Part shown: positions 1-64,000 of the stretch, piece by piece
Numbering within the stretch: position 1 is the first letter of the stretch
Layout of the letters: the number at the start of each line of letters is the position of its first letter
NCBI GenBank assembly: GCA_903909605.1
Contig: CAIVWH010000020.1
Span: 1 to 64,000 of the forward strand
Reading direction: 5' to 3'
Source: an uncultured Micrococcales bacterium
GTDB lineage: Bacteria > Actinomycetota > Actinomycetes > Actinomycetales > Microbacteriaceae
DNA length: 64,000 nucleotides
Notes under the pieces: generated by a model
The model's input: only the letters and a program-made list of their open reading frames with translations
Database searches by the model: none
Told to the model about the DNA's origin: nothing
Made by a program: the position numbers and the translations under genes

Positions 1-1
1 A

Positions 2-46
2 GACTGGGCTCAGGTCAAATACTGCTCAGAGAAGTGCAAGAGATAG
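2..46 (+). CDS. C-terminal fragment of a DUF2256-like small zinc-ribbon protein, truncated by the window start
   Basis: Frame 2 reads DWAQVKYCSEKCKR*, matching the W..VKYCS..C(R/K)R ending of DUF2256 proteins. Confidence 0.55.
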   Translation, partial: DWAQVKYCSEKCKR

Positions 47-55
47 TCTGAGCGC

Positions 56-775
56 ATGACCACTGCCACCTTGACCGAAGTTCAGATCACCGACGAGCTG
101 AAGGGCATCCTTGCGTTGCCTGCCGGCAAAGGCCCGTGGCCGGCTGTCGTGATGGTGCACGAGGTTTTCGGCACCGATGAGAACATGCGCGCTCAGATGA
201 CGCGTCTTGCTCAGGCTGGATACGCAGTGATCATGCCTGACCTATACAGCCGCGGCGGAATGCGCAAGTGCCTGACCGCAACTTTCAGGGCGCTCGCTGC
301 CGGCAGAGGTCAGGCATTCGATGACGTCGAGGCAGCAAAGAACTACATCCAAGCGCGCACAGACGTGACAGACAAAGTCGGCGTGATCGGCTTTTGCATG
401 GGCGGCGGCTTCGCCCTGCTGCTGGCTAACCAGGGCTATGACGCGGCGAACGCGAACTACGGCATGCTGCCAAAGAACATGGAAGAAGCGCTTGCCGGTG
501 CCTGCCCAATTCTCGGTAACTACGGCGCCAAGGATGGCCAGCTAAAGGGCGCGAAGGTGAAACTCGACGAGACCCTCACCAAACTCGGTGTCGAGCACGA
601 CATCAAGATGTATGAAAACTCTGGTCACGCATTCATGAACCCGAAGCAGGGTGGCGGTGCCTTCTTCGGAACGCTGCTGCGCATCACCGGAGCAAAGCCA
701 AACCCAGAAGACGCCAAGGATGCCTGGCAGCGCATCGAAGAATTCTTCGGCAAGCACCTTGCTCGAGGCCGATAG
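56..775 (+). CDS. Dienelactone hydrolase family protein
   Basis: PAVVMVHEVFG, IGFCMGGGFAL nucleophile elbow and late GHAFMNP histidine motif. Confidence 0.9.
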   Translation: MTTATLTEVQITDELKGILALPAGKGPWPAVVMVHEVFGTDENMRAQMTRLAQAGYAVIMPDLYSRGGMRKCLTATFRALAAGRGQAFDDVEAAKNYIQARTDVTDKVGVIGFCMGGGFALLLANQGYDAANANYGMLPKNMEEALAGACPILGNYGAKDGQLKGAKVKLDETLTKLGVEHDIKMYENSGHAFMNPKQGGGAFFGTLLRITGAKPNPEDAKDAWQRIEEFFGKHLARGR

Positions 776-789
776 GAAGTTCGAACCGC

Positions 790-1116
790 CTACCGCAGAT
801 AGGGGCGCAGCTCGACCTTTCGGTTGCAGGCCTTCGAACCTGCCTTTGCCAGTTCGAGGGCGGTCGCGTCATCCGGCGCGTTGATTAGCCAGAAGCCCGA
901 GTAGTGCTCGTCCATGTTGTAGAGCGAGCCGGGGTGCACTTGGCCGGCATCGGCACGGTTGTCGATGAGGGTCGCGGCCGTGCCGTGGTTGATGCCACCT
1001 GCGGTGATCCAGTAGCCCTTTTCTTCGAGCATCTCGTTGAATGCGTCGATGGCCGCCATTTCGTTGGCAGGTGCCTTTTCGAGCTGGTCGTCGATTACAA
1101 AGATGATGTAGCGCAT
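790..1116 (-). CDS. YCII-related / DGPF domain protein
   Basis: Start trimmed from the track ORF to MRYIIFVIDDQ; C-terminal HPGSLYNMDEHYSGFWLINAPDDATALELA is typical of YCII-like proteins. Confidence 0.75.
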   Translation of the reverse strand: MRYIIFVIDDQLEKAPANEMAAIDAFNEMLEEKGYWITAGGINHGTAATLIDNRADAGQVHPGSLYNMDEHYSGFWLINAPDDATALELAKAGSKACNRKVELRPYLR

Positions 1117-1148
1117 GGGGCCCTTTCGGCGGCTCGGTTTGCTCTGGT

Positions 1149-3605
1149 TCAGGCTAGTGCAGGCCTTGCAGCCGCGGCAACATCGCGGAACAGCACGCGT
1201 TTCGCGGCCTCGACCACCAGCAGGTATGCCACAACCACGGCAATCAGCGCGCCAAAGAACGGCAGCGGCAGGGGCACGAAGCCGAACCAGCCGCCGATTG
1301 GCAGGTAGGTGATTGCGGCCCCCAGAGCCACGATAAACAGCACGGATGCCACCAGCTGACCCGATGGACGCGAGCGGAAGAACGGCACGCGCCGGGTGCG
1401 AATTGCGAAGACGATCAGTGTTGCGGTCGAAAGCGACTCGACGAACCATCCGGTTTGGAATTCGGCGGCCTTCGCGTGGAAACCCCAGAGCATCAGCGCA
1501 AAAGTTGCGAAGTCGAAGATCGAACTGGCGGCACCAAAGACGATCATGAACTTGCGAATGTATTCGATGCGCCAGTGCGAGGGCTTAGCGGTTTGCTCTG
1601 GGTCAACGCGGTCACTCGGAATCGTCAACTGACTCGAGTCATACATCAGGTCTTGCAGCAGCACCTGATTCGGCGCCATCGGCAAGAACGGCAACACCAC
1701 AGAACCGAGCGCTGCGCTCATCATGTTGCCGAAGTCGCTCGAAGTTCCCATGAGCACATACTTCATCGTGTTGGTGAACACGCGACGGCCCTGTCGCACG
1801 CCTGTGGCGAGCACGCCGAGATCCTTTTCGAGCAGCACAACATCGGCCGCGTCTTTCGCAACATCGGTTGCGGAGTCAACCGAGATGCCAACGTCTGCAT
1901 CATGCAGCGCGATTGCATCATTGACTCCGTCGCCCAAGAAGCCAACTGATAGCCCGTCGATGCGAAGTGCAAGAATGATGCGCGCCTTCTGCTCTGGCGA
2001 GACTCGTGCAAACACTGTTGTGTTCTTGACTGCGGCAGCAAGTGCGGCCTCGTCAAGCGCATCAATCTGTGTTCCGGTCATCGAGCCACGCACATTGATG
2101 CCAACGCGTGAGCAAACTGTTGCGGCTACCTCGGCCGAGTCACCCGTCGCAATCTTCACCTCGATGCCCAGTGCGCCGAGAGCTTCGAGCGAGGCCTGCA
2201 CATCGGTCTTGATCGGGTCGGCGAAGGTCAGGTAGCCCTGCAAAGTCAGGCCAGCCTCGTCGGCGGCGACCAGTTGGCCACTCTTGTCGAACGGCTTGCT
2301 GGCAACCGCAATTACGCGCGAGCCCTGGGCATAGAGTGCCGAGAGCTGGTCGCGCTGAGCCTGAGTGACGCCAACGCAACGGGTGAGTAGGTCTTCTGGC
2401 GAACCCTTCGAGACCAGCAGGCTCTCGCCCTGCAAGGTGACCAGGCTTGAGGCGATGCGGCGGTTGTGGTCGAAGGCCAGAGCCTCCTTGCGCTTGGCCG
2501 TGTGGTCGAACACCGTGGCGGCGGTAGGAGCGCTCCAGAGTGCGGCATCCAAGGGGTTCATGCCTGCGGTTGAGGCCAGGGCGATTTCGTAGTCGACGTC
2601 GCTGGCCAGCATGCCGAGGAGGTTCACGTTCAGTTCGCCGAACTGCACGGCAGAGTCGAACGCAACGGCGCCTGCGGTGAGCGTGCCGGTCTTGTCGGTG
2701 AGCAACACATCGAGGTCGCCGAGATCCTCTATTGAAACCAGGCGCTTGACGAGCACACCGTCTTTCGCGAGTTGCCTTGAACCGAGTGCGAGCGCCGTGC
2801 TGACCACTGCGGGCAAAAGCTGCGGAGTCATGCCGACCGCAAGTGCGAGAGCAAACAAAACTGCCTCGATCATATTGCGACCCAAGAAGAAGTTCGCCGC
2901 GACAATCACCACTGCTTGCGCAATCGCAACGCGCAACAGAAACACGCTGAACCGACGAAGCCCGCGTTGAAAATCAGTCTCGGGAACGCGGTCGCTGAGT
3001 CGCGCGGCGATCACGCCGAACTCGGTCTCGGCACCGGTGCGAATGACAATTCCGCTCGCGGTTCCGGCACGTACAACGGTTCCCATTAGCGCGACGCTCT
3101 TGGCCGCATCGGCGGCATCCGCGTTCTTCTCAACCGGCATCGACTCACCAGTGATGATGCTCTCGTCGCACTCGAGGTCGTCGGCGATCACGAGCTGCAA
3201 ATCGGCAGGCACAATCGAGCCGATGCTGAGACGAACGAGGTCACCAGGCACCAACTCGGCAACATCGAGTTGCACCGGAACGCCATTACGCAACACCGTG
3301 GCGTGACGAGTGCTGCGACTCTTGAGGTCATCGGCCGCTCGCTCGGCGCGATACTCGGTGGTCAGGCTCAGAGTGACCGACATAGCCAGGATGGCGCCGA
3401 GCGTGATCGCGTTACCCGCATCGCCGAGCAGCCCCGACACGATGCCCGCCCCGGCGAGCAGAATCAGAATCGGGTTCTTGAACTGGCGAAGCAGCAGGCC
3501 GAACCAGGTGAGCCTCTTGGTCTCTATCTCGTTGCGGCCATACTCGGCCAAGCGAGCCGCGGCCTCGGCACTGGTGAGCCCGGTTAGGTCGCTGAGTTTC
3601 TGCAC
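1149..3605 (-). CDS. mgtA: Magnesium-translocating P-type ATPase (MgtA/MgtB-like)
   Basis: 818 aa with DKTGTLT phosphorylation motif, TGES, GDGVNDAIAL and N-terminal cation ATPase domain. Confidence 0.88.
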   Translation of the reverse strand: MQKLSDLTGLTSAEAAARLAEYGRNEIETKRLTWFGLLLRQFKNPILILLAGAGIVSGLLGDAGNAITLGAILAMSVTLSLTTEYRAERAADDLKSRSTRHATVLRNGVPVQLDVAELVPGDLVRLSIGSIVPADLQLVIADDLECDESIITGESMPVEKNADAADAAKSVALMGTVVRAGTASGIVIRTGAETEFGVIAARLSDRVPETDFQRGLRRFSVFLLRVAIAQAVVIVAANFFLGRNMIEAVLFALALAVGMTPQLLPAVVSTALALGSRQLAKDGVLVKRLVSIEDLGDLDVLLTDKTGTLTAGAVAFDSAVQFGELNVNLLGMLASDVDYEIALASTAGMNPLDAALWSAPTAATVFDHTAKRKEALAFDHNRRIASSLVTLQGESLLVSKGSPEDLLTRCVGVTQAQRDQLSALYAQGSRVIAVASKPFDKSGQLVAADEAGLTLQGYLTFADPIKTDVQASLEALGALGIEVKIATGDSAEVAATVCSRVGINVRGSMTGTQIDALDEAALAAAVKNTTVFARVSPEQKARIILALRIDGLSVGFLGDGVNDAIALHDADVGISVDSATDVAKDAADVVLLEKDLGVLATGVRQGRRVFTNTMKYVLMGTSSDFGNMMSAALGSVVLPFLPMAPNQVLLQDLMYDSSQLTIPSDRVDPEQTAKPSHWRIEYIRKFMIVFGAASSIFDFATFALMLWGFHAKAAEFQTGWFVESLSTATLIVFAIRTRRVPFFRSRPSGQLVASVLFIVALGAAITYLPIGGWFGFVPLPLPFFGALIAVVVAYLLVVEAAKRVLFRDVAAAARPALA

Positions 3606-3714
3606 CTTCTCAGGCTAACCGCAGAATGATCTCCCTTTCGAAAGTTTTCTCGCCAGGAAAAATGTCCATTATTCTTTCGTTGACAGGGGGTCTGTCTTTT
3701 ATCAGGGGGTAAAT

Positions 3715-3996
3715 ATGAAGCTAAAAATTGCAGCAGCTCTACGGGGCAAGCACAGCATGCGGCGCCTACTGGAACTTCTAAAATATTGGCCATTCTTGGC
3801 ATTTGTACCCACGCTGCTGGCACCTTGGCCTGTTGTGGCTGGATGCCTAATCTATCTGGCGGTTACCTTTCAAAGCCAGTCAGGTAAGGTCGCTATTTGG
3901 CTGCAAGTTGCGAACCTAGTGAGTTTGGAGCTGGCAATGGCTGTGTTACTTCTAAACTACGGCCACACCACGGCTCAGGTTATTCAGGGTCACTGA
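3715..3996 (+). CDS. Small hypothetical membrane protein (93 aa)
   Basis: Strong AGGGGGT ribosome-binding site before ATG; two hydrophobic segments. Confidence 0.5.
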   Translation: MKLKIAAALRGKHSMRRLLELLKYWPFLAFVPTLLAPWPVVAGCLIYLAVTFQSQSGKVAIWLQVANLVSLELAMAVLLLNYGHTTAQVIQGH

Positions 3997-4037
3997 CACA
4001 TCCTGATGCATCCCGATAACCTTGGCAAGGTGAGGGA

Positions 4038-5039
4038 ATGAATTTACTAACAAATATCGCGCGCGCTGGCTATGACTTTCTGTCGTTGCCGGTCATGGCC
4101 CAGATCTCTGATGGGCTTCTCATGCGCCGATTCACCCGACTGGCCCAGGCCGCCGAGCGCCGCATTGAGCCTGCGGGCAGTTGGCCAAAGGTCACTGTGG
4201 TCGTGCCGGTCTACAACGTCGAGCGCTACCTGACTCTCTGCTTGCAAAGCCTGCGCGCTCAGCAATACCCAAACTTGAATGTAGTAGCGGTCAACGACGG
4301 ATCAACCGACGAGTCGGCGAGCATCCTCGAAACTTTCAAAGACAAGATGAATCTCAACATCGTCACGCAGAAAAACGCAGGTCTCGCAGCTGCGCGTAAC
4401 GCCGGCGTTAAGGCAATCAAGTCGACCGATTATCTGATGTTTCTCGATAGTGACGATGCGCTCGCACCAGGCGCGCTGCACAAGCTCGTCGCGATGATCA
4501 CCAAGACCAAGAGCGACTTCGTGGTCGGTGACGTCACTCGCCTCAAGGGTCTGACTCGCGTGAAGCGCGTCGATACCCGTGCGCTCTTCAAGCAGGGAAG
4601 TGTGCCTGCCACGACTTTCAAAAGGCAGCCGAACGCCGTGCTCGATGTGACCGCGTGGAACAAGCTCTTCGACTTCAAGTTCTACAAGGCAGCGAAAATC
4701 AGTTTTCCGAGCATGTACTTCGAAGACATGAGCGAGATGACTCGCGCATACGCAGAGGCCGCGCACTTCGATATTCTCGCCGAGACTATTTATCTGTGGC
4801 GCGTTCGCACCGAAGGCGCTCGCTCAATCACGCAGCAGAAGAGCGATGAAATCAAGTTGAACGATCGCATCAAGTCACTTCGCGAAATCAAGAAGATTAT
4901 CGAGCTTGCAATCAAGGATGACCGCGCCACCAATGCAAACATGGATGCCTTCAGGGCGCGCATTGTGGCGCATGATCGAAAGCTTTATCGGGAGGAAGTT
5001 GAAAACATCGATGAGATGTTCAAATCACTTCTTAGTTAG
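4038..5039 (+). CDS. Family 2 glycosyltransferase
   Basis: VTVVVPVYNVERYLTLCLQSL, VNDGSTDES, GLAAARNAG and FLDSDD motifs. Confidence 0.92.
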   Translation: MNLLTNIARAGYDFLSLPVMAQISDGLLMRRFTRLAQAAERRIEPAGSWPKVTVVVPVYNVERYLTLCLQSLRAQQYPNLNVVAVNDGSTDESASILETFKDKMNLNIVTQKNAGLAAARNAGVKAIKSTDYLMFLDSDDALAPGALHKLVAMITKTKSDFVVGDVTRLKGLTRVKRVDTRALFKQGSVPATTFKRQPNAVLDVTAWNKLFDFKFYKAAKISFPSMYFEDMSEMTRAYAEAAHFDILAETIYLWRVRTEGARSITQQKSDEIKLNDRIKSLREIKKIIELAIKDDRATNANMDAFRARIVAHDRKLYREEVENIDEMFKSLLS

Positions 5040-5183
5040 CTCATCTAGTTGTTTTTGGATGCTCTTGAGAGATTTGACTCCCATGAACAGCATGACTGGG
5101 ATTGAAAGTGCTAGAGCAATCGCGCCGATGTAAAGAATTACAACAATGATTGTGAAAATACCCGATTCCAGAATTGGTCGCAT
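5025..5183 (-). CDS. Small single-TM protein (52 aa), below the size cutoff of the ORF track
   Basis: Read directly: MRPILESGIFTIIVVILYIGAIALALSIPVMLFMGVKSLKSIQKQLDELTKK*; AGGGG upstream of ATG; fills the gap between GT2 and galU. Confidence 0.6.
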   Translation of the reverse strand: MRPILESGIFTIIVVILYIGAIALALSIPVMLFMGVKSLKSIQKQLDELTKK

Positions 5184-5225
5184 CAGTTCCCCTGAGATTT
5201 AGTCGATTCATCGTATAACGAGAAT

Positions 5226-6104
5226 CTATTTGACGAATTCCTTTAGCCAGGCATTTAGCTCTGGGCCGAGGTCGTCGCGCTTGCTGGCTAGGCGAATGGT
5301 GGCCTTGATGTATTCCAGCTTGTCGCCTGCGTCGTAGCGCTCGCCCTTGAAGACCACGCCGACAACTCCGCCGGCTAGCTTCGGGTCGCGGGCCGAGATG
5401 GCAAGGGCGTCGGTCAGCTGAATCTCGCCACCTGCGCCTGGCTCTAGGCCGTCGATGATGTCGAGAATCTCTGGGCGAAGAATGTAGCGTCCGATCACGG
5501 CGTAGTTAGAAGGTGCGACTTCGGCCTTTGGCTTCTCGACGAAGTCTTCGATCTGAATGACATCGCCGTCGATTGAACCAGGCTTTACGCAGCCATACTT
5601 GTGGATCTCGCTCGAGGGCACCTCGACGAGAGCCACTACCGAGGCACCGGTGGCCATGTGCACCTCGCGCATGCGCTCAAGCAGGTGAGAAGTCTCTTCG
5701 ATTACGTCGTCGCCGAGCAGAACCGCGAATGCCTCATCGCCAGTGAATGAGCGGGCGGTGGCGATCGCGTGACCGAGCCCCTTGGCCCCACCCTGGCGAA
5801 CATAGTGAATGCGGCCGAGGTTGGTTGGTGCCTGAACCTTCTCGAGCTTCTCGTCGTCGCCGCGCTCTTCGAGGCGAGCCTCGAGGGCTTCGGCCGAGTC
5901 GAAGTGGTTCTCGAGCGCATACTTGTCGCGACCGGTCACGAAGAGTATGTCTTCAAAGCCGTATCGCACGGCCTCTTCAACTACATACTGAATGACCGGC
6001 TTATCGACCAAGGGCAACATCTCTTTCGGCATTGCCTTGGTGGCTGGCAAAAAGCGGGTGCCAAGCCCGGCTACCGGAATTACTGCTTTGGTCGGCTTTT
6101 TCAT
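5226..6104 (-). CDS. galU: UTP--glucose-1-phosphate uridylyltransferase
   Basis: KAVIPVAGLGTRFLPATKAMPKEMLPLVDKPVIQYVVEEA signature. Confidence 0.95.
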   Translation of the reverse strand: MKKPTKAVIPVAGLGTRFLPATKAMPKEMLPLVDKPVIQYVVEEAVRYGFEDILFVTGRDKYALENHFDSAEALEARLEERGDDEKLEKVQAPTNLGRIHYVRQGGAKGLGHAIATARSFTGDEAFAVLLGDDVIEETSHLLERMREVHMATGASVVALVEVPSSEIHKYGCVKPGSIDGDVIQIEDFVEKPKAEVAPSNYAVIGRYILRPEILDIIDGLEPGAGGEIQLTDALAISARDPKLAGGVVGVVFKGERYDAGDKLEYIKATIRLASKRDDLGPELNAWLKEFVK

Positions 6105-8704
6105 TACTTCGACTTTAGTTCTTCACCAATGGCAACGAACTCAGGCTTGTAGAGGGCGTAGGCCGCCTTCCACGGCTTGGATGGGCCAGCCCAGTGCACG
6201 ATCTTCGGGTCGGTCGAGTAGTCCTGCGTCGGCACGTAGTTCCAGTCGTCGTCGATGGCGATGGCCTCGCCACCGGCATAGAAGTTCATGACGTCCTGGT
6301 CGTTTAGGCGCAGTTCTTCAACTAGATAAAGGTTGTTCTCGATGAACCGCTCGTCGCGCATGCGGCCAAGGTTCATCAGCAAGATGCCCGCGTTGTAGGT
6401 GTCTGCGGTGAGGTCACCGGTTGAGTGCGCACGGCGGCGCAGGTTCCACGCCTGCTTCGGAGGAAGCAGCAGCGAGACTCGGGTGATCACGTCAACAAGG
6501 TTGGCCCAACCATCCATGCGGCTCTTTTTGCCGGCGAAGCGCTTCTTGCCAAGTCGAATGTCGTAGAGCTGGCCCACATCGCCACGAACCAGGATGTCGA
6601 CATCGAGGTAGAGCACCTTGTCGAGGTCGGTGAGCACCATCGGCAGGAACAGGCGGTCGAAGGTCGAAACCGTGATGTGCTTCATCAGGTTGACCTTGCT
6701 GCCGTACTGCACGCCGTCGAAGTCGTAGAACGAGAAGTTGATCTTCGGGAAAAGCTTGTGCAGCTTCTGGAAGTAGTCGTCCTTCAGTCCGCGAGCGAGC
6801 AGGTGAACGTTTAGTTCACGCTTGGTGTTCTTTTGCACGGATGCAATCACGATTGCGAGTTCGTTTGCGAGGTTCTGGTCGCAGGCGAATGCAACATTCA
6901 CTGCGCGCGAACCGCGCTTGTTGTTGCCGAGCTTGACCACGTGCGACTTGAACTTTTTGTAAACGTCTTGAAGATCGATGGCACTCTCGCCGAGTGGTGC
7001 AAGGTTATTGCAGTACTCATCAGCGAATGCAACATCGTCGGCAACGATCTCGCGCCACTTCTTCATGACGTCCTCGCGCGACTTGCCAGCGAGAATTTCA
7101 CCGATGACAACTTCGAGCTTGCTCTCGATGCCGGTGCGAATCTTGTTGAACTCTGCATCGGTGAGGTCAGCGCCGCTTGCACTGATTAGGCCCTCGAAGC
7201 GAACATCCGAGCGCTTGCCAGGAACGAAGGTGACCTTCTGGCCCATCGAGCGCGCAGGCAGGTAGCAGTGCAGACGTTTAGTCAGCACGTGGCCGAACTT
7301 CGCATACTTAGAGAGCATGCGGCGGGCATCTTCGATGCCCTCGACCAGCGTGAAGTCCTTCACGTAGTCGCCGATCTGGATGTAGAACCACTTGGGAATG
7401 AAGACCCACTTGGCCTTTAGCCACTTGGTTCCGGCCTCGACCACTGCCAGCAGCGGCATCTTGCCCGCGCCCCAAGCCTTAGGCAGAACCTGGCCGACGG
7501 TGGTGGTCACGCAGCCCGAGAAGAACGCAGGAACGCCGTAGTCGCGCAGGCGGTAGACGGTTGTCCAGTCGCGGCAACCGATTGGGCCGATCTTTTTCAG
7601 CTGAGCGGCGATCTCTTCGTTCATGATGCCCGCATCCTGGATGTGGAACGAAATCATGATTGGGTTTACGTTCTCAGGATACGGAAAGTCGATTTCACCC
7701 TTGTATGCGCGGTGCATGAACCAACCGTTTGAAATTAACCAGGTGTTCTTCGGGTAGCTCTTGCCCGATGCGAAGTCGCGGTTGAGTTCGATTGGCTGAA
7801 CCTTCACAGGTGCGCCGGTTAGCTGGCGCTTCTTCTGCACGCGAGGCTGCAGAGTCTTCAGATAGGTTGCGAGCTTGCTGCCACCGACGAAGTCGATGTT
7901 TTGAAAACGCAGCAGGTGCGAAATCGCGGCCAAGGTCTGAACGTAGTCACCGCGGTTCGACGAGGTGTGCTCCTTGTCGAGCATGTCGTAATCCATCACC
8001 GCAAAGTTCACAGCACCCGGGATGTCCTTAACGTTGCTGCCATCGTCGGAGAGCATCTTGACCCACCAGGCAAGTTCGTCGGCCTTCGCGGCTTCGCGCT
8101 TCTTCTTGGCGGCTGCATCGGCATCGATTGCGCCAACCCACTGGCGAATCTTTGCGGTGTGCTTGTGCTTGATTGCGGCGCGAGTGATTTCGATTTTGTA
8201 GTCAGACGAAACGCTCTCATCGTTCATCAGCGAATCGAGTTCGCGCAGCGCCTTCTTTGGCTCGGCCTTGATCCAGGCATCGAAGAACTCGTATGGCGCC
8301 TTCTCGGCCGAAAGTCGCATGCCGGCTTCTTTGAAGTAGCCAAATGCTGCTTCAGGCAGGTTGTCGCAGGCGAGGAAAACGCCGAATGCCAGGGCTCCGG
8401 CGACTCGGGTTGACTCGGTGTCGTAGACGCGCTGCAGCATGGCGCGGGTGTTGATGCGCTGCACTTTCTTGTAGGCCTCGCGCACGTGGTTGATAAGTGC
8501 GGTGTCTAGTGGCTCGCCAAGCTCGAGGCGGCGGGCGAGCTGGGGGCTGATCTCTTTGGGCCCAAGCAACATAAGGGCTTCAGACCATTTGTTGAGCTTC
8601 AGGGTTACTCGACGAACCTTGCCACGACGCAGAACATAGCGCCAGGCGCGCTCAAAAAAGTGGTCCAAAACCGCTCCTATTAATAAGGGTGCTAATCGCA
8701 ACAA
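6104..8704 (-). CDS. Two-domain protein: polysaccharide pyruvyl transferase-like region plus C-terminal family 8 glycosyltransferase
   Basis: Mid-region NTWLISNGWFMH...IGCRDWTTVYRLRDYGVPAFFSGCVTTT (pyruvyl transferase-like); C-terminal NVAFACDQNLANELAIVIASV...DKVLYLDVDILVRGD (GT8). Start codon uncertain. Confidence 0.8.
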   Translation of the reverse strand: MLRLAPLLIGAVLDHFFERAWRYVLRRGKVRRVTLKLNKWSEALMLLGPKEISPQLARRLELGEPLDTALINHVREAYKKVQRINTRAMLQRVYDTESTRVAGALAFGVFLACDNLPEAAFGYFKEAGMRLSAEKAPYEFFDAWIKAEPKKALRELDSLMNDESVSSDYKIEITRAAIKHKHTAKIRQWVGAIDADAAAKKKREAAKADELAWWVKMLSDDGSNVKDIPGAVNFAVMDYDMLDKEHTSSNRGDYVQTLAAISHLLRFQNIDFVGGSKLATYLKTLQPRVQKKRQLTGAPVKVQPIELNRDFASGKSYPKNTWLISNGWFMHRAYKGEIDFPYPENVNPIMISFHIQDAGIMNEEIAAQLKKIGPIGCRDWTTVYRLRDYGVPAFFSGCVTTTVGQVLPKAWGAGKMPLLAVVEAGTKWLKAKWVFIPKWFYIQIGDYVKDFTLVEGIEDARRMLSKYAKFGHVLTKRLHCYLPARSMGQKVTFVPGKRSDVRFEGLISASGADLTDAEFNKIRTGIESKLEVVIGEILAGKSREDVMKKWREIVADDVAFADEYCNNLAPLGESAIDLQDVYKKFKSHVVKLGNNKRGSRAVNVAFACDQNLANELAIVIASVQKNTKRELNVHLLARGLKDDYFQKLHKLFPKINFSFYDFDGVQYGSKVNLMKHITVSTFDRLFLPMVLTDLDKVLYLDVDILVRGDVGQLYDIRLGKKRFAGKKSRMDGWANLVDVITRVSLLLPPKQAWNLRRRAHSTGDLTADTYNAGILLMNLGRMRDERFIENNLYLVEELRLNDQDVMNFYAGGEAIAIDDDWNYVPTQDYSTDPKIVHWAGPSKPWKAAYALYKPEFVAIGEELKSK

Positions 8705-8801
8705 GCATACAAGCGGGCCTATTTGCTGGGCCTGAGCCGGTTATTCACATTTTCGGATCTGCTCTTGAATTGGCTAACTTAGTCCACTTATCATTGCGAG
8801 T

Positions 8802-9077
8802 ATGAGCAAACAGGTGAACATTCACGCAGCCAAAACCAACTTTTCGAGACTCTGCGAAGAAGTTGAGGCAGGGGGCGAGATCATCATCGCCCGCCACGGC
8901 AAGCCGATTCTCAAGCTGGTCAAGCTCGAAGAGGAGAAGCCTGCCCTTTCACGCCTGGGTTTCGCCAAGGGGCTCATCACGGGCTACGACGAAGACGAGT
9001 TCAACGCCCTCGATGCTGAAATCCTGGCCATGTATGGGCCTGAATGGTTCCCTGAAACTGACGACGCTCGCAAGTGA
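8802..9077 (+). CDS. Phd/YefM-family antitoxin
   Basis: VNIHAAKTNFSRLCEEVEAGGEIIIARHGKPILKLV. Confidence 0.92.
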   Translation: MSKQVNIHAAKTNFSRLCEEVEAGGEIIIARHGKPILKLVKLEEEKPALSRLGFAKGLITGYDEDEFNALDAEILAMYGPEWFPETDDARK

Positions 9078-9460
9078 GTTATCTGCTTGACACCAATGTG
9101 CTGGTCTGGGTCAGTCGAGACACTGACCGCCTCGGTCGAGAAACAGCAAGACTGATTCGCCGTGCCCCGAAACTGTATTTCACACCCCTTTCAATCGCAG
9201 AGTTGCGAATCAAGAGCATGCGCGGCAAGTTGGATGTTGACCCGGAGTTTGCCGCTTACCTTTTGCGTGCCGGAATGACTGAACTCCCATTTACCTCTGC
9301 ACACGCAGAGCAGATAACTCGATTCGGTTCACTCTTGCGTCACGACCCGATGGATCGTGCAATTGTGGCGCAGGCCGCGGCCGAGGGCCTCAACCTAATC
9401 ACCGCAGATCGCACGCTGCTCGAACTCGGCTTCACCTGGGTGATTGACGCAAACAAGTAG
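9074..9460 (+). CDS. PIN-domain (VapC-like) toxin
   Basis: SYLLDTNVLVWV start, acidic PIN residues, HDPMDRAIVAQAAAEGLNLITAD; 4-bp overlap with the antitoxin. Confidence 0.92.
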   Translation: MSYLLDTNVLVWVSRDTDRLGRETARLIRRAPKLYFTPLSIAELRIKSMRGKLDVDPEFAAYLLRAGMTELPFTSAHAEQITRFGSLLRHDPMDRAIVAQAAAEGLNLITADRTLLELGFTWVIDANK

Positions 9461-9524
9461 CACTCCCGCGAAGCGGGTGCCACGCATAAACTTGAACAAA
9501 ACCGCAAGCAACTGAGGAGCATCC

Positions 9525-10712
9525 GTGTCTGATCGCCCTCAAGTTCGCCCGGCTGCCGAAGGTTGGGTTCAGCCCAAAGACGAAACCGGCCGCCCGAAGC
9601 TCGAGTTCAGTTCACCTCGCCGCGAGAAGCCGCCGGTGCACTTCGCGGATCTCACCCCGGATGAGCGTGCCGAGAAGGTAAAAGCGCTTGGCCTTCCAGC
9701 TTTCCGCGCCAAGCAGCTCGCGACTCACTACTTCACTCACTACACGAGTGACCCCGCAGACATGACAGACCTTCCCGCCGATGGTCGAGCCGCGCTCGCG
9801 GAGGCGCTGCTGCCGCCGCTGCTCACCGAGGTGCGTCGACTCAAGACAGATAACGGCGACACCATCAAGTTCTTGTGGCGACTTTTCGACGGGGCACTCG
9901 TCGAGTCGGTTTTGATGCGATATCCGGGCCGCATCACTCTCTGCATTTCTTCGCAGGCTGGCTGCGGCATGAACTGCCCGTTCTGTGCAACCGGTCAGGC
10001 CGGTCTCACGCGCAACATGTCGACCGCAGAGATCGTCGATCAGATCGTTCGTGCAAACCAGGCGATTGCGCGCGGCGAACTCGGTGGCATCCACAAACAC
10101 GAAGACGGCACGCCAGAGCGCGTGAACAACATCGTGTTCATGGGCATGGGCGAGCCGCTTGCCAACTACAACCGAGTACTGGCAGCAGTGCGCACCATGG
10201 TCGAACCACAGCCAAACGGCCTTGGTATGAGCGCGCGCAACATCACGATGTCGACCGTTGGGTTGGTTCCGGCGATTTTGAAACTCGCGGATGAGAACAT
10301 CCCGGTCACCTTTGCACTGTCACTGCACGCGCCCGACGACGAGCTGCGCGACGAACTCATCCCGGTGAATTCGCGTTGGAAAGTCGATGAGGCGCTGGAT
10401 GCGGCGAAGAACTACTACGACAAGACTGGCCGCCGAGTGAGCATTGAATACGCGCTCATCAAGGACATGAACGACCACGGCTGGCGCGCTGATTTGCTGG
10501 CAAAGAAGCTCAACCAGCGTGGCAAGGGCTGGGTGCACGTGAACCCGATTCCGCTGAACCCAACGCCTGGTTCAATCTGGACTGCATCTACCAAAGAGGT
10601 CACTCGCGAGTTTGTTTCGCGGCTCGAGGCTGCCGGCATTCCGACCACACTTCGAGATACTCGCGGCAAAGAAATCGACGGCGCTTGCGGTCAGCTTGCA
10701 GCTGCTGATTAG
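9525..10712 (+). CDS. rlmN: Dual-specificity 23S rRNA/tRNA adenine C2 methyltransferase
   Basis: Radical [43 protein letters not shown]. Confidence 0.97.
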
Positions 10713-11356
10713 TTTTTCGTGGTCATCCGTGAAATCAACGTGCGCAAGGCAAGCAGGACAAATCCAAGACCGATCATCAACGCCGTGATTCCACCGATGT
10801 AAGTGAACATTCCGGTCAGCCCACCCTTGTCGTTTGGGTTCAAGAACCAATAGGCCCACCAGCCATCGAGAATCCCACGGGATACCGAGAACGCCAACCA
10901 GGCCAGTGGAAAGACGGCGACCCAGAGCGAGGCGCGAAGTCGAATCTGCGAATAGCCGGCCACCAGCACTAGGTCTAGCAACATCAGAACCGCAGCCCAA
11001 ACGTGCATGATTTCGTTCGGCAACACCGGCCAGGCGTAGCCAGCATCACGCGCATCACCGGGGGTTCCGCGAAGCAAGGCGTTATAAACCAGGGCAATTA
11101 CGATCGAGTAAGTAGTAGCCGAGACGCGGGCAATGGTCACCTGCTTCTTTTCCGGCATGCCCTTCCAGGCCAGCCATCCGGTGTAGCCAAGCATGACGGC
11201 GGCAATCATGGTGCCCTGAATGCTGAAGTAGGCGAAGTACTCGGCCGGTCTAAAGAGGTTGTGAGCTAGGCGGTCGGTGACCTGCCAAACGACGCTCGAA
11301 AAGATGGTGGCTGCGGCTAGCCAGCGAAGAATCGCGACACTGCGAGTTGGTTTCAT
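10709..11356 (-). CDS. Pr6Pr family membrane protein
   Basis: About 6 TM helices; [13 protein letters not shown] and H-V-W...D pattern. Confidence 0.75.
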
Positions 11357-11449
11357 AGGGCAAATCTAGTGGTGTGTCGGGTTCACGGAGCATACCTTTT
11401 TGCGAACATTTGCTTAGGTAGCCAAAGGGCCATTTGCGAAAATTAGGCA

Positions 11450-14400
11450 GTGAAACTTAGGGGACAAGCGCTTTTAGCTGTCATCATTGCGATGGTTTTC
11501 GCCACCCTTTTTCCTATAACCGCATCTAACGCAGCGCAGGTTGCGTGCACTGCATCGCCTGGTTATACCAATTGCATTCGCGTTACGTATACGGGTGCAG
11601 ATCAAACATTCACTGTTCCAGCAAGCTACATTCCAGGGAAACCTTTAGTTGTTGAGACCTGGGGTGCGGGCGGCGGTGGCTCAACATACTACGGCGCTTA
11701 CACACCAAACTCCGGAGGAGCTGCCGGTGGATATTCAAAGACTGTTCTGAGCGGGGTAGCAGTTGGTGACACCTTTACTGTCGTCGTTGGTCAAGGTGGA
11801 ATTTTTAATGGCACCTCGGTAAACGCCTATGGTGGCGGAGGAAAGTACGGCACGACGACAGCAACGGCCAAAGGTTCTGGAGGTGGTGGATTTTCAGGAA
11901 TTTTCTTGGACGCCGCCAAGTCTCAACCAGTACTAATTGCAGGCGGCGGCGGTGGCGCCTCGCCAGGCTCGAATGCTTCTGGTAATCCTGGCGGTGGCGG
12001 TGGCATAGGTGCTGCTCCCGCGACGGGAACCGAAGCTGGAAAGCCGGGAACGCTTTCAGCCGGTGGCGCAGCGGCTTCATATTCCAACTGCACCGCCCCG
12101 ACCGCTGGTGCTGCTTACTTGGGTGGAACCGGTGCTGGCAACGGTGAAGCGGGCGGTGGCGGTGGCGGTGGTTACTTCGGTGGTGGCGGTGGAGCTTGCC
12201 AAACTAACGGTTCGCAAAACGGTGGTGGCGGTGGTGGATCTGGTTTCTTTCTATCCACCCGAGCAAAAGTCATTGCAAGCGGTGATGGAAACGGCGGAAC
12301 ACTAGGCGGCACCGCAACTCCTAACGCAGTGGGCACAACCTTGCCGGCTAGCGGCGGTCAATATGTAGCGGGAATCGGCGCTGGAGGTGGCGGAGACACG
12401 GGCAACAGCGGCGGCAACGGCATGGTTGTTTTTCAGTGGTCAACGACAACCCAGCCGACATTTACCTGCGACTCGACTTTTTATTCGATGCAAAATGCAA
12501 CCCTCAAAAAGATGTCCATTACATCAACGGCTCGGCAGGCCTATTGGAACGCAGTCTGGACCTCTGTAGGCGCAGCCGGAACTTCAAACATTGCGGCGAT
12601 TGCCTACAACGAAGACGACAACTATATCTATGGCACAAATGCGAATAATCAACTGATCAGAATTGGCTCTGATGGCAGTCAACAGGTAGTAGACACCTTA
12701 GGTGTGTCGATGGGTTCATACCTTGTGGCTAACGTCAACTCGAGTGGTGCTTACCTCGGAAATGGAATTTTACTATTCGAGGGATCGTCGACGACAAATG
12801 CCTTTACCTTCAAAATTGACACGACCACTATTTTGCCAACCGTTTCGTTGGTTGCAAACATAACCCCATTGCAATCGGGCATCACTGACATTTCGTATAT
12901 CAACGGTTATGGTTTTGGAATTCATAGCACGACAGCTAACTTGATCAAGGTTGATACATCAAATGGTTCTCACGCAACTGGTGTTGCTATAACTGGGTGG
13001 ACAGCTACAGGTTATGGTGCCACTTGGACAGAAGGCACAAATCTATTTGCGCAGTCCTTTGACCTCACGAAGCTTTATCAAATAAGTAACTTCACCTCAC
13101 CGGTTGGCAAGCAAATCGCAGCATCGACGACAGCGACACTAAGTGCATTCGATGGCGCAAACTGCAGCGCAGGAGGCAACCCGTTTCCGGTTTTGACTGC
13201 GCCAACTTTGGTTGCAGATACCTCAAGCGGACTTTTCAACACAGCGCAGACAATTGCCCCGACGAGCAATGACACAGCTAATGGACAGACTTCAGCCTTT
13301 GCAACTAATGCGATAGATCCATCAACAGTAAAGATATGTCTCATTGCCACCACTGACGCAAACTGTTTGTCAGGCTCTGTAACCTATGACCTCAGCACCA
13401 TCACGGTTGCCGGCCAGGGCACCTATGTCGTGCAGGCTAATGGAGCCGTGATTTTCACTCCACTGGCGACTTTCTATGGAACTGCCACTTCAATCAAATA
13501 CACGGTCGCTGACTCAAACGGCCAATACGCGGTAAGCACCATCACCGCCACCGTTGCACAACCTGGGTTATCTATTGCCAACCCAGACACCACCACGGGC
13601 AAAATGAACACGGCTCAGAACATGGATTTTGTGCAAACAAATGACACGTCGCCGGCGGGAGTAACTCTAGACCCGACAACCATCAAGTTGTGCACAAGCG
13701 CTCAATCAGGAGGTAGTTGCACCGCTGGCGCGGCGAGTGTTGTGACAATTAATGCTGCCCAAGGTTCATATCAGCTCACCTCAAACGGCAATGGCCGCAT
13801 CGCATTTACTCCAACTTCGACTTTTTTCGGAACGGCATCTCCAATCACCTACCAAATCAACGATTCGCTTGGTCGAACAGTTTGGTCAACCTACACACCT
13901 ACAGTTGTGGGTTTGCCTGTTCTCGCGAATGACACTTCTACTGGCGTATTTGGTGCAACGCAAGTTATCTCAGTCTTATCAAACGACAACGCTTCTGCCG
14001 GCGGAACGCTTGACCCAAGTTCTGTGAAAATTTGTATAGCAGCTACAGCGAATGCGTCATGCGCTTCAACGAGTCTTGTGATTGCAAACCAAGGGAGTTA
14101 CACAGTTAACTCGAATGGAACAATTACCTTCAAGCCTTGCTCGGCTGCAAACACTCCGACGATGACACCTGCGTGTGCCGCCGCATTTGCAAATGTTGGT
14201 TCGGTCGCGACAACAGCCATTAAGTATGTTGTGGCAGACAACTTCGCCCAGATCAACTCTGCAACGCTCACTCCAAACGTGTCACCGCCAACAATTTCGG
14301 CAAGCAATCAGAGCAAATCAGTCTTGCCCGCATCATCCGCGTCATTCACATCAATCACGGATGCCACTGGTCTCGCAAGCGGAACGGGATTAGTCACTAG

Positions 14401-17400
14401 TGGAACGGGCCTTACGTGTTTGTATAACAGCGCTACCACCACTTGCTCATCAACTAACAGCGTCACCATCACTAACGTTGGAACCTATACTCTTGTTCCG
14501 GCTACAGGCATCGTTACTTTTGCGGCACTGGCGGGTGCTCCCGCAGGGTCGGTAACCCCAGTCGTTTATCGCGTGACAGATGCCGTCGGTCAAACCGCTA
14601 CCGCAAGTTTGACTGCGATCATTCCGCCGCCACCCGTGGCCTATAACGACAGCTCGAGCGGGGCGATGAACGCTGTGCAGACCATCGCCGTGACGTCAAA
14701 CGATATTGCTGGAGTTGTATCGGCACCAATTTCACCATCGACGGTGAGACTCTGTGCCACAACCGCAACTACTAACGCGGCCTGTCTCACTGCAAATCTC
14801 TCGACTTTGACGGTTACCGGGCAAGGCACGTATTCGGTGAATGCAGACGGAACCATCACTCTGGTTCCGGTCAACAACTACTACGGCACCGCATCGTCGG
14901 TTAAATACATAGTTCAAGACAGTCTTGGCCAAGTTGCTGGAGCCCAAATTCAGGTAGTTGTTTCACCACCACCAGCCACTCGCGCCACCGCAGATTCAGC
15001 AACCGCCGCCTTCAATACAGCAATCGTGTTTAATCCTTTTGCCAACGACGCCGTTGAGATGCCAACGAGCTTTCCGACCTACACAACAGCGGGTACTGCA
15101 ACGCTAGTTAATTCATCCGTGCGGTTGTGCTCAGCGCAGTCGATTACGCCGGGTTATAACTCAAACGACACAAACTGCACAGCGACGACAGTAACAACTT
15201 CTGCTGGAACCTATGTAGTAAATACTTCGACTGGCCAAGTGACGTTTACTCCGGCAACCGGGTTTATTGGAACTGATTCAACACCTCCTGTCTATGGCAT
15301 TTGCGATGTTGTTTCAGGTTGGGCACCTGTTGTCTATTCAACCTGCGCTAGTGCACCTCTGATTGCAACAATTCTTGCCCCCGCACCACCGACAGCAACC
15401 GCTGACAATTCAATTGGCCCGGTTGGGTTAGCACAGTCAATAGATCCACTTGCTAATGACTCGACGGCAGTTGGTGTTTCTTCGGTAGCCTCTCTCGTGA
15501 AACTTTGTGCAAGCAACCAAACTTCGGCTGCATCCTGCTCACTCACAACATTGACAACTGCAGATGGAACATATGAAGTAAACGCAATTACGGGAGTCAT
15601 TACATTTACTCCTGCGAATGGCTTCACTGGCCAGGCGACTGTCACTGTGTTTTACGCGATGACAGATTCAGCTGGCGGCCAGTCTCGAGCATCTTTCGTT
15701 CCGACGGTGGTTGCGGCGCCAATTGCGACTGCCAAAACCTCTTCAGCCGCTTCGGGAACAACACAGACCACAAACCTCACAGTGCCATCGGGTGGGTCAG
15801 CGACTCTGCTGGACGGCAGCGGTAACTCGGTTTCATCGCTTGCTGTTTCAGGAGGAACGTATTCGATTTCAGGTGGAGTAATTTCATTCACTCCGAATGC
15901 CGGGTTCTCTGGCAGCGCTCCGGCTGCAAGCTATAAATTGACGGATGCCTACGGTCAGTCGAGCACGTCGACCTATACGCCAACCGCTGTTGCGCCCGCG
16001 GCACCTAGTCCGGGTGCCTTGGCATCAAGTGCTCCAGCTGGCTCGGGCCAATCGGCAACAATTTCAGTTCCCGCTGGTGGCACAGTGACCCTGCTTGATT
16101 CAAGTAATAACCCAGCAACTTCAGTTGTAGTAGCTGGCGGCAGCTACTCACTAGACCCAGCTACTGGCGTGATTGTCTTTGTTCCTAACGCAGGATTTTC
16201 AGGCGTTGCGCCTGCAGTCAATTTCAGGGTCACCGACATTTATGGCCACAGTGGAACTTCTACCTATACCCCGACAGTGGTTGCCCCTGCTGCTCCAACG
16301 GTAAGTAACAAAACGTCTACTGCGCTCGCTGGGCAAGCACAGACCGCGCAGGTAACACTTCTGGGATCAAACACAGTCACACTTTTGAATGGGCAAACGG
16401 CGACGTCAGGGCCAATCACAGTTGTCGGTGGAAGTTATTCGATTGACAGCACCACTGGGTTAATCACTTTCACTCCGAATGCAGGTTTTGTTGGAACGGC
16501 AGGTTCGGTTACATACAGAGTGACCGATATTTATGGTTCAAGCTCTTCGGCCACTTATGTTGCCACCGTCACTGCGCCTGCAGGCCCGAACGCAAATGCT
16601 CTTTCTTCGACAGCTGTTGCCGGCACTGCACAGTCACAAACCGTCTTGGTTCCAGCCGGCGGAACTGTGACATTACTTAACTCTTCAAATCAACCGGTCA
16701 CGACAATTACAGTGAGCGGTGGAACCTACAATCTAGATTCCGTCACCGGTGTAATCACATTCACTCCTTCGGCCGGCTTCGCTGGAACGCCTCCGGTTGT
16801 GAACTATCGAGTAACCGATGCCTACTCTCAGTCTGCAATCGCTTCTTATGCGCCCGTTGTCACATATCCTCCAGCACCAACGCAAAATGCTTTGACTTCT
16901 GCCGGAGTGGGCACGGCCGTTCAATCGGTGACAGCTACGATTCCTTCGGGCGGCAACGTCACTCTTCTTGATTCAAGTAACAACCCGGTGAACACATTGA
17001 ATGTTGCTGGTGGAACATATGTTTTGAATCCATCAACTGGTGTGATCACTTTCTCACCGTCTGCAGGCTTCACTGGCACTCCTCCTGTGGCTGCCATTCG
17101 CGTGACCGACGCATATGGCCAGATAGCGACTTCTTCTTACACTCCTTCAGTGAATGCGACCCTGCCAGCTGCACCAGCGCCGACAGCAAAAACGTCGAGT
17201 GCTACTGGCTCAGCGATGCAATCAACAAGCATTACGGTTCCTGCCGGCGGTTCAGTGACTTTACTAAACGCGATGAATCAGCCGGTAACCAGCCTTGCGG
17301 TTGCGGGTGGCCTTTACACGGTTGACTCGTCAACCGGATTGATCTCATTTGCTCCAAACTCTTCATTTATTGGCTCTGCACCGCCAGCGACCTTCAGGGT

Positions 17401-18649
17401 CACGGATGCCTTTGGTCAAATGGGCTCGGCAACGTATACGCCAACGGTCAATCTGCCGGCTGCTCCTGTGCTTGGAGCGCTGGCTTCGAGCGGTTATGCC
17501 GGCGCAAGCCAGAGCGTGACTGCTTCGGTGCCCGTAGATGGTTCAATTACTTTGCTTGATGCAAGCAACAATCCTGTGACGAGTGTGACCGTCGTTGGTG
17601 GCACTTATGTGCTTGACCCTGCAACTGGAGAAATCACATTCACGCCAGCGCCAGGCTTTGTCGGAACAGCACCAGCTGTTCCAGTTCGAGTGACAGACGC
17701 CTACGGTCAGTCGGCAACTTCACAATACGCGGCAACAGTTTTGGCAAAGCCAGTCGCGCCAACAGCACCCGCAATTAGCGCGACAAATGCCACGACCGGC
17801 TCGAGCGTTCCGGTGACTATAACCCCACCATTCAACACTGGCTCTTCATCTAAGAAGTGTTTAGTTAACCCGGCAACGTTGACGTGCGAAAACAGCGTGA
17901 CAATTGTTGGAGTCGGCACATTTGTATTGAACGCTGATGGAACAACGACTTTCACACCAACTGCTGGCTTCGTTGGAAAAGCCTATATTGATTTCAAAGT
18001 TACTGACTCATCGGGTGCAAGCACGGTGGCCCCAATTAACGTTGAAGTCACACCGCTAGTTGAACTTCTTGCTGCATCGACTTTGGCCGAGACTACTGTG
18101 AGCATTACTCCGGTAGCGCCGGCTTCAAACACAAGCTGCTTGGTTCTGTCGGCAGAGTCTGCATGTGCAAGCACAATAACGATTTCTGGTGTCGGGCGTT
18201 TCACCCTCAACGCGAACGGTGAATTGATTTTTGCACCGGCGGCTGGTTTCGTCGGAGTCACCACGGTATTTATCAAGTACAGCTCGACTGCTTCCCAAGC
18301 TCGATTTAGTCAATGTAATTTTGCTGTGCTGAAAAAAGCGCGAGGCCCGGTGATGATAACAATTGGCAACTTCAAAGACGGCTCTCCGACTTTGACATCA
18401 ACTATCAAGGCAAAGATCACAACTTTCGTTCTTGGCCATAGCGACTACAACACCATGCAGTGCATTGGGTATACCGAAGGCCCGACTGTGATGGCTGGAG
18501 ATGCCGCGCTCGCAAAGGCCAGGGCCGTGAATGCCTGCGCTTTTGCACTAGAAATAGATTCAGATCTCTCTCCAGTGACCACCTCGGGGCGCAATCTGAC
18601 TTCTGTTGGCGCACAATTTAGACGCATCACTATTATTTTGCGCGATTAG
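11450..18649 (+). CDS. Giant secreted fibrillar protein (2399 aa): signal peptide, Gly-rich domain, DUF6923-like beta-propeller region, about 16 CshA-type fibril repeats, OmpA-like C-terminal domain
   Basis: N-terminal MKLRGQALLAVIIAMVFATLFPITASNAA; repeated GTYxVxxxTGxITFTPxxGFxGxAxxxxYxVTDxYGQ units; C-terminal IGYTEGP...DAALAKARAVNACAFAL. Confidence 0.9.
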   Translation: MKLRGQALLAVIIAMVFATLFPITASNAAQVACTASPGYTNCIRVTYTGADQTFTVPASYIPGKPLVVETWGAGGGGSTYYGAYTPNSGGAAGGYSKTVLSGVAVGDTFTVVVGQGGIFNGTSVNAYGGGGKYGTTTATAKGSGGGGFSGIFLDAAKSQPVLIAGGGGGASPGSNASGNPGGGGGIGAAPATGTEAGKPGTLSAGGAAASYSNCTAPTAGAAYLGGTGAGNGEAGGGGGGGYFGGGGGACQTNGSQNGGGGGGSGFFLSTRAKVIASGDGNGGTLGGTATPNAVGTTLPASGGQYVAGIGAGGGGDTGNSGGNGMVVFQWSTTTQPTFTCDSTFYSMQNATLKKMSITSTARQAYWNAVWTSVGAAGTSNIAAIAYNEDDNYIYGTNANNQLIRIGSDGSQQVVDTLGVSMGSYLVANVNSSGAYLGNGILLFEGSSTTNAFTFKIDTTTILPTVSLVANITPLQSGITDISYINGYGFGIHSTTANLIKVDTSNGSHATGVAITGWTATGYGATWTEGTNLFAQSFDLTKLYQISNFTSPVGKQIAASTTATLSAFDGANCSAGGNPFPVLTAPTLVADTSSGLFNTAQTIAPTSNDTANGQTSAFATNAIDPSTVKICLIATTDANCLSGSVTYDLSTITVAGQGTYVVQANGAVIFTPLATFYGTATSIKYTVADSNGQYAVSTITATVAQPGLSIANPDTTTGKMNTAQNMDFVQTNDTSPAGVTLDPTTIKLCTSAQSGGSCTAGAASVVTINAAQGSYQLTSNGNGRIAFTPTSTFFGTASPITYQINDSLGRTVWSTYTPTVVGLPVLANDTSTGVFGATQVISVLSNDNASAGGTLDPSSVKICIAATANASCASTSLVIANQGSYTVNSNGTITFKPCSAANTPTMTPACAAAFANVGSVATTAIKYVVADNFAQINSATLTPNVSPPTISASNQSKSVLPASSASFTSITDATGLASGTGLVTSGTGLTCLYNSATTTCSSTNSVTITNVGTYTLVPATGIVTFAALAGAPAGSVTPVVYRVTDAVGQTATASLTAIIPPPPVAYNDSSSGAMNAVQTIAVTSNDIAGVVSAPISPSTVRLCATTATTNAACLTANLSTLTVTGQGTYSVNADGTITLVPVNNYYGTASSVKYIVQDSLGQVAGAQIQVVVSPPPATRATADSATAAFNTAIVFNPFANDAVEMPTSFPTYTTAGTATLVNSSVRLCSAQSITPGYNSNDTNCTATTVTTSAGTYVVNTSTGQVTFTPATGFIGTDSTPPVYGICDVVSGWAPVVYSTCASAPLIATILAPAPPTATADNSIGPVGLAQSIDPLANDSTAVGVSSVASLVKLCASNQTSAASCSLTTLTTADGTYEVNAITGVITFTPANGFTGQATVTVFYAMTDSAGGQSRASFVPTVVAAPIATAKTSSAASGTTQTTNLTVPSGGSATLLDGSGNSVSSLAVSGGTYSISGGVISFTPNAGFSGSAPAASYKLTDAYGQSSTSTYTPTAVAPAAPSPGALASSAPAGSGQSATISVPAGGTVTLLDSSNNPATSVVVAGGSYSLDPATGVIVFVPNAGFSGVAPAVNFRVTDIYGHSGTSTYTPTVVAPAAPTVSNKTSTALAGQAQTAQVTLLGSNTVTLLNGQTATSGPITVVGGSYSIDSTTGLITFTPNAGFVGTAGSVTYRVTDIYGSSSSATYVATVTAPAGPNANALSSTAVAGTAQSQTVLVPAGGTVTLLNSSNQPVTTITVSGGTYNLDSVTGVITFTPSAGFAGTPPVVNYRVTDAYSQSAIASYAPVVTYPPAPTQNALTSAGVGTAVQSVTATIPSGGNVTLLDSSNNPVNTLNVAGGTYVLNPSTGVITFSPSAGFTGTPPVAAIRVTDAYGQIATSSYTPSVNATLPAAPAPTAKTSSATGSAMQSTSITVPAGGSVTLLNAMNQPVTSLAVAGGLYTVDSSTGLISFAPNSSFIGSAPPATFRVTDAFGQMGSATYTPTVNLPAAPVLGALASSGYAGASQSVTASVPVDGSITLLDASNNPVTSVTVVGGTYVLDPATGEITFTPAPGFVGTAPAVPVRVTDAYGQSATSQYAATVLAKPVAPTAPAISATNATTGSSVPVTITPPFNTGSSSKKCLVNPATLTCENSVTIVGVGTFVLNADGTTTFTPTAGFVGKAYIDFKVTDSSGASTVAPINVEVTPLVELLAASTLAETTVSITPVAPASNTSCLVLSAESACASTITISGVGRFTLNANGELIFAPAAGFVGVTTVFIKYSSTASQARFSQCNFAVLKKARGPVMITIGNFKDGSPTLTSTIKAKITTFVLGHSDYNTMQCIGYTEGPTVMAGDAALAKARAVNACAFALEIDSDLSPVTTSGRNLTSVGAQFRRITIILRD
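12459..13170 (+). other. DUF6923-like domain inside the 2399-aa protein
   Basis: TFTCDSTFYSMQNATLKKMSI...IAAIAYNEDDNYIYGTNANNQLIRIGSDGSQQ. Confidence 0.6.
13195..18280 (+). repeat. About 16 tandem CshA-like fibril repeats in protein coding sequence
   Basis: Recurring NDSSSGAMN...GTYSVNADGTITLVPVNNYYGTASSVKYIVQDSLGQ and shorter VPAGGTVTLLDSSNNPVTSV units. Confidence 0.85.
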
Positions 18650-18732
18650 TTCGCTTTACCGAATACAAAGCCCGGCCCCAAGAACCCACTTTTTAGTCTT
18701 GATTGTTGGGTATCAGCAATTCATAGGGCGCA

Positions 18733-21700
18733 ATGACTAATTGGATCAAGGCTTTCGCCGCTGGCCAGCAAAAGCTCGCTAGCGCGTTCGTCGTTGCTCT
18801 TTTAACCTTGGCCCTTTCGTTCGGCGGTTCGGTCGAAACCCCTCTTTCGCAGAACAACGCGGCGCCGGCCGCGGCTGCAGGAGTTTGTGAAAACAACTGG
18901 AATCTCATCACTGCAACTGGCACCTATAAGAACTATTGCTATCGCCAATTTATTAACACGGCAGACACGTTAACCGTTCCTGCCGGAATCAATACCGTGG
19001 TGATCAATGCATACGGTGGCGGCGGCGGTGGCGGCGGTGGTTCCTACGATGGATGCTGCGGAAACGACGCAGGCGGTGGTGGTGCAGGTGCCGGCGGAAA
19101 GCTCGTGGGTAACCTTTCGGTCACGGCTGGCCAGGTTGTCGGTTTCTATCCAGGTAAAAATGGTGGCGGTGGTGTCACTAACTCAGGTAGCAACACCGTC
19201 GGCGGTGTCAGCACTTATAACACGTCTTATAACGGTGGTTCGGGTGGTTGGGGAAGCCCAGCCCGAGGTGGTTCGGGTGGTGCGGGTGGTGCCGCAACAA
19301 TCATCACTCTCGATTCAACAATTATTTCAGTTGTCGCAGGTGGCGGTGGCGGTGGCGGTGCCGGATACTGCGGGGCCGGTGGTCAAGCCGGTCAGCCATA
19401 TGTCGCTAATGGAACTTCTACTACCGGTGGCAACGGAACCAACGGTGGTGGCGAAGCCGGTGGTGGTGGTGGCGGCGGTGGCGGTAGCTATGCCGGTCAA
19501 GGTGGAGCAACCGCATTCGGTGGTTCAGGTTCAAGTTGTAGCGGTCGCTATTACGGCTTAGGTGGCAAACGCGGAAACTCAACTTCAACTTTTGGAACAC
19601 TAACAACTCACACCGCAAGCGTGAACGGTTACGTCGACGCTTGGTATGCACCTACCCCGGTTGCGACCATCACCCTGAACGCTGAGACTCAGCCGCCAAC
19701 AAAGAACTCTTGGACATACACCGTCAACTTCTTGCCCGACACGACAGGCGTTGAGGCTAGCGACTTCACCATGCTTGAGAACGGTGTGCCTGCAAGCGGC
19801 TGGACAATCGGCGCCCCGACCGGTGGCCCGGCTACCTTTTCGGTCACGGTCACCAAGAATGGCCTGGCTGATCAGACAGCCATTGCCCTGAGGGTAGATC
19901 AGACTCAGGTTCAAAATCTTGCCTTTGGCTCGGCCGGCTTTGGCACATCTCAGTCATCTGACTTTGCTGTCGATTCGATTGCTCCAACAATTACGAACAT
20001 CGACGTGACCCCAGATTTGGTAACGGCAAACAAGATTTCGGTCACCATGAATTTCTCCGAGCCGATTTATCAAATCGACCTCACCAAGATTTTCCTCGCC
20101 GGCACATCAACCGTTTGGACACCAACCAAACCTGCAGTGACTGTCTACCCAATTTCGAGTTACACCTTCACGGTGTTGAGTTCGGCGCTAGTTGACGGCA
20201 CACTTCTTATTACCGGTAGTGCAGATGCAATCACGGATGCCGCCGGCAACAAAAATACTGTCGATGGTGCACGTTCAGAAACGGTGAACACAACCACAAA
20301 GCCAACCGTCACGATGTTCGCACCTCGCGCAACCCGATTCAGCGCGACGACGCAAACTTGGGATCTCGTTTTCAACCGCTCTGTTTATGGGCTAACGGCT
20401 TCAGATCTTTCATTTGTGACAAATGCTGGTTGCACAATCGGAGCACCGGTTGGTTCTGGATTCGCGTATACGGTGACGGTCACCGGCTGCACCACGGGCG
20501 GCGACGTTAAACTTCGACTCGCTCTGAACTCCATCAAAGACATCGTCTCGATCGCTGGCCCAACAGTTGCAACCGATTCAGACATCGCAACACGCGACAT
20601 CACCGGCCCGACCGTCACAGCCATCAGCGAGGTCGTCAAGGGCAACAGTGTTGACTACACCTATACATTCAGTGAGCCTGTTTTTGGTTTCACCGCGGCA
20701 GACCTGAGCTCTTACACCGGCACAACTACAGCCGGCTGGACCTTCACCGAGCCTGTGCAGGTTGGCAGCACCAGCGCATACACCTTTACTGCAAGCAATC
20801 CGAACGCTGTTACCGGCGTGCTCAAGGTAAACATTGCAACTGGCGGGGTGGCCGATGACGTCGGCAACGCCAACCTCGTGCTCACCGCCCAGAACTACAC
20901 AGACTCAACCGCAAACCTATGGTTCTTGCCGACCTTCACAACGGGCACCTTGGCCACAATCTCGAGCCAAGACACTGCTTTGGCACCGAACTTCACTCTC
21001 GATGCCAAGGGTGGCAACATCAACGGCATCCGTGTGACCATCACTAACGCACAGGCCGGGGACACCCTGAGTGCCACAGCCCTATCGGGAATGACCGTCA
21101 ACGTTTCAAACGGCAACGTCTTGACGGCAACCGGAACTACCCCGACCGCCGCAAACTGGCAGACCTTCATACAGAGCATCAAGATCAAGACCACCTCGAC
21201 AAACACCACCGCGCGAAACATCGAGTTTCACCTGAAGCCGTTCGCGGGCTACAACTTCGACAACGGTCATGTGTACGAACAGTTCAACGCAGCAACCCCG
21301 GCCTGGGCTTCAATGAAAACTTTGGTGAATGCGAAAAACCTAGGCCCAAACTACGGCTACCTAGGAATCATTAATGATTCTGCCGAAAGCACATTCGTAG
21401 CCAATTTCACGACGCTTACAACTGTCACTGGAATGAAAAAGACGGTTGGCACAAACACCGCCACCGTTGCCAACGAAATTGTCAAGGCCTTTGATGGGCC
21501 TGATCTAACCAGCACTCTGACTACTCAAAATTGGTATACCAACCAACCAGCAAACGCAGCAAATATGTGTATTGCATTCTATGCATATGGGCAAGTTGCA
21601 AACCTTGGCAAATGGTCTGATGCAAGTTGCACAAACGCAGGAACAAATTACGCTCTCGTCGAATATGGCGGCATGCCTGGCGACACCTCATTCACTTCAT

Positions 21701-24700
21701 CACAGACAGTTAGCGCATCTGTAGACGTCGGTGTTCCTTCGGTGAGTTCGACAACCGGCGCACCAACCACAGCAACGTCAATGCTCGGTTCAACCGCGAG
21801 CCCACTCGTCTTGACGGTCAACTTCGACAAGGCCTTCAGGGGTCTTGCCACCACTGACTTCACCATCACCGGCGCTGGCTCAACCGGTTGTGTGGTTAGT
21901 GCTGTCGGTGCTGCGAGTGTGACGGTTGCACCGTATAGGACCACCGTGACCGTCACCGGTTGCACCGTGGCCGGCGCATTCTCGATTAGCCTCGCGGCCA
22001 ACTCGATCAATGACATGGTTGGCACCACCGGAAACCCTGGCCCAGCAACCGCAACCGTGCTCGCCAGCTTCACTCGTGACATCACCGGCCCAACGGTCAC
22101 TGCAATCAGCGAGGTCGTCAAGGGCAACAGTGTTGACTACACCTATACATTTAGCGAGCCGGTGTTTGGTTTCACCGCGGCAGACCTGAGCTCATACACC
22201 GGCACAACGACCGCCGGCTGGACCTTCACCGATCCGGTGCGAGTGGGCACCACAAATTCATACACTTTCACCGCCAGCAACCCTAATGCGATTACCGGAG
22301 CACTTACGGTCACCATCGCAACGGGCAGCATCGCCGACGAGGCTGGCAACCCGAACCTCGTGCTCACCGCCCAGAACTACACAGACTCAACCGCCAACCT
22401 CTGGTTCTTGCCGACCTTCACCACCGGCACCTTGGCCACAATCTCGAGCCAAGACACCGCTCTAGCGCCGAACTTCACTCTCGATGCCAAGGGTGGCAAC
22501 ATCAACGGCATCCGTGTGACCATCACTAACGCACAGGCCGGCGACACCCTGAGTGCCACAGCCCTATCGGGAATGACCGTCAACGTTTCAAACGGCAACG
22601 TCTTGACGGCAACCGGAACTACCCCGACCGCCGCAAACTGGCAGACCTTTATTCAGAGCATCAAGATCAAGACCACCTCGACGAACACCACCACACGAAC
22701 AATCGAGTTTCACCTAAAGCCATTCGTTGGCTATTCATTCGAAACCGGACACGTTTACGAAGAACTTGACACTACAGGTATGAGTTGGGACGCCCGCAAG
22801 GCTTTGGCTAATGCGCGCAACCTAGGGCCAAATTACGGGTACTTAGGAATTATCAATTCTGTGCAGGAAACTGACTTCCTCAAGGCATACGACGGCATAA
22901 ATAGCAACCTACTTGTTACCGGAATGAAAAAGACCGTAGGCACGAACGTTGCCAGTGTGGCCAATGAAATTGTTCGAGCATTTGACGGACCAGATCTGAC
23001 CTCTGCATTGCCGCAAAACTGGGTTACCAACAATCCGAGCAACCAAGCGTACTCTTGCATTTTTTTCTACTCTCGCATCACAGGCGCACCGGGAAAGTGG
23101 GGTGATGCCCCTTGCGCCACCCTAGGCAGCATCAACTTCGCGCTTGTCGAATATGGTGGCATGCCAGGTGGATCATCTTTTGTGTCCTCACAAACCGTGA
23201 CCGCGAATGTTGATATTGGCCCTCCGTCAATTGACTCAGTTACCGGAGTTCCAACCACGGCAACGACAGCGCTTGGTTCGACTGTGAACCCGCTGGTGCT
23301 CACTGTCAATTTCACAAAGGCATTCAGAAATCTCGCAACCACCGACTTCACCATCACCGGCGCTGGCTCAACCGGTTGTGTGGTTAGTGCTGTCGGTGCT
23401 GCGAGTGTGACGGTTGCACCGTATAGGACCACCGTGACCGTGACCGGCTGTACCGTATCCGGTGCGTTCGCCATCAGCCTGAATGCCAATGCCGTGAACG
23501 ACATGAACGGCACTACCGGAAACCCAGGCCCGTCGACGGCCGTGCCTATGGCCAGCTTCACCCGCGACATAACTGCGCCGACTATCACTGCAATCACCAA
23601 GGCAGTCGCCGGCAACTCGGTGACCTACACCTATACCTTCAGTGAGCCAGTTTTCGGATTCACCTCGAGCACGATTACGCCCGCTCACAGCGCCACCGGT
23701 GGCGCCGTCGGCTGGACTTTCACCACGCCAACTCAGGTGGTCAGCACCAACTCATACATCTTCACTGCGTCGAACCCGAACGCGCTCACGGGCAACCTAA
23801 CGCTCGCGCTGACTAATGCGAGCATCACCGACGAAGCCGGCAACGCACTAAGCGCAACCGGCGGAACACTCACCTTGGCAACCGTCGATCAGTCGCGCGC
23901 AACGATTTCGGTTTTGCAATCGTTCACAGTTGGCGCCCTGAACCCTGCGTCACTGATTTCGCCGACCGTGCTTGCGCCGAACATCACACTTGATGGTCAC
24001 GGCCAAACAATCGTCGGTTTCAGAATTACAAACAAGGATTACGTCGCCGGCGACACATTTGCTTTGCCGGCCGCCTCACCTGCCGGTGCATATGGTGACA
24101 TCACGGTTGCTAGCAATGCATCCGGTGTAATTACGCTGTCATCGACCACAGCAACTATCGCGCAGTGGCAGACGGCGCTTCGTTCAATAACTCTCGTGCT
24201 TGGTGCAAACGGTGGCGCAACTCGTGCTTTTGATTTTCACATGCAGCCTGTCAAGAACTACTGGCTCGACAACGGTCACTTCTATGAGTACGTGACATCT
24301 GGTGCGGCAATGACTTGGAACAACGCCGACTCAAATGCTTCTGCTCGCACTCTTTATGGTCTAAATGGTTACCTAGGAGTGCCAAACAATCAGGCTGAAA
24401 CAACTTTCCTGCAGACGGTGATTTCCACAGACACTTGGATTGGCGTGCAAAAGACCGCGTCTGGTGCAAGCTCGGTGAAGGTCGCCTCGACTAATGCACC
24501 AAACCTCGGCGCAGTCATTAGCGACACAAACTGGAATACCGGTGAACCTAACCTCGCATCAGATCTCTGTGTACACGTCTACTGGACGCTCAAGTGGAAC
24601 GACATAGGTTGCACGGTCGCCTTCGCAAATTACTACTTGGTTGAGTATGGCGGCACCGGCGTTGCCGTGGCCGATCTTGTGCAGACCGCAAGCATCTCGG

Positions 24701-27700
24701 TCGACAACGTCAAGCCAACCCTTTCGACTTTCACTGCGCCAGCAAGCCCATCGACGAACCCCGCCATCTACTCGATGACTTTCTCGGAGCCAATCACGGG
24801 CTTGAGCGCCAGTGACTTTGACTTCACTGGTTCAACCGCAACGGGATGCGTGGCCAACCCAGCGGCGAGCAGCGGAACCACCATCAGTGTCTCAATCAGC
24901 TGTACCGGTGATGGCACAATCATGGTCGGCCTGCGAGTCAACTCGATTGCCGATATTGCTGGCAACCTTGGGCCAGAAACCCTGCCGGCTTATCCGAACT
25001 CGGTGACAATCGATACCACGGCACCTGTGATCAGCTCGATGACTGTATCGACAGCCGCCGACCAGCCCACACAGACCTTCACGGTCACGTTCTCTGAACC
25101 AATCACAGGGTTCACTTCTGCAGACATCAACGTTGCCGGTTCTTCTGGACTGGTTGGAACCTGGACAGTTTTCAACCCTGTCTATGTTTCGGGCACAACC
25201 TATCGCTTCTCGTTGAACAACCCGACCTTTGTGGCCGGAAACCTGAGTGTGAACATCAAGGCTGGCGGAGTAAGCGATGCGGCGGGCAATGGCAACACTG
25301 TTTCGGCGGCAACCACCAAAGCTCTTACCCCGCAGCCAACCTTGACCGTAGGCAGCCTGACGCCATCGAACGGCACCGGCGGGGCAGTTGCCGAGTCGCT
25401 CACCATCGGCGATCGCGGCACTGGTTTGAAGGCAGCGTCAATCGCAATTTCGAATGCGCAGACCGGTGACGTTCTTCACTTCGTCAACAACAGTTCGGCA
25501 AACTTCGGTACGTTGAGCGCAACTTTCAACAACGGCTCGCTCGATTTCACCTACAGCGGCGCACAGCCGACTGTTGCTCAATGGCAGGCCGCACTTCGCG
25601 CGGTGACCTTCACCTCGACTTCAGTCGATAACACAGCCCGCAACTTTGCCTTCTTGCTGGATGCGTTTGGCTCGAACAATCCAGACAATCTGAGCCCAGT
25701 GGTTGGCAGTGCGTCGATGTCTTTCGATGCATTGCCGCCGACCTTGACCCTGGCTGCAACTCCGGCAACGCAGACCGGCCCAACAGTGCACTTCGGGTTG
25801 AACGGCAATGAGCCAATCAACTGTGCAACTTTGACTTCGGCCGATCTCACCTTGGTTGGATTGACCAACCCGGTCATCACGCAGGTATCACCAACAAAGT
25901 GTGCAATCTCAGCAACCTCGACTGCTTCTCAGGGGTCCACTGCCACGGCTTCGATTTCAATTTCGGGCAGTTTCTCAGTGGAGGACCTCGCACACAATGC
26001 GGCAACCTCAGTAAGCGGTGCATCAACTGCATCGGTTTCGGTGAGCGTTCCTGACACCACGCCACCGCAGGTTCTTTCGTTCGCTGCCGAGTCGGCCACC
26101 TCGACCTCTCGAACCATCACCTTTATCTTGACCGCGGATGAGCCGGTTGACTGCAGCACCCTTACCGCCACCGACTTCAACTTCACGGCTGCACGATTCG
26201 TTGGGGCAGTCGTTGACCCAGGGCAGTCGAGCGTCTGCCGAGTAATCGCTGTTTCTCTGGTTCCAGCGGGGGCGGCTGCCAACTCGACTGCGACCATGTC
26301 GAACAACTTCTCAATGTCTGACGTGCTCGGCAACGCCAGCAGCCCAGGAGCTTCGGCCAACAACGTCGAGACCGTCTCTGTGAACATCCCAGCGGCAACT
26401 GGCTCGGGTTCCATCATTTCAAGCCTCGTGCCCGGAACCCTTCCTGCCACCGTGATTGCAACAGCCCCGACTCCTCTGAGCGGCGTGCCTGCGGCTTCTC
26501 AGCAGGCCATGGTCAGCGCAAAGATTTTGGCACCGGTCTCCGGCGCACCGACAGCAGTTGTCGAATCTGACATTTCATACCTGACTATTTCTGACCCTGT
26601 CGCACTTCAGAAGGTGACCACTGTCGAGGCCGGCTCGCAGGTTAAGTTCCAGGTGAAGGTTGCTCCAGATGTCACGGCAAACTGTGACGTAGTCGGCTAT
26701 CTAAACATCGGCTCGAATTGGGTTTACATGGGTCGCCAGGCATTTAGCTCTGACCTCGTGATTACCGCACCGATGACTTTTGCTGAAGTTGGCACCTACG
26801 TAATGAAGTACTTCGTTGTTCCGAAGACTGCAACAGTCATCACTTCTGGGATGCACGACAAGTTCACGACTTCGCCAATTGTCAACAAGGTTGGTCGCGC
26901 ATCAATCACGACTAATGACCTCGCAACCATCAGCGACAAGAGTCTCGAGGTCACCGTGACTGTTGTGACTGGTGCCACAGTGCCAGTAGTCGTGCAGCCA
27001 GTAGTTGCACCACCAGTTGCGCCGAGCGCGACTCCTTCGCCAACACCAACTCCTACACCAACTCCGACGCCGACTCCGTCGCGCACAACAACTCCTACAC
27101 CTACTCCAACTCCGTCGCGCACGCCTTCACCTTCGGCAACGCCAAGTGCATCTGCAACACCTCGACCATCGGCCACACCTACTCCGAGTGCAACGCCAAC
27201 TCCAAGTGCTACCGCGACTCCGGCTCCGACACCTGCACCGAGCCCAAGCTATAGTGCCGTTATCGCAGCTCCTCAGGTCACCGCTGTGCCAGACCCGGGA
27301 ACCGTCGTTTCCTCGCTCACTTCCATCGCGCTGCCACAGATTGATCCGGGTGCGCCTGTGGCTAACCCGGCAATCGGTGCGACCGGTGACGACAACGCGG
27401 CCCCCGTCGCGTTCGACCCTCTGGCATCGCCGGCAAGCGTCGTCGCTGTCACCCAGACCACAACCCAAGCCGTGGCCATCGTTTCGTCGATTGCCGCCGC
27501 AGCTGGTGCCGCTGCCGCAGCAGCCGGAGCCGTTGCTGGAGCCGCAGCGGGTGCAGCCGGAGCCGCTGCCGGGGCTGGAGCAGGCGCGGCAGCAGGAGGC
27601 AGTGCCGGTGCTGGTGCCTCGGGCGGTTCATCCAGCGCATCTGGCTCTTCGAGCTCGACCACCTCTTCTGGCGACATCGCAGACATCGAAGTTGTTCACG

Positions 27701-28878
27701 ACAACCTCACCCTCGTCGGAGAGAACTGGGGTGACCGTCTCGCGATGTTCAACTTGGCCTGGCTCACGTTCTTGGATAGGCGATCACATCGCTGGGCAGA
27801 GCTCACCGCACGCTTCTCGCCTCTGACGGCGAAGCTAATCAACGACGGAGCTTACCTGCGTTCGATTCTTGGTTCGATTTCGCTGCTCGCACCAGTCGCA
27901 TCTATTGCGATCGCACTCACCTCAGTGATTAGCAACCACGGAGCATTCTTGACTCCACCGTGGCAGTCACTTCTCGCAATTGCTGTGCTCGGAATGTTCG
28001 ATGCATTCGCAGGATTCGCCGGTGTCATCGTGTTCATCCTTGGCACTTTGATTGCCGCGGGGCACATGCCTGACATCGCGCAGTCGCGCCTGCTCATGGG
28101 TCTGATTGTCGTGGCAATTGGCCCTGCACTTCTTTCGACCGCGTTCCGAACCATTCGCAAGGCTGCGGCGCTTGGCCTCAATGCATGGTGGGAGCGCGTC
28201 ACCGACCTTGCTGTGATTCCGTTCATGGCCGGTTGGTCTGCTTCGTCGATGATTTCGACCTTGCCTGCGCTTGCGGGTCTGACTCTGCCAGTTGCAAACC
28301 ACGTGCGCGACTTCGCCCTCGCAATCGCGGTTGCTGCAATGGCTCGCGTGCTCATCGAAGAGTTCTCGGCGCGCTACTACCCAGCGCGTTTGAATGCCAT
28401 CAACCCGGATGAAATTCCTGAGCCACCGCAGATTCAGAAAGTGATTGCATTCGCGATCAAGTTCGCAATCTGGGTATTCGTCTCGACCGCACTGATGGGT
28501 CCGAGCTGGCAGGTCTGGGTCGGTTCGGCACTGTTCCTATTGCCAACAGTTCTCGGATGGTTCGCAGAGCGTTTGCCTAACATTCCGTTCCTGTGGCGCA
28601 TCCTGCCGACTGGTGTGCCAGGGCTCGCGCTCAGTTTGCTCGTCGCCACGCTGACCACCTCGCTGGTTGGCGCGTGGCTCGGGGCAGCCCCTGAGCTTGC
28701 CAAGTGGTCGTTCGTGATTCTGCCGTTGCCACTGCTCGTGCTGAACACCCTTGGCCTACTTGGCCGCCACGACGGGGCCGAGGCCGTTCACCGCCCAGTC
28801 AAGAACCGCCCTTGGATCTACCGAATCGGTGGCGTTGTGATGCTGGTCATCACCCTGAAGTTGGCCGGCATTCTCTAA
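18733..28878 (+). CDS. Giant surface protein (3381 aa): signal region, Gly-rich domain, Ig-like repeats, three CTLDs, Thr/Pro-rich stalk, Ala-rich segment, polytopic C-terminal membrane domain
   Basis: Continuous ORF; domains read from the translation; C-terminal region paralogous to the 46638..56603 protein. Confidence 0.92.
21250..21675 (+). other. CTLD 1 of the 3381-aa protein (degenerate ligand motif)
   Basis: [44 protein letters not shown]...[10 protein letters not shown]...GKWSDASC...YALVEYGG. Confidence 0.7.
22735..23165 (+). other. CTLD 2 of the 3381-aa protein (degenerate ligand motif)
   Basis: [44 protein letters not shown]...[10 protein letters not shown]...GKWGDAPC...FALVEYGG. 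Confidence 0.7.
24259..24657 (+). other. CTLD 3 of the 3381-aa protein (canonical EPN and WND motifs)
   Basis: [46 protein letters not shown]...[27 protein letters not shown]...YYLVEYGG. Confidence 0.8.
27026..27255 (+). repeat. Low-complexity Thr/Pro/Ser stalk-coding repeat
   Basis: [46 protein letters not shown]. Confidence 0.9.
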
Positions 28879-28887
28879 CCGAGCCGG

Positions 28888-30036
28888 CTAGTGGGTGGCG
28901 CTGCCGAGGCTCGCCATAGCCGGGTTTGCCTTGCCGGCACCGGTTACAAGTGAAGAAGCAGAAATCGACGATGGGTCAAACCAGCGGCGCAGCTTCGAAG
29001 AGTTAGGCGAGAAGCCTTCCCACCACCAAACGCCAATCGCCTTTGCGCCAGCGGCTTTGCGCAACAGAGCGCAGATTGCAGTCGCATACGAAGCCTGACC
29101 AGATGCGGTTTGAGCGAATCCGGTGATCGCATTCTTTGAGCCGTCGAGCACCTGGTTCGTCACTGCGCGAGTGCTATTCAGGTAGGCCGTCTCTGCAACA
29201 GCAACCGGCAACGTGAAATTCGAAACGATGTAGCTTATGTTCGCAGAAAGATTCGCGAACGAACCCGACCATTGCGGGTAATAGCTAAGACCAATCGCAT
29301 CGGGTCGCTGCAAACCGTTTGCGAATGCATTGGTCAACCAGCCTTGAGTTTTCGATGAATCGCCACCGGTCTCAAGATGAATCATTATCTTTGGATGCGC
29401 GGCAGAATTTCTCGCAGCGCTCATTGCCGAATTCAACAACTCATCCATCGCTGTGAATTCTGCCGAGGTCCACTTGCTTAGCTGACCATCTGGCCAAAGC
29501 AGGCCGTTGCCAATCTCGTTTCCAATTTGCACCCAGGTTGGTGAGGTGCCCCGAGTCGAGAATGCGTGCATGACTTTCGTCGTGTAAGTCGCAACCTGGG
29601 CAACGAGTTGATCGTGCGTTAGGCCGAGCCATGCTTTCGGAATTGTTTGATGGGCCGGGTCTGCCCAGGTGTCGCTGAAGTGCAGATCGAGAACGAGTTT
29701 CAAACCAGCAGCGCGGATGCGCTTGGCGAGAGCCAACGATTCGGATAGTGAGCTGTGACTATCAACTGGGTCAACCCAGAGGCGCACTCGGGCAACCGAG
29801 AGGCCGGCACGCTTCATCATCACGAGCGGGTCGATCGCCTTTGATTTGCTGTCAAAGAACTTCGAGCCATCTAGCTCGATCGAAGGCAGCCAAGATACGT
29901 CGGCACCGTTTTCCAGAACCTGAGTTGCCGAGGCGGCCTGGGCGGGCTGGGCCAGGGGAGCCGCGCCGCCAGAAACCAAGGCCGCCGAGGCCAGAATGCC
30001 CAGGACGACTGCCCCGCGCATCCCAAGTATTTTCAC
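28888..30036 (-). CDS. Secreted GH53 arabinogalactan endo-beta-1,4-galactanase
   Basis: Signal peptide; GADVSWLPSIELDG, ARVRLWVDP, LVLDLHFSDTWADPAHQTIPKAW, WVQIGNEIGNGLLWPDG. Confidence 0.92.
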   Translation of the reverse strand: MKILGMRGAVVLGILASAALVSGGAAPLAQPAQAASATQVLENGADVSWLPSIELDGSKFFDSKSKAIDPLVMMKRAGLSVARVRLWVDPVDSHSSLSESLALAKRIRAAGLKLVLDLHFSDTWADPAHQTIPKAWLGLTHDQLVAQVATYTTKVMHAFSTRGTSPTWVQIGNEIGNGLLWPDGQLSKWTSAEFTAMDELLNSAMSAARNSAAHPKIMIHLETGGDSSKTQGWLTNAFANGLQRPDAIGLSYYPQWSGSFANLSANISYIVSNFTLPVAVAETAYLNSTRAVTNQVLDGSKNAITGFAQTASGQASYATAICALLRKAAGAKAIGVWWWEGFSPNSSKLRRWFDPSSISASSLVTGAGKANPAMASLGSATH

Positions 30037-30096
30037 GGCTTCAATCTATTCGGCTGGGGCTGGAATAAACCTGTCTAGGGGTGGTTTACTTAAGTC

Positions 30097-31140
30097 ATGA
30101 CCACAAACCAGCTCAAGTTCGGCCTCGACACTTTCGGTGACACCACCGTCGACTCAGAGGGCAATCGCGTCTCAGACGCCCAGACGCTTCGCAACGTAGT
30201 AGCCCAGGCTGTTCGCGCCGACGAACTCGGCCTCAACTCATTCACCGTGGGTGAGCACCACCGCGAGGACTACGCGATCTCTGCGCCAGACACCGTTCTC
30301 GCCGGCATCGCGACGGTCACCAAAAACATCACGCTCGGCACCGGCGTCACCGTGCTCTCGAGCGACGACCCGGTTCGCGTTTATCAGCGCTTCGCCACCT
30401 TGGATGCGCTTTCCAACGGCCGTGCCGAAATCACCGCTGGCCGAGGTTCTTTCATCGAGAGTTTCCCGTTGTTCGGTTACAACCTGAATGACTATCACGA
30501 ACTTTTCGAGCAGAAGCTCGAGCTGCTTGTCGAGGTTTTGAAAGAGCAGCCGGTTACTTGGTCGGGCACGATGCGTGCATCGCTGAACAACCAGAGCATT
30601 TGGCCAAAGACCGAGCGCGGCCGCATTCCACTTCGCGTTGGTGTTGGTGGCTCGCCTGAGTCTGTTGTTCGCGCTGCGCGTTTGCAGATTCCACTCGCGC
30701 TCGCAATCATCGGCGGTGACCCTGCACGCTTCGCACCTTATGCAAAGCTCTACCGCGATCAACTTCGCGAGTTCGGTCACGAAACCACGCTTCCGATTTC
30801 AATTCACTCACCTGGCTATCTTGCCGAGAGTGACGATGAAGCGATTGAAGAATTCTGGCCGCTCTATCAGGCGTCGTTCGGCCGCATTGGCAAAGAGCGC
30901 GGCTGGGGGCCAGCCAACAAAGATCACTTCGTCGAAGAAGTGCAGTACGGCTCAATGTACGTTGGCACAGCCGAGACAGTTGCAAAGAAAATCGCATACG
31001 CGATGAACGCAATCGGTGCAGAACGCTTCGACTTCAAGTATTCGAACGGTCCGGTTCCGCACGAGCGCCTGCTTCGCAACATTGAACTGTACGCAACCGA
31101 GGTCGCTCCTCGAGTGCGCGCAATTCTCGGCAAGAACTAA
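30097..31140 (+). CDS. LLM class flavin-dependent oxidoreductase
   Basis: FTVGEHHREDYAISAPDTVLAGIATVTKNITLGTGVTVLSSDDPVRVYQRFATLD. Confidence 0.92.
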   Translation: MTTNQLKFGLDTFGDTTVDSEGNRVSDAQTLRNVVAQAVRADELGLNSFTVGEHHREDYAISAPDTVLAGIATVTKNITLGTGVTVLSSDDPVRVYQRFATLDALSNGRAEITAGRGSFIESFPLFGYNLNDYHELFEQKLELLVEVLKEQPVTWSGTMRASLNNQSIWPKTERGRIPLRVGVGGSPESVVRAARLQIPLALAIIGGDPARFAPYAKLYRDQLREFGHETTLPISIHSPGYLAESDDEAIEEFWPLYQASFGRIGKERGWGPANKDHFVEEVQYGSMYVGTAETVAKKIAYAMNAIGAERFDFKYSNGPVPHERLLRNIELYATEVAPRVRAILGKN

Positions 31141-31181
31141 GCGCCGCTCCGGCCGGTTCGGGGAATAGCCAACCTTGCCGG

Positions 31182-32111
31182 TTGGTTAGTGCAAGGGTGA
31201 CCAACCCGCGACCGCAAACCCGTCTGCAAAAGGCGTTGGCCCGTCGGTTCGTGCGGTTACTTTCAGGTTCTAACGACGGCAATCCGCCCTGGCTTTCGGC
31301 TGTGGCAGAGGGCGATGAACCCGGCCTCTACCTACCAAATCAAGCTCCCTGGATCGTCCACGCAGACTTCGCCACCCTGGTGGGCGGCATCCGTGCCCTG
31401 TTGATGCAGGCACTGCATCCTGGCTCGCTTGCCGGGGTTCGTCAGCATTCGCGCTACAAGGATGACCCGCTCGGTCGCCTGGCCGGCACCATCCGTTGGC
31501 TCACTGTGACCACCTTCGGTCCGAACTCTTCGACTCAGGCTGAGGCCGGTCGGGTGAACCGACTGCACACCAGGGTGAGCGGCCAGTATCAAACGGCATC
31601 GGGTGAGGCTCGCGAATATCGGGCGGCCGACCCAGATCTGCTGCTTTGGGTGCACGTTGCATTCATGGATAGCTTCCTGCGTGCGCATCAGAACTACTCG
31701 ATCCGCGAGATTCCGGGTGGAGCAGACGAATACGTTCGGTTGTGGGCCGAGTCGGTGAAGCCCCTCGGTCTTGATCGCGCTCCGCTGACCGAGGCCGAGT
31801 TGCTTTCGACCTTGGATGAATTCCAGAGTCAACTTGTCGTCAGTGCCGACACCAAAGAAGTTTTCGAGTGGTTGCGACAGCCACCGCTGCCAACTTTGAC
31901 CAAGCCGTTCTATCGTTTGTTCTACGCCGCGGCAATCGCATCGATGCCGCAGAGCTATCGCGATCTGATTGGCGAGCGACACATGCCGCTTCGCGTTTTG
32001 CGACCGATCACCACAGGCTTGCTCCGCCTAATGCGCATTGCCATCGGCAGCGAATCGCCAATCGAAGACGCAGCCATTGCGCGACTTCGCCGTGTCGGAG
32101 TTTGGCAATAG
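31182..32111 (+). CDS. DUF2236 / MpaB-family oxygenase-like protein
   Basis: ALLMQALHPGSLAGVRQHSRYKDDPLGRLAGTIRWLT...LLLWVHVAFMDSFL. Confidence 0.85.
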   Translation: MVSARVTNPRPQTRLQKALARRFVRLLSGSNDGNPPWLSAVAEGDEPGLYLPNQAPWIVHADFATLVGGIRALLMQALHPGSLAGVRQHSRYKDDPLGRLAGTIRWLTVTTFGPNSSTQAEAGRVNRLHTRVSGQYQTASGEAREYRAADPDLLLWVHVAFMDSFLRAHQNYSIREIPGGADEYVRLWAESVKPLGLDRAPLTEAELLSTLDEFQSQLVVSADTKEVFEWLRQPPLPTLTKPFYRLFYAAAIASMPQSYRDLIGERHMPLRVLRPITTGLLRLMRIAIGSESPIEDAAIARLRRVGVWQ

Positions 32112-32120
32112 GTTAGAGCC

Positions 32121-32753
32121 ATGCGCATTTTGCTCACCGGTTTTGAACCGTTCAACAACGGAAAGCTCAATCCAAGCGAAGAAATTGTGCGTGCAATCAC
32201 CGCGCAGTTCGAAGCCGGCGACAAAATCGAAGGTATCGAACTTCACACCGCTGTGCTGCCGGTGGTGTTCACCGAATCGAGCGAGTTGCTTCGACACCTA
32301 ATCTCTCTTCACAAACCCGATGCAGTTGTCTGTCTCGGTCAGGCCGAGGGGCGCAAGGAGATTTCGTTTGAGCGAGTCGCAATCAACTTGGATGACGCGC
32401 GCATCGCAGACAACGCCGGCCGTCAGCTAACCGACCAACCGATAATTGCCGGCGGTCCAGCCGCACACTTCACCACGCTGCCGGTTCGCCAACTCATTGA
32501 GGCCGTGCGCGCCGAGGGCGTGGCCGCGGGGCTTTCGCTCAGCGCCGGAACCTTCGTCTGCAATCACATCTTTTACAACATGCAGCACGAGCTCGCCGGC
32601 CAAGACGTCGTCAGTGGCTTCATCCATGTTCCGCTCATGGATGAACAGGCCCCCGACTTTCCGGGCCTGACCACAGTGCCGCTCGCCGACCAGGTTCGCG
32701 GCATCCGAGCGGTGCTGGCAACCCTTGCCCAGAGTGTTAGCCTCACATCGTGA
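32121..32753 (+). CDS. pcp: Pyroglutamyl-peptidase I
   Basis: ILLTGFEPFNNGKLNPS, GQAEGRKEISFERVAIN, SAGTFVCNHIFYNMQH. Confidence 0.93.
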   Translation: MRILLTGFEPFNNGKLNPSEEIVRAITAQFEAGDKIEGIELHTAVLPVVFTESSELLRHLISLHKPDAVVCLGQAEGRKEISFERVAINLDDARIADNAGRQLTDQPIIAGGPAAHFTTLPVRQLIEAVRAEGVAAGLSLSAGTFVCNHIFYNMQHELAGQDVVSGFIHVPLMDEQAPDFPGLTTVPLADQVRGIRAVLATLAQSVSLTS

Positions 32754-33790
32754 TCGAACGCAAAATTTGGCGCAGCTTCGCCAGTGACAACTACGCAGGC
32801 ATCCATCCTCGAATTCTCGAGGCAATCGGCTCGGTAAACGAGGGTCACGAGAAGGCCTATGGCGCAGACGCCGTAACGGCCCACTTCAACGACCTGATTC
32901 ACAAGACCTTCGGCAAGCAGGCAGAAGCCTGCCCAACCTTCAACGGCACAGGCGCTAACGTGCTCTCGCTCTCGGTCGGCACTCAGCGCTGGGAGGCCGT
33001 CATTTGTGCGGCAACCGCGCACATCAACACCGACGAGGGTGGCGCACCCGAGAAGGTTTCGGGCCTCAAGCTCTATGGCGTGCCAACCCCTGACGGCAAG
33101 CTCACCCCCGAGCTAATCGCCACGCAGGTTTACGACATGGGCAGTGTTCACCGCGCTCAGCCTGGTGTGGTTTCGATCACGCAGACCACCGAGTGCGGCA
33201 CGCTCTATTCCATCGACGAAATCAAGGCAATTGCCGACTACACCCACTCAATCGGGCTGCCACTGCACATGGATGGCGCGCGAATTTCAAACGCCGCCGC
33301 CGCTCTCGGCAAGAGTTTCAAAGAGTTCACCACCGATGCTGGCGTTGACCTGCTTAGTTTTGGTGGAACCAAAATTGGCGCAATGGGTGCCGAGGCTGTC
33401 GTCATCCTGAACGACAGATACACCAACCGCATTCCTTACCTACGCAAGTCACTGATGCAGCTCTCGAGCAAGATGCGCTTCGTCAGCGCGCAGCTAATCA
33501 CGCTGCTCGATAACGACAGCGAACTTGCTATCGCCAACGGTCGCCACGCCAACGCAATGGCTCAGCGTCTAGTGGCGGGCATCCATGAACTTGGCTTCGA
33601 GGTTCCTTACTCGGTTGATGCCAACGCGGTTTTCCCGATCTTGCCAAAGCATGTTTACGACGCCGTTCAGGATGAGTTCCCGTTCTACATCTGGGATCAC
33701 ACAATCGGGCAGGTGCGCCTAATGTGTTCGTGGGACACCACCGAGGCCGACGTCGATGGCCTATTGGCCGCGCTAAGAAAAGCAATCTAG
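32750..33790 (+). CDS. ltaE: Low-specificity L-threonine aldolase
   Basis: SFASDNYAGIHPRILEAI, HMDGARISNAAAALG, DLLSFGGTKIGAMGAEAVV. Confidence 0.9.
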   Translation: MIERKIWRSFASDNYAGIHPRILEAIGSVNEGHEKAYGADAVTAHFNDLIHKTFGKQAEACPTFNGTGANVLSLSVGTQRWEAVICAATAHINTDEGGAPEKVSGLKLYGVPTPDGKLTPELIATQVYDMGSVHRAQPGVVSITQTTECGTLYSIDEIKAIADYTHSIGLPLHMDGARISNAAAALGKSFKEFTTDAGVDLLSFGGTKIGAMGAEAVVILNDRYTNRIPYLRKSLMQLSSKMRFVSAQLITLLDNDSELAIANGRHANAMAQRLVAGIHELGFEVPYSVDANAVFPILPKHVYDAVQDEFPFYIWDHTIGQVRLMCSWDTTEADVDGLLAALRKAI

Positions 33791-33798
33791 GAGTACCA

Positions 33799-34011
33799 AT
33801 GGCCGAGAAAGTTCAAGGACCAAGGAGTTACTTTCCGTCAATCGAAAAGAAGTACGGCAAGCCGATTGACCACTGGATGAACATCCTGAAGATGCACAAG
33901 TCAAAGCCGCACATGGAAATGGTTGCCGTGCTCAAGAACGAGCACGAGATGGGTCACGGGCACGCAAACGCGATTGTGCACGTTTTCCGCGCCGATAACG
34001 GGCTCAATTAA
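33799..34011 (+). CDS. DUF4287-type small protein
   Basis: Start trimmed to MAEKVQGPRSYFPSIEKKYGKPIDHWMNIL. Confidence 0.8.
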   Translation: MAEKVQGPRSYFPSIEKKYGKPIDHWMNILKMHKSKPHMEMVAVLKNEHEMGHGHANAIVHVFRADNGLN

Positions 34012-34488
34012 TTAGAGCGCGGCCTCGATAGCTTCGACGACCTTCGGGTCATCCGGCTTGGTGGTTGGGCGAAAACGCTGCACCGAGTCATCCTTGCCAA
34101 TCAGAAACTTCTCGAAGTTCCACATAACCGGCCCGGCAAGCCCCTTTGAATCCTTGGTCTTCACCAGAGACTTGTAGAGCTCGTGGCGGTTGCGGCCGTT
34201 GACCTTGATCATCTCGGTCATCGGGAAGGTGACACCCCAGGTGGTCGAGCAGTATTGGGCCACGGCCTCGTTGCTCGAAAGCTCCTGCTTGAACTGGTCG
34301 CTTGGCAGGCCAACCACGGTAAAGCCGCGCGGGCCATACTTCTTCTGCAGCGCCTCGAGCGCTTCGTATTGCGGGGTCAGCCCGCAACGCGAGGCCACGT
34401 TGACCACTAGCACTGGGCCCTTGCCCAGTTTGCCGAGGGTGGTGGTGGTTCCGTTGATCAGGGTCAGTTCAATGTCGCGAATACTCAT
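34012..34488 (-). CDS. Glutathione peroxidase family protein
   Basis: VLVVNVASRCGLTPQYEALEALQKKYGPRGFTVVGLPSDQF and WNFEKFLIGKD. Confidence 0.92.
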   Translation of the reverse strand: MSIRDIELTLINGTTTTLGKLGKGPVLVVNVASRCGLTPQYEALEALQKKYGPRGFTVVGLPSDQFKQELSSNEAVAQYCSTTWGVTFPMTEMIKVNGRNRHELYKSLVKTKDSKGLAGPVMWNFEKFLIGKDDSVQRFRPTTKPDDPKVVEAIEAAL

Positions 34489-34558
34489 AATGGGATAACC
34501 AGTTTTGGGCCCCGGCTATTCCGCGAGCGAGCTCGGCTGCTAGCCGGAGATTGATTTC

Positions 34559-35539
34559 CTACAGGCCCAAAGAATTGAGCGAGCCGCGGATAGCCGCTGC
34601 CGACTTTTCGAAAGCAGCCTGTTCGTAGACATCCATCGAAACCTCGATGGTCCGAGCCGCCCCCTGGGCGTTGACCAGGGTTGGCACAGACATGGCAAGG
34701 CCCGAGACGCCCTGATAGTTGGTGAGCACTGATGACACCGGCAGAATAGCCTCTTCATCGCCAAGTACGGCCTCGACAATTCGCGCCGCCGAAAGTCCGA
34801 TGGCGTAGTTGGTAGCACCCTTGCCCTCTATCACGCGGTAGGCAGCGGTCTTCACGATGTTGTGAATGGAATTTAGTTCGTCGAGCGTGAGCGGGTGGCC
34901 ATCCTCTGTCTTCCACTCGGAAAGCGGAACCGGGCCGATGGCAGCCTGCGACCAGAGCGGAAACTCCGAGTCACCGTGCTCACCAATAATCAGTGCATGG
35001 ATGCTCGCAGTACTGACCCTCAGTCGTTCGCCGAGCAACCAGCGCAAACGTGATGAGTCGAGTACCGTGCCCGACGAGAATACCCGTGATGCAGGAAGCC
35101 CGGTGATCTGCAATGCGGCCGTTGCTAGAACGTCACATGGGTTTGTGACCAGAACGAAGATTGCATTCGGTGACAGCGAGAGCAGCTTCGGCAAGATCGT
35201 TTCGAGAATCTTGAAGTTCACGCCTGCAAGTTCGAGGCGAGTTTGACCGGCCTTTTGCTTTGCTCCCGCTGTAATCACAATCACATCGCTGTTTGCGGTG
35301 AGTTCGATGTCGCTGCCACCGTTTATCGACGCGGCACCGGTGAAAGAAGTTCCGTGCGCTAGATCCAGCACCTCGGCACTGACCTTAGGCGTGTCGATGT
35401 CATACAAGACAATCTCTCGAGCCGAACCGCGAATTAGCATCGCGTAGGCGCTCGAAGAACCGACTGCGCCGGCACCGACGACAGATACTTTGGAGTGACG
35501 GGCTTCAAGCATGCTTTGCCTCTCAATTGCGTCGTGCAA
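34559..35539 (-). CDS. ldh: L-lactate dehydrogenase
   Basis: VSVVGAGAVGSSSAYAM, VLVTNPCDVL, GEHGDSEFPLWS. Confidence 0.93.
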   Translation of the reverse strand: MHDAIERQSMLEARHSKVSVVGAGAVGSSSAYAMLIRGSAREIVLYDIDTPKVSAEVLDLAHGTSFTGAASINGGSDIELTANSDVIVITAGAKQKAGQTRLELAGVNFKILETILPKLLSLSPNAIFVLVTNPCDVLATAALQITGLPASRVFSSGTVLDSSRLRWLLGERLRVSTASIHALIIGEHGDSEFPLWSQAAIGPVPLSEWKTEDGHPLTLDELNSIHNIVKTAAYRVIEGKGATNYAIGLSAARIVEAVLGDEEAILPVSSVLTNYQGVSGLAMSVPTLVNAQGAARTIEVSMDVYEQAAFEKSAAAIRGSLNSLGL

Positions 35540-37171
35540 CTAGCTGAGTTTCTGCAGCTCGGCAAGCACGAATGCCTTGGCCTCTTCTGCGGTCGAGAAG
35601 TTCTGCACCTCGTGTGCGATGCGCTTGGCGTCTGCCTCGGCCACCGCACTCAGCGCAGCCTTGACCGCCCCAACCTGCGACGGCGAAGACGAAACCGACT
35701 TCATTCCGAGGCCTGCGAGCACCACAGCGAAAGCGGGGTCGCTGGCGCTCTCACCGCAGACTCCACTTGAGATTCCGGCTGCAAGAGACTCGCTGGCGAT
35801 GCGAGCAAGGGTTCGAATCAGGCCGGGTTGCCACGGATTGAGCAGCAGGCCGAGTGCCGGGTTCATGCGGTCTGCGGCAAAGAGATATTGCGACAGGTCG
35901 TTGGTGCCAACCGACAAGAAGTCGATCTGACCCTTGAGATCTGCAATCTGGGTGACGATCGAGGGGGTCTCGACCATGATGCCGACCTTGAATTGGCCGA
36001 TGCTCTTAGCAAGGGCGGCGAACTCGCGGGCTTCTGCTGCGGTGGCGATCATCGGGGCCATGACCCAGACCTCGCGACCGGTATGCGCACGCGCGAACTC
36101 AAGCGACTGAAGCTGGTCGACGATGAACTGTCTGTGCTCGACAATCAAGCGATAGCCGCGAACACCAAGCGACGGGTTTTCTTCGTGCGGCATGTTCAAA
36201 AACGGCACTGGCTTGTCGCTGCCGGCGTCAATCGTGCGAACTACAACTGGGCCTTCAGGCGCCGCCGCGAGTATCTCTGCATACAGCGCGGTTTGCGCTT
36301 CAACGCTCGGCTGGGATGACGAGCTCAGATAAAGCAGCTCGGTGCGGAACAAACCAACGCCGTTTGCGCCGGCGCTCGATGCCTTCTTCGCGTCGTCGAG
36401 TGACCCGATGTTCGAGCGAACCGGAACCAGTGGCTCGCGGCCGGTTGCGATGAACTCAATCGGCATGGTTGCCTCAGACAACTCGGCGTTGAACACTACG
36501 CGGTCGCCGACCGGGTCGACGAGCACAATGTCGCCATCGACTAGGTGTGCTGCCTCGCCGCACGAAACCACAGCGGGAATCGAACGCGACCGGCAAATGA
36601 TTGCGGTGTGCGAAGTCGGGCCACCTTTGAGCGTGATCACGCCAACAACGGCACTCGTGAACTGCGCGGTGTCGGCAGGCGAAAAGTCTTCGCCGACAAT
36701 CACAAAGGAGCCGTGTTTCGGAAGTTCGAGACCGACTTTGATGCCCGCGAGATTTGCCTGGACGCGCTTTGAAATGTCTTGCAGATCTTTTACGCGCTCG
36801 TCGAAGTCGGGGTCGCCGCCGAGCAACTCGGCAAACTCATTAACTGCCAATCCATAGGCTGCCGCAGCTGACCAGCCATCGGCCAGGTGGCCATCGGCTA
36901 CTTCGAAAAGCTCGTCGTCTTCGAGCAAAAACTTGAGTGCTTCAAAAATGTCAGCAGAGGTGTCATCAGAAGCGGCTGCCAGCTCATCCAAGTGAGCAGA
37001 CACGGATGCGATTGCCGCCTTCAGTGAAACGCGCTCGGCATCTGCACCTTTTGTTGATTTGGCGAATTCTGGAAGCGCCTGCATCGGAGCCACGCGAAAA
37101 ACTTCGGCGACCACTGCGTTGAGACCAACGCCTAGGCCAGAAAGCACCTGCCCCTTTGTGAGCCCCCGCAT
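35540..37171 (-). CDS. ptsI: Phosphoenolpyruvate-protein phosphotransferase (PTS enzyme I)
   Basis: GGPTSHTAIICRSRSIPAVV, GANGVGLFRTELLYLSS, LSVGTNDLSQYLFAADRMNP. Confidence 0.97.
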   Translation of the reverse strand: MRGLTKGQVLSGLGVGLNAVVAEVFRVAPMQALPEFAKSTKGADAERVSLKAAIASVSAHLDELAAASDDTSADIFEALKFLLEDDELFEVADGHLADGWSAAAAYGLAVNEFAELLGGDPDFDERVKDLQDISKRVQANLAGIKVGLELPKHGSFVIVGEDFSPADTAQFTSAVVGVITLKGGPTSHTAIICRSRSIPAVVSCGEAAHLVDGDIVLVDPVGDRVVFNAELSEATMPIEFIATGREPLVPVRSNIGSLDDAKKASSAGANGVGLFRTELLYLSSSSQPSVEAQTALYAEILAAAPEGPVVVRTIDAGSDKPVPFLNMPHEENPSLGVRGYRLIVEHRQFIVDQLQSLEFARAHTGREVWVMAPMIATAAEAREFAALAKSIGQFKVGIMVETPSIVTQIADLKGQIDFLSVGTNDLSQYLFAADRMNPALGLLLNPWQPGLIRTLARIASESLAAGISSGVCGESASDPAFAVVLAGLGMKSVSSSPSQVGAVKAALSAVAEADAKRIAHEVQNFSTAEEAKAFVLAELQKLS

Positions 37172-37180
37172 TACTGAGCC

Positions 37181-37450
37181 TTAGCCCTTTAGGAAGTCTT
37201 GAATCTGGGCGACGATTTCGCCGGCCTGGGCCTCATCTGAGGTTTCGATCTCGACGGTCAGGGTCTCGCCGGTCTTGATCTTGAGGGCCATGAGGCGAAG
37301 TGCCGAGTTTGCCTTGGCGAATTCCTCGCCTGGGCGACCGATGGTTACCTCGAGGCCTGACTCCTTGACGAGCTTCACAATTTGGCCGGCTGGGCGGGCG
37401 TGAAGGCCGATTGGGTCGAGAACCTCAACTTCGAGAGAAAACTTGCTCAT
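37181..37450 (-). CDS. ptsH: Phosphocarrier protein HPr
   Basis: DPIGLHARPAGQIVKLV and KANSALRLMALKI. Confidence 0.95.
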   Translation of the reverse strand: MSKFSLEVEVLDPIGLHARPAGQIVKLVKESGLEVTIGRPGEEFAKANSALRLMALKIKTGETLTVEIETSDEAQAGEIVAQIQDFLKG

Positions 37451-37593
37451 AAATGCGCTCTTTCGTCTAACTAGGCCCTAGATTGTGTTCTTAAGTGTGT
37501 CAGGAATGGCCACATCCCGCCAATCGAGCAGGGCCAAAAGCCCAGCTTCCATGGTCATCAATGGTGATGTCGGCCCATCTTTGAGGACTTTTC

Positions 37594-37617
37594 GGTGTTT
37601 TGCAATGCCAAAACACC
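37594..37617. promoter_or_regulatory. Perfect 9-bp inverted repeat with 6-nt spacer, candidate operator between divergent pts transcripts
   Basis: GGTGTTTTG-caatgc-CAAAACACC in the 325-bp divergent intergenic region. Confidence 0.5.
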
Positions 37618-37775
37618 CCACAAAATTAGTGTCAATTTTTGATAACGGTTTGTGCTTAAGTCCCAGTTTTCTGGCCCTACTTTCACTAGCCTTTGTTTTA
37701 GCAGCCCCAGGGCTGATCCGACAAAGGCGACGGAAGGGTTAGGCGCATGAGCCTTATCAACGAAGGAGTAGTTCG

Positions 37776-38228
37776 TTGAGCACCCCAATCACGATCGAAT
37801 CGATCGTTCTCGTCGACATCGACGCCACCACCAAAGAAGAAGCAACTCGCTTGCTCGCGCAGCGTCTGGTTGACGCGGGTCGCGTCACCGACATCGAAGG
37901 ATATCTGGAAGCAGTTGCAAAGCGCGAAGAGCACTTCCCAACCGGCATCGAAGGTGGCATCGCAATTCCGCACGCACAGAGCGACCTGGTGGTAACCCCA
38001 TCCGTGGCGGTTGCAACTTCATCAAAGGGAATCGATTTCGGAGCTGACGACGGCCCATCGACCCTCATCTTCTTGATTGCCGCTCCGGCATCTGGTGACA
38101 GCGCTCACCTCGAAATTCTTGGATCGCTCGCTCGCAAGGTGATGCACGAAGAGTTCTGCGACGAATTGCGCGCAGAGAAGAACCCAGCGGCGATTGCCGA
38201 AATCGTCACCAGAGAGGTACAGAAATAA
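37776..38228 (+). CDS. PTS fructose-type EIIA
   Basis: HFPTGIEGGIAIPHAQSDLV around the phospho-histidine. Confidence 0.93.
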   Translation: MSTPITIESIVLVDIDATTKEEATRLLAQRLVDAGRVTDIEGYLEAVAKREEHFPTGIEGGIAIPHAQSDLVVTPSVAVATSSKGIDFGADDGPSTLIFLIAAPASGDSAHLEILGSLARKVMHEEFCDELRAEKNPAAIAEIVTREVQK

Positions 38229-38229
38229 A

Positions 38230-38667
38230 ATGGCGAAAATCGTAGGAGTTACCAGCTGCATTACTGGTATCGCACACACATACATGGCGGCCGAAGCTCT
38301 CGAGCGCGCCGGAAAAAAGCTTGGTCACGAAGTAACTATCGAGACCCAAGGCTCTGCAGGAACGATTCCTCTGAAACCAGAAGTAATCGCTGCTGCAGAC
38401 GCAGTTATCTTTGCCGTCGACCTTGAGGTCAAGGATCGTTCGCGATTCAACGGCAAGCCTTATCTTCAGGTCGGTGTAGCCAAAGCAATGAAGGGCGCAG
38501 AAGACCTGATCAATGAGGTGCTCGAAGGTGCAGCAGCCGGCACCGCCGCCCTAGTCGGCGACGGCAAGGATGCAAGCCCGAAGGCGGCGCCAAAGCCTGC
38601 AAAGGTTGACGGCGGCAATGGCAACAAGGGAGGACTCTTCGGGGGCCTCTTTGGCAAAAAGAAATAA
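38230..38667 (+). CDS. PTS fructose-type EIIB
   Basis: Start trimmed to MAKIVGVTSCITGIAHTYMAAEALE; VETQGSAGTIPL-type signature. Confidence 0.93.
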   Translation: MAKIVGVTSCITGIAHTYMAAEALERAGKKLGHEVTIETQGSAGTIPLKPEVIAAADAVIFAVDLEVKDRSRFNGKPYLQVGVAKAMKGAEDLINEVLEGAAAGTAALVGDGKDASPKAAPKPAKVDGGNGNKGGLFGGLFGKKK

Positions 38668-38723
38668 CCCGAACAGACAATAGGGTCTGGTCGGCGCAAC
38701 ACTTCAACTAAGGAGAAGAAGTA

Positions 38724-39860
38724 GTGGCAGGTACAGGTAACAAAATTCGCCAGTGGCTTATGACTGGTGTTTCTTACATGATCCCGTTTGTTGCTGCAGG
38801 CGGTATCTTGATCGCTCTCGGTTTCTTGCTGGGTAGCGCAGCTCACGGCACTGACGGTATCCGTGCTTACGACGCAGCCAAGATGAACGTCGCTGTTGAC
38901 GCAGCTGGCAACGTCACCGGATTCAACTACGCCGACCTCGGCAACTGGGCATTCATCATCTTCTGGCTTGGAAAGGCAGCATTCGCGCTGTTCGTTCCAG
39001 TGCTGGCAGGTTACATTGCTTACGCAATCGCTGACCGTCCAGGTCTCGCACCTGGTTTCGTAGCCGGTGTTTTGGCTACCGGTCTCGGCAGCAACCCACT
39101 CGGCACCGGCACCGGATTCCTCGGCGCCATCCTCGGTGGTCTGCTTGCTGGTTTCGTCGCGCTGTACATCAGCCGCTGGAAGGTTGCTAGCTGGATCCGT
39201 CCGTTGATGCCAGTGGTAATCATCCCGCTGCTCAGCTCGATCGTCACTGGCATCGTTATGGTTGTTGTTCTTCAGAAGCCAATCGGCGCACTGATGACCG
39301 GCCTTAACACCGCACTTACCAACATGGGAACCGCACAGCTCGTCGGCCTCGGCATCGTTCTTGGTCTGATGATGGCATTCGACATGGGTGGCCCAGTAAA
39401 CAAGGTTGCTTACGTCTTCGCTACTACCGGTTTGACCACTGCACTTGCAGGCACCGACGCCAGCGCACCTCAGTACAAGGTGATGGCAATTGTTATGGCT
39501 GCAGGTATGACCCCTCCACTGGGTCTTGCACTCGCAACCGTTCTTCGCAAGAGCCTCTTCACCGAGTCTGAAATCGAAAACGGTAAGGCAGCTTGGTTGC
39601 TTGGTGCATCGTTCATCTCGGAAGGTGCGATTCCATTCGCAGCTGCCGACCCAATCCGCGTGATCCCTTCGATCATGATCGGTTCTGGTGTAACCGGTGC
39701 TCTCGTTGCACTGTTCGGCAACACCCTTCCAGCCCCTCACGGTGGAATCTTCGTATTCCCACTGGTTGGCTCACCATTGACCTACACCCTTGCAATCCTG
39801 GTCGGCACCGCCGTTACCGCTTTGCTCGTTGTTGTGGCCAAGGGCCTCGGCAAGAAGTAA
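38724..39860 (+). CDS. PTS fructose-type EIIC
   Basis: WLMTGVSYMIPFVAAGGILIALGF, FDMGGPVNKVAYVF, EGAIPFAAADP. Confidence 0.95.
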   Translation: MAGTGNKIRQWLMTGVSYMIPFVAAGGILIALGFLLGSAAHGTDGIRAYDAAKMNVAVDAAGNVTGFNYADLGNWAFIIFWLGKAAFALFVPVLAGYIAYAIADRPGLAPGFVAGVLATGLGSNPLGTGTGFLGAILGGLLAGFVALYISRWKVASWIRPLMPVVIIPLLSSIVTGIVMVVVLQKPIGALMTGLNTALTNMGTAQLVGLGIVLGLMMAFDMGGPVNKVAYVFATTGLTTALAGTDASAPQYKVMAIVMAAGMTPPLGLALATVLRKSLFTESEIENGKAAWLLGASFISEGAIPFAAADPIRVIPSIMIGSGVTGALVALFGNTLPAPHGGIFVFPLVGSPLTYTLAILVGTAVTALLVVVAKGLGKK

Positions 39861-39874
39861 ATCGCTTCAAAACG

Positions 39875-39905
39875 AAAGCACCCGTCGAAAGGCGGGTGCT
39901 TTTGT
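39875..39905 (+). terminator. Rho-independent terminator after the PTS EII genes
   Basis: AAAGCACCCG-tcgaaagg-CGGGTGCTTT followed by a T-rich tract. Confidence 0.85.
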
Positions 39906-39945
39906 TTAAGGTGGTTACTTTTCCAGGATGCTCGCCCCGAGGTTT

Positions 39946-41748
39946 TTAGTACGTGCAGTGGTAAAGTTCGCCGAACAGGTTGGTTGATACATGTTTGCAG
40001 TTGTTCAACACGTGCAGTGCGATTTTCTCGGTGTTGCCGCCAGCGCCACGCTTATCCCAGCCGCTGCTGTAAATCACGTATTGAAGTTGCTTATCGGCAA
40101 TCAGCTGCTTGAACTTATCGATGGTAGGCACAGTGTCGAAGCCGCTGAAGCCACCCATTGGTAATACCTCTAGGCCAGAAAGATTCATGATTGGGGCGGC
40201 AATCTGAGCGCCGAAGGTCGCAAGCGGATACTTCGGGTGACCAACCTGGTTCGCAGCCAGAAACGCCTTCAACTCTTTGGTCGCGGCAATGTCTTGTTTG
40301 AGGTTGCGGTGTATCACGGGTCCGGTATCCGCATCGGTGTGGGCTGTGCCCGTAACCCGGGCCCATTTCGGCAGCTCGGGGCCGGCAACCGGGTTGGTTG
40401 GCGCCGGGCGGTTGATGACGTCAATCGACCAAACGGCCGGAGTGACCACCAGCGCAACGGTGAGGGTTAGGCCGAGTAGGCCGCGGCGCTCAGGCTGCAA
40501 TCCGATGAGCACCACAAGCGCAACCAGGGCCACAAACGGCAGCCAAGACATCACGGGGAAGTAGCCGGTGTAAAGACTGTTGATCACGAACGCGCTGATT
40601 GCGCCGACGAGTCCGACAAGGATGAGCATCCAGGCCTTGCCGTGACTGATCAGGTAGGCCAGCACGATTGCAATCGGCATGGCGATGATCGCGGTGTAGT
40701 ACTGGTGCATTCCGGCAACGAATGAGTATTCCAGATAGAGCAGCACGAACGAGACTCCGGCCAGAACCAGCGTGGCGTCAAACTCTTGAACCAGGAACAG
40801 TGCGATTAGTGCAACGGCTGCCGCGACAATCAACCAGCCAATTTGACCGGCATCTTGAATGTTGAATAGGCGGAAGATGCCGGCCTCGCCAGCGAACTTC
40901 GGAGTGAACGAGCGGAATAGGTGTGGGTCGTTGGTTGCCGAGAGTCGACCAAGTGCGTTGTAGCCGAACACCATCTCCCATGCGGAGTTCTGCAGGGTTC
41001 CGCCGACGTATGGTCGCGAACTCGCTGGAGTCAGAGTGACAATGACAATCCAAAGCAGAGACAGCGCAAGGCTGCTCGCGCCCGCAATCAGCAGGTCAAC
41101 CACTTTGGTGATGCGCCTCTTGTTTGCAACTGCGAACCAGGCGATGATCAGCGCTGGCCAAAGCACCCAGGCTTCGATCATGTAGGTCTGGAATGCAACG
41201 CCGATCCACAAGCCAGCGAAAATCAGCTGCGAACGCTTACCGGTTTGCAGCGCAACAACGCCTCGGTGAAATGCGAGGGCCATGTAAAGCAAGAAGAACG
41301 ACTCTGGTTCGTTTGAGCGTGCCACCGCAGAAATAATCGGCGTGGCCAGGATGATCAAACCGGTTGCCAGTGCAACAGTATCGGAAAGTGCATCCGAGGC
41401 GGTGTTGAATTTTGCGATTCGACGACCGGCGAGCGCCATCGCAAGCACTGCGCCGATGGTGGCGAGCCCGTTTGGCGCCAAAACTGTTACATCGTGAAAG
41501 CCAAAGATTCGAACGAAGATGGCGGTGATCCAATAAGAACCAGGAATCTTGTCGAGGCTGACGGTGCCAGCGGGGTCAACCGCGCCGAAGAGCCAGTCGG
41601 TGAAGTTGTGGCTCATGCTGTGGGCGACAGCCGCCTGATAGGCCGAAACCTGGAACTGGCTGAAGTTTGAGAAGTAGATTAGCCCGCCGGCGATGGCCAA
41701 AAAGGCTAGGACGGACGCTAGTCGGATTTGGGCTGGGGAAATCTTCAC
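39946..41748 (-). CDS. ArnT-like GT39 family glycosyltransferase, polytopic membrane protein
   Basis: SAYQAAVAHSMSHNFTDWLFGAVDPAGTVSLDKIPGSYWITAIFVRIFGF plus many TM segments. Confidence 0.85.
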   Translation of the reverse strand: MKISPAQIRLASVLAFLAIAGGLIYFSNFSQFQVSAYQAAVAHSMSHNFTDWLFGAVDPAGTVSLDKIPGSYWITAIFVRIFGFHDVTVLAPNGLATIGAVLAMALAGRRIAKFNTASDALSDTVALATGLIILATPIISAVARSNEPESFFLLYMALAFHRGVVALQTGKRSQLIFAGLWIGVAFQTYMIEAWVLWPALIIAWFAVANKRRITKVVDLLIAGASSLALSLLWIVIVTLTPASSRPYVGGTLQNSAWEMVFGYNALGRLSATNDPHLFRSFTPKFAGEAGIFRLFNIQDAGQIGWLIVAAAVALIALFLVQEFDATLVLAGVSFVLLYLEYSFVAGMHQYYTAIIAMPIAIVLAYLISHGKAWMLILVGLVGAISAFVINSLYTGYFPVMSWLPFVALVALVVLIGLQPERRGLLGLTLTVALVVTPAVWSIDVINRPAPTNPVAGPELPKWARVTGTAHTDADTGPVIHRNLKQDIAATKELKAFLAANQVGHPKYPLATFGAQIAAPIMNLSGLEVLPMGGFSGFDTVPTIDKFKQLIADKQLQYVIYSSGWDKRGAGGNTEKIALHVLNNCKHVSTNLFGELYHCTY

Positions 41749-41782
41749 TTCGACAGAGTTATAGAAATTCCTGTGAGTTTGC

Positions 41783-42706
41783 TTAGCGCAGCAATCCAGC
41801 GATGCTGAATTTCTGGGCCTTGCGCAGGCTGTCTTCGATTAATCGCAGAATCTTGGGGCGGTGCAGCAGCTGGTCATCCTTGGTTTCGCTGAGGTGCCAG
41901 GTGGCTTGCTCTAGGTAGCGAAGCTTCACGTGCAGGTCGATGAGTTCGAGGTCGCGCTCGGTTGGCCCAGCCTCGCCAAAGTAGGCCTCTATATAGGCGC
42001 CAATCAACTCGCGGTGCATCGCCTTCTTCTCGGCCATCAGCGCATGGATGGTCACGCCAAGTTCGAAGAACTTCGACCCCCAGCCGGCCTGAGCCCAGTC
42101 GATCAGCACTGCACGCTCGGGTTGAAAGACAACATTCGATAGGTGTGAATCGCTGTGAATGAAGGTCATGTCTTCGCGGGAGAGCTCGTAGGACTTGAGT
42201 TCGCGCTGCAGGGCTCGGGCGTACTTGATGAAATCCGAGCTGAAGTCCTCGGCATTTGATTTTGCGAAAACCGGCTTGAGCACACGAGCAGAGTTCCACT
42301 CGGCAAGTTTGTTTCTCGCATCCTTGTCGAAGGCAATGTGCAGTTTGTGTTGTGCGTCGGCCAGCGCAGCGGCGTGCTTCGGCAGTGCATTGCCAACAAC
42401 GATCTCGCCATCGATGTAGAGCAGCGCAATCATTTCGTAGCTGGTGAACAGCTGGCGGTTAAAAGGAGTGGGCGATGCAATTTTTTTATTACGAAGCAGA
42501 ATGAGGTTGTCGATTTCGCGATCGAAGGCAGTAATCAGGCGCTTATTGCGGCGCACCGCCTTATAGACGCGCGAGATGCGCGTGTTGATGACTGTGATTG
42601 AGTGCTGATTGAAACGTTCGACGGTGAAAGTCTGCGGGTCGTCGATGCGATACAGCGCGGCGCGAATCTCTCTCGGAAGAGTCTCGAAGTTGATTGCCTT
42701 GGCCAT
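41783..42706 (-). CDS. Aminoglycoside phosphotransferase-fold kinase family protein
   Basis: FIHSDSHLSNVVFQPERAVLIDWAQAGWGSKFFELG. Confidence 0.8.
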   Translation of the reverse strand: MAKAINFETLPREIRAALYRIDDPQTFTVERFNQHSITVINTRISRVYKAVRRNKRLITAFDREIDNLILLRNKKIASPTPFNRQLFTSYEMIALLYIDGEIVVGNALPKHAAALADAQHKLHIAFDKDARNKLAEWNSARVLKPVFAKSNAEDFSSDFIKYARALQRELKSYELSREDMTFIHSDSHLSNVVFQPERAVLIDWAQAGWGSKFFELGVTIHALMAEKKAMHRELIGAYIEAYFGEAGPTERDLELIDLHVKLRYLEQATWHLSETKDDQLLHRPKILRLIEDSLRKAQKFSIAGLLR

Positions 42707-42710
42707 GCCC

Positions 42711-43949
42711 CTAGTTTAACGGCAGGCTAATTTTCAGCCGAAGGCCGCCGAGCTCACTTGGTTCGAGCAGCAGGGTTCCGTCGTGAGCCTCGACGATTGA
42801 GTTCATGATCGCCATGCCAAGCCCGGTGCCGCCAGATGCACGACTTCGCGATGAGTCGAATCGCTGAAAACCTTGGATGCCCTTGGCGTATGCGTCGCCA
42901 GGCAGACCCGGGCCGGCATCTTCGACGCAGAGCACTGCCCGCTTGCCCTGTTTGGCAAGGCTCACCCGAACGGCCGCATCGGCGGGAGTGTGCCGGTGGA
43001 TGTTTCCAATGGCGTTGTTGAGCAGCCGCCCAAGCAGTTCCTCGGCCCCGGCCACCGAAACGCCCGGTGCGATCTGGCGGGCGATGTCGCGGTTCTGGTC
43101 GATGGCGGCCAGGTCATCCGTGGCTTGTTCGACAAGGGCAGAAAGGTCGACGGGCTCGAAGCTGTTGCTCGAGACCGAGCCAACTTCGGCCAGCTCAAGC
43201 AGCGAACCGATGGTCTGGTCCATTCTGTCGACCTGCTCGACGATGCGCTGATAGGCCTTGGCGCGGCTGGCCTCGTCGGCCTGCTGCCCGCCGGCGAGCA
43301 TCTCGGCGTAGCCCTTGATGACGGTCAGCGGCGTGCGCAGCTCGTGCGAGGCATCGCCCATGAAGTTCTGCATCGATTTGCGGGTGTCGCGCTCTTGGTC
43401 GGCACTTGCGCGAAGCGAGCGAACCACCGACTTCAGGTCAAGTCGAACCAGCACCGTGATAATCAAACCGCCGACCACCACTGCAATCAGCGCCATCAGC
43501 GCCAGCGATTTCAGATTCTTCTCGTGATCGACCACGATGTTGTCGACGTCGGATGCCACAAGCACGAAGTCGGTGTCTTTCAGCGCAACCAGCCGCAGCA
43601 GATAAGGGTTCTTGCCAGAAATCAAGATTGCATTCTGGGATGCACGAACCGCGAGCGAGTGCGCAGGTGGCGTGTTGATCTGCACCGAGCTCTCAACCAT
43701 CGAGGTGAGTGTGCCATCCGCGGTTAAAAACATCACGGTCAAAGGCGAGCCGTAGTCGTCGGCGGCAAGCAGAACTGAACTAAGTGGGTCTGCGCTAGCC
43801 TCAACTTTTTTGGCGAGCAGATTGAGCGACGTCTTTTGCGCCGAGATGCGATTGGCGTAGTCGCTCTCGACAAGTGAGTAGCCGCCGAACACCACGGCGA
43901 TGGCCAAAAGCAGAATGCCGGCAACCGTATATTTCGTGATGAGTTTCAT
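42711..43949 (-). CDS. Sensor histidine kinase
   Basis: Two TM segments, MGDASHELRTPLTVIKGYAEML, GPGLPGDAYAKGIQGFQRFDSSRSRASGGTGLGMAI. Confidence 0.95.
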   Translation of the reverse strand: MKLITKYTVAGILLLAIAVVFGGYSLVESDYANRISAQKTSLNLLAKKVEASADPLSSVLLAADDYGSPLTVMFLTADGTLTSMVESSVQINTPPAHSLAVRASQNAILISGKNPYLLRLVALKDTDFVLVASDVDNIVVDHEKNLKSLALMALIAVVVGGLIITVLVRLDLKSVVRSLRASADQERDTRKSMQNFMGDASHELRTPLTVIKGYAEMLAGGQQADEASRAKAYQRIVEQVDRMDQTIGSLLELAEVGSVSSNSFEPVDLSALVEQATDDLAAIDQNRDIARQIAPGVSVAGAEELLGRLLNNAIGNIHRHTPADAAVRVSLAKQGKRAVLCVEDAGPGLPGDAYAKGIQGFQRFDSSRSRASGGTGLGMAIMNSIVEAHDGTLLLEPSELGGLRLKISLPLN

Positions 43950-44626
43950 TACTTATCAACGATAGAGAATCCGACACCGCGAACGGTCTTTATTCCTTGC
44001 CAATCGTCGGTGTGCAGCTTTTTGCGCAGATAAGAGATGTATGTGTCGAGCACCGTCACGTTGGTTGCCCAGGTGATATCCCAGACATTGTCGAGCAACA
44101 GGCTCTTGCTGGCGACCTTGCCATCGCGCTGGATCAGTTCGAGCAGCAGTTTGAACTCGGTGGGCGAGAGGTCGACCGGCTGACCGCCGCGGGTCACGGT
44201 GTGGGCATCTTCATCCAGAACGATGGGGCCACAGGTGAGAACACGCTTGCCGGCAGGTTCGAGGTTCTTCAACCTGGCACGGATGCGCAGCACCAGCTCC
44301 TCGAGACTGAATGGCTTCTTCACATAATCGTCGGCTCCGGTGCGGAAACCCTCGACCACGTCGGCCTTGTCTTGGCGGGCGGTGAGCAGGATGACCGGGA
44401 TCTCGATGCCGCTGGCCCGCATGCGCTCAAGCAGCTCGAAGCCGTTTACTTTCGGCATGTTGACGTCGCTGACGACCAGGTCAATGTGCTGTTCGTGCAG
44501 GGTGGCCAGCGCGCTTTTGCCATCGCTGGCAACTTCGACGTCGAAGCCGGCCAACCCAAGGGCGTCAGCCAGCATGTCGCGCAGGCCGGCCTCGTCATCG
44601 ACGATGAGAAGTCTCGGTTTGGCCAC
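43949..44626 (-). CDS. OmpR/PhoB-family response regulator
   Basis: LLIVDDEAGLRDML, DLVVSDVNMP, winged-helix LSPTEFKLLLELIQRDGKVASKSLLLDNVW. Confidence 0.95.
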   Translation of the reverse strand: MAKPRLLIVDDEAGLRDMLADALGLAGFDVEVASDGKSALATLHEQHIDLVVSDVNMPKVNGFELLERMRASGIEIPVILLTARQDKADVVEGFRTGADDYVKKPFSLEELVLRIRARLKNLEPAGKRVLTCGPIVLDEDAHTVTRGGQPVDLSPTEFKLLLELIQRDGKVASKSLLLDNVWDITWATNVTVLDTYISYLRKKLHTDDWQGIKTVRGVGFSIVDK

Positions 44627-44681
44627 GTTGCAAGCCTATGTTCAGGTTTTCGCACATTCTCAAATCCAAGGATTGCCGACT

Positions 44682-44703
44682 GCTTTTCTCAGGCTTTTCT
44701 AAG
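44682..44703 (+). promoter_or_regulatory. Tandem 11-bp direct repeat, candidate OmpR-family regulator binding site
   Basis: GCTTTTCTCAG GCTTTTCTAAG, 10/11 identical, between the divergent regulator gene and a secreted protein gene. Confidence 0.5.
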
Positions 44704-44756
44704 AACGGGTCTGTCATTGTTTATCTCGAGGCAGTCATCCTCAGAAAGGTTTCAAA

Positions 44757-45302
44757 ATGAAACTAAGCAAAACAGCATCAGCACTAGCAATTGCCGTTGC
44801 AGCTGCACTTGGCTCTCAGTCGGTTGTCTACGCAGCTGACGCCACCACCGGGTCTACCTCGACCCCAGCTCCAAGTTCGAGCGCAGCGCCTAAGGCACAC
44901 GATGGTTTGACCAAGGCCGAGCGCGACGCTTACAAAGCAGCCATCGCAACTTACAAGACCGCGATGACCGCGTTCAAGGCAGACCGAGCAACTTTTGTTC
45001 AGGCAATGCAGTCGTTTCACACCGCACAGCAGGCCTACGCAACTGCTCGCAAGCCGATCAACGAGGCCTTCAAGGCAGCTGCCACCGCGGCTAACACCGC
45101 ATACCAGGCAGCAGCTGCAGCAGCAACGACCGACCAGCAAAAGGCCGACGCAAAGGCGGCTCGCAAGGCAGCGGTAACCGCAGCAGCGGCAACCCGCGAT
45201 GCAGCAATCGCATCACTCGGCGCAGCACCGGTAAAGCCAGTCAAGCCGACTGCTCCAGTTCGCCCAGTGAAGCCAACCCCAGTTCCTTCAGTTACTCCGT
45301 AG
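44757..45302 (+). CDS. Secreted Ala/Lys/Thr-rich helical protein with Pro-rich tail (181 aa)
   Basis: Signal peptide [27 protein letters not shown]; coiled-coil-like middle; KPVKPTAPVRPVKPTPVPSVTP tail. Confidence 0.8.
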   Translation: MKLSKTASALAIAVAAALGSQSVVYAADATTGSTSTPAPSSSAAPKAHDGLTKAERDAYKAAIATYKTAMTAFKADRATFVQAMQSFHTAQQAYATARKPINEAFKAAATAANTAYQAAAAAATTDQQKADAKAARKAAVTAAAATRDAAIASLGAAPVKPVKPTAPVRPVKPTPVPSVTP

Positions 45303-45330
45303 TTGTGGCAAATCAATTTCTCCATTGAGC

Positions 45331-45368
45331 AAAGAACCCCGGTGAGAGAACACCGGGGTTCTTTGTTT
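45331..45368. terminator. Strong, probably bidirectional terminator
   Basis: AAAGAACCCCGGTG-agagaa-CACCGGGGTTCTTT, a perfect 14-bp stem with flanking A and T tracts. Confidence 0.9.
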
Positions 45369-45377
45369 AAACATTTC

Positions 45378-45491
45378 TCAGTCGGTGAGCGTCAAAATCA
45401 CACGACGGATGTTGTCTCCAACATTTAGCTCGGTTGCGGTCTTGATTGGCAACCTCACAAGGCGCCCAGTCGGGTTGCCTATACTGCCCAT
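45378..45491 (-). CDS. Possible 37-aa small ORF ending before the bidirectional terminator
   Basis: MGSIGNPTGRLVRLPIKTATELNVGDNIRRVILTLTD* read by eye; ATG lies back to back with the 45492 start; no homology test possible. Confidence 0.25.
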   Translation of the reverse strand: MGSIGNPTGRLVRLPIKTATELNVGDNIRRVILTLTD

Positions 45492-46571
45492 ATGGCAACT
45501 AGTTTTCTCAAGCCCCTCGCCCTCGCAGCAATCACGGCACTTGCCCTAACCGGCTGCTCCAGCTCAACCTCGGCAGGCACATCCCCGACGAATACAACAG
45601 CGGCCACCCAGTATGTGACCGCCCCGCTCACCGGCGTGAAGTATGTGGCCGGCACTAGCGAGGCCACCGGGCTCAGCCGCCCATCCGTGGCATGCAAGAT
45701 CGACAACTCAGATGCTGCGCGACCACAGCTTGGCCTCAACAGCACCGACATGGTGTTCGACGAGATGGTCGAGGGTGGCCTCACCCGCTTCGTCGCTATC
45801 TTCCAGAGCAACCAGCCAACCGGCGTTGGCCCGGTGCGCAGCGTGCGACCCATGGATCCAGACATCCTGAGCCCCCTTGGCGGCATCGTTTGCTACTCGG
45901 GCGGGCAGGCCCCGATCACCGCGTTGATGCGGGCAACTCGAGTCTTCAACGCGAGCGAAACCAGTGAGCAAGGTCAAGGCACTTTCACTCGAGTGAAAGA
46001 CCGCATCGCCCCGCACAACGTGATCGTCAACGTCTCGCTGCTGGCACAGCACCACCCAGAAATTGCGGCCCCAGCCGCCCAGTTCAACTTTGCCCAGGAT
46101 GCCGCGCATTCGACCGCGGCCCTCAGCGGCAGTGCGATCAGCAGCCTCAAGGTGGTGTACCCAGCAGCTTTGGCCCAGTGGGTGCCGAGTGGCGATGGTT
46201 CGCAGTTCCTTCGCACCCAGGATGGCAAGCCACTTACCGACGCAGCCGACGGTTCGCAGGTGCGCGCCACCAACATCGTCGTGATGCAGGTCACAGTTGA
46301 CCGCTCTTTCAAAGACCCGAAGTATGGCTTCGTGCCGAAGGATGTCGTCATTGGCTCGGGCAAGGGCTGGGTGCTAAGCAGCGGCAAGAGCATCCAAGTG
46401 ACTTGGTCGAAGGCATCGCAGACTCAGTCGATCGTGCTGACCCTGGCCGACGGTTCGCCGGTGCAGCTTGCGCCAGGCAACACCTGGGTCGAGTTGCAGC
46501 CCATCGATGTGGGCAAGACCGAGCTCGCGCTCGCGGCGACGCCAACACCCACGGCCACCCCCACAAAATAG
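45492..46571 (+). CDS. DUF3048 domain lipoprotein
   Basis: Lipobox LALTGCSSS; ARPQLGLNSTDMVFDEMVEGGLTRFVAIFQSNQPTGVGPVRSVRPMD. Confidence 0.93.
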   Translation: MATSFLKPLALAAITALALTGCSSSTSAGTSPTNTTAATQYVTAPLTGVKYVAGTSEATGLSRPSVACKIDNSDAARPQLGLNSTDMVFDEMVEGGLTRFVAIFQSNQPTGVGPVRSVRPMDPDILSPLGGIVCYSGGQAPITALMRATRVFNASETSEQGQGTFTRVKDRIAPHNVIVNVSLLAQHHPEIAAPAAQFNFAQDAAHSTAALSGSAISSLKVVYPAALAQWVPSGDGSQFLRTQDGKPLTDAADGSQVRATNIVVMQVTVDRSFKDPKYGFVPKDVVIGSGKGWVLSSGKSIQVTWSKASQTQSIVLTLADGSPVQLAPGNTWVELQPIDVGKTELALAATPTPTATPTK

Positions 46572-46637
46572 GCCTCTGTGGGCCAGGGCCAGCGAATTGC
46601 CTGGCCTTTGGGTGTTTGCTCGCCTACCCTTTTACTT

Positions 46638-49600
46638 ATGACAAAATGGCGGAAACGTCTGCGCAAGTTCGCGCTGACGAATACGAAGGGCAGCTCGAGC
46701 GCGAGCATGTTCCTCGTCGCCATGCTCGTCTTCGCGCTTTCGGTTTTCGGCATTCAGGGCATTAATGCGCCTGCGGCTCAAGCGGCGGCGGCACAGTGCC
46801 CAGCTGACTCGACTTATGTCACCTACACCTATAGTTCACCGAACTGCACCGCAACTTTTGCATACTCGAACACCTATCAAACCTGGACAGTTCCGGCTGG
46901 TGTCACCTCTGCAACTTTTTCGATCAAAGGCGCTCAAGGTGGGTCCGGTGTTGGTGCTGCAAACGCCGGAGGTGCTGGAGCAGCCGTCACAGGAACCCTC
47001 GCTACGACTCCAGGCCAATCGCTATATGTATATGTAGGTGGAGCTGGATCAAACGGATCTGGTTCAACCGCGCCTATACCTGGAGGGTTTAACGGCGGTG
47101 GCCGTGGAATGTATTGGGGTGGAAGTGCTGGCGGTGGCGGTGGCGGTGGCGCTAGCGACATTCGCACGACCGTCGGCGACTACACAACGCGCCTCGTAGT
47201 TGCTGGTGGTGGCGGTGGAGGAACCGGTTACTCCGGCGGGGGTAACGGTGGTGCTGCGGGAAATCCAAGTGCGCCTAACGCTACTTCGGGTGGTTACACC
47301 TCGACAGGGGCAACTCAGTCTGGACCGGTGGCGGCAAGCGGTTATAGTACAGCGAGTTCACTTGGTCAGGGTTCTGACACGAACTTCGGTGTTTGCAGTT
47401 TGGGAAGTTCTACAACAGGTTGTCCAGCTGGCGGAGGCGGCGGCGGTTACTACGGCGGTGGCGCAGGTGTAACGGTTGGCGCAGGTGGCTCATCCTGGTA
47501 TGACTCAACGAAAGTATCTTCGGCTGCGTATGGCACATCGAACAACACCGGCAATGGTGTTGTCACGATCACCTACATTGCTGGTCCAACGGTTTCAACT
47601 TTCAACGCGACGAACGCGACAGCGACGAACAACGGCTACATCAGCGGCACGACCCTGACCTACACCATCAACTGGACCATGCCGGTGACCGGCTTTACCG
47701 CCTCGGCAATCACGTTGAGCGGCACGAGCGGCGGCTCAGGCACCTGGTCTAAAAGCCTTACGGGAAGCGGCGCTGGGCCTTATACGCTAACGGTCAGCAA
47801 CTCTTCGGCGCTTCAGGGAACCGTCATAGTCTCGCTCGATTCATCCCAGGTTCGAGATTCAAATAACAACCCCGGTGTTGGTGGCACCTATACAAACACG
47901 ACAACCATCGACACAATCGCACCAACCATTAGCGCGATCAATTTCAGCTCTGGAAGTGCTTTTCAAACCGCGCAACAGGTTTCGGTCACATTTAGCGAAG
48001 CGGTGCTCGGCGTCAACGCAAACACAATCACCCTTGGTGGCACTGCAGGATCGAACGGAACCTGGTCGAAGTCACTAACTTCTGGAAGCGGCGCTGGGCC
48101 ATACGTCTTCTCGATTGACAACCCCGCCGCAATAAACGGAACCATCACCGCACAGGTTGCAGCAAATGCGATTACAGATCTTGCGCTGAACAACAACGTT
48201 GCTGCCTCGAGCACAATCACCCAAACGCAAACCATGCAGCCGGGTGTGTCACTCGGCACCTTGCCGACCTTCGGTGCCGGCACAATCACGCTTTTGCCGA
48301 ACGCAAACATCTATGACCGCACGAGTGCCGCGAACGGAACACTCGCTGGTCTTCGAGTTTCAATCACCGCGAACTATGTCGCCGGCGACTCGATGACTTT
48401 CACGAACAACAACTCGACGACGTTCGGCACGATTCAAACCGCAACTTCGGCAAGCGGAGTTTTGACCCTGACCTATAGCGGATCGCTGCCAACAATTCCT
48501 CAGTGGCAAGCTGCGCTGCGCGCGGTGAAGTTCGCGACCTCAACTGCAGGAAGCGCTCGCACCATCCAAGTCATTTTGAAACCAACCGACGGCTTCTTGT
48601 ATGACACGATGCACTTCTACCAGTACATCAACAACCAGTACAGCGACGGCAACCTCGCGATCACCGATGCAGCAACTCGCAGTTACATGGGCATGACCGG
48701 TTACCTCGTGACGGTTCGCAGCGCGGCCGAGCAGACCTTCGTCTACAGCACGATTCAGGGTGGCAACAAGGGCACTTGGCTAGGTGCGTCTGACAACGCT
48801 TCGGCGACTAACTGGAAATGGGTCGTAGGTCCAGACAACGGCGTTCAGTTCTCGACTGGTGCGACTGCATACGGCGGCGCTTATACGAACTGGCTTTCAG
48901 GCGAGCCAAACGGCTCGGCGCACTATATCCTGATGACCACCAACGGTGGCTGGGATGACTGCACCGCGTGTACTAGCGGCGTCTATTCTGCGGTTGGCTA
49001 CACCGTCGAATTCGGCGACCAGGTAACCGGTGACTCGAAGGCAACCGCGGTTTTGCAGGCGACCGGCACCTTGGCAATTGATGCCAGCACCCCGGTCTTC
49101 GTATTCGCAACTCCATCGGGTTCGAGCACCTCGAACATCAACACATTCACCATCACCGCCACCACGGGAACGATTGACTGTTCAACAGTCGGCACGACAA
49201 ACGGTGACGATTTCACTTTCACAAATATCAGTTCGATATCTGTGGCGCAAACTTCATCCACGGTTTGCACCATTACGGCAAATAGCGCGATCGCAGGCGG
49301 CGGCTCAGGCACAATCACACTCGCGAAAGCCGGAACCTACAGCGTGCTTGGTCAAAACGGAATCGCCGGAACTCAAGCGGTCACGACGGTTTCGATTTCG
49401 GTGAGCATCCCAGATGTGACACCACCTGTACTCACCTGGACCAACGAAGCAAACTCATATTTGAACGCGAGCACTAACTCGACCGGTGCAACATTCGCAT
49501 TCACACTTAGCGAAGCAGTGCAGGCATTCACAAACTCCGCGTTCGGATTCACCGGCACGCTCTCGTGCACATTGGGAACGCCATCCGGTTCTGGCACCAG

Positions 49601-52600
49601 CTGGTCGATCACGGTGACGAACTGTACCGACGGAACTTCGGGCGGTCTCTACCTCAAAGCCAACTCGATGCGCGACCTCGCGGGCAACTACGCGGCGACC
49701 GTAAACGGAACGCGCACCATTACCGTCGACACGACTCGACCAACTGCATCATTCACAACCAAGCCGGGTTCATATCAGAACACCACCACAGCGCACTACG
49801 TTGTGACTTTCTCTGAGGCAGTCAGCGGCATGACCAGTGGCAAGCTCTCAGTGACAGGTACCAGCTGTTCGATTGCAAACTACGTTGCGACAAGCAGCAC
49901 CGTTTATGAATTCGATGTCACCGGATGTGCCGATGCACAGTCGATCACCGTCACCCTTGCTGCGAACGCGGGCAGCGATGCGGCAGGCAATACAGGCCCC
50001 AGCTCGGCCGTGACCGCGAGCACCACGATCGACCGCGTCGCACCAACCGCTTCGTTCACTACCAAGCCGAGCGCGACCACCAACGCAACCTCTTCGCACT
50101 ACGTCGTTACTTTCAGCAAGGCAGTGTCTGGCGTGACTGCTTCGAGCTTCAACGTTAGCGGCACCGGATGTGCGATTGCTAACTTCACTGCCACGAGCAG
50201 CACCGTATATGCATTTGACGTGACGAGCTGTGCAGACGGAACTACTAGCGTTGTCACCCTGCTTGCAAACAGCGCAACTGACACCGCGAGCAACACCGGC
50301 CCAGCTTCTGCAGTAACGGCGACCACCACCATTGATCGAAGCGCACCAACTGCTTCGTTCACGTCAAAGCCAAGTTCGCCGACCAACTTGTCAACGCTGC
50401 ACTTCATCGTGACTTTCTCGAAGGCTGTCACTGGAATGAGCGCGGCGAAGTTGTCTGTCACAGGCACTTCGTGTGCAATCAGCAACTTCACCGCGACTAG
50501 CACCACGGTTTATGAGTTCGACGTAATTAGTTGTGCGAACGGTGTTACCGCTGTTGTCACTCTCGCTGCAAACGCCGGAACTGACAGCGCTTCAAACACT
50601 GGCCCTGCAACTGCAGTGAGCGTCAGCACGACAATCGATCGAACTTCAGCAACCGCGAGCTTCACCACGAAGCCAGGTGCGACTACCAACGCAACCACTT
50701 CGCACTACGCAGTCACATTCAACAAGGCAGTCACCGGCATTTCTGCCAGCAGCTTCTCGGTGACCGGCACAGCTTGTTCGATCATCAACTTCACTGCAAC
50801 CAGCAGCACGGTTTATGAATTCGATGTCAGCGGATGCGCCGATGCGCAATCGGTCACCGTCACACTTGCCGCCAACGCGGGTACCGATGCCGCCGGAAAC
50901 TCCAGCCCTGCTGCTGCCGTGACTGCAACCACCACGATTGATCGAGTCGCACCGACCGTTTCGTTCACCACTAAGCCAGGCGCAACCACCAACGCATCGG
51001 TGTCGCACTATGTAGTCACCTACAGCAAGGCCGTAACCGGTCTGAGTGCCGCAAGCTTCAGCGTGAGTGGCACTGGATGTGCGATCTCTAACTTCTCAGC
51101 AACCAGCACAACCGTTTATGGCTTTGACGTCAGCGGCTGCGCCGACGGCGTCACGGTAGTTGTAACCGTCTTGGCAAACGGCGCCACCGATGCCGCTGGC
51201 AATACCGGACCAGCCTCGCCGGTGACTGCAACCACCACGATCGACCGCACTGGCCCGACGGCCTCTTTCACCACCAAGCCTGTTTCGCCAACCAACGCGA
51301 CCACACTTCACTATGCCGTGACCTTCTCGAAGGCGGTCACTGGCATGAGCGCGGCCAGGTTGACCGTGACCGGCACCTCGTGTGCAATCACCAACTTCAC
51401 CGCTACCAGCACCACGGTTTATGAATTCGACGTAATCAACTGCGCCAACGGTGCCTCAGTTGTTGTCACGCTTGCCGCAAACGCAGGAACCGACTCGGCC
51501 TCAAACACCGGCCCAAGCGCCGCAATCACTGCCAGCACCACGATCGACCGCTCTGCGGCAAACGCAACTTTCACTACGAAGCCAACTTCGCGAACCAACG
51601 CAACCACACTGCAATATGTGGTGACCTTCAACAAGGCAGTCACGGGCATCACTGCCGGCAGTTTCTCGGTGACCGGCACCGGATGTGCGATTGCTAACTT
51701 CACCGCAACAAGCTCAACGGTCTATGGCTTCGATGTCACCGGATGCAACGACGGCGTCAGCGCAGTGGTCACACTCGCCGCAAACTCAGGCACCGACGCG
51801 GCAGGCAACTTGAGCCCGACCGCCGCGGTGACTGCAACCACCGCAGTCGACCGCACTGCACCATCGGTCGGCTCGTTTACCACCGCCCTGAGCGCACGCA
51901 CCAACGCAACCACACTTACTTATTCATTGGTGTTCTCAGAGCCTTTGGCTGCGGGCACCCTCATCGGCACTGACTTCGTGGTTGGCAACTGCGCGAGCAC
52001 GCCATCGGTTAGCACAAGCGACAACCAGACTTTCTCGATCTCTCTCGCCGGCTGCGCAGCAGGCACCGTAACCCTCAAGCTCTCGGCGGGCACCGTCACC
52101 GACATCGCGGGCAACGGCGGCCCGGCAGCAGCAAGCGCAACCATTAGCCTGACCGTCGACTTCGGCGTGCCAGTTGCCTCGTGGGGCAGTGCTCCAACCA
52201 GCCCGACCAACACCGACAGCACCTGGCAGCTGAACTTCAGCAAGCAGGTCACCGGTTTCACCGCCAGCGACCTGGTCAATGCCGGCACCGCGCAGAACTG
52301 TGTGTTCAGCATCACGGCAATCACCGCCGGATGGCAGTACTCGGTCACGGTCAGCGGCTGCACTGACGGCACTCTCATCCCAGAAATTTCGGACAACTCG
52401 GTGACTGACCTCGCCGGCAACGTTGGCCCAGCCCTGAACCCACAGAGCGCTCGCCAGGCAACAGGCATCGTCATCGACCTGACTGCGCCGATTGCAAGCT
52501 GGAGCACCACGCCTCCGTCACGCTCGCACGGCACCCTTACCTATGTATTGCACTTCAACGAAGCGATCACCACCGCTGCTGGCAACGCCGGTGCGCTTGG

Positions 52601-55600
52601 CAACGATGACTTTGTCTTTAGCGGCAGTGCCATCGGTTGCCAGATTTCGATCACTCCGATTGCGAGCACCAATGACTACACGATCGCGTTGACTTCGTGC
52701 GGCGACGGATCGCTCACGCTTCAGCTGCTCGACAACGCGGTGACCGACATCGTTGGCAACAGCGGACAGCTCGGAATCTTCTCAAGCACCACAATCGACA
52801 ACACTCCGCCACACCTGAACTCGATTTCGACTTCAGCAACTTCGCCAAGCAACGCGACCTTTGTCACTTTCGCAATCACTTTCAGCGAGAGTGTCACCGG
52901 TCTGATGGCAAACAGCGGTGACTTCACCATCAACACATCGGCAAGTTCAACTTCGTGCTCGTTTGGAACTCTCTCGGGCAGTGGTGCGAGCTATAGCCTG
53001 CGACTAAACAACTGCGGCGATGGAGAAACCGTCAGCATCACCGTGAAGGCTGGCGCAGTCAACGACCTCGCCGGCAACGCGCTCGTCACGCCAATGACAT
53101 CTAACTCGGTCACCTTCGACCGCACTGCTGCGGGCGTGACCTACACGGTTCCAGGCACTGCGAGCACGACAGGTGTTGTGACTATCGTCGCCACATTCAG
53201 CGAACCGGTCACCGGCGTCACGTCATCGGTGTTCAGACAAATCGGCTCGGCGACCACCGGAGCAATCACTGTCACTGCGATCAGCTCGACGGTTTATAAC
53301 CTGACCGTCACCGCGGTCAGTTCGGGCACGGTTGCCTTCGTTTTGGATGGCCCGGTCTACGACGCCGCGCAGAACTCTTCGCCTGAAATGGGAATCTCGG
53401 CAACCTCGAGCGCAGCGAGCGTCACCCTCGCCGGCCTGACCGCGAGCTTCACGACCAACCCGAACCCGCTGGTTCGCGTCAACCCGAGCTATGTGATCAC
53501 CTTCTCTCGCCCGGTTACCGGCCTGACCGCCAGCGACTTCGATGTCACCGCTGCTACCCACTGCTCTGTTGCTGTCGTGGCCACTTCGACCACTGTCTAT
53601 ACGGTCAACACCTCTAACTGTGGCGACGGCCTGACCCAGCTAACCCTTCGTTCGAACACCGTGGTCGACAGCGACAACAACCCGAACATCACCATTTATG
53701 CGGGCCTCGTGACCATCGACAAGACCGCCCCAACTGCAACAATCACGCTGCGCGCCGGCTCACTCATTACCGGCAACCACGTCTTCGATGTGGTCTTCAG
53801 CGAGCCGGTCTTCGGCCTTACCTCGCAAGACTTCACCGTGCCTCTGAGTGCAACTGCCAACGGATGCACGATCACCGGCCCTAACGGAACCGGCACTACT
53901 TATACGGTCAACATGACCGGCTGCCAGAACGGAACCTTCGGCCTCGCGCTGGTCTCTGGCTCGATTGCCGATGAAGCCGGAAACGTTGGCCCAGCGTCGT
54001 TGACCTCAAGTGCGATTGCCACCCAGGCTAAGCCTGAGCCCTCGGCGACTGCAGTTGTCGGAACCGTACCGACCACCCTCATAGCAGTAGCGCCATCCAC
54101 GATCTTCTCGATTATCGACAACACCACTCAGCAGGCACTTCTCTCGGCGAAGATTGTCGTTCCACCGCAGGGTGCTGGTTCGGTTGTTGTTGAGACTTCG
54201 CTCACTCAACTCGCACCTACCGACGCAATCTCGATTTCGGCAGACCAAACGGTTGCCGTTGGCGATCAGCTCTCGGTGCGAGTCGAGGCATCGTCGGCAA
54301 TCGCGCAAGACATGGATGCCGTCGGCTTCTTGATGCTCAACGGAAACTGGGAGTACCTCGGTCGCCAGGCGTTCACCGGCAGTTGGGTTTCGTCGTCGCC
54401 AATGGTCTTTGGCGAGGCCGGAACCTACACACTGAAGATTGTTCTCGTTCCGAAAAACACCGTGGTCAACTTCCATGTGATTCAGGCCGCGTTGAGCGCG
54501 AATCTTTATGACCACATAATTCCAAACCTGATCAAGCCAAAGAGTCTAAACATTCTTGGTTTCAAGTCGGCTTCAATCACGGATGCACAAACCAACGTTG
54601 GTTCGCAGCAGATCACGATCAACATCACCGCGCAACTAAACCCTGGTCAGACTGCACCGGTATTGGTGACTCCGGCTCCACCTGCTGCTCCGGCTCCGGC
54701 TGTCACCCCGACTCCGACGCCAACACCAACTCCAACACCTACTCCAACCCCAACTCCGTCGCGCACGCCTACTCCAACCCCGACTCCAAGTCGCACTCCG
54801 AGTGCTACGCCGACTCCAACCCCTTCGGCTAGCCGCACTCCTTCGGCAACCGCGACCCCAACGCCTACTCCTGTTGCGTCGGCCACTCCGACTCCAACTC
54901 CGAGCGCTTCGGCAAGCTCCGCTCCGAGTGCCTCGCCTTCACAGACTGCAGTGATTGCGGCACCTCAGCCGACCACTCCGCCTGCTCCGGCAGCTGTGCT
55001 TGAGCCGATCGCCCTACCTTCTATTCAGCCTGGTGCCCCGGTTGCTAACCCAGCCATCGGTGCGACCGGTGACGACAACGCACCACCTGCTGCCTTTGAT
55101 CCGCTAGCCAGCTCGGCCGGTGTCGTTGCCGCAACCCAGACCGCAACCCAGACGGTTGCCGTGGTCTCGACCGTGGCCGCCGCCGCTGGTGCTGCTGCCG
55201 CGGCAGCCGCAGCGGGAGCCGCCGCAGGTGCTGCAGCCGGAGCCGCCGCTGGCGCTGCCGGTGGAGCAGCAGCTTCGGGCGCTAGTGCAGGCGGCGCGGC
55301 CCCACGCACTTCAAGTTCAGGCGCGTCAGGCGGCAGCTCAGGCGGTTCGGGCTCAGGCTCGGGCGGCGGCTCGAACAATAACTCGGGCGGCGGCAACATC
55401 CAAACACTTGATGTTGATCACGACGACTACGAGGTCGAGGGCGAACACTTCGGCGACCGACTTCGCATTTGGCGTCGCCGCTGGATGCGCCTGCTTGACC
55501 GACCAAGCCACGCGGCAACCGTCGGCCTCTCACGCATCTCGCCGGTCGCATCCAAGATCGTGAACGACGGCGCATACCTGCGTGCAATCTTCGGCACGCT

Positions 55601-56603
55601 CTCGATCGTCCTTCCGGTTATCGGTCTGCTGCTCGGCGCAACCGGTGTCTCGCAGATCACCGACAAGCTGCTGATGCCAAGCTGGCAGCTCATGCTTCTT
55701 ATTGGCGTGCTCGGCGTATTCGATGCCCTCACCGGTGCGGTCGCGACAATCACATTCGCAATCGGTGCACTCGCAACTCACGGCGTGCACGACGCCAACG
55801 AGGTTCGCCTGCTTCTCGGTGTGATGCTCGTCGGCTTCGCGCCTGGCCTGCTCGCAACTGCGTTCCGCAAGATTCGCAAGGAAGCCCACTGGAACATCAG
55901 CTACTGGTGGGATCGCATCGTCGACCTCGCGGTTGTTACGTTCCTCGCCGGCTGGACCATGTCGAGCGTAGTCTCGACCCTGCCTGCACTCGCCGGCCTC
56001 ACCCTGCCAGCAGCGAACCACGTCACCGACTTCGCACTCGCAGCCGCAGCCGCGATGATCATTCGAATCATCATCGAAGAATTCGCATCGCGCTTCTACC
56101 CAGCGCGCCTGAACTACATCAACCCAACCGAAGTTGCGCAGCCGCACACGCTGCAGAAATACATCGCACTCGCGATTCGCCTCGGCCTGTTCATCTTCGT
56201 TTCGGCAGCGCTTATGGGCGACACCTGGCAGACCTGGGTCGGCTCGTTCCTGTTCATCTTGCCGACACTTCTCGGATGGTATTCAGACCGTCTGCCTAAC
56301 TTCCCTGCGCTGTGGAAGTGGTTGCCTGGCGGCATTCCAGGTTTGGCGTTGAGCTTGGTCATCGCATCGACAACGACCGCGCTCGTCGGAAGTTGGTTGG
56401 GCGCGAGCCCAGAGTTGGCTCAGTGGTCTTTCGTACTTCTGCCAATTCCGCTGCTTGTGCTGAGCATCCTAGGTTTGTTCGGTCGCCACGGCGCTGACCC
56501 AGACGAAGACAAGCCTCTGAAAACCGAGAAGTGGCGCTGGATCTACCGCATCGGCGGAATCGTCATGTTGTTCGTAACCCTGCGCCTCGCCGGCATTCTT
56601 TAG
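46638..56603 (+). CDS. Giant surface protein (about 3321 aa): signal region, Gly-rich domain, Ig-like repeats, one CTLD, seven 101-aa repeats, further Ig-like repeats, Thr/Pro stalk, polytopic C-terminal membrane domain
   Basis: Start trimmed to MTKWRKRLRKF with following hydrophobic segment; C-terminus paralogous to the 3381-aa protein. Confidence 0.92.
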   Translation: MTKWRKRLRKFALTNTKGSSSASMFLVAMLVFALSVFGIQGINAPAAQAAAAQCPADSTYVTYTYSSPNCTATFAYSNTYQTWTVPAGVTSATFSIKGAQGGSGVGAANAGGAGAAVTGTLATTPGQSLYVYVGGAGSNGSGSTAPIPGGFNGGGRGMYWGGSAGGGGGGGASDIRTTVGDYTTRLVVAGGGGGGTGYSGGGNGGAAGNPSAPNATSGGYTSTGATQSGPVAASGYSTASSLGQGSDTNFGVCSLGSSTTGCPAGGGGGGYYGGGAGVTVGAGGSSWYDSTKVSSAAYGTSNNTGNGVVTITYIAGPTVSTFNATNATATNNGYISGTTLTYTINWTMPVTGFTASAITLSGTSGGSGTWSKSLTGSGAGPYTLTVSNSSALQGTVIVSLDSSQVRDSNNNPGVGGTYTNTTTIDTIAPTISAINFSSGSAFQTAQQVSVTFSEAVLGVNANTITLGGTAGSNGTWSKSLTSGSGAGPYVFSIDNPAAINGTITAQVAANAITDLALNNNVAASSTITQTQTMQPGVSLGTLPTFGAGTITLLPNANIYDRTSAANGTLAGLRVSITANYVAGDSMTFTNNNSTTFGTIQTATSASGVLTLTYSGSLPTIPQWQAALRAVKFATSTAGSARTIQVILKPTDGFLYDTMHFYQYINNQYSDGNLAITDAATRSYMGMTGYLVTVRSAAEQTFVYSTIQGGNKGTWLGASDNASATNWKWVVGPDNGVQFSTGATAYGGAYTNWLSGEPNGSAHYILMTTNGGWDDCTACTSGVYSAVGYTVEFGDQVTGDSKATAVLQATGTLAIDASTPVFVFATPSGSSTSNINTFTITATTGTIDCSTVGTTNGDDFTFTNISSISVAQTSSTVCTITANSAIAGGGSGTITLAKAGTYSVLGQNGIAGTQAVTTVSISVSIPDVTPPVLTWTNEANSYLNASTNSTGATFAFTLSEAVQAFTNSAFGFTGTLSCTLGTPSGSGTSWSITVTNCTDGTSGGLYLKANSMRDLAGNYAATVNGTRTITVDTTRPTASFTTKPGSYQNTTTAHYVVTFSEAVSGMTSGKLSVTGTSCSIANYVATSSTVYEFDVTGCADAQSITVTLAANAGSDAAGNTGPSSAVTASTTIDRVAPTASFTTKPSATTNATSSHYVVTFSKAVSGVTASSFNVSGTGCAIANFTATSSTVYAFDVTSCADGTTSVVTLLANSATDTASNTGPASAVTATTTIDRSAPTASFTSKPSSPTNLSTLHFIVTFSKAVTGMSAAKLSVTGTSCAISNFTATSTTVYEFDVISCANGVTAVVTLAANAGTDSASNTGPATAVSVSTTIDRTSATASFTTKPGATTNATTSHYAVTFNKAVTGISASSFSVTGTACSIINFTATSSTVYEFDVSGCADAQSVTVTLAANAGTDAAGNSSPAAAVTATTTIDRVAPTVSFTTKPGATTNASVSHYVVTYSKAVTGLSAASFSVSGTGCAISNFSATSTTVYGFDVSGCADGVTVVVTVLANGATDAAGNTGPASPVTATTTIDRTGPTASFTTKPVSPTNATTLHYAVTFSKAVTGMSAARLTVTGTSCAITNFTATSTTVYEFDVINCANGASVVVTLAANAGTDSASNTGPSAAITASTTIDRSAANATFTTKPTSRTNATTLQYVVTFNKAVTGITAGSFSVTGTGCAIANFTATSSTVYGFDVTGCNDGVSAVVTLAANSGTDAAGNLSPTAAVTATTAVDRTAPSVGSFTTALSARTNATTLTYSLVFSEPLAAGTLIGTDFVVGNCASTPSVSTSDNQTFSISLAGCAAGTVTLKLSAGTVTDIAGNGGPAAASATISLTVDFGVPVASWGSAPTSPTNTDSTWQLNFSKQVTGFTASDLVNAGTAQNCVFSITAITAGWQYSVTVSGCTDGTLIPEISDNSVTDLAGNVGPALNPQSARQATGIVIDLTAPIASWSTTPPSRSHGTLTYVLHFNEAITTAAGNAGALGNDDFVFSGSAIGCQISITPIASTNDYTIALTSCGDGSLTLQLLDNAVTDIVGNSGQLGIFSSTTIDNTPPHLNSISTSATSPSNATFVTFAITFSESVTGLMANSGDFTINTSASSTSCSFGTLSGSGASYSLRLNNCGDGETVSITVKAGAVNDLAGNALVTPMTSNSVTFDRTAAGVTYTVPGTASTTGVVTIVATFSEPVTGVTSSVFRQIGSATTGAITVTAISSTVYNLTVTAVSSGTVAFVLDGPVYDAAQNSSPEMGISATSSAASVTLAGLTASFTTNPNPLVRVNPSYVITFSRPVTGLTASDFDVTAATHCSVAVVATSTTVYTVNTSNCGDGLTQLTLRSNTVVDSDNNPNITIYAGLVTIDKTAPTATITLRAGSLITGNHVFDVVFSEPVFGLTSQDFTVPLSATANGCTITGPNGTGTTYTVNMTGCQNGTFGLALVSGSIADEAGNVGPASLTSSAIATQAKPEPSATAVVGTVPTTLIAVAPSTIFSIIDNTTQQALLSAKIVVPPQGAGSVVVETSLTQLAPTDAISISADQTVAVGDQLSVRVEASSAIAQDMDAVGFLMLNGNWEYLGRQAFTGSWVSSSPMVFGEAGTYTLKIVLVPKNTVVNFHVIQAALSANLYDHIIPNLIKPKSLNILGFKSASITDAQTNVGSQQITINITAQLNPGQTAPVLVTPAPPAAPAPAVTPTPTPTPTPTPTPTPTPSRTPTPTPTPSRTPSATPTPTPSASRTPSATATPTPTPVASATPTPTPSASASSAPSASPSQTAVIAAPQPTTPPAPAAVLEPIALPSIQPGAPVANPAIGATGDDNAPPAAFDPLASSAGVVAATQTATQTVAVVSTVAAAAGAAAAAAAAGAAAGAAAGAAAGAAGGAAASGASAGGAAPRTSSSGASGGSSGGSGSGSGGGSNNNSGGGNIQTLDVDHDDYEVEGEHFGDRLRIWRRRWMRLLDRPSHAATVGLSRISPVASKIVNDGAYLRAIFGTLSIVLPVIGLLLGATGVSQITDKLLMPSWQLMLLIGVLGVFDALTGAVATITFAIGALATHGVHDANEVRLLLGVMLVGFAPGLLATAFRKIRKEAHWNISYWWDRIVDLAVVTFLAGWTMSSVVSTLPALAGLTLPAANHVTDFALAAAAAMIIRIIIEEFASRFYPARLNYINPTEVAQPHTLQKYIALAIRLGLFIFVSAALMGDTWQTWVGSFLFILPTLLGWYSDRLPNFPALWKWLPGGIPGLALSLVIASTTTALVGSWLGASPELAQWSFVLLPIPLLVLSILGLFGRHGADPDEDKPLKTEKWRWIYRIGGIVMLFVTLRLAGIL
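48595..49020 (+). other. CTLD with EPN and WDD motifs
   Basis: MHFYQYINNQYSDGNLAITDAATRSYMGMTGYLVTVRSAAEQTFV...GTWLGASDNASATNWKWVVGPDNG...WLSGEPNGSAHYILMTTNGGWDDC...GYTVEFG. Confidence 0.85.
49728..51848 (+). repeat. Seven tandem repeats of exactly 303 bp (101 codons), Ig-like
   Basis: Asp codon of the D(R/T)xxPTASFTTKP motif at 49728, 50031, 50334, 50637, 50940, 51243, 51546 and the next unit at 51849. Confidence 0.93.
54702..54945 (+). repeat. Low-complexity Thr/Pro/Ser stalk-coding repeat
   Basis: [50 protein letters not shown]. Confidence 0.9.
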
Positions 56604-56648
56604 GCCAGCGGGTAGTCTGGCTGTGTAACCCACTGAGGAGATCAGCCA

Positions 56649-57245
56649 ATGCGCAAATTTCTGGCAATTGCCGCCGCTGCAGCAGCAGTAATCGGCATCA
56701 CCACCGCAACCGTCGCTCCGGCCCAGGCCGCATCGACCCCAACCATTCTCACTGTGAGCAACAAGAACCCATTGCCAGCAGGCGGTCAGAACGAAATTCT
56801 TACCGGCACCAACCTGAACTTGGTCACCGCAGTAATCGTCGACAAGACCGCGGCCCAGATTGTTAGCCAAACCGCAACCAAACTGGTCTTCATCATTCCT
56901 GCTCACGCAGCTGGTCGCGTCGGTTTCACTCTCTATTACAGCGGCAAGAAGCTCGCCTACCCAGACAGCCTGGTTTACAAGGCCGGCCCAACCCGCGCAC
57001 TAGCACCACTTCCTTACATCCCAGACACTCTGAAGGTCGGCGCGAGCTTCTCGATGGTTCCAGGAGACCCGAAGTGGGCAACCAGCGTGCTTAGCCTTAC
57101 GCCGCTGACTTGCAGCGTTGACAGCGCCTTGACCGTGAAGGGCCTAAAGAAGGGCACCTGCCAGCTGCAGATCAGCATCGTTCTCGACACCATGGACCCG
57201 ACATACCGTGGCCGCGACGCGATGTATGACCTGACCGTCAACTAA
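56649..57245 (+). CDS. Small secreted protein with IPT/TIG-like beta domain (198 aa)
   Basis: Signal peptide MRKFLAIAAAAAAVIGITTATVAPAQAAS; NEILTGTNLNLVTAVIVDKTAAQIVSQTATKLVFIIPAHAAGRVGFTLYY. Confidence 0.75.
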   Translation: MRKFLAIAAAAAAVIGITTATVAPAQAASTPTILTVSNKNPLPAGGQNEILTGTNLNLVTAVIVDKTAAQIVSQTATKLVFIIPAHAAGRVGFTLYYSGKKLAYPDSLVYKAGPTRALAPLPYIPDTLKVGASFSMVPGDPKWATSVLSLTPLTCSVDSALTVKGLKKGTCQLQISIVLDTMDPTYRGRDAMYDLTVN

Positions 57246-57264
57246 TTACCCAGTTTCAAGGATG

Positions 57265-57295
57265 ACCCGCCGGCCCAGCTGGCGGGTTTTTCCGT
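57265..57295 (+). terminator. Rho-independent terminator
   Basis: ACCCGCC...GGCGGGT followed by TTTTTCC. Confidence 0.8.
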
Positions 57296-57397
57296 TTCCG
57301 TAATAAAAGCGTGGCTTCCCCGTATACCTAGATATCTGCCAATATTGGGGCAGAGGGCGTTTGTTAGCCCATCCCAGCGCAATCGAAAGGTGAAACC

Positions 57398-58822
57398 ATG
57401 GCCAAGCCAAAGCGTCACCTTCGCGCAGTCGGCGACAATCTGAACGCCGCCGAGATTCGCCCGGATGAGGTCAGCCTCGACACCACAGTTTTTAACGCGA
57501 TTCCAGAAGACGACGAACTCGACGCCATGCTCGACGAAGTCAGCGACGAAGAGTTCGGCCAGGTCGAACTAAAAGACGCAAAGCCGGTCAAGCTCAAGGA
57601 GTGGAAGGCCGAAGAGTTCGCGAGCATTTACATTCGCTTCCGCCCGCACCTCGAGCGTCACGCGCGAAAGTTCTTGACCAACCGTTCGCAGATCGACGAA
57701 GTCGTTCAAGACGCATTCCTCTACCTCATGGTTTCGCTTCCTGAACTCGACAGCGAGATCGGCGTGCTTCGCTTCCTTAAGTGGAAGGTCAAGAATCTCT
57801 GCATCGATGTTTATCGTGCACAGGGTCGCGCATACGTCAACAACATCGACGACATCGCAGAACCAGCATCACTCGATGCCGAAGTTGGTTCGCACCTCGA
57901 GCAGGCCGACGATGCAGCAATCGTGAAACTCGCGATGTCAAAACTCAATCCACGCCACCGCGAAGTTTTGGTCGCATCGATCTACGAAGAAAAGTCGACC
58001 GCAGAAATTGCAGCGCAGGTTGGCCTCAGCGAAAACGCAACGCTGCAGCTTCTCTACCGCGCTCGCGGTGCATTCAAGAAGGCGCTGCTCGGCGATGTCG
58101 ACACCGATGGAATGTCGATGGCCGCAATTCTTTCAGTCGCCGCTCGCAAGGCTGGCGAAGAAGCAAAGAAGTATGGCGTGCAGGCGATGGTGTTGGTTTT
58201 GTTCCTCGCCCTCGGCGTTGGTGCACTGTTTAACTTCAACCGCGGTTCGCAGGCGCACACCGTTGCATCGCAAACTCAGCAAACCACCAAGCCGGTTGTT
58301 CCAAGCACTTCGCAGCCTGACGGCAATGTCACTGCAAACAAACCCGCGGCGAACGGCACCGTAACCGCGAACACTGCGGCCAAGGTTGTCAAAGAGGTTC
58401 CTCAGGTTGAAGACTTCTACCAGCTCAACCCAATCAAGGCGGCTACCGCCTCGACTATCGCCAGCGCCAACTCGCGCACCGACATCACGGTCTACCGCTC
58501 GAGCAAGACCGATGCCACCCAATACGCCATCCAGGGCGAGGATGGCCTAACCGCCAGCTTCAGTTTCGTGAACGGCACCATCACAAACCTGATCTTCCGC
58601 GTGAACGCCGATGGCATTGCCTACAGTGCCTTTGGCATGAACATCCAGGTTCAAAGCCTCGGGGCCGGCCAGTTCGCCGTCGTGGGCACCATGAGCGACC
58701 TGATCGACCTGAACAACCTGGTTTACACGGGCAATGCGCTCTCAAAGGCCTCATTTGCCCTGAATATGACCCTCACCGATGGCGCCAGCACAGGCAACCT
58801 GATCCTTCAGGCCAGCAACTAG
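57398..58822 (+). CDS. Sigma-70/ECF-like sigma factor fused to a TM helix and extracytoplasmic C-terminal domain (474 aa)
   Basis: Region 2-like IYIRFRPHLERHARKFLTNRSQIDEVVQDAFLYLM; region 4-like LNPRHREVLVASIYEEKSTAEIAAQVGLSENATLQLLYRARGAFKKAL; TM AMVLVLFLALGVGALF; then Thr/Gln/Pro linker and about 140-aa domain. Confidence 0.85.
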   Translation: MAKPKRHLRAVGDNLNAAEIRPDEVSLDTTVFNAIPEDDELDAMLDEVSDEEFGQVELKDAKPVKLKEWKAEEFASIYIRFRPHLERHARKFLTNRSQIDEVVQDAFLYLMVSLPELDSEIGVLRFLKWKVKNLCIDVYRAQGRAYVNNIDDIAEPASLDAEVGSHLEQADDAAIVKLAMSKLNPRHREVLVASIYEEKSTAEIAAQVGLSENATLQLLYRARGAFKKALLGDVDTDGMSMAAILSVAARKAGEEAKKYGVQAMVLVLFLALGVGALFNFNRGSQAHTVASQTQQTTKPVVPSTSQPDGNVTANKPAANGTVTANTAAKVVKEVPQVEDFYQLNPIKAATASTIASANSRTDITVYRSSKTDATQYAIQGEDGLTASFSFVNGTITNLIFRVNADGIAYSAFGMNIQVQSLGAGQFAVVGTMSDLIDLNNLVYTGNALSKASFALNMTLTDGASTGNLILQASN

Positions 58823-58837
58823 CCAAGGCGCCAAAAC

Positions 58838-58853
58838 TGGGGTCAAAACCCCA
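58838..58853 (+). terminator. Weak hairpin after the sigma factor gene
   Basis: TGGGGT-caaa-ACCCCA, poor downstream U tract. Confidence 0.3.
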
Positions 58854-58924
58854 AAATCTTTGAAAAAAGATCGCTCGAGACCGTAATAAACCGTCTGAAA
58901 CCTCGTTACTAAAGGTATAAGCCC

Positions 58925-58953
58925 TTGGTTTCGGCCTGCTTGGTTGGTAGAAT
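58925..58953 (+). promoter_or_regulatory. Candidate promoter for the 801-aa surface protein
   Basis: TTGGTT, 17-nt spacer, TAGAAT. Confidence 0.4.
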
Positions 58954-59019
58954 CTAAGAGCTTGTGCCCGCTAAATCATTGGGATCTAGCGGACAAACCA
59001 AGAAAAAACAAAGGAAATC

Positions 59020-61425
59020 ATGTCAAAGAACTTGTTCCGTAAGGGACTCGCGACTGGCGCCATTGTTGCTCTTTCGGCTGCTGCTCTGTCAGCTGCCCCA
59101 GCATTCGCTGCTGGCGAGATCAACGTTGCTCCATCGTTGGGTACCTCTTACAACATTCCGGTGACTGACACCTTCAACCTGTTGACCACCTTCGCTCCTG
59201 GATACACTCCTTCGAGCTACTCACAGTTGAAGTACGCAGTTACCACTGACGGTGTTGCATCAATCGACGCTCTTGCTGGAACTTCAGCACAGGCGCCTGC
59301 AACCACCACCAACTTGCTCAGCACAACCTCGGCTAACAGCTACACCGCTGTTTTGACCGCGACTAGCGCTTCGGCAGTGACCCAGAACTACCTGGGCCTC
59401 AAGGTAGACGGTTCGACCACCGCTTCGACCACTTCGACCACCGTTAGCGTCACCGCATTCGTTGACGCAAACAACGATGGCGCAGTATCGGCTGGCGAGT
59501 GGGCAACCACCAAGACCGTTACTTTCAAGAAGTACTCGGAAATCGTTCCTACCCTCACCCTGACTCAGCCTGCTGCTGGTGACGTCACCGCAAAGGCAAC
59601 CGTTAGCTACGGCGACTTGAACACTCAGGAGCTCACCGCTACTGACTTCAAGGTTGTCTTTACTGGCGCAACCGGTGTTACCGCTGGTGGTGTCACTGCA
59701 ACTAGCGGTGTTTACACTCAGAGCGGTCTGACTGCGTTGACCACCGAAACTGTTTCGGCTCAGGCTTCGTACAAGGGCACTCTGATGGGTTCGGCTGTTT
59801 CGGCAACCACCACTGCGCGTTCGATCACGGCTCTTGCAACCACTGGTGCAACCCTGACCGCTTCGGCTGATGCAAAGACCATTTCGAGCACCAACTACGC
59901 CCGCACCAACAAGGCGTTCACTGTTGCTCAGCTGGTAAAGGACACCGCTTCGACTCCTGCTGTTGCAGCTGGCGTTGCAGTGACCGCAACTGTTACAACT
60001 AGCGCAACCGTAAGCACTTCGAAGTACCTGACCATCAACGGCCAGAACCTGACCACCTCAGCTTTGGTGAGCGCGTTCTCGGCATCGTTGACTTCAGACG
60101 CTAGCGGTCTTGCTTCGCTTACCGTAACCCCAGTTGGTTACGCAGCTGGCGACACCGTTACCGTAACCTTCGCATCGCAGAACTACACCAACAGCATCGT
60201 TGTTACCGAGGCAAGCGCAAGCTACAGCATCGCTACCACCGACGTTCTTGGTTCGTCTTCGCGCAAGGCTGCTCACGGTGCAACCACCGTTATCAACTAC
60301 TCGGTAACTGACCAGTTCGGCCAGGCAATCTCGGGCACCTACCGCTTGAACGCAACCGTTTCGGGCACCGGCTTCAGCAACTTCAACGTTTACACCCCTG
60401 TAACCGCTGGCGCAGCTGCACAGTCGATCACCGACCCATCAACCTCGACTGGTGCAACCACTACCGTTGCAAACCTTCTTGAGGTTCAGGGAACTGACGG
60501 CAACTGGTCAAGCGCAACCGCGACCAAGACTGTAACCATCAACAACTCGAGCGCAGCTGGTGCCTACTACAGCGCTGGCACCACTCCAGCGGCAACCTAC
60601 ACCGGAACTGTTTCGACTGACTCGGCATACACGGCTGGCGGCAACGCACCTGTAAGCATCTCGGTCCAGGCAGCTGTTGCAGGTTCGTCGGTCACGCTTG
60701 CTGGAACTGGTCTCGGCTTCGAGCTCAACAGCAAGATCTACACCGACAGCGTGTCGTTCCTCGACAACGGTTCAGCTCAGACTGTCAAGGTCTACAGCTT
60801 CACCTCGGGCGCACAGACTGTAACCACCACCGTTGACGGTGTTGCAAGCAAGTCAAGCGTTATCACTTACGCAGCTGCAGCTCCTGCAAACGTCGCGATC
60901 ACCCTTCCTGCTAACGCACAGGCTGGTCAGGCAATGGATGTTGTGTTCTCGGTTACCGACGTACACGGCAACGCAGCAGCAGCAGTAACCACCAGCGGTT
61001 CGAACGACGGTCACCTCGTGATCTCGGCGACCGGTGCCGGTTACCTCTCGACCACTGGTGCAGTAGCAACCGGCTCGAAGGGTACCTACACTGCTAAGTT
61101 GATCACCGGTGCAGCCGACCTCGGAACCACCTACATCAACGCAACCATCGACTTGGCAACCGACGTAACCGTCGCGAAGTCAATCGAGTTCGGTCTAACC
61201 GATGCAGACGTAGTATCTGGCGGACACCGCGTGTTCGTTGACTACTCGTTCGCAAAGGGCAAGACCCTTACCATCACCATCGATGGCAAGCGCGCTTACA
61301 GCCAGGTCGTCGCTAGCGACGTCGCAGGCGAGCTCGCATTCACCCAGAAGAAAAAGGGCGCTCACACCGTGACCGTTCGCATCTCGGGTGGAATTGTCTT
61401 CACTGAGAAGGTAAGCACCAACTAA
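59020..61425 (+). CDS. Secreted S-layer-like protein (801 aa)
   Basis: Signal peptide MSKNLFRKGLATGAIVALSAAALSAAPAFAA; Ser/Thr/Ala-rich beta-domain protein; own promoter-like region and strong terminator. Confidence 0.75.
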   Translation: MSKNLFRKGLATGAIVALSAAALSAAPAFAAGEINVAPSLGTSYNIPVTDTFNLLTTFAPGYTPSSYSQLKYAVTTDGVASIDALAGTSAQAPATTTNLLSTTSANSYTAVLTATSASAVTQNYLGLKVDGSTTASTTSTTVSVTAFVDANNDGAVSAGEWATTKTVTFKKYSEIVPTLTLTQPAAGDVTAKATVSYGDLNTQELTATDFKVVFTGATGVTAGGVTATSGVYTQSGLTALTTETVSAQASYKGTLMGSAVSATTTARSITALATTGATLTASADAKTISSTNYARTNKAFTVAQLVKDTASTPAVAAGVAVTATVTTSATVSTSKYLTINGQNLTTSALVSAFSASLTSDASGLASLTVTPVGYAAGDTVTVTFASQNYTNSIVVTEASASYSIATTDVLGSSSRKAAHGATTVINYSVTDQFGQAISGTYRLNATVSGTGFSNFNVYTPVTAGAAAQSITDPSTSTGATTTVANLLEVQGTDGNWSSATATKTVTINNSSAAGAYYSAGTTPAATYTGTVSTDSAYTAGGNAPVSISVQAAVAGSSVTLAGTGLGFELNSKIYTDSVSFLDNGSAQTVKVYSFTSGAQTVTTTVDGVASKSSVITYAAAAPANVAITLPANAQAGQAMDVVFSVTDVHGNAAAAVTTSGSNDGHLVISATGAGYLSTTGAVATGSKGTYTAKLITGAADLGTTYINATIDLATDVTVAKSIEFGLTDADVVSGGHRVFVDYSFAKGKTLTITIDGKRAYSQVVASDVAGELAFTQKKKGAHTVTVRISGGIVFTEKVSTN

Positions 61426-61445
61426 GTTTCTTAGTTCAACCGGAG

Positions 61446-61474
61446 ACCCCCGGGGCTTAGGCCCTGGGGGTTTT
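61446..61474 (+). terminator. Strong rho-independent terminator
   Basis: ACCCCCGGGGC-ttag-GCCCTGGGGGT (11-bp stem with one G-T wobble) followed by TTT. Confidence 0.88.
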
Positions 61475-61525
61475 CCCATTTCCGAGGTTCGGGCTCGGGG
61501 CAGTTGCGAGGTCTAGGATTACCCC

Positions 61526-62023
61526 ATGCCCAACTTCGATTACAAGCAAACAGAGCACGCAACCACTCGTCACCAGACCCACCCAGGTGCGAAGTTCAAA
61601 GCGAAGCACCAGCAGCAGGCTAAGAGCGCCGAAGGTCTAGGTCTGAACGACAAAATCGGGTTGGGCATCACCAAGCGAGTGGGCACCATGTGGGCGGCTT
61701 ACGTATTCTTCGCCCTTACTCTGGTCTCGCTGCCAGCAGCCCTAACCAGCGGCAATTTGATCGTGATTGTCTCCTGGGTCGCGCAGACGTTCTTGCAGCT
61801 CGTACTGCTTCCGGTGATTATCGTCGGGCAGAACATCCAGGCGAATGAAGCCGAAAAGCGAGCCATCGCAACCTACGACGATGCCACCGCAATTCTCGAA
61901 GAGGCCAAACAGATTCAGAAGCACCTCGAACTACAAGACGGCATTCTCGACAAGCTGATCAACGACTTGGCGCGGGTTGAGGGCCATGTGAAGCCGAAGT
62001 CGAAGCCGGCAGCAAAGAAGTAA
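61526..62023 (+). CDS. DUF1003-like membrane protein
   Basis: [19 protein letters not shown]...[30 protein letters not shown]. Confidence 0.65.
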
Positions 62024-62718
62024 TGCGTCTAGTTATTGCAGACTGCACGGTTGACTACACCGGCCGGCTCTCTGCACATCTACCTCGAGCAAACCGCCTA
62101 CTCATGCTCAAAGGTGACGGTTCGATACTGGTGCACAGCGACAGTGGCTCTTATAAGCCACTGAACTGGATGAACCCTCCCTGCACCATCAGCACCATAG
62201 AAGTTGGCGAAGCTGCCGCCGAACTAGGTGTGGTTGAAGCGTGGCAGGTCGAGCAGGGCAAGACAGGCGACAAGCTCCTCATTTCGATTTATGAAATCTT
62301 TAGCGACGTAAACCATGATCTCGGCGAAGAGCCCGGGCTGCTCAAAGATGGCGTCGAGGCCAACCTGCAGCAGTTGTTGGCCGAGCAGGTGCACCGCGTG
62401 CATCCTGAGGCGATTCTGGTTAGGCGAGAGTATTTCACCGCAATTGGGCCGGTAGACATCCTGCTGTCGGTGCCCGGGGCGGGGCACATCGCCGTCGAAC
62501 TCAAGCGACGCGGTGAGATTGATGGTGTCGAGCAACTCACTCGCTATCTGGAGCTGCTAAATCGCGACCCACTGCTTGCTCCGGTGCGCGGGGTTTACGC
62601 CGCTCAGGAGATCAAACCGCAGGCGCGAACCCTCGCAGAAGACCGTGGCATCGAGTGTCTGGTGCTCGATTACGACGAACTCAAAGGAAGCTCGCCCGAG
62701 GGCAACACGCTCTTCTAG
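62023..62718 (+). CDS. nucS: Endonuclease NucS
   Basis: [78 protein letters not shown]. Confidence 0.95.
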
Positions 62719-62749
62719 TGCCTGGTCGAGCGCGTGCTGGGGCTGGGCG

Positions 62750-64000
62750 CTAGTGGGTTTGCAGCGGGATGACCGCATCCAGGCGAGTCTGCCCGTTCGC
62801 CGAGGCTAGCGACCAAGAGAGAGTCAGTTCCTCAATCAGCTGGGAGCCCATGCCGGGTTGACGGTTGGCTTGCGCGGCTGCGCCATCGTTGGTGACTGTC
62901 AGGGTAAGCAGGTCATCCTCGTCGCGTTCGAGGGCGATGTTCGCGTGCTTGGCGTCGCCGTGGCGAACCGCGTTGCTAATTGCCTCTTTGCAGATCTCGT
63001 TCACACACTCGCGGGCGTCGGCGCTGACATCAAGTGCCCGCTTTGCTCTAGCGCTCGCCGAAATGTTGATGGCGCAAACGCTGCCCCAGGCGCCCTGCAG
63101 GCTCGCCATCAGGGCATCGAAGCTCGGCAGCTGCTTGGTTTCAAGGCGCATTGCCTCTTTGGCGCGAGCCAGGTCTTGTTTCACCAACTCATACTCGAAA
63201 GGCTCTGGGATGGTCGACCGGCGCAGGCGGGTGACCGCAGCGCTCAACGCGGCCTGCACATCCCCGTGGATGATGCGACTCCAGTTGCGGCGATTGAGCG
63301 TTAGCTTCTGCTCAAACAGCGCCACCTCTTTGGCAAGTGCCTGGTTCGCAACCTGAAGAGACACCTCGAACTCGGTTGCGGCACGGTCACTTGCTCGCAC
63401 ATACCCGATCATGAAGAGCCCGAACACCACGGCGGCAACCTCGCCGGCCGCCACGAGGTACCAGCGGTTGTCAAAGCCATATTCAAACCACATGAAATAC
63501 CACGCTGGCAACACCGCGATGGCGGCGATGCCAACCAGCGTCCACGTGCCGGGAATGATTTTGATTTGCCGCTGCCTTGGAAGCGTCAGTCTCGCAAGGG
63601 CAAGAACCAGCATGACGCCGAGGCCACCGAGTAGTCCGCGAAATGCCGAACCGTGGCCAACCCCGATGAACTCCATTGCGGCGAAGGTCGGCATCATCAA
63701 GCCGCCGAGCTCAAGCGGGCGAATGCCTTGGCGAAGCACGAACGAGGAATTCCACCTGATTCGCTGCTCGGGCTGCGTCTCAAGCGGTTTTGCAACGCCT
63801 GCGAGAACGTTTGCCTCGTTGGCGATGGCGTGACTCAGGGGGCGAACCTCATCGCTGATGATGACCGATAGTTCATTCAGCAAGTTGTCGCGAAGATCAT
63901 TTTCGAATCGGGTTGCAATCAGTTGCTCGATGTTGTCGATGTGGGGAATCAGCACAGCCATGGATTGTTGCTTTAGTCGGTCTAATTCATCAGCGACTAT
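62750..64000 (-). CDS. Membrane sensor histidine kinase-like protein, 5' end probably beyond the window
   Basis: TM segments; SRIIHGDVQAALSAAVTRLRR (HisKA_3-like); NEICKEAISNAVRHGDAKHANI HATPase; frame stays open to 64000 (IVADELDRLKQQSMAVL). Confidence 0.75.
   Translation of the reverse strand: MVADELDRLKQQSMAVLIPHIDNIEQLIATRFENDLRDNLLNELSVIISDEVRPLSHAIANEANVLAGVAKPLETQPEQRIRWNSSFVLRQGIRPLELGGLMMPTFAAMEFIGVGHGSAFRGLLGGLGVMLVLALARLTLPRQRQIKIIPGTWTLVGIAAIAVLPAWYFMWFEYGFDNRWYLVAAGEVAAVVFGLFMIGYVRASDRAATEFEVSLQVANQALAKEVALFEQKLTLNRRNWSRIIHGDVQAALSAAVTRLRRSTIPEPFEYELVKQDLARAKEAMRLETKQLPSFDALMASLQGAWGSVCAINISASARAKRALDVSADARECVNEICKEAISNAVRHGDAKHANIALERDEDDLLTLTVTNDGAAAQANRQPGMGSQLIEELTLSWSLASANGQTRLDAVIPLQTH

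Follow-up and report, generated by a model that had tools for sequence, protein, structure and literature searches.

We found that an ORF in a 64,000-nucleotide stretch of DNA from an uncultured Micrococcales bacterium (hereafter the window) encodes an ECF sigma factor that is itself anchored in the cell membrane, and that appears to switch on its own gene and the gene for a neighbouring, probably abundant, surface protein. The sigma domains are joined through a strongly conserved juxtamembrane segment to a single transmembrane (TM) helix, a variable linker and an exported domain with a predicted compact fold. Neither an anti-sigma domain nor a neighbouring anti-sigma gene was found. The pairing recurs in two major groups of small-genome lake bacteria, probably Rhodoluna and acI, the first of which has a cultured, genetically workable member. 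The features discussed here are collected in Table 1.

Table 1. Positions of the fused sigma factor gene, its parts and the neighbouring elements in the window
Position	Strand	Feature	Support
46578-56603		Giant adhesin gene	No motif upstream
56649-57245		Secreted TIG-domain protein gene, 198 aa	Second strongest codon bias of the window ORFs scored; no sigma motif before it
57298-57325	+	ECF-type promoter of the sigma gene, CCGTAATAA-N14-CGTAT (probable autoregulation)	Same element before the sigma gene in about 20 genomes; leave-one-out weight matrix 23.9 bits
57398-58822	+	Fused membrane-tethered ECF sigma factor gene, 474 aa	Pfam, NCBIfam, structure comparison, orthologs
57629-57829	+	Sigma region 2 (residues 78-144)	Pfam PF04542, E 9e-10
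57923-58066	+	Sigma region 4 (residues 176-223)	Pfam PF08281, E 3e-9
58091-58177	+	Conserved juxtamembrane segment (residues 232-260, GMS..AILSVAARKA), candidate self-inhibitory or positioning element	Conservation and dN/dS; counterpart in acI
58175-58231	+	Single TM helix (residues about 260-278)	Mean Kyte-Doolittle 2.32
58238-58426	+	Variable low-complexity linker (residues 281-343)	pLDDT below 50 over residues 275-344; low conservation
58427-58819	+	Exported domain (residues 344-474), predicted one helix plus eight strands, candidate sensor	AlphaFold pLDDT 88.8, pTM 0.80
58881-58908	+	ECF-type promoter of the surface-protein gene, CCGTAATAA-N14-CGTTA	Exact pattern expected 0.01 times in the window by shuffling; weight matrix 23.5 bits
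58914-59002	+	Structured leader RNA: hairpin P1 (58914-58968, loop UGCUUGGUU), hairpin P2 (58969-58991), tail AACCAAG (58996-59002) complementary to the P1 loop	27 leaders in two genera; P2 covariation; no Rfam match
59020-61425	+	Inferred target: secreted S-layer-like surface protein gene, 801 aa	Lowest effective codon number of 37 window ORFs; no Cys, pI 5.1; next gene in most relatives

Architecture and distribution of the fused sigma factor

In the initial annotation, the ORF had been read as a membrane-tethered sigma factor with sigma region 2- and 4-like segments, one TM helix, a secreted-type C-terminal domain and no visible separate anti-sigma gene, and this observation is confirmed. 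To examine the sigma portion, whose absence had been named as a refuting outcome, we searched Pfam and NCBIfam. Regions 2 and 4, and no other sigma region, were detected, both above the Pfam cut-offs, and the ECF superfamily model TIGR02937 matched with an E value of 2.5e-22. A Foldseek comparison returned ECF sigma structures such as SigL and SigH. The only hydrophobic segment of the protein covers the helix proposed initially, AMVLVLFLALGVGALF. Only about 30 residues lie between sigma region 4 and the TM helix, no zinc-finger domain (PF13490) was found there by Pfam at E 0.1, and the whole protein contains a single Cys, at position 135; hence there is no zinc anti-sigma domain. Pfam likewise gave no SnoaL-like or TPR C-terminal domain as found in ECF41, ECF42 and ECF56. 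The model of the whole protein was poor overall (pLDDT 59.8) and we therefore claim no docking of the juxtamembrane segment on the sigma domain.

The exported domain alone was predicted with confidence as a compact alpha+beta fold, but its best PDB match was not significant (E 0.07), a sequence profile search gave nothing, and Pfam gave no hit for the window domain and no consistent family among the 25 homologous domains. No carbohydrate-binding module was shared by these domains; one relative gave NPCBM at E 0.06 only. The possibility that the ectodomain is a copy of a surface-protein domain was rejected because no profile match was obtained.

The full fused protein occurs in 18 of 67 genomes of the genus, which is probably Rhodoluna, and in two other small-genome genera of the family, altogether in about 25 genomes of three genera. 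One carrier, G006 (G and L numbers denote genomes and loci of relatives), is inferred to be the genome of R. lacicola MWH-Ta8 (1,430,433 bp; PMC4156110), a species that is naturally transformable with working gene inactivation (PMC11577799). Absence from many genomes may partly reflect incomplete draft assemblies, as the four single-contig genomes identified in the genus (G006, G017, G059, G062) all carry the gene, although G080 (99% complete, about 20 contigs) does not. Moreover, draft assemblies often break just after the sigma gene, at or near the surface gene (contig ends of G084, G722, G825, G831 and G683), which may hide the system. Across 25 proteins, the mean majority-residue frequency was 0.81 for sigma region 2, 0.85 for sigma region 4, 0.75 for the juxtamembrane segment, 0.30 for the linker and 0.35 for the exported domain. 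In comparison with three relatives, dN/dS was 0.02-0.11 for the sigma regions, indicating strong purifying selection, 0.04-0.15 for the juxtamembrane segment and 0.21-0.77 for the exported domain. The juxtamembrane segment is thus kept nearly as strictly as the sigma domains.

In the next step, a class-wide profile search revealed the same sigma-juxtamembrane-TM core in a second family of small genomes, which is taken as Nanopelagicaceae (probable acI; published acI strains include IMCC26077, 1.552 Mb, and IMCC19121, 1.506 Mb; PMC5301498). There, 58 of 108 good genomes carry it. Profile comparison aligned 221 columns from the N-terminal extension through the TM helix at 33% identity (E 2e-34) and stopped at this point; the ectodomains are not detectably related. 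The next gene is again a large secreted protein in most loci. A third family has weaker matches, with a large secreted protein downstream in at least one locus.

A promoter element shared with the surface-protein gene

The initial annotation placed the gene between a giant adhesin gene and an S-layer-like gene. This requires one correction, as the giant gene is not the direct neighbour: the TIG-domain gene lies between it and the sigma gene. The gene directly downstream of the sigma gene, on the same strand, belongs to the family of the window's S-layer-like protein in most loci, whereas in G003, G024 and G060 it is a different secreted protein. Other neighbours vary between genomes, and no constant anti-sigma-like neighbour was seen in relatives. 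The window surface protein is rich in Thr, Ala, Ser and Val and its gene has the strongest codon bias of the ORFs scored, which is consistent with an abundant surface protein, while its formation of an S-layer remains a supposition.

Upstream of both the sigma gene and the surface gene lies the same bipartite element, CCGTAAYRA-N14-CGTWA, across about 20 genomes of two genera, the sigma copy in the window ending in CGTAT. The AAY core is 16 nt from CGT, as is usual for ECF promoters. In the 1.34-Mb genome, the pattern with CGTWW occurs exactly twice, at these two places. A weight matrix trained only on sigma-gene promoters of other species recovered both window sites, the next window site scoring 11.6 bits. 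Over the genus, N14 hits in sigma-positive genomes fall at the sigma or surface gene, save one near a contig end. As a background control, spacings of N13 and N15 gave eleven scattered hits, none of them at the sigma locus. Two sister-genus genomes (G337, G243) lack a recognisable motif before the sigma gene.

To test co-distribution, we searched with a promoter profile, which hit all 14 sigma-positive genomes and none of the ten sigma-negative genomes examined. The profile was built from locus sequences, so that positive hits there are partly circular; this does not apply to the negative genomes, the specificity or G182. In this last genome the surface gene lies about 78 kb away, and the only off-locus hit, which was not in the training set, is located 137 nt upstream of that gene. 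It is the only Rhodoluna relative that tests the promoter off-locus. In G059 the profile also hits on the other strand, upstream of a 411-aa gene without an assigned function, and motif-like sites facing away from the sigma gene (L097 near 9397, minus strand; L039 near 7439; L045 near 8977) precede a conserved protein of about 400-440 aa without a Pfam family.

The proposal of the initial annotation, that the protein may sense the envelope and control surface-protein expression, is partly supported by these results. The promoter motif links the tethered sigma factor to the S-layer-like gene and to itself, but control of the giant adhesins is not supported: neither of the upstream regions proposed as promoters (18650-18732 and 46572-46637) carries the motif, and no motif lies upstream of 11450, 18733 or 46578. 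Sensing of the envelope by the exported domain is plausible but rests on inference alone.

Proposed mechanism and comparison with related sigma factors

We consider it most likely, with a rough probability of 0.7, that the protein is a one-piece transmembrane signalling device. In this view, the sigma factor is held inactive at the membrane by its own C-terminal extension, made up of the conserved juxtamembrane segment, the TM helix, a disordered linker and the exported domain as sensor, and an envelope signal read by the exported domain would lead to cleavage near or in the TM helix by a site-1 protease and then by the cell's site-2 protease. The freed sigma domain would bind RNA polymerase and recognise CCGTAAYRA-N14-CGTWA, turning on its own gene in a positive feedback as well as the neighbouring major surface-protein gene. 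The sequence analysis itself establishes the architecture and its conservation, the two-site promoter set, its co-distribution with the sigma gene and the linkage to the surface gene. In the absence of binding, expression or cleavage data, the remainder is inferred: strongly for the use of these promoters by this sigma factor and for positive autoregulation, moderately for inhibition by tethering and proteolytic release, which rest on analogy with IutY (PMC8999054) and the model for ECF52 (PMC5826349), and weakly for sensing by the exported domain, whose fast evolution and replacement in acI would fit a sensor of variable surface material. The nature of the signal is likewise inferred. The window genome and G006 each have three sigma70-family proteins and one M50 site-2 protease, although a single such protease is near-universal and hence weak evidence for release. 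The only other ECF sigma factor of the window genome has beside it a small Cys-containing protein that, as read from the sequence, looks like a zinc anti-sigma factor.

Other explanations appear unlikely. The sigma factor could work while still tethered, a conformational change of the ectodomain causing the membrane-held sigma to recruit polymerase to the membrane so that the surface protein is transcribed, translated and exported in one place, without proteolysis. The absence of a recognisable anti-sigma domain to remove, the strict conservation of the juxtamembrane segment, as might be expected of a positioning element, and the secreted nature of the main target would fit this idea; however, no precedent among ECF sigma factors, nor any such term in use, was found in the literature searched, and the characterised fused case, IutY, is released by proteolysis (PMC8999054). 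Less likely still, the shared motif could be used by the other ECF sigma factor or by an activator, while the fused sigma has a different regulon. Sigma-promoter pairing is indeed inferred from co-occurrence and linkage only, and a LuxR-type (GerE) regulator of about 240 aa, not present in the window, sits on the opposite strand between two surface-protein genes in several relatives (L039:6495-7241, L040:13312-14019, L112:13231-13938). On the other hand, the motif has the form of an ECF promoter, precedes the sigma gene itself and is absent from the ten sigma-negative genomes, several of which (G012 and others) do contain another ECF-like hit of about 245 aa. Least likely is control by a separate anti-sigma protein encoded elsewhere, with the extension serving only as an anchor. 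Such a protein has some room only because orphan anti-sigma proteins were not sought exhaustively in the genome, and the variable neighbourhood, except for the surface gene, and the conservation of the extension across families speak against it.

Fused TM sigma factors are already known in Actinobacteria. ECF52 sigma factors such as SCO4117 of Streptomyces coelicolor (PMC5826349) also have an ECF sigma fused to a TM region, a low-complexity exported linker and an exported domain, with evidence for positive autoregulation and a proposed proteolytic release, but they carry a zinc-finger (anti-sigma-like) domain before the TM region and a carbohydrate-binding module, neither of which was found here, where one TM helix, a domain without known fold match and a target set of about two promoters are seen. 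The ECF48 and ECF53 groups are described as holding a zinc-finger domain and one or two TM helices (PMC8999054), and the zinc domain is missing here. Because it lacks this defining domain we do not file the protein as ECF48, ECF52 or ECF53, but it probably works like them. IutY of Pseudomonas putida (ECF243; PMC8999054) likewise combines sigma factor and membrane-spanning regulator in one polypeptide, with a working model of release by a periplasmic protease and RseP; it carries, however, a fused anti-sigma portion and answers to an outer-membrane siderophore receptor, none of which is seen here. Sigma-BldN of Streptomyces is an ECF sigma factor governing abundant surface proteins (chaplins, rodlins), but has a separate anti-sigma, RsbN (cited in PMC5826349).

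A further-reaching reading remains possible but tentative. The protein may represent a previously unrecognised class of tethered sigma factor without an anti-sigma domain, in which the juxtamembrane segment itself inhibits or positions the sigma domain and an exchangeable exported domain monitors the surface layer, acting as a dedicated homeostat for the major surface protein in dominant streamlined freshwater Actinobacteria (Rhodoluna and acI), backed in Rhodoluna and its sister genus by a new structured leader RNA. Streamlined lake Actinobacteria have very few regulators, and one of the three sigma70-family proteins of this genome appears devoted to a surface protein. If our interpretation is right, this is a minimal sensor-to-promoter circuit in one polypeptide and a clean case for asking how a sigma factor is held inactive without an anti-sigma domain. 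It also gives a testable handle on how abundant freshwater bacteria manage the surface that phages and grazers meet.

Leader RNA and further upstream elements

Twenty-seven surface-gene leaders of two genera, including those in L039, L040, L112 and L177, share hairpin P1 with UGCUUGGUU in its loop, hairpin P2 and the loop-complementary tail AACCAAG just before the ribosome site, and the predicted start site puts P1 at the 5' end of the message. P2 is paired in 7 to 10 of 10 positions, mostly 9 or 10 (shuffles about 7.3), with up to six pair types per position among 22 distinct sequences. The loop-tail complementarity almost never varies and so is not supported by covariation. RNAalifold on the plain MAFFT alignment recovered only this invariant seven-pair helix, since the variable stems were not aligned by structure. 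A role of the leader in message stability or translation control is a guess. A second surface-protein gene in some relatives (L039:3589-6444, L040:14283-17219, L046:2630-5557) has the same leader type but a variant promoter (CCGTGAY..., -10 near GTTA) without an assigned user. Several relatives' surface promoters, for example in L039, L046 and L099, contain the inverted repeat GTCCGGAC in the spacer, a possible operator for another regulator.

At the acI loci the Rhodoluna-type motif was essentially not found, so that recognition or operon layout has diverged. The gap before the surface gene is short there, and co-transcription is therefore possible. Between sigma gene and surface gene (L235, L229, L241), acI loci have a different conserved leader with several apparent inverted repeats, and no Rfam match apart from a tRNA was obtained in L235, L240 or L230. 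Upstream of the acI sigma genes (L229-L261), two kinds of conserved block were observed, GTCCGTTTTGTCC...CGTAG and CAACATTT...GTGTCTTA.
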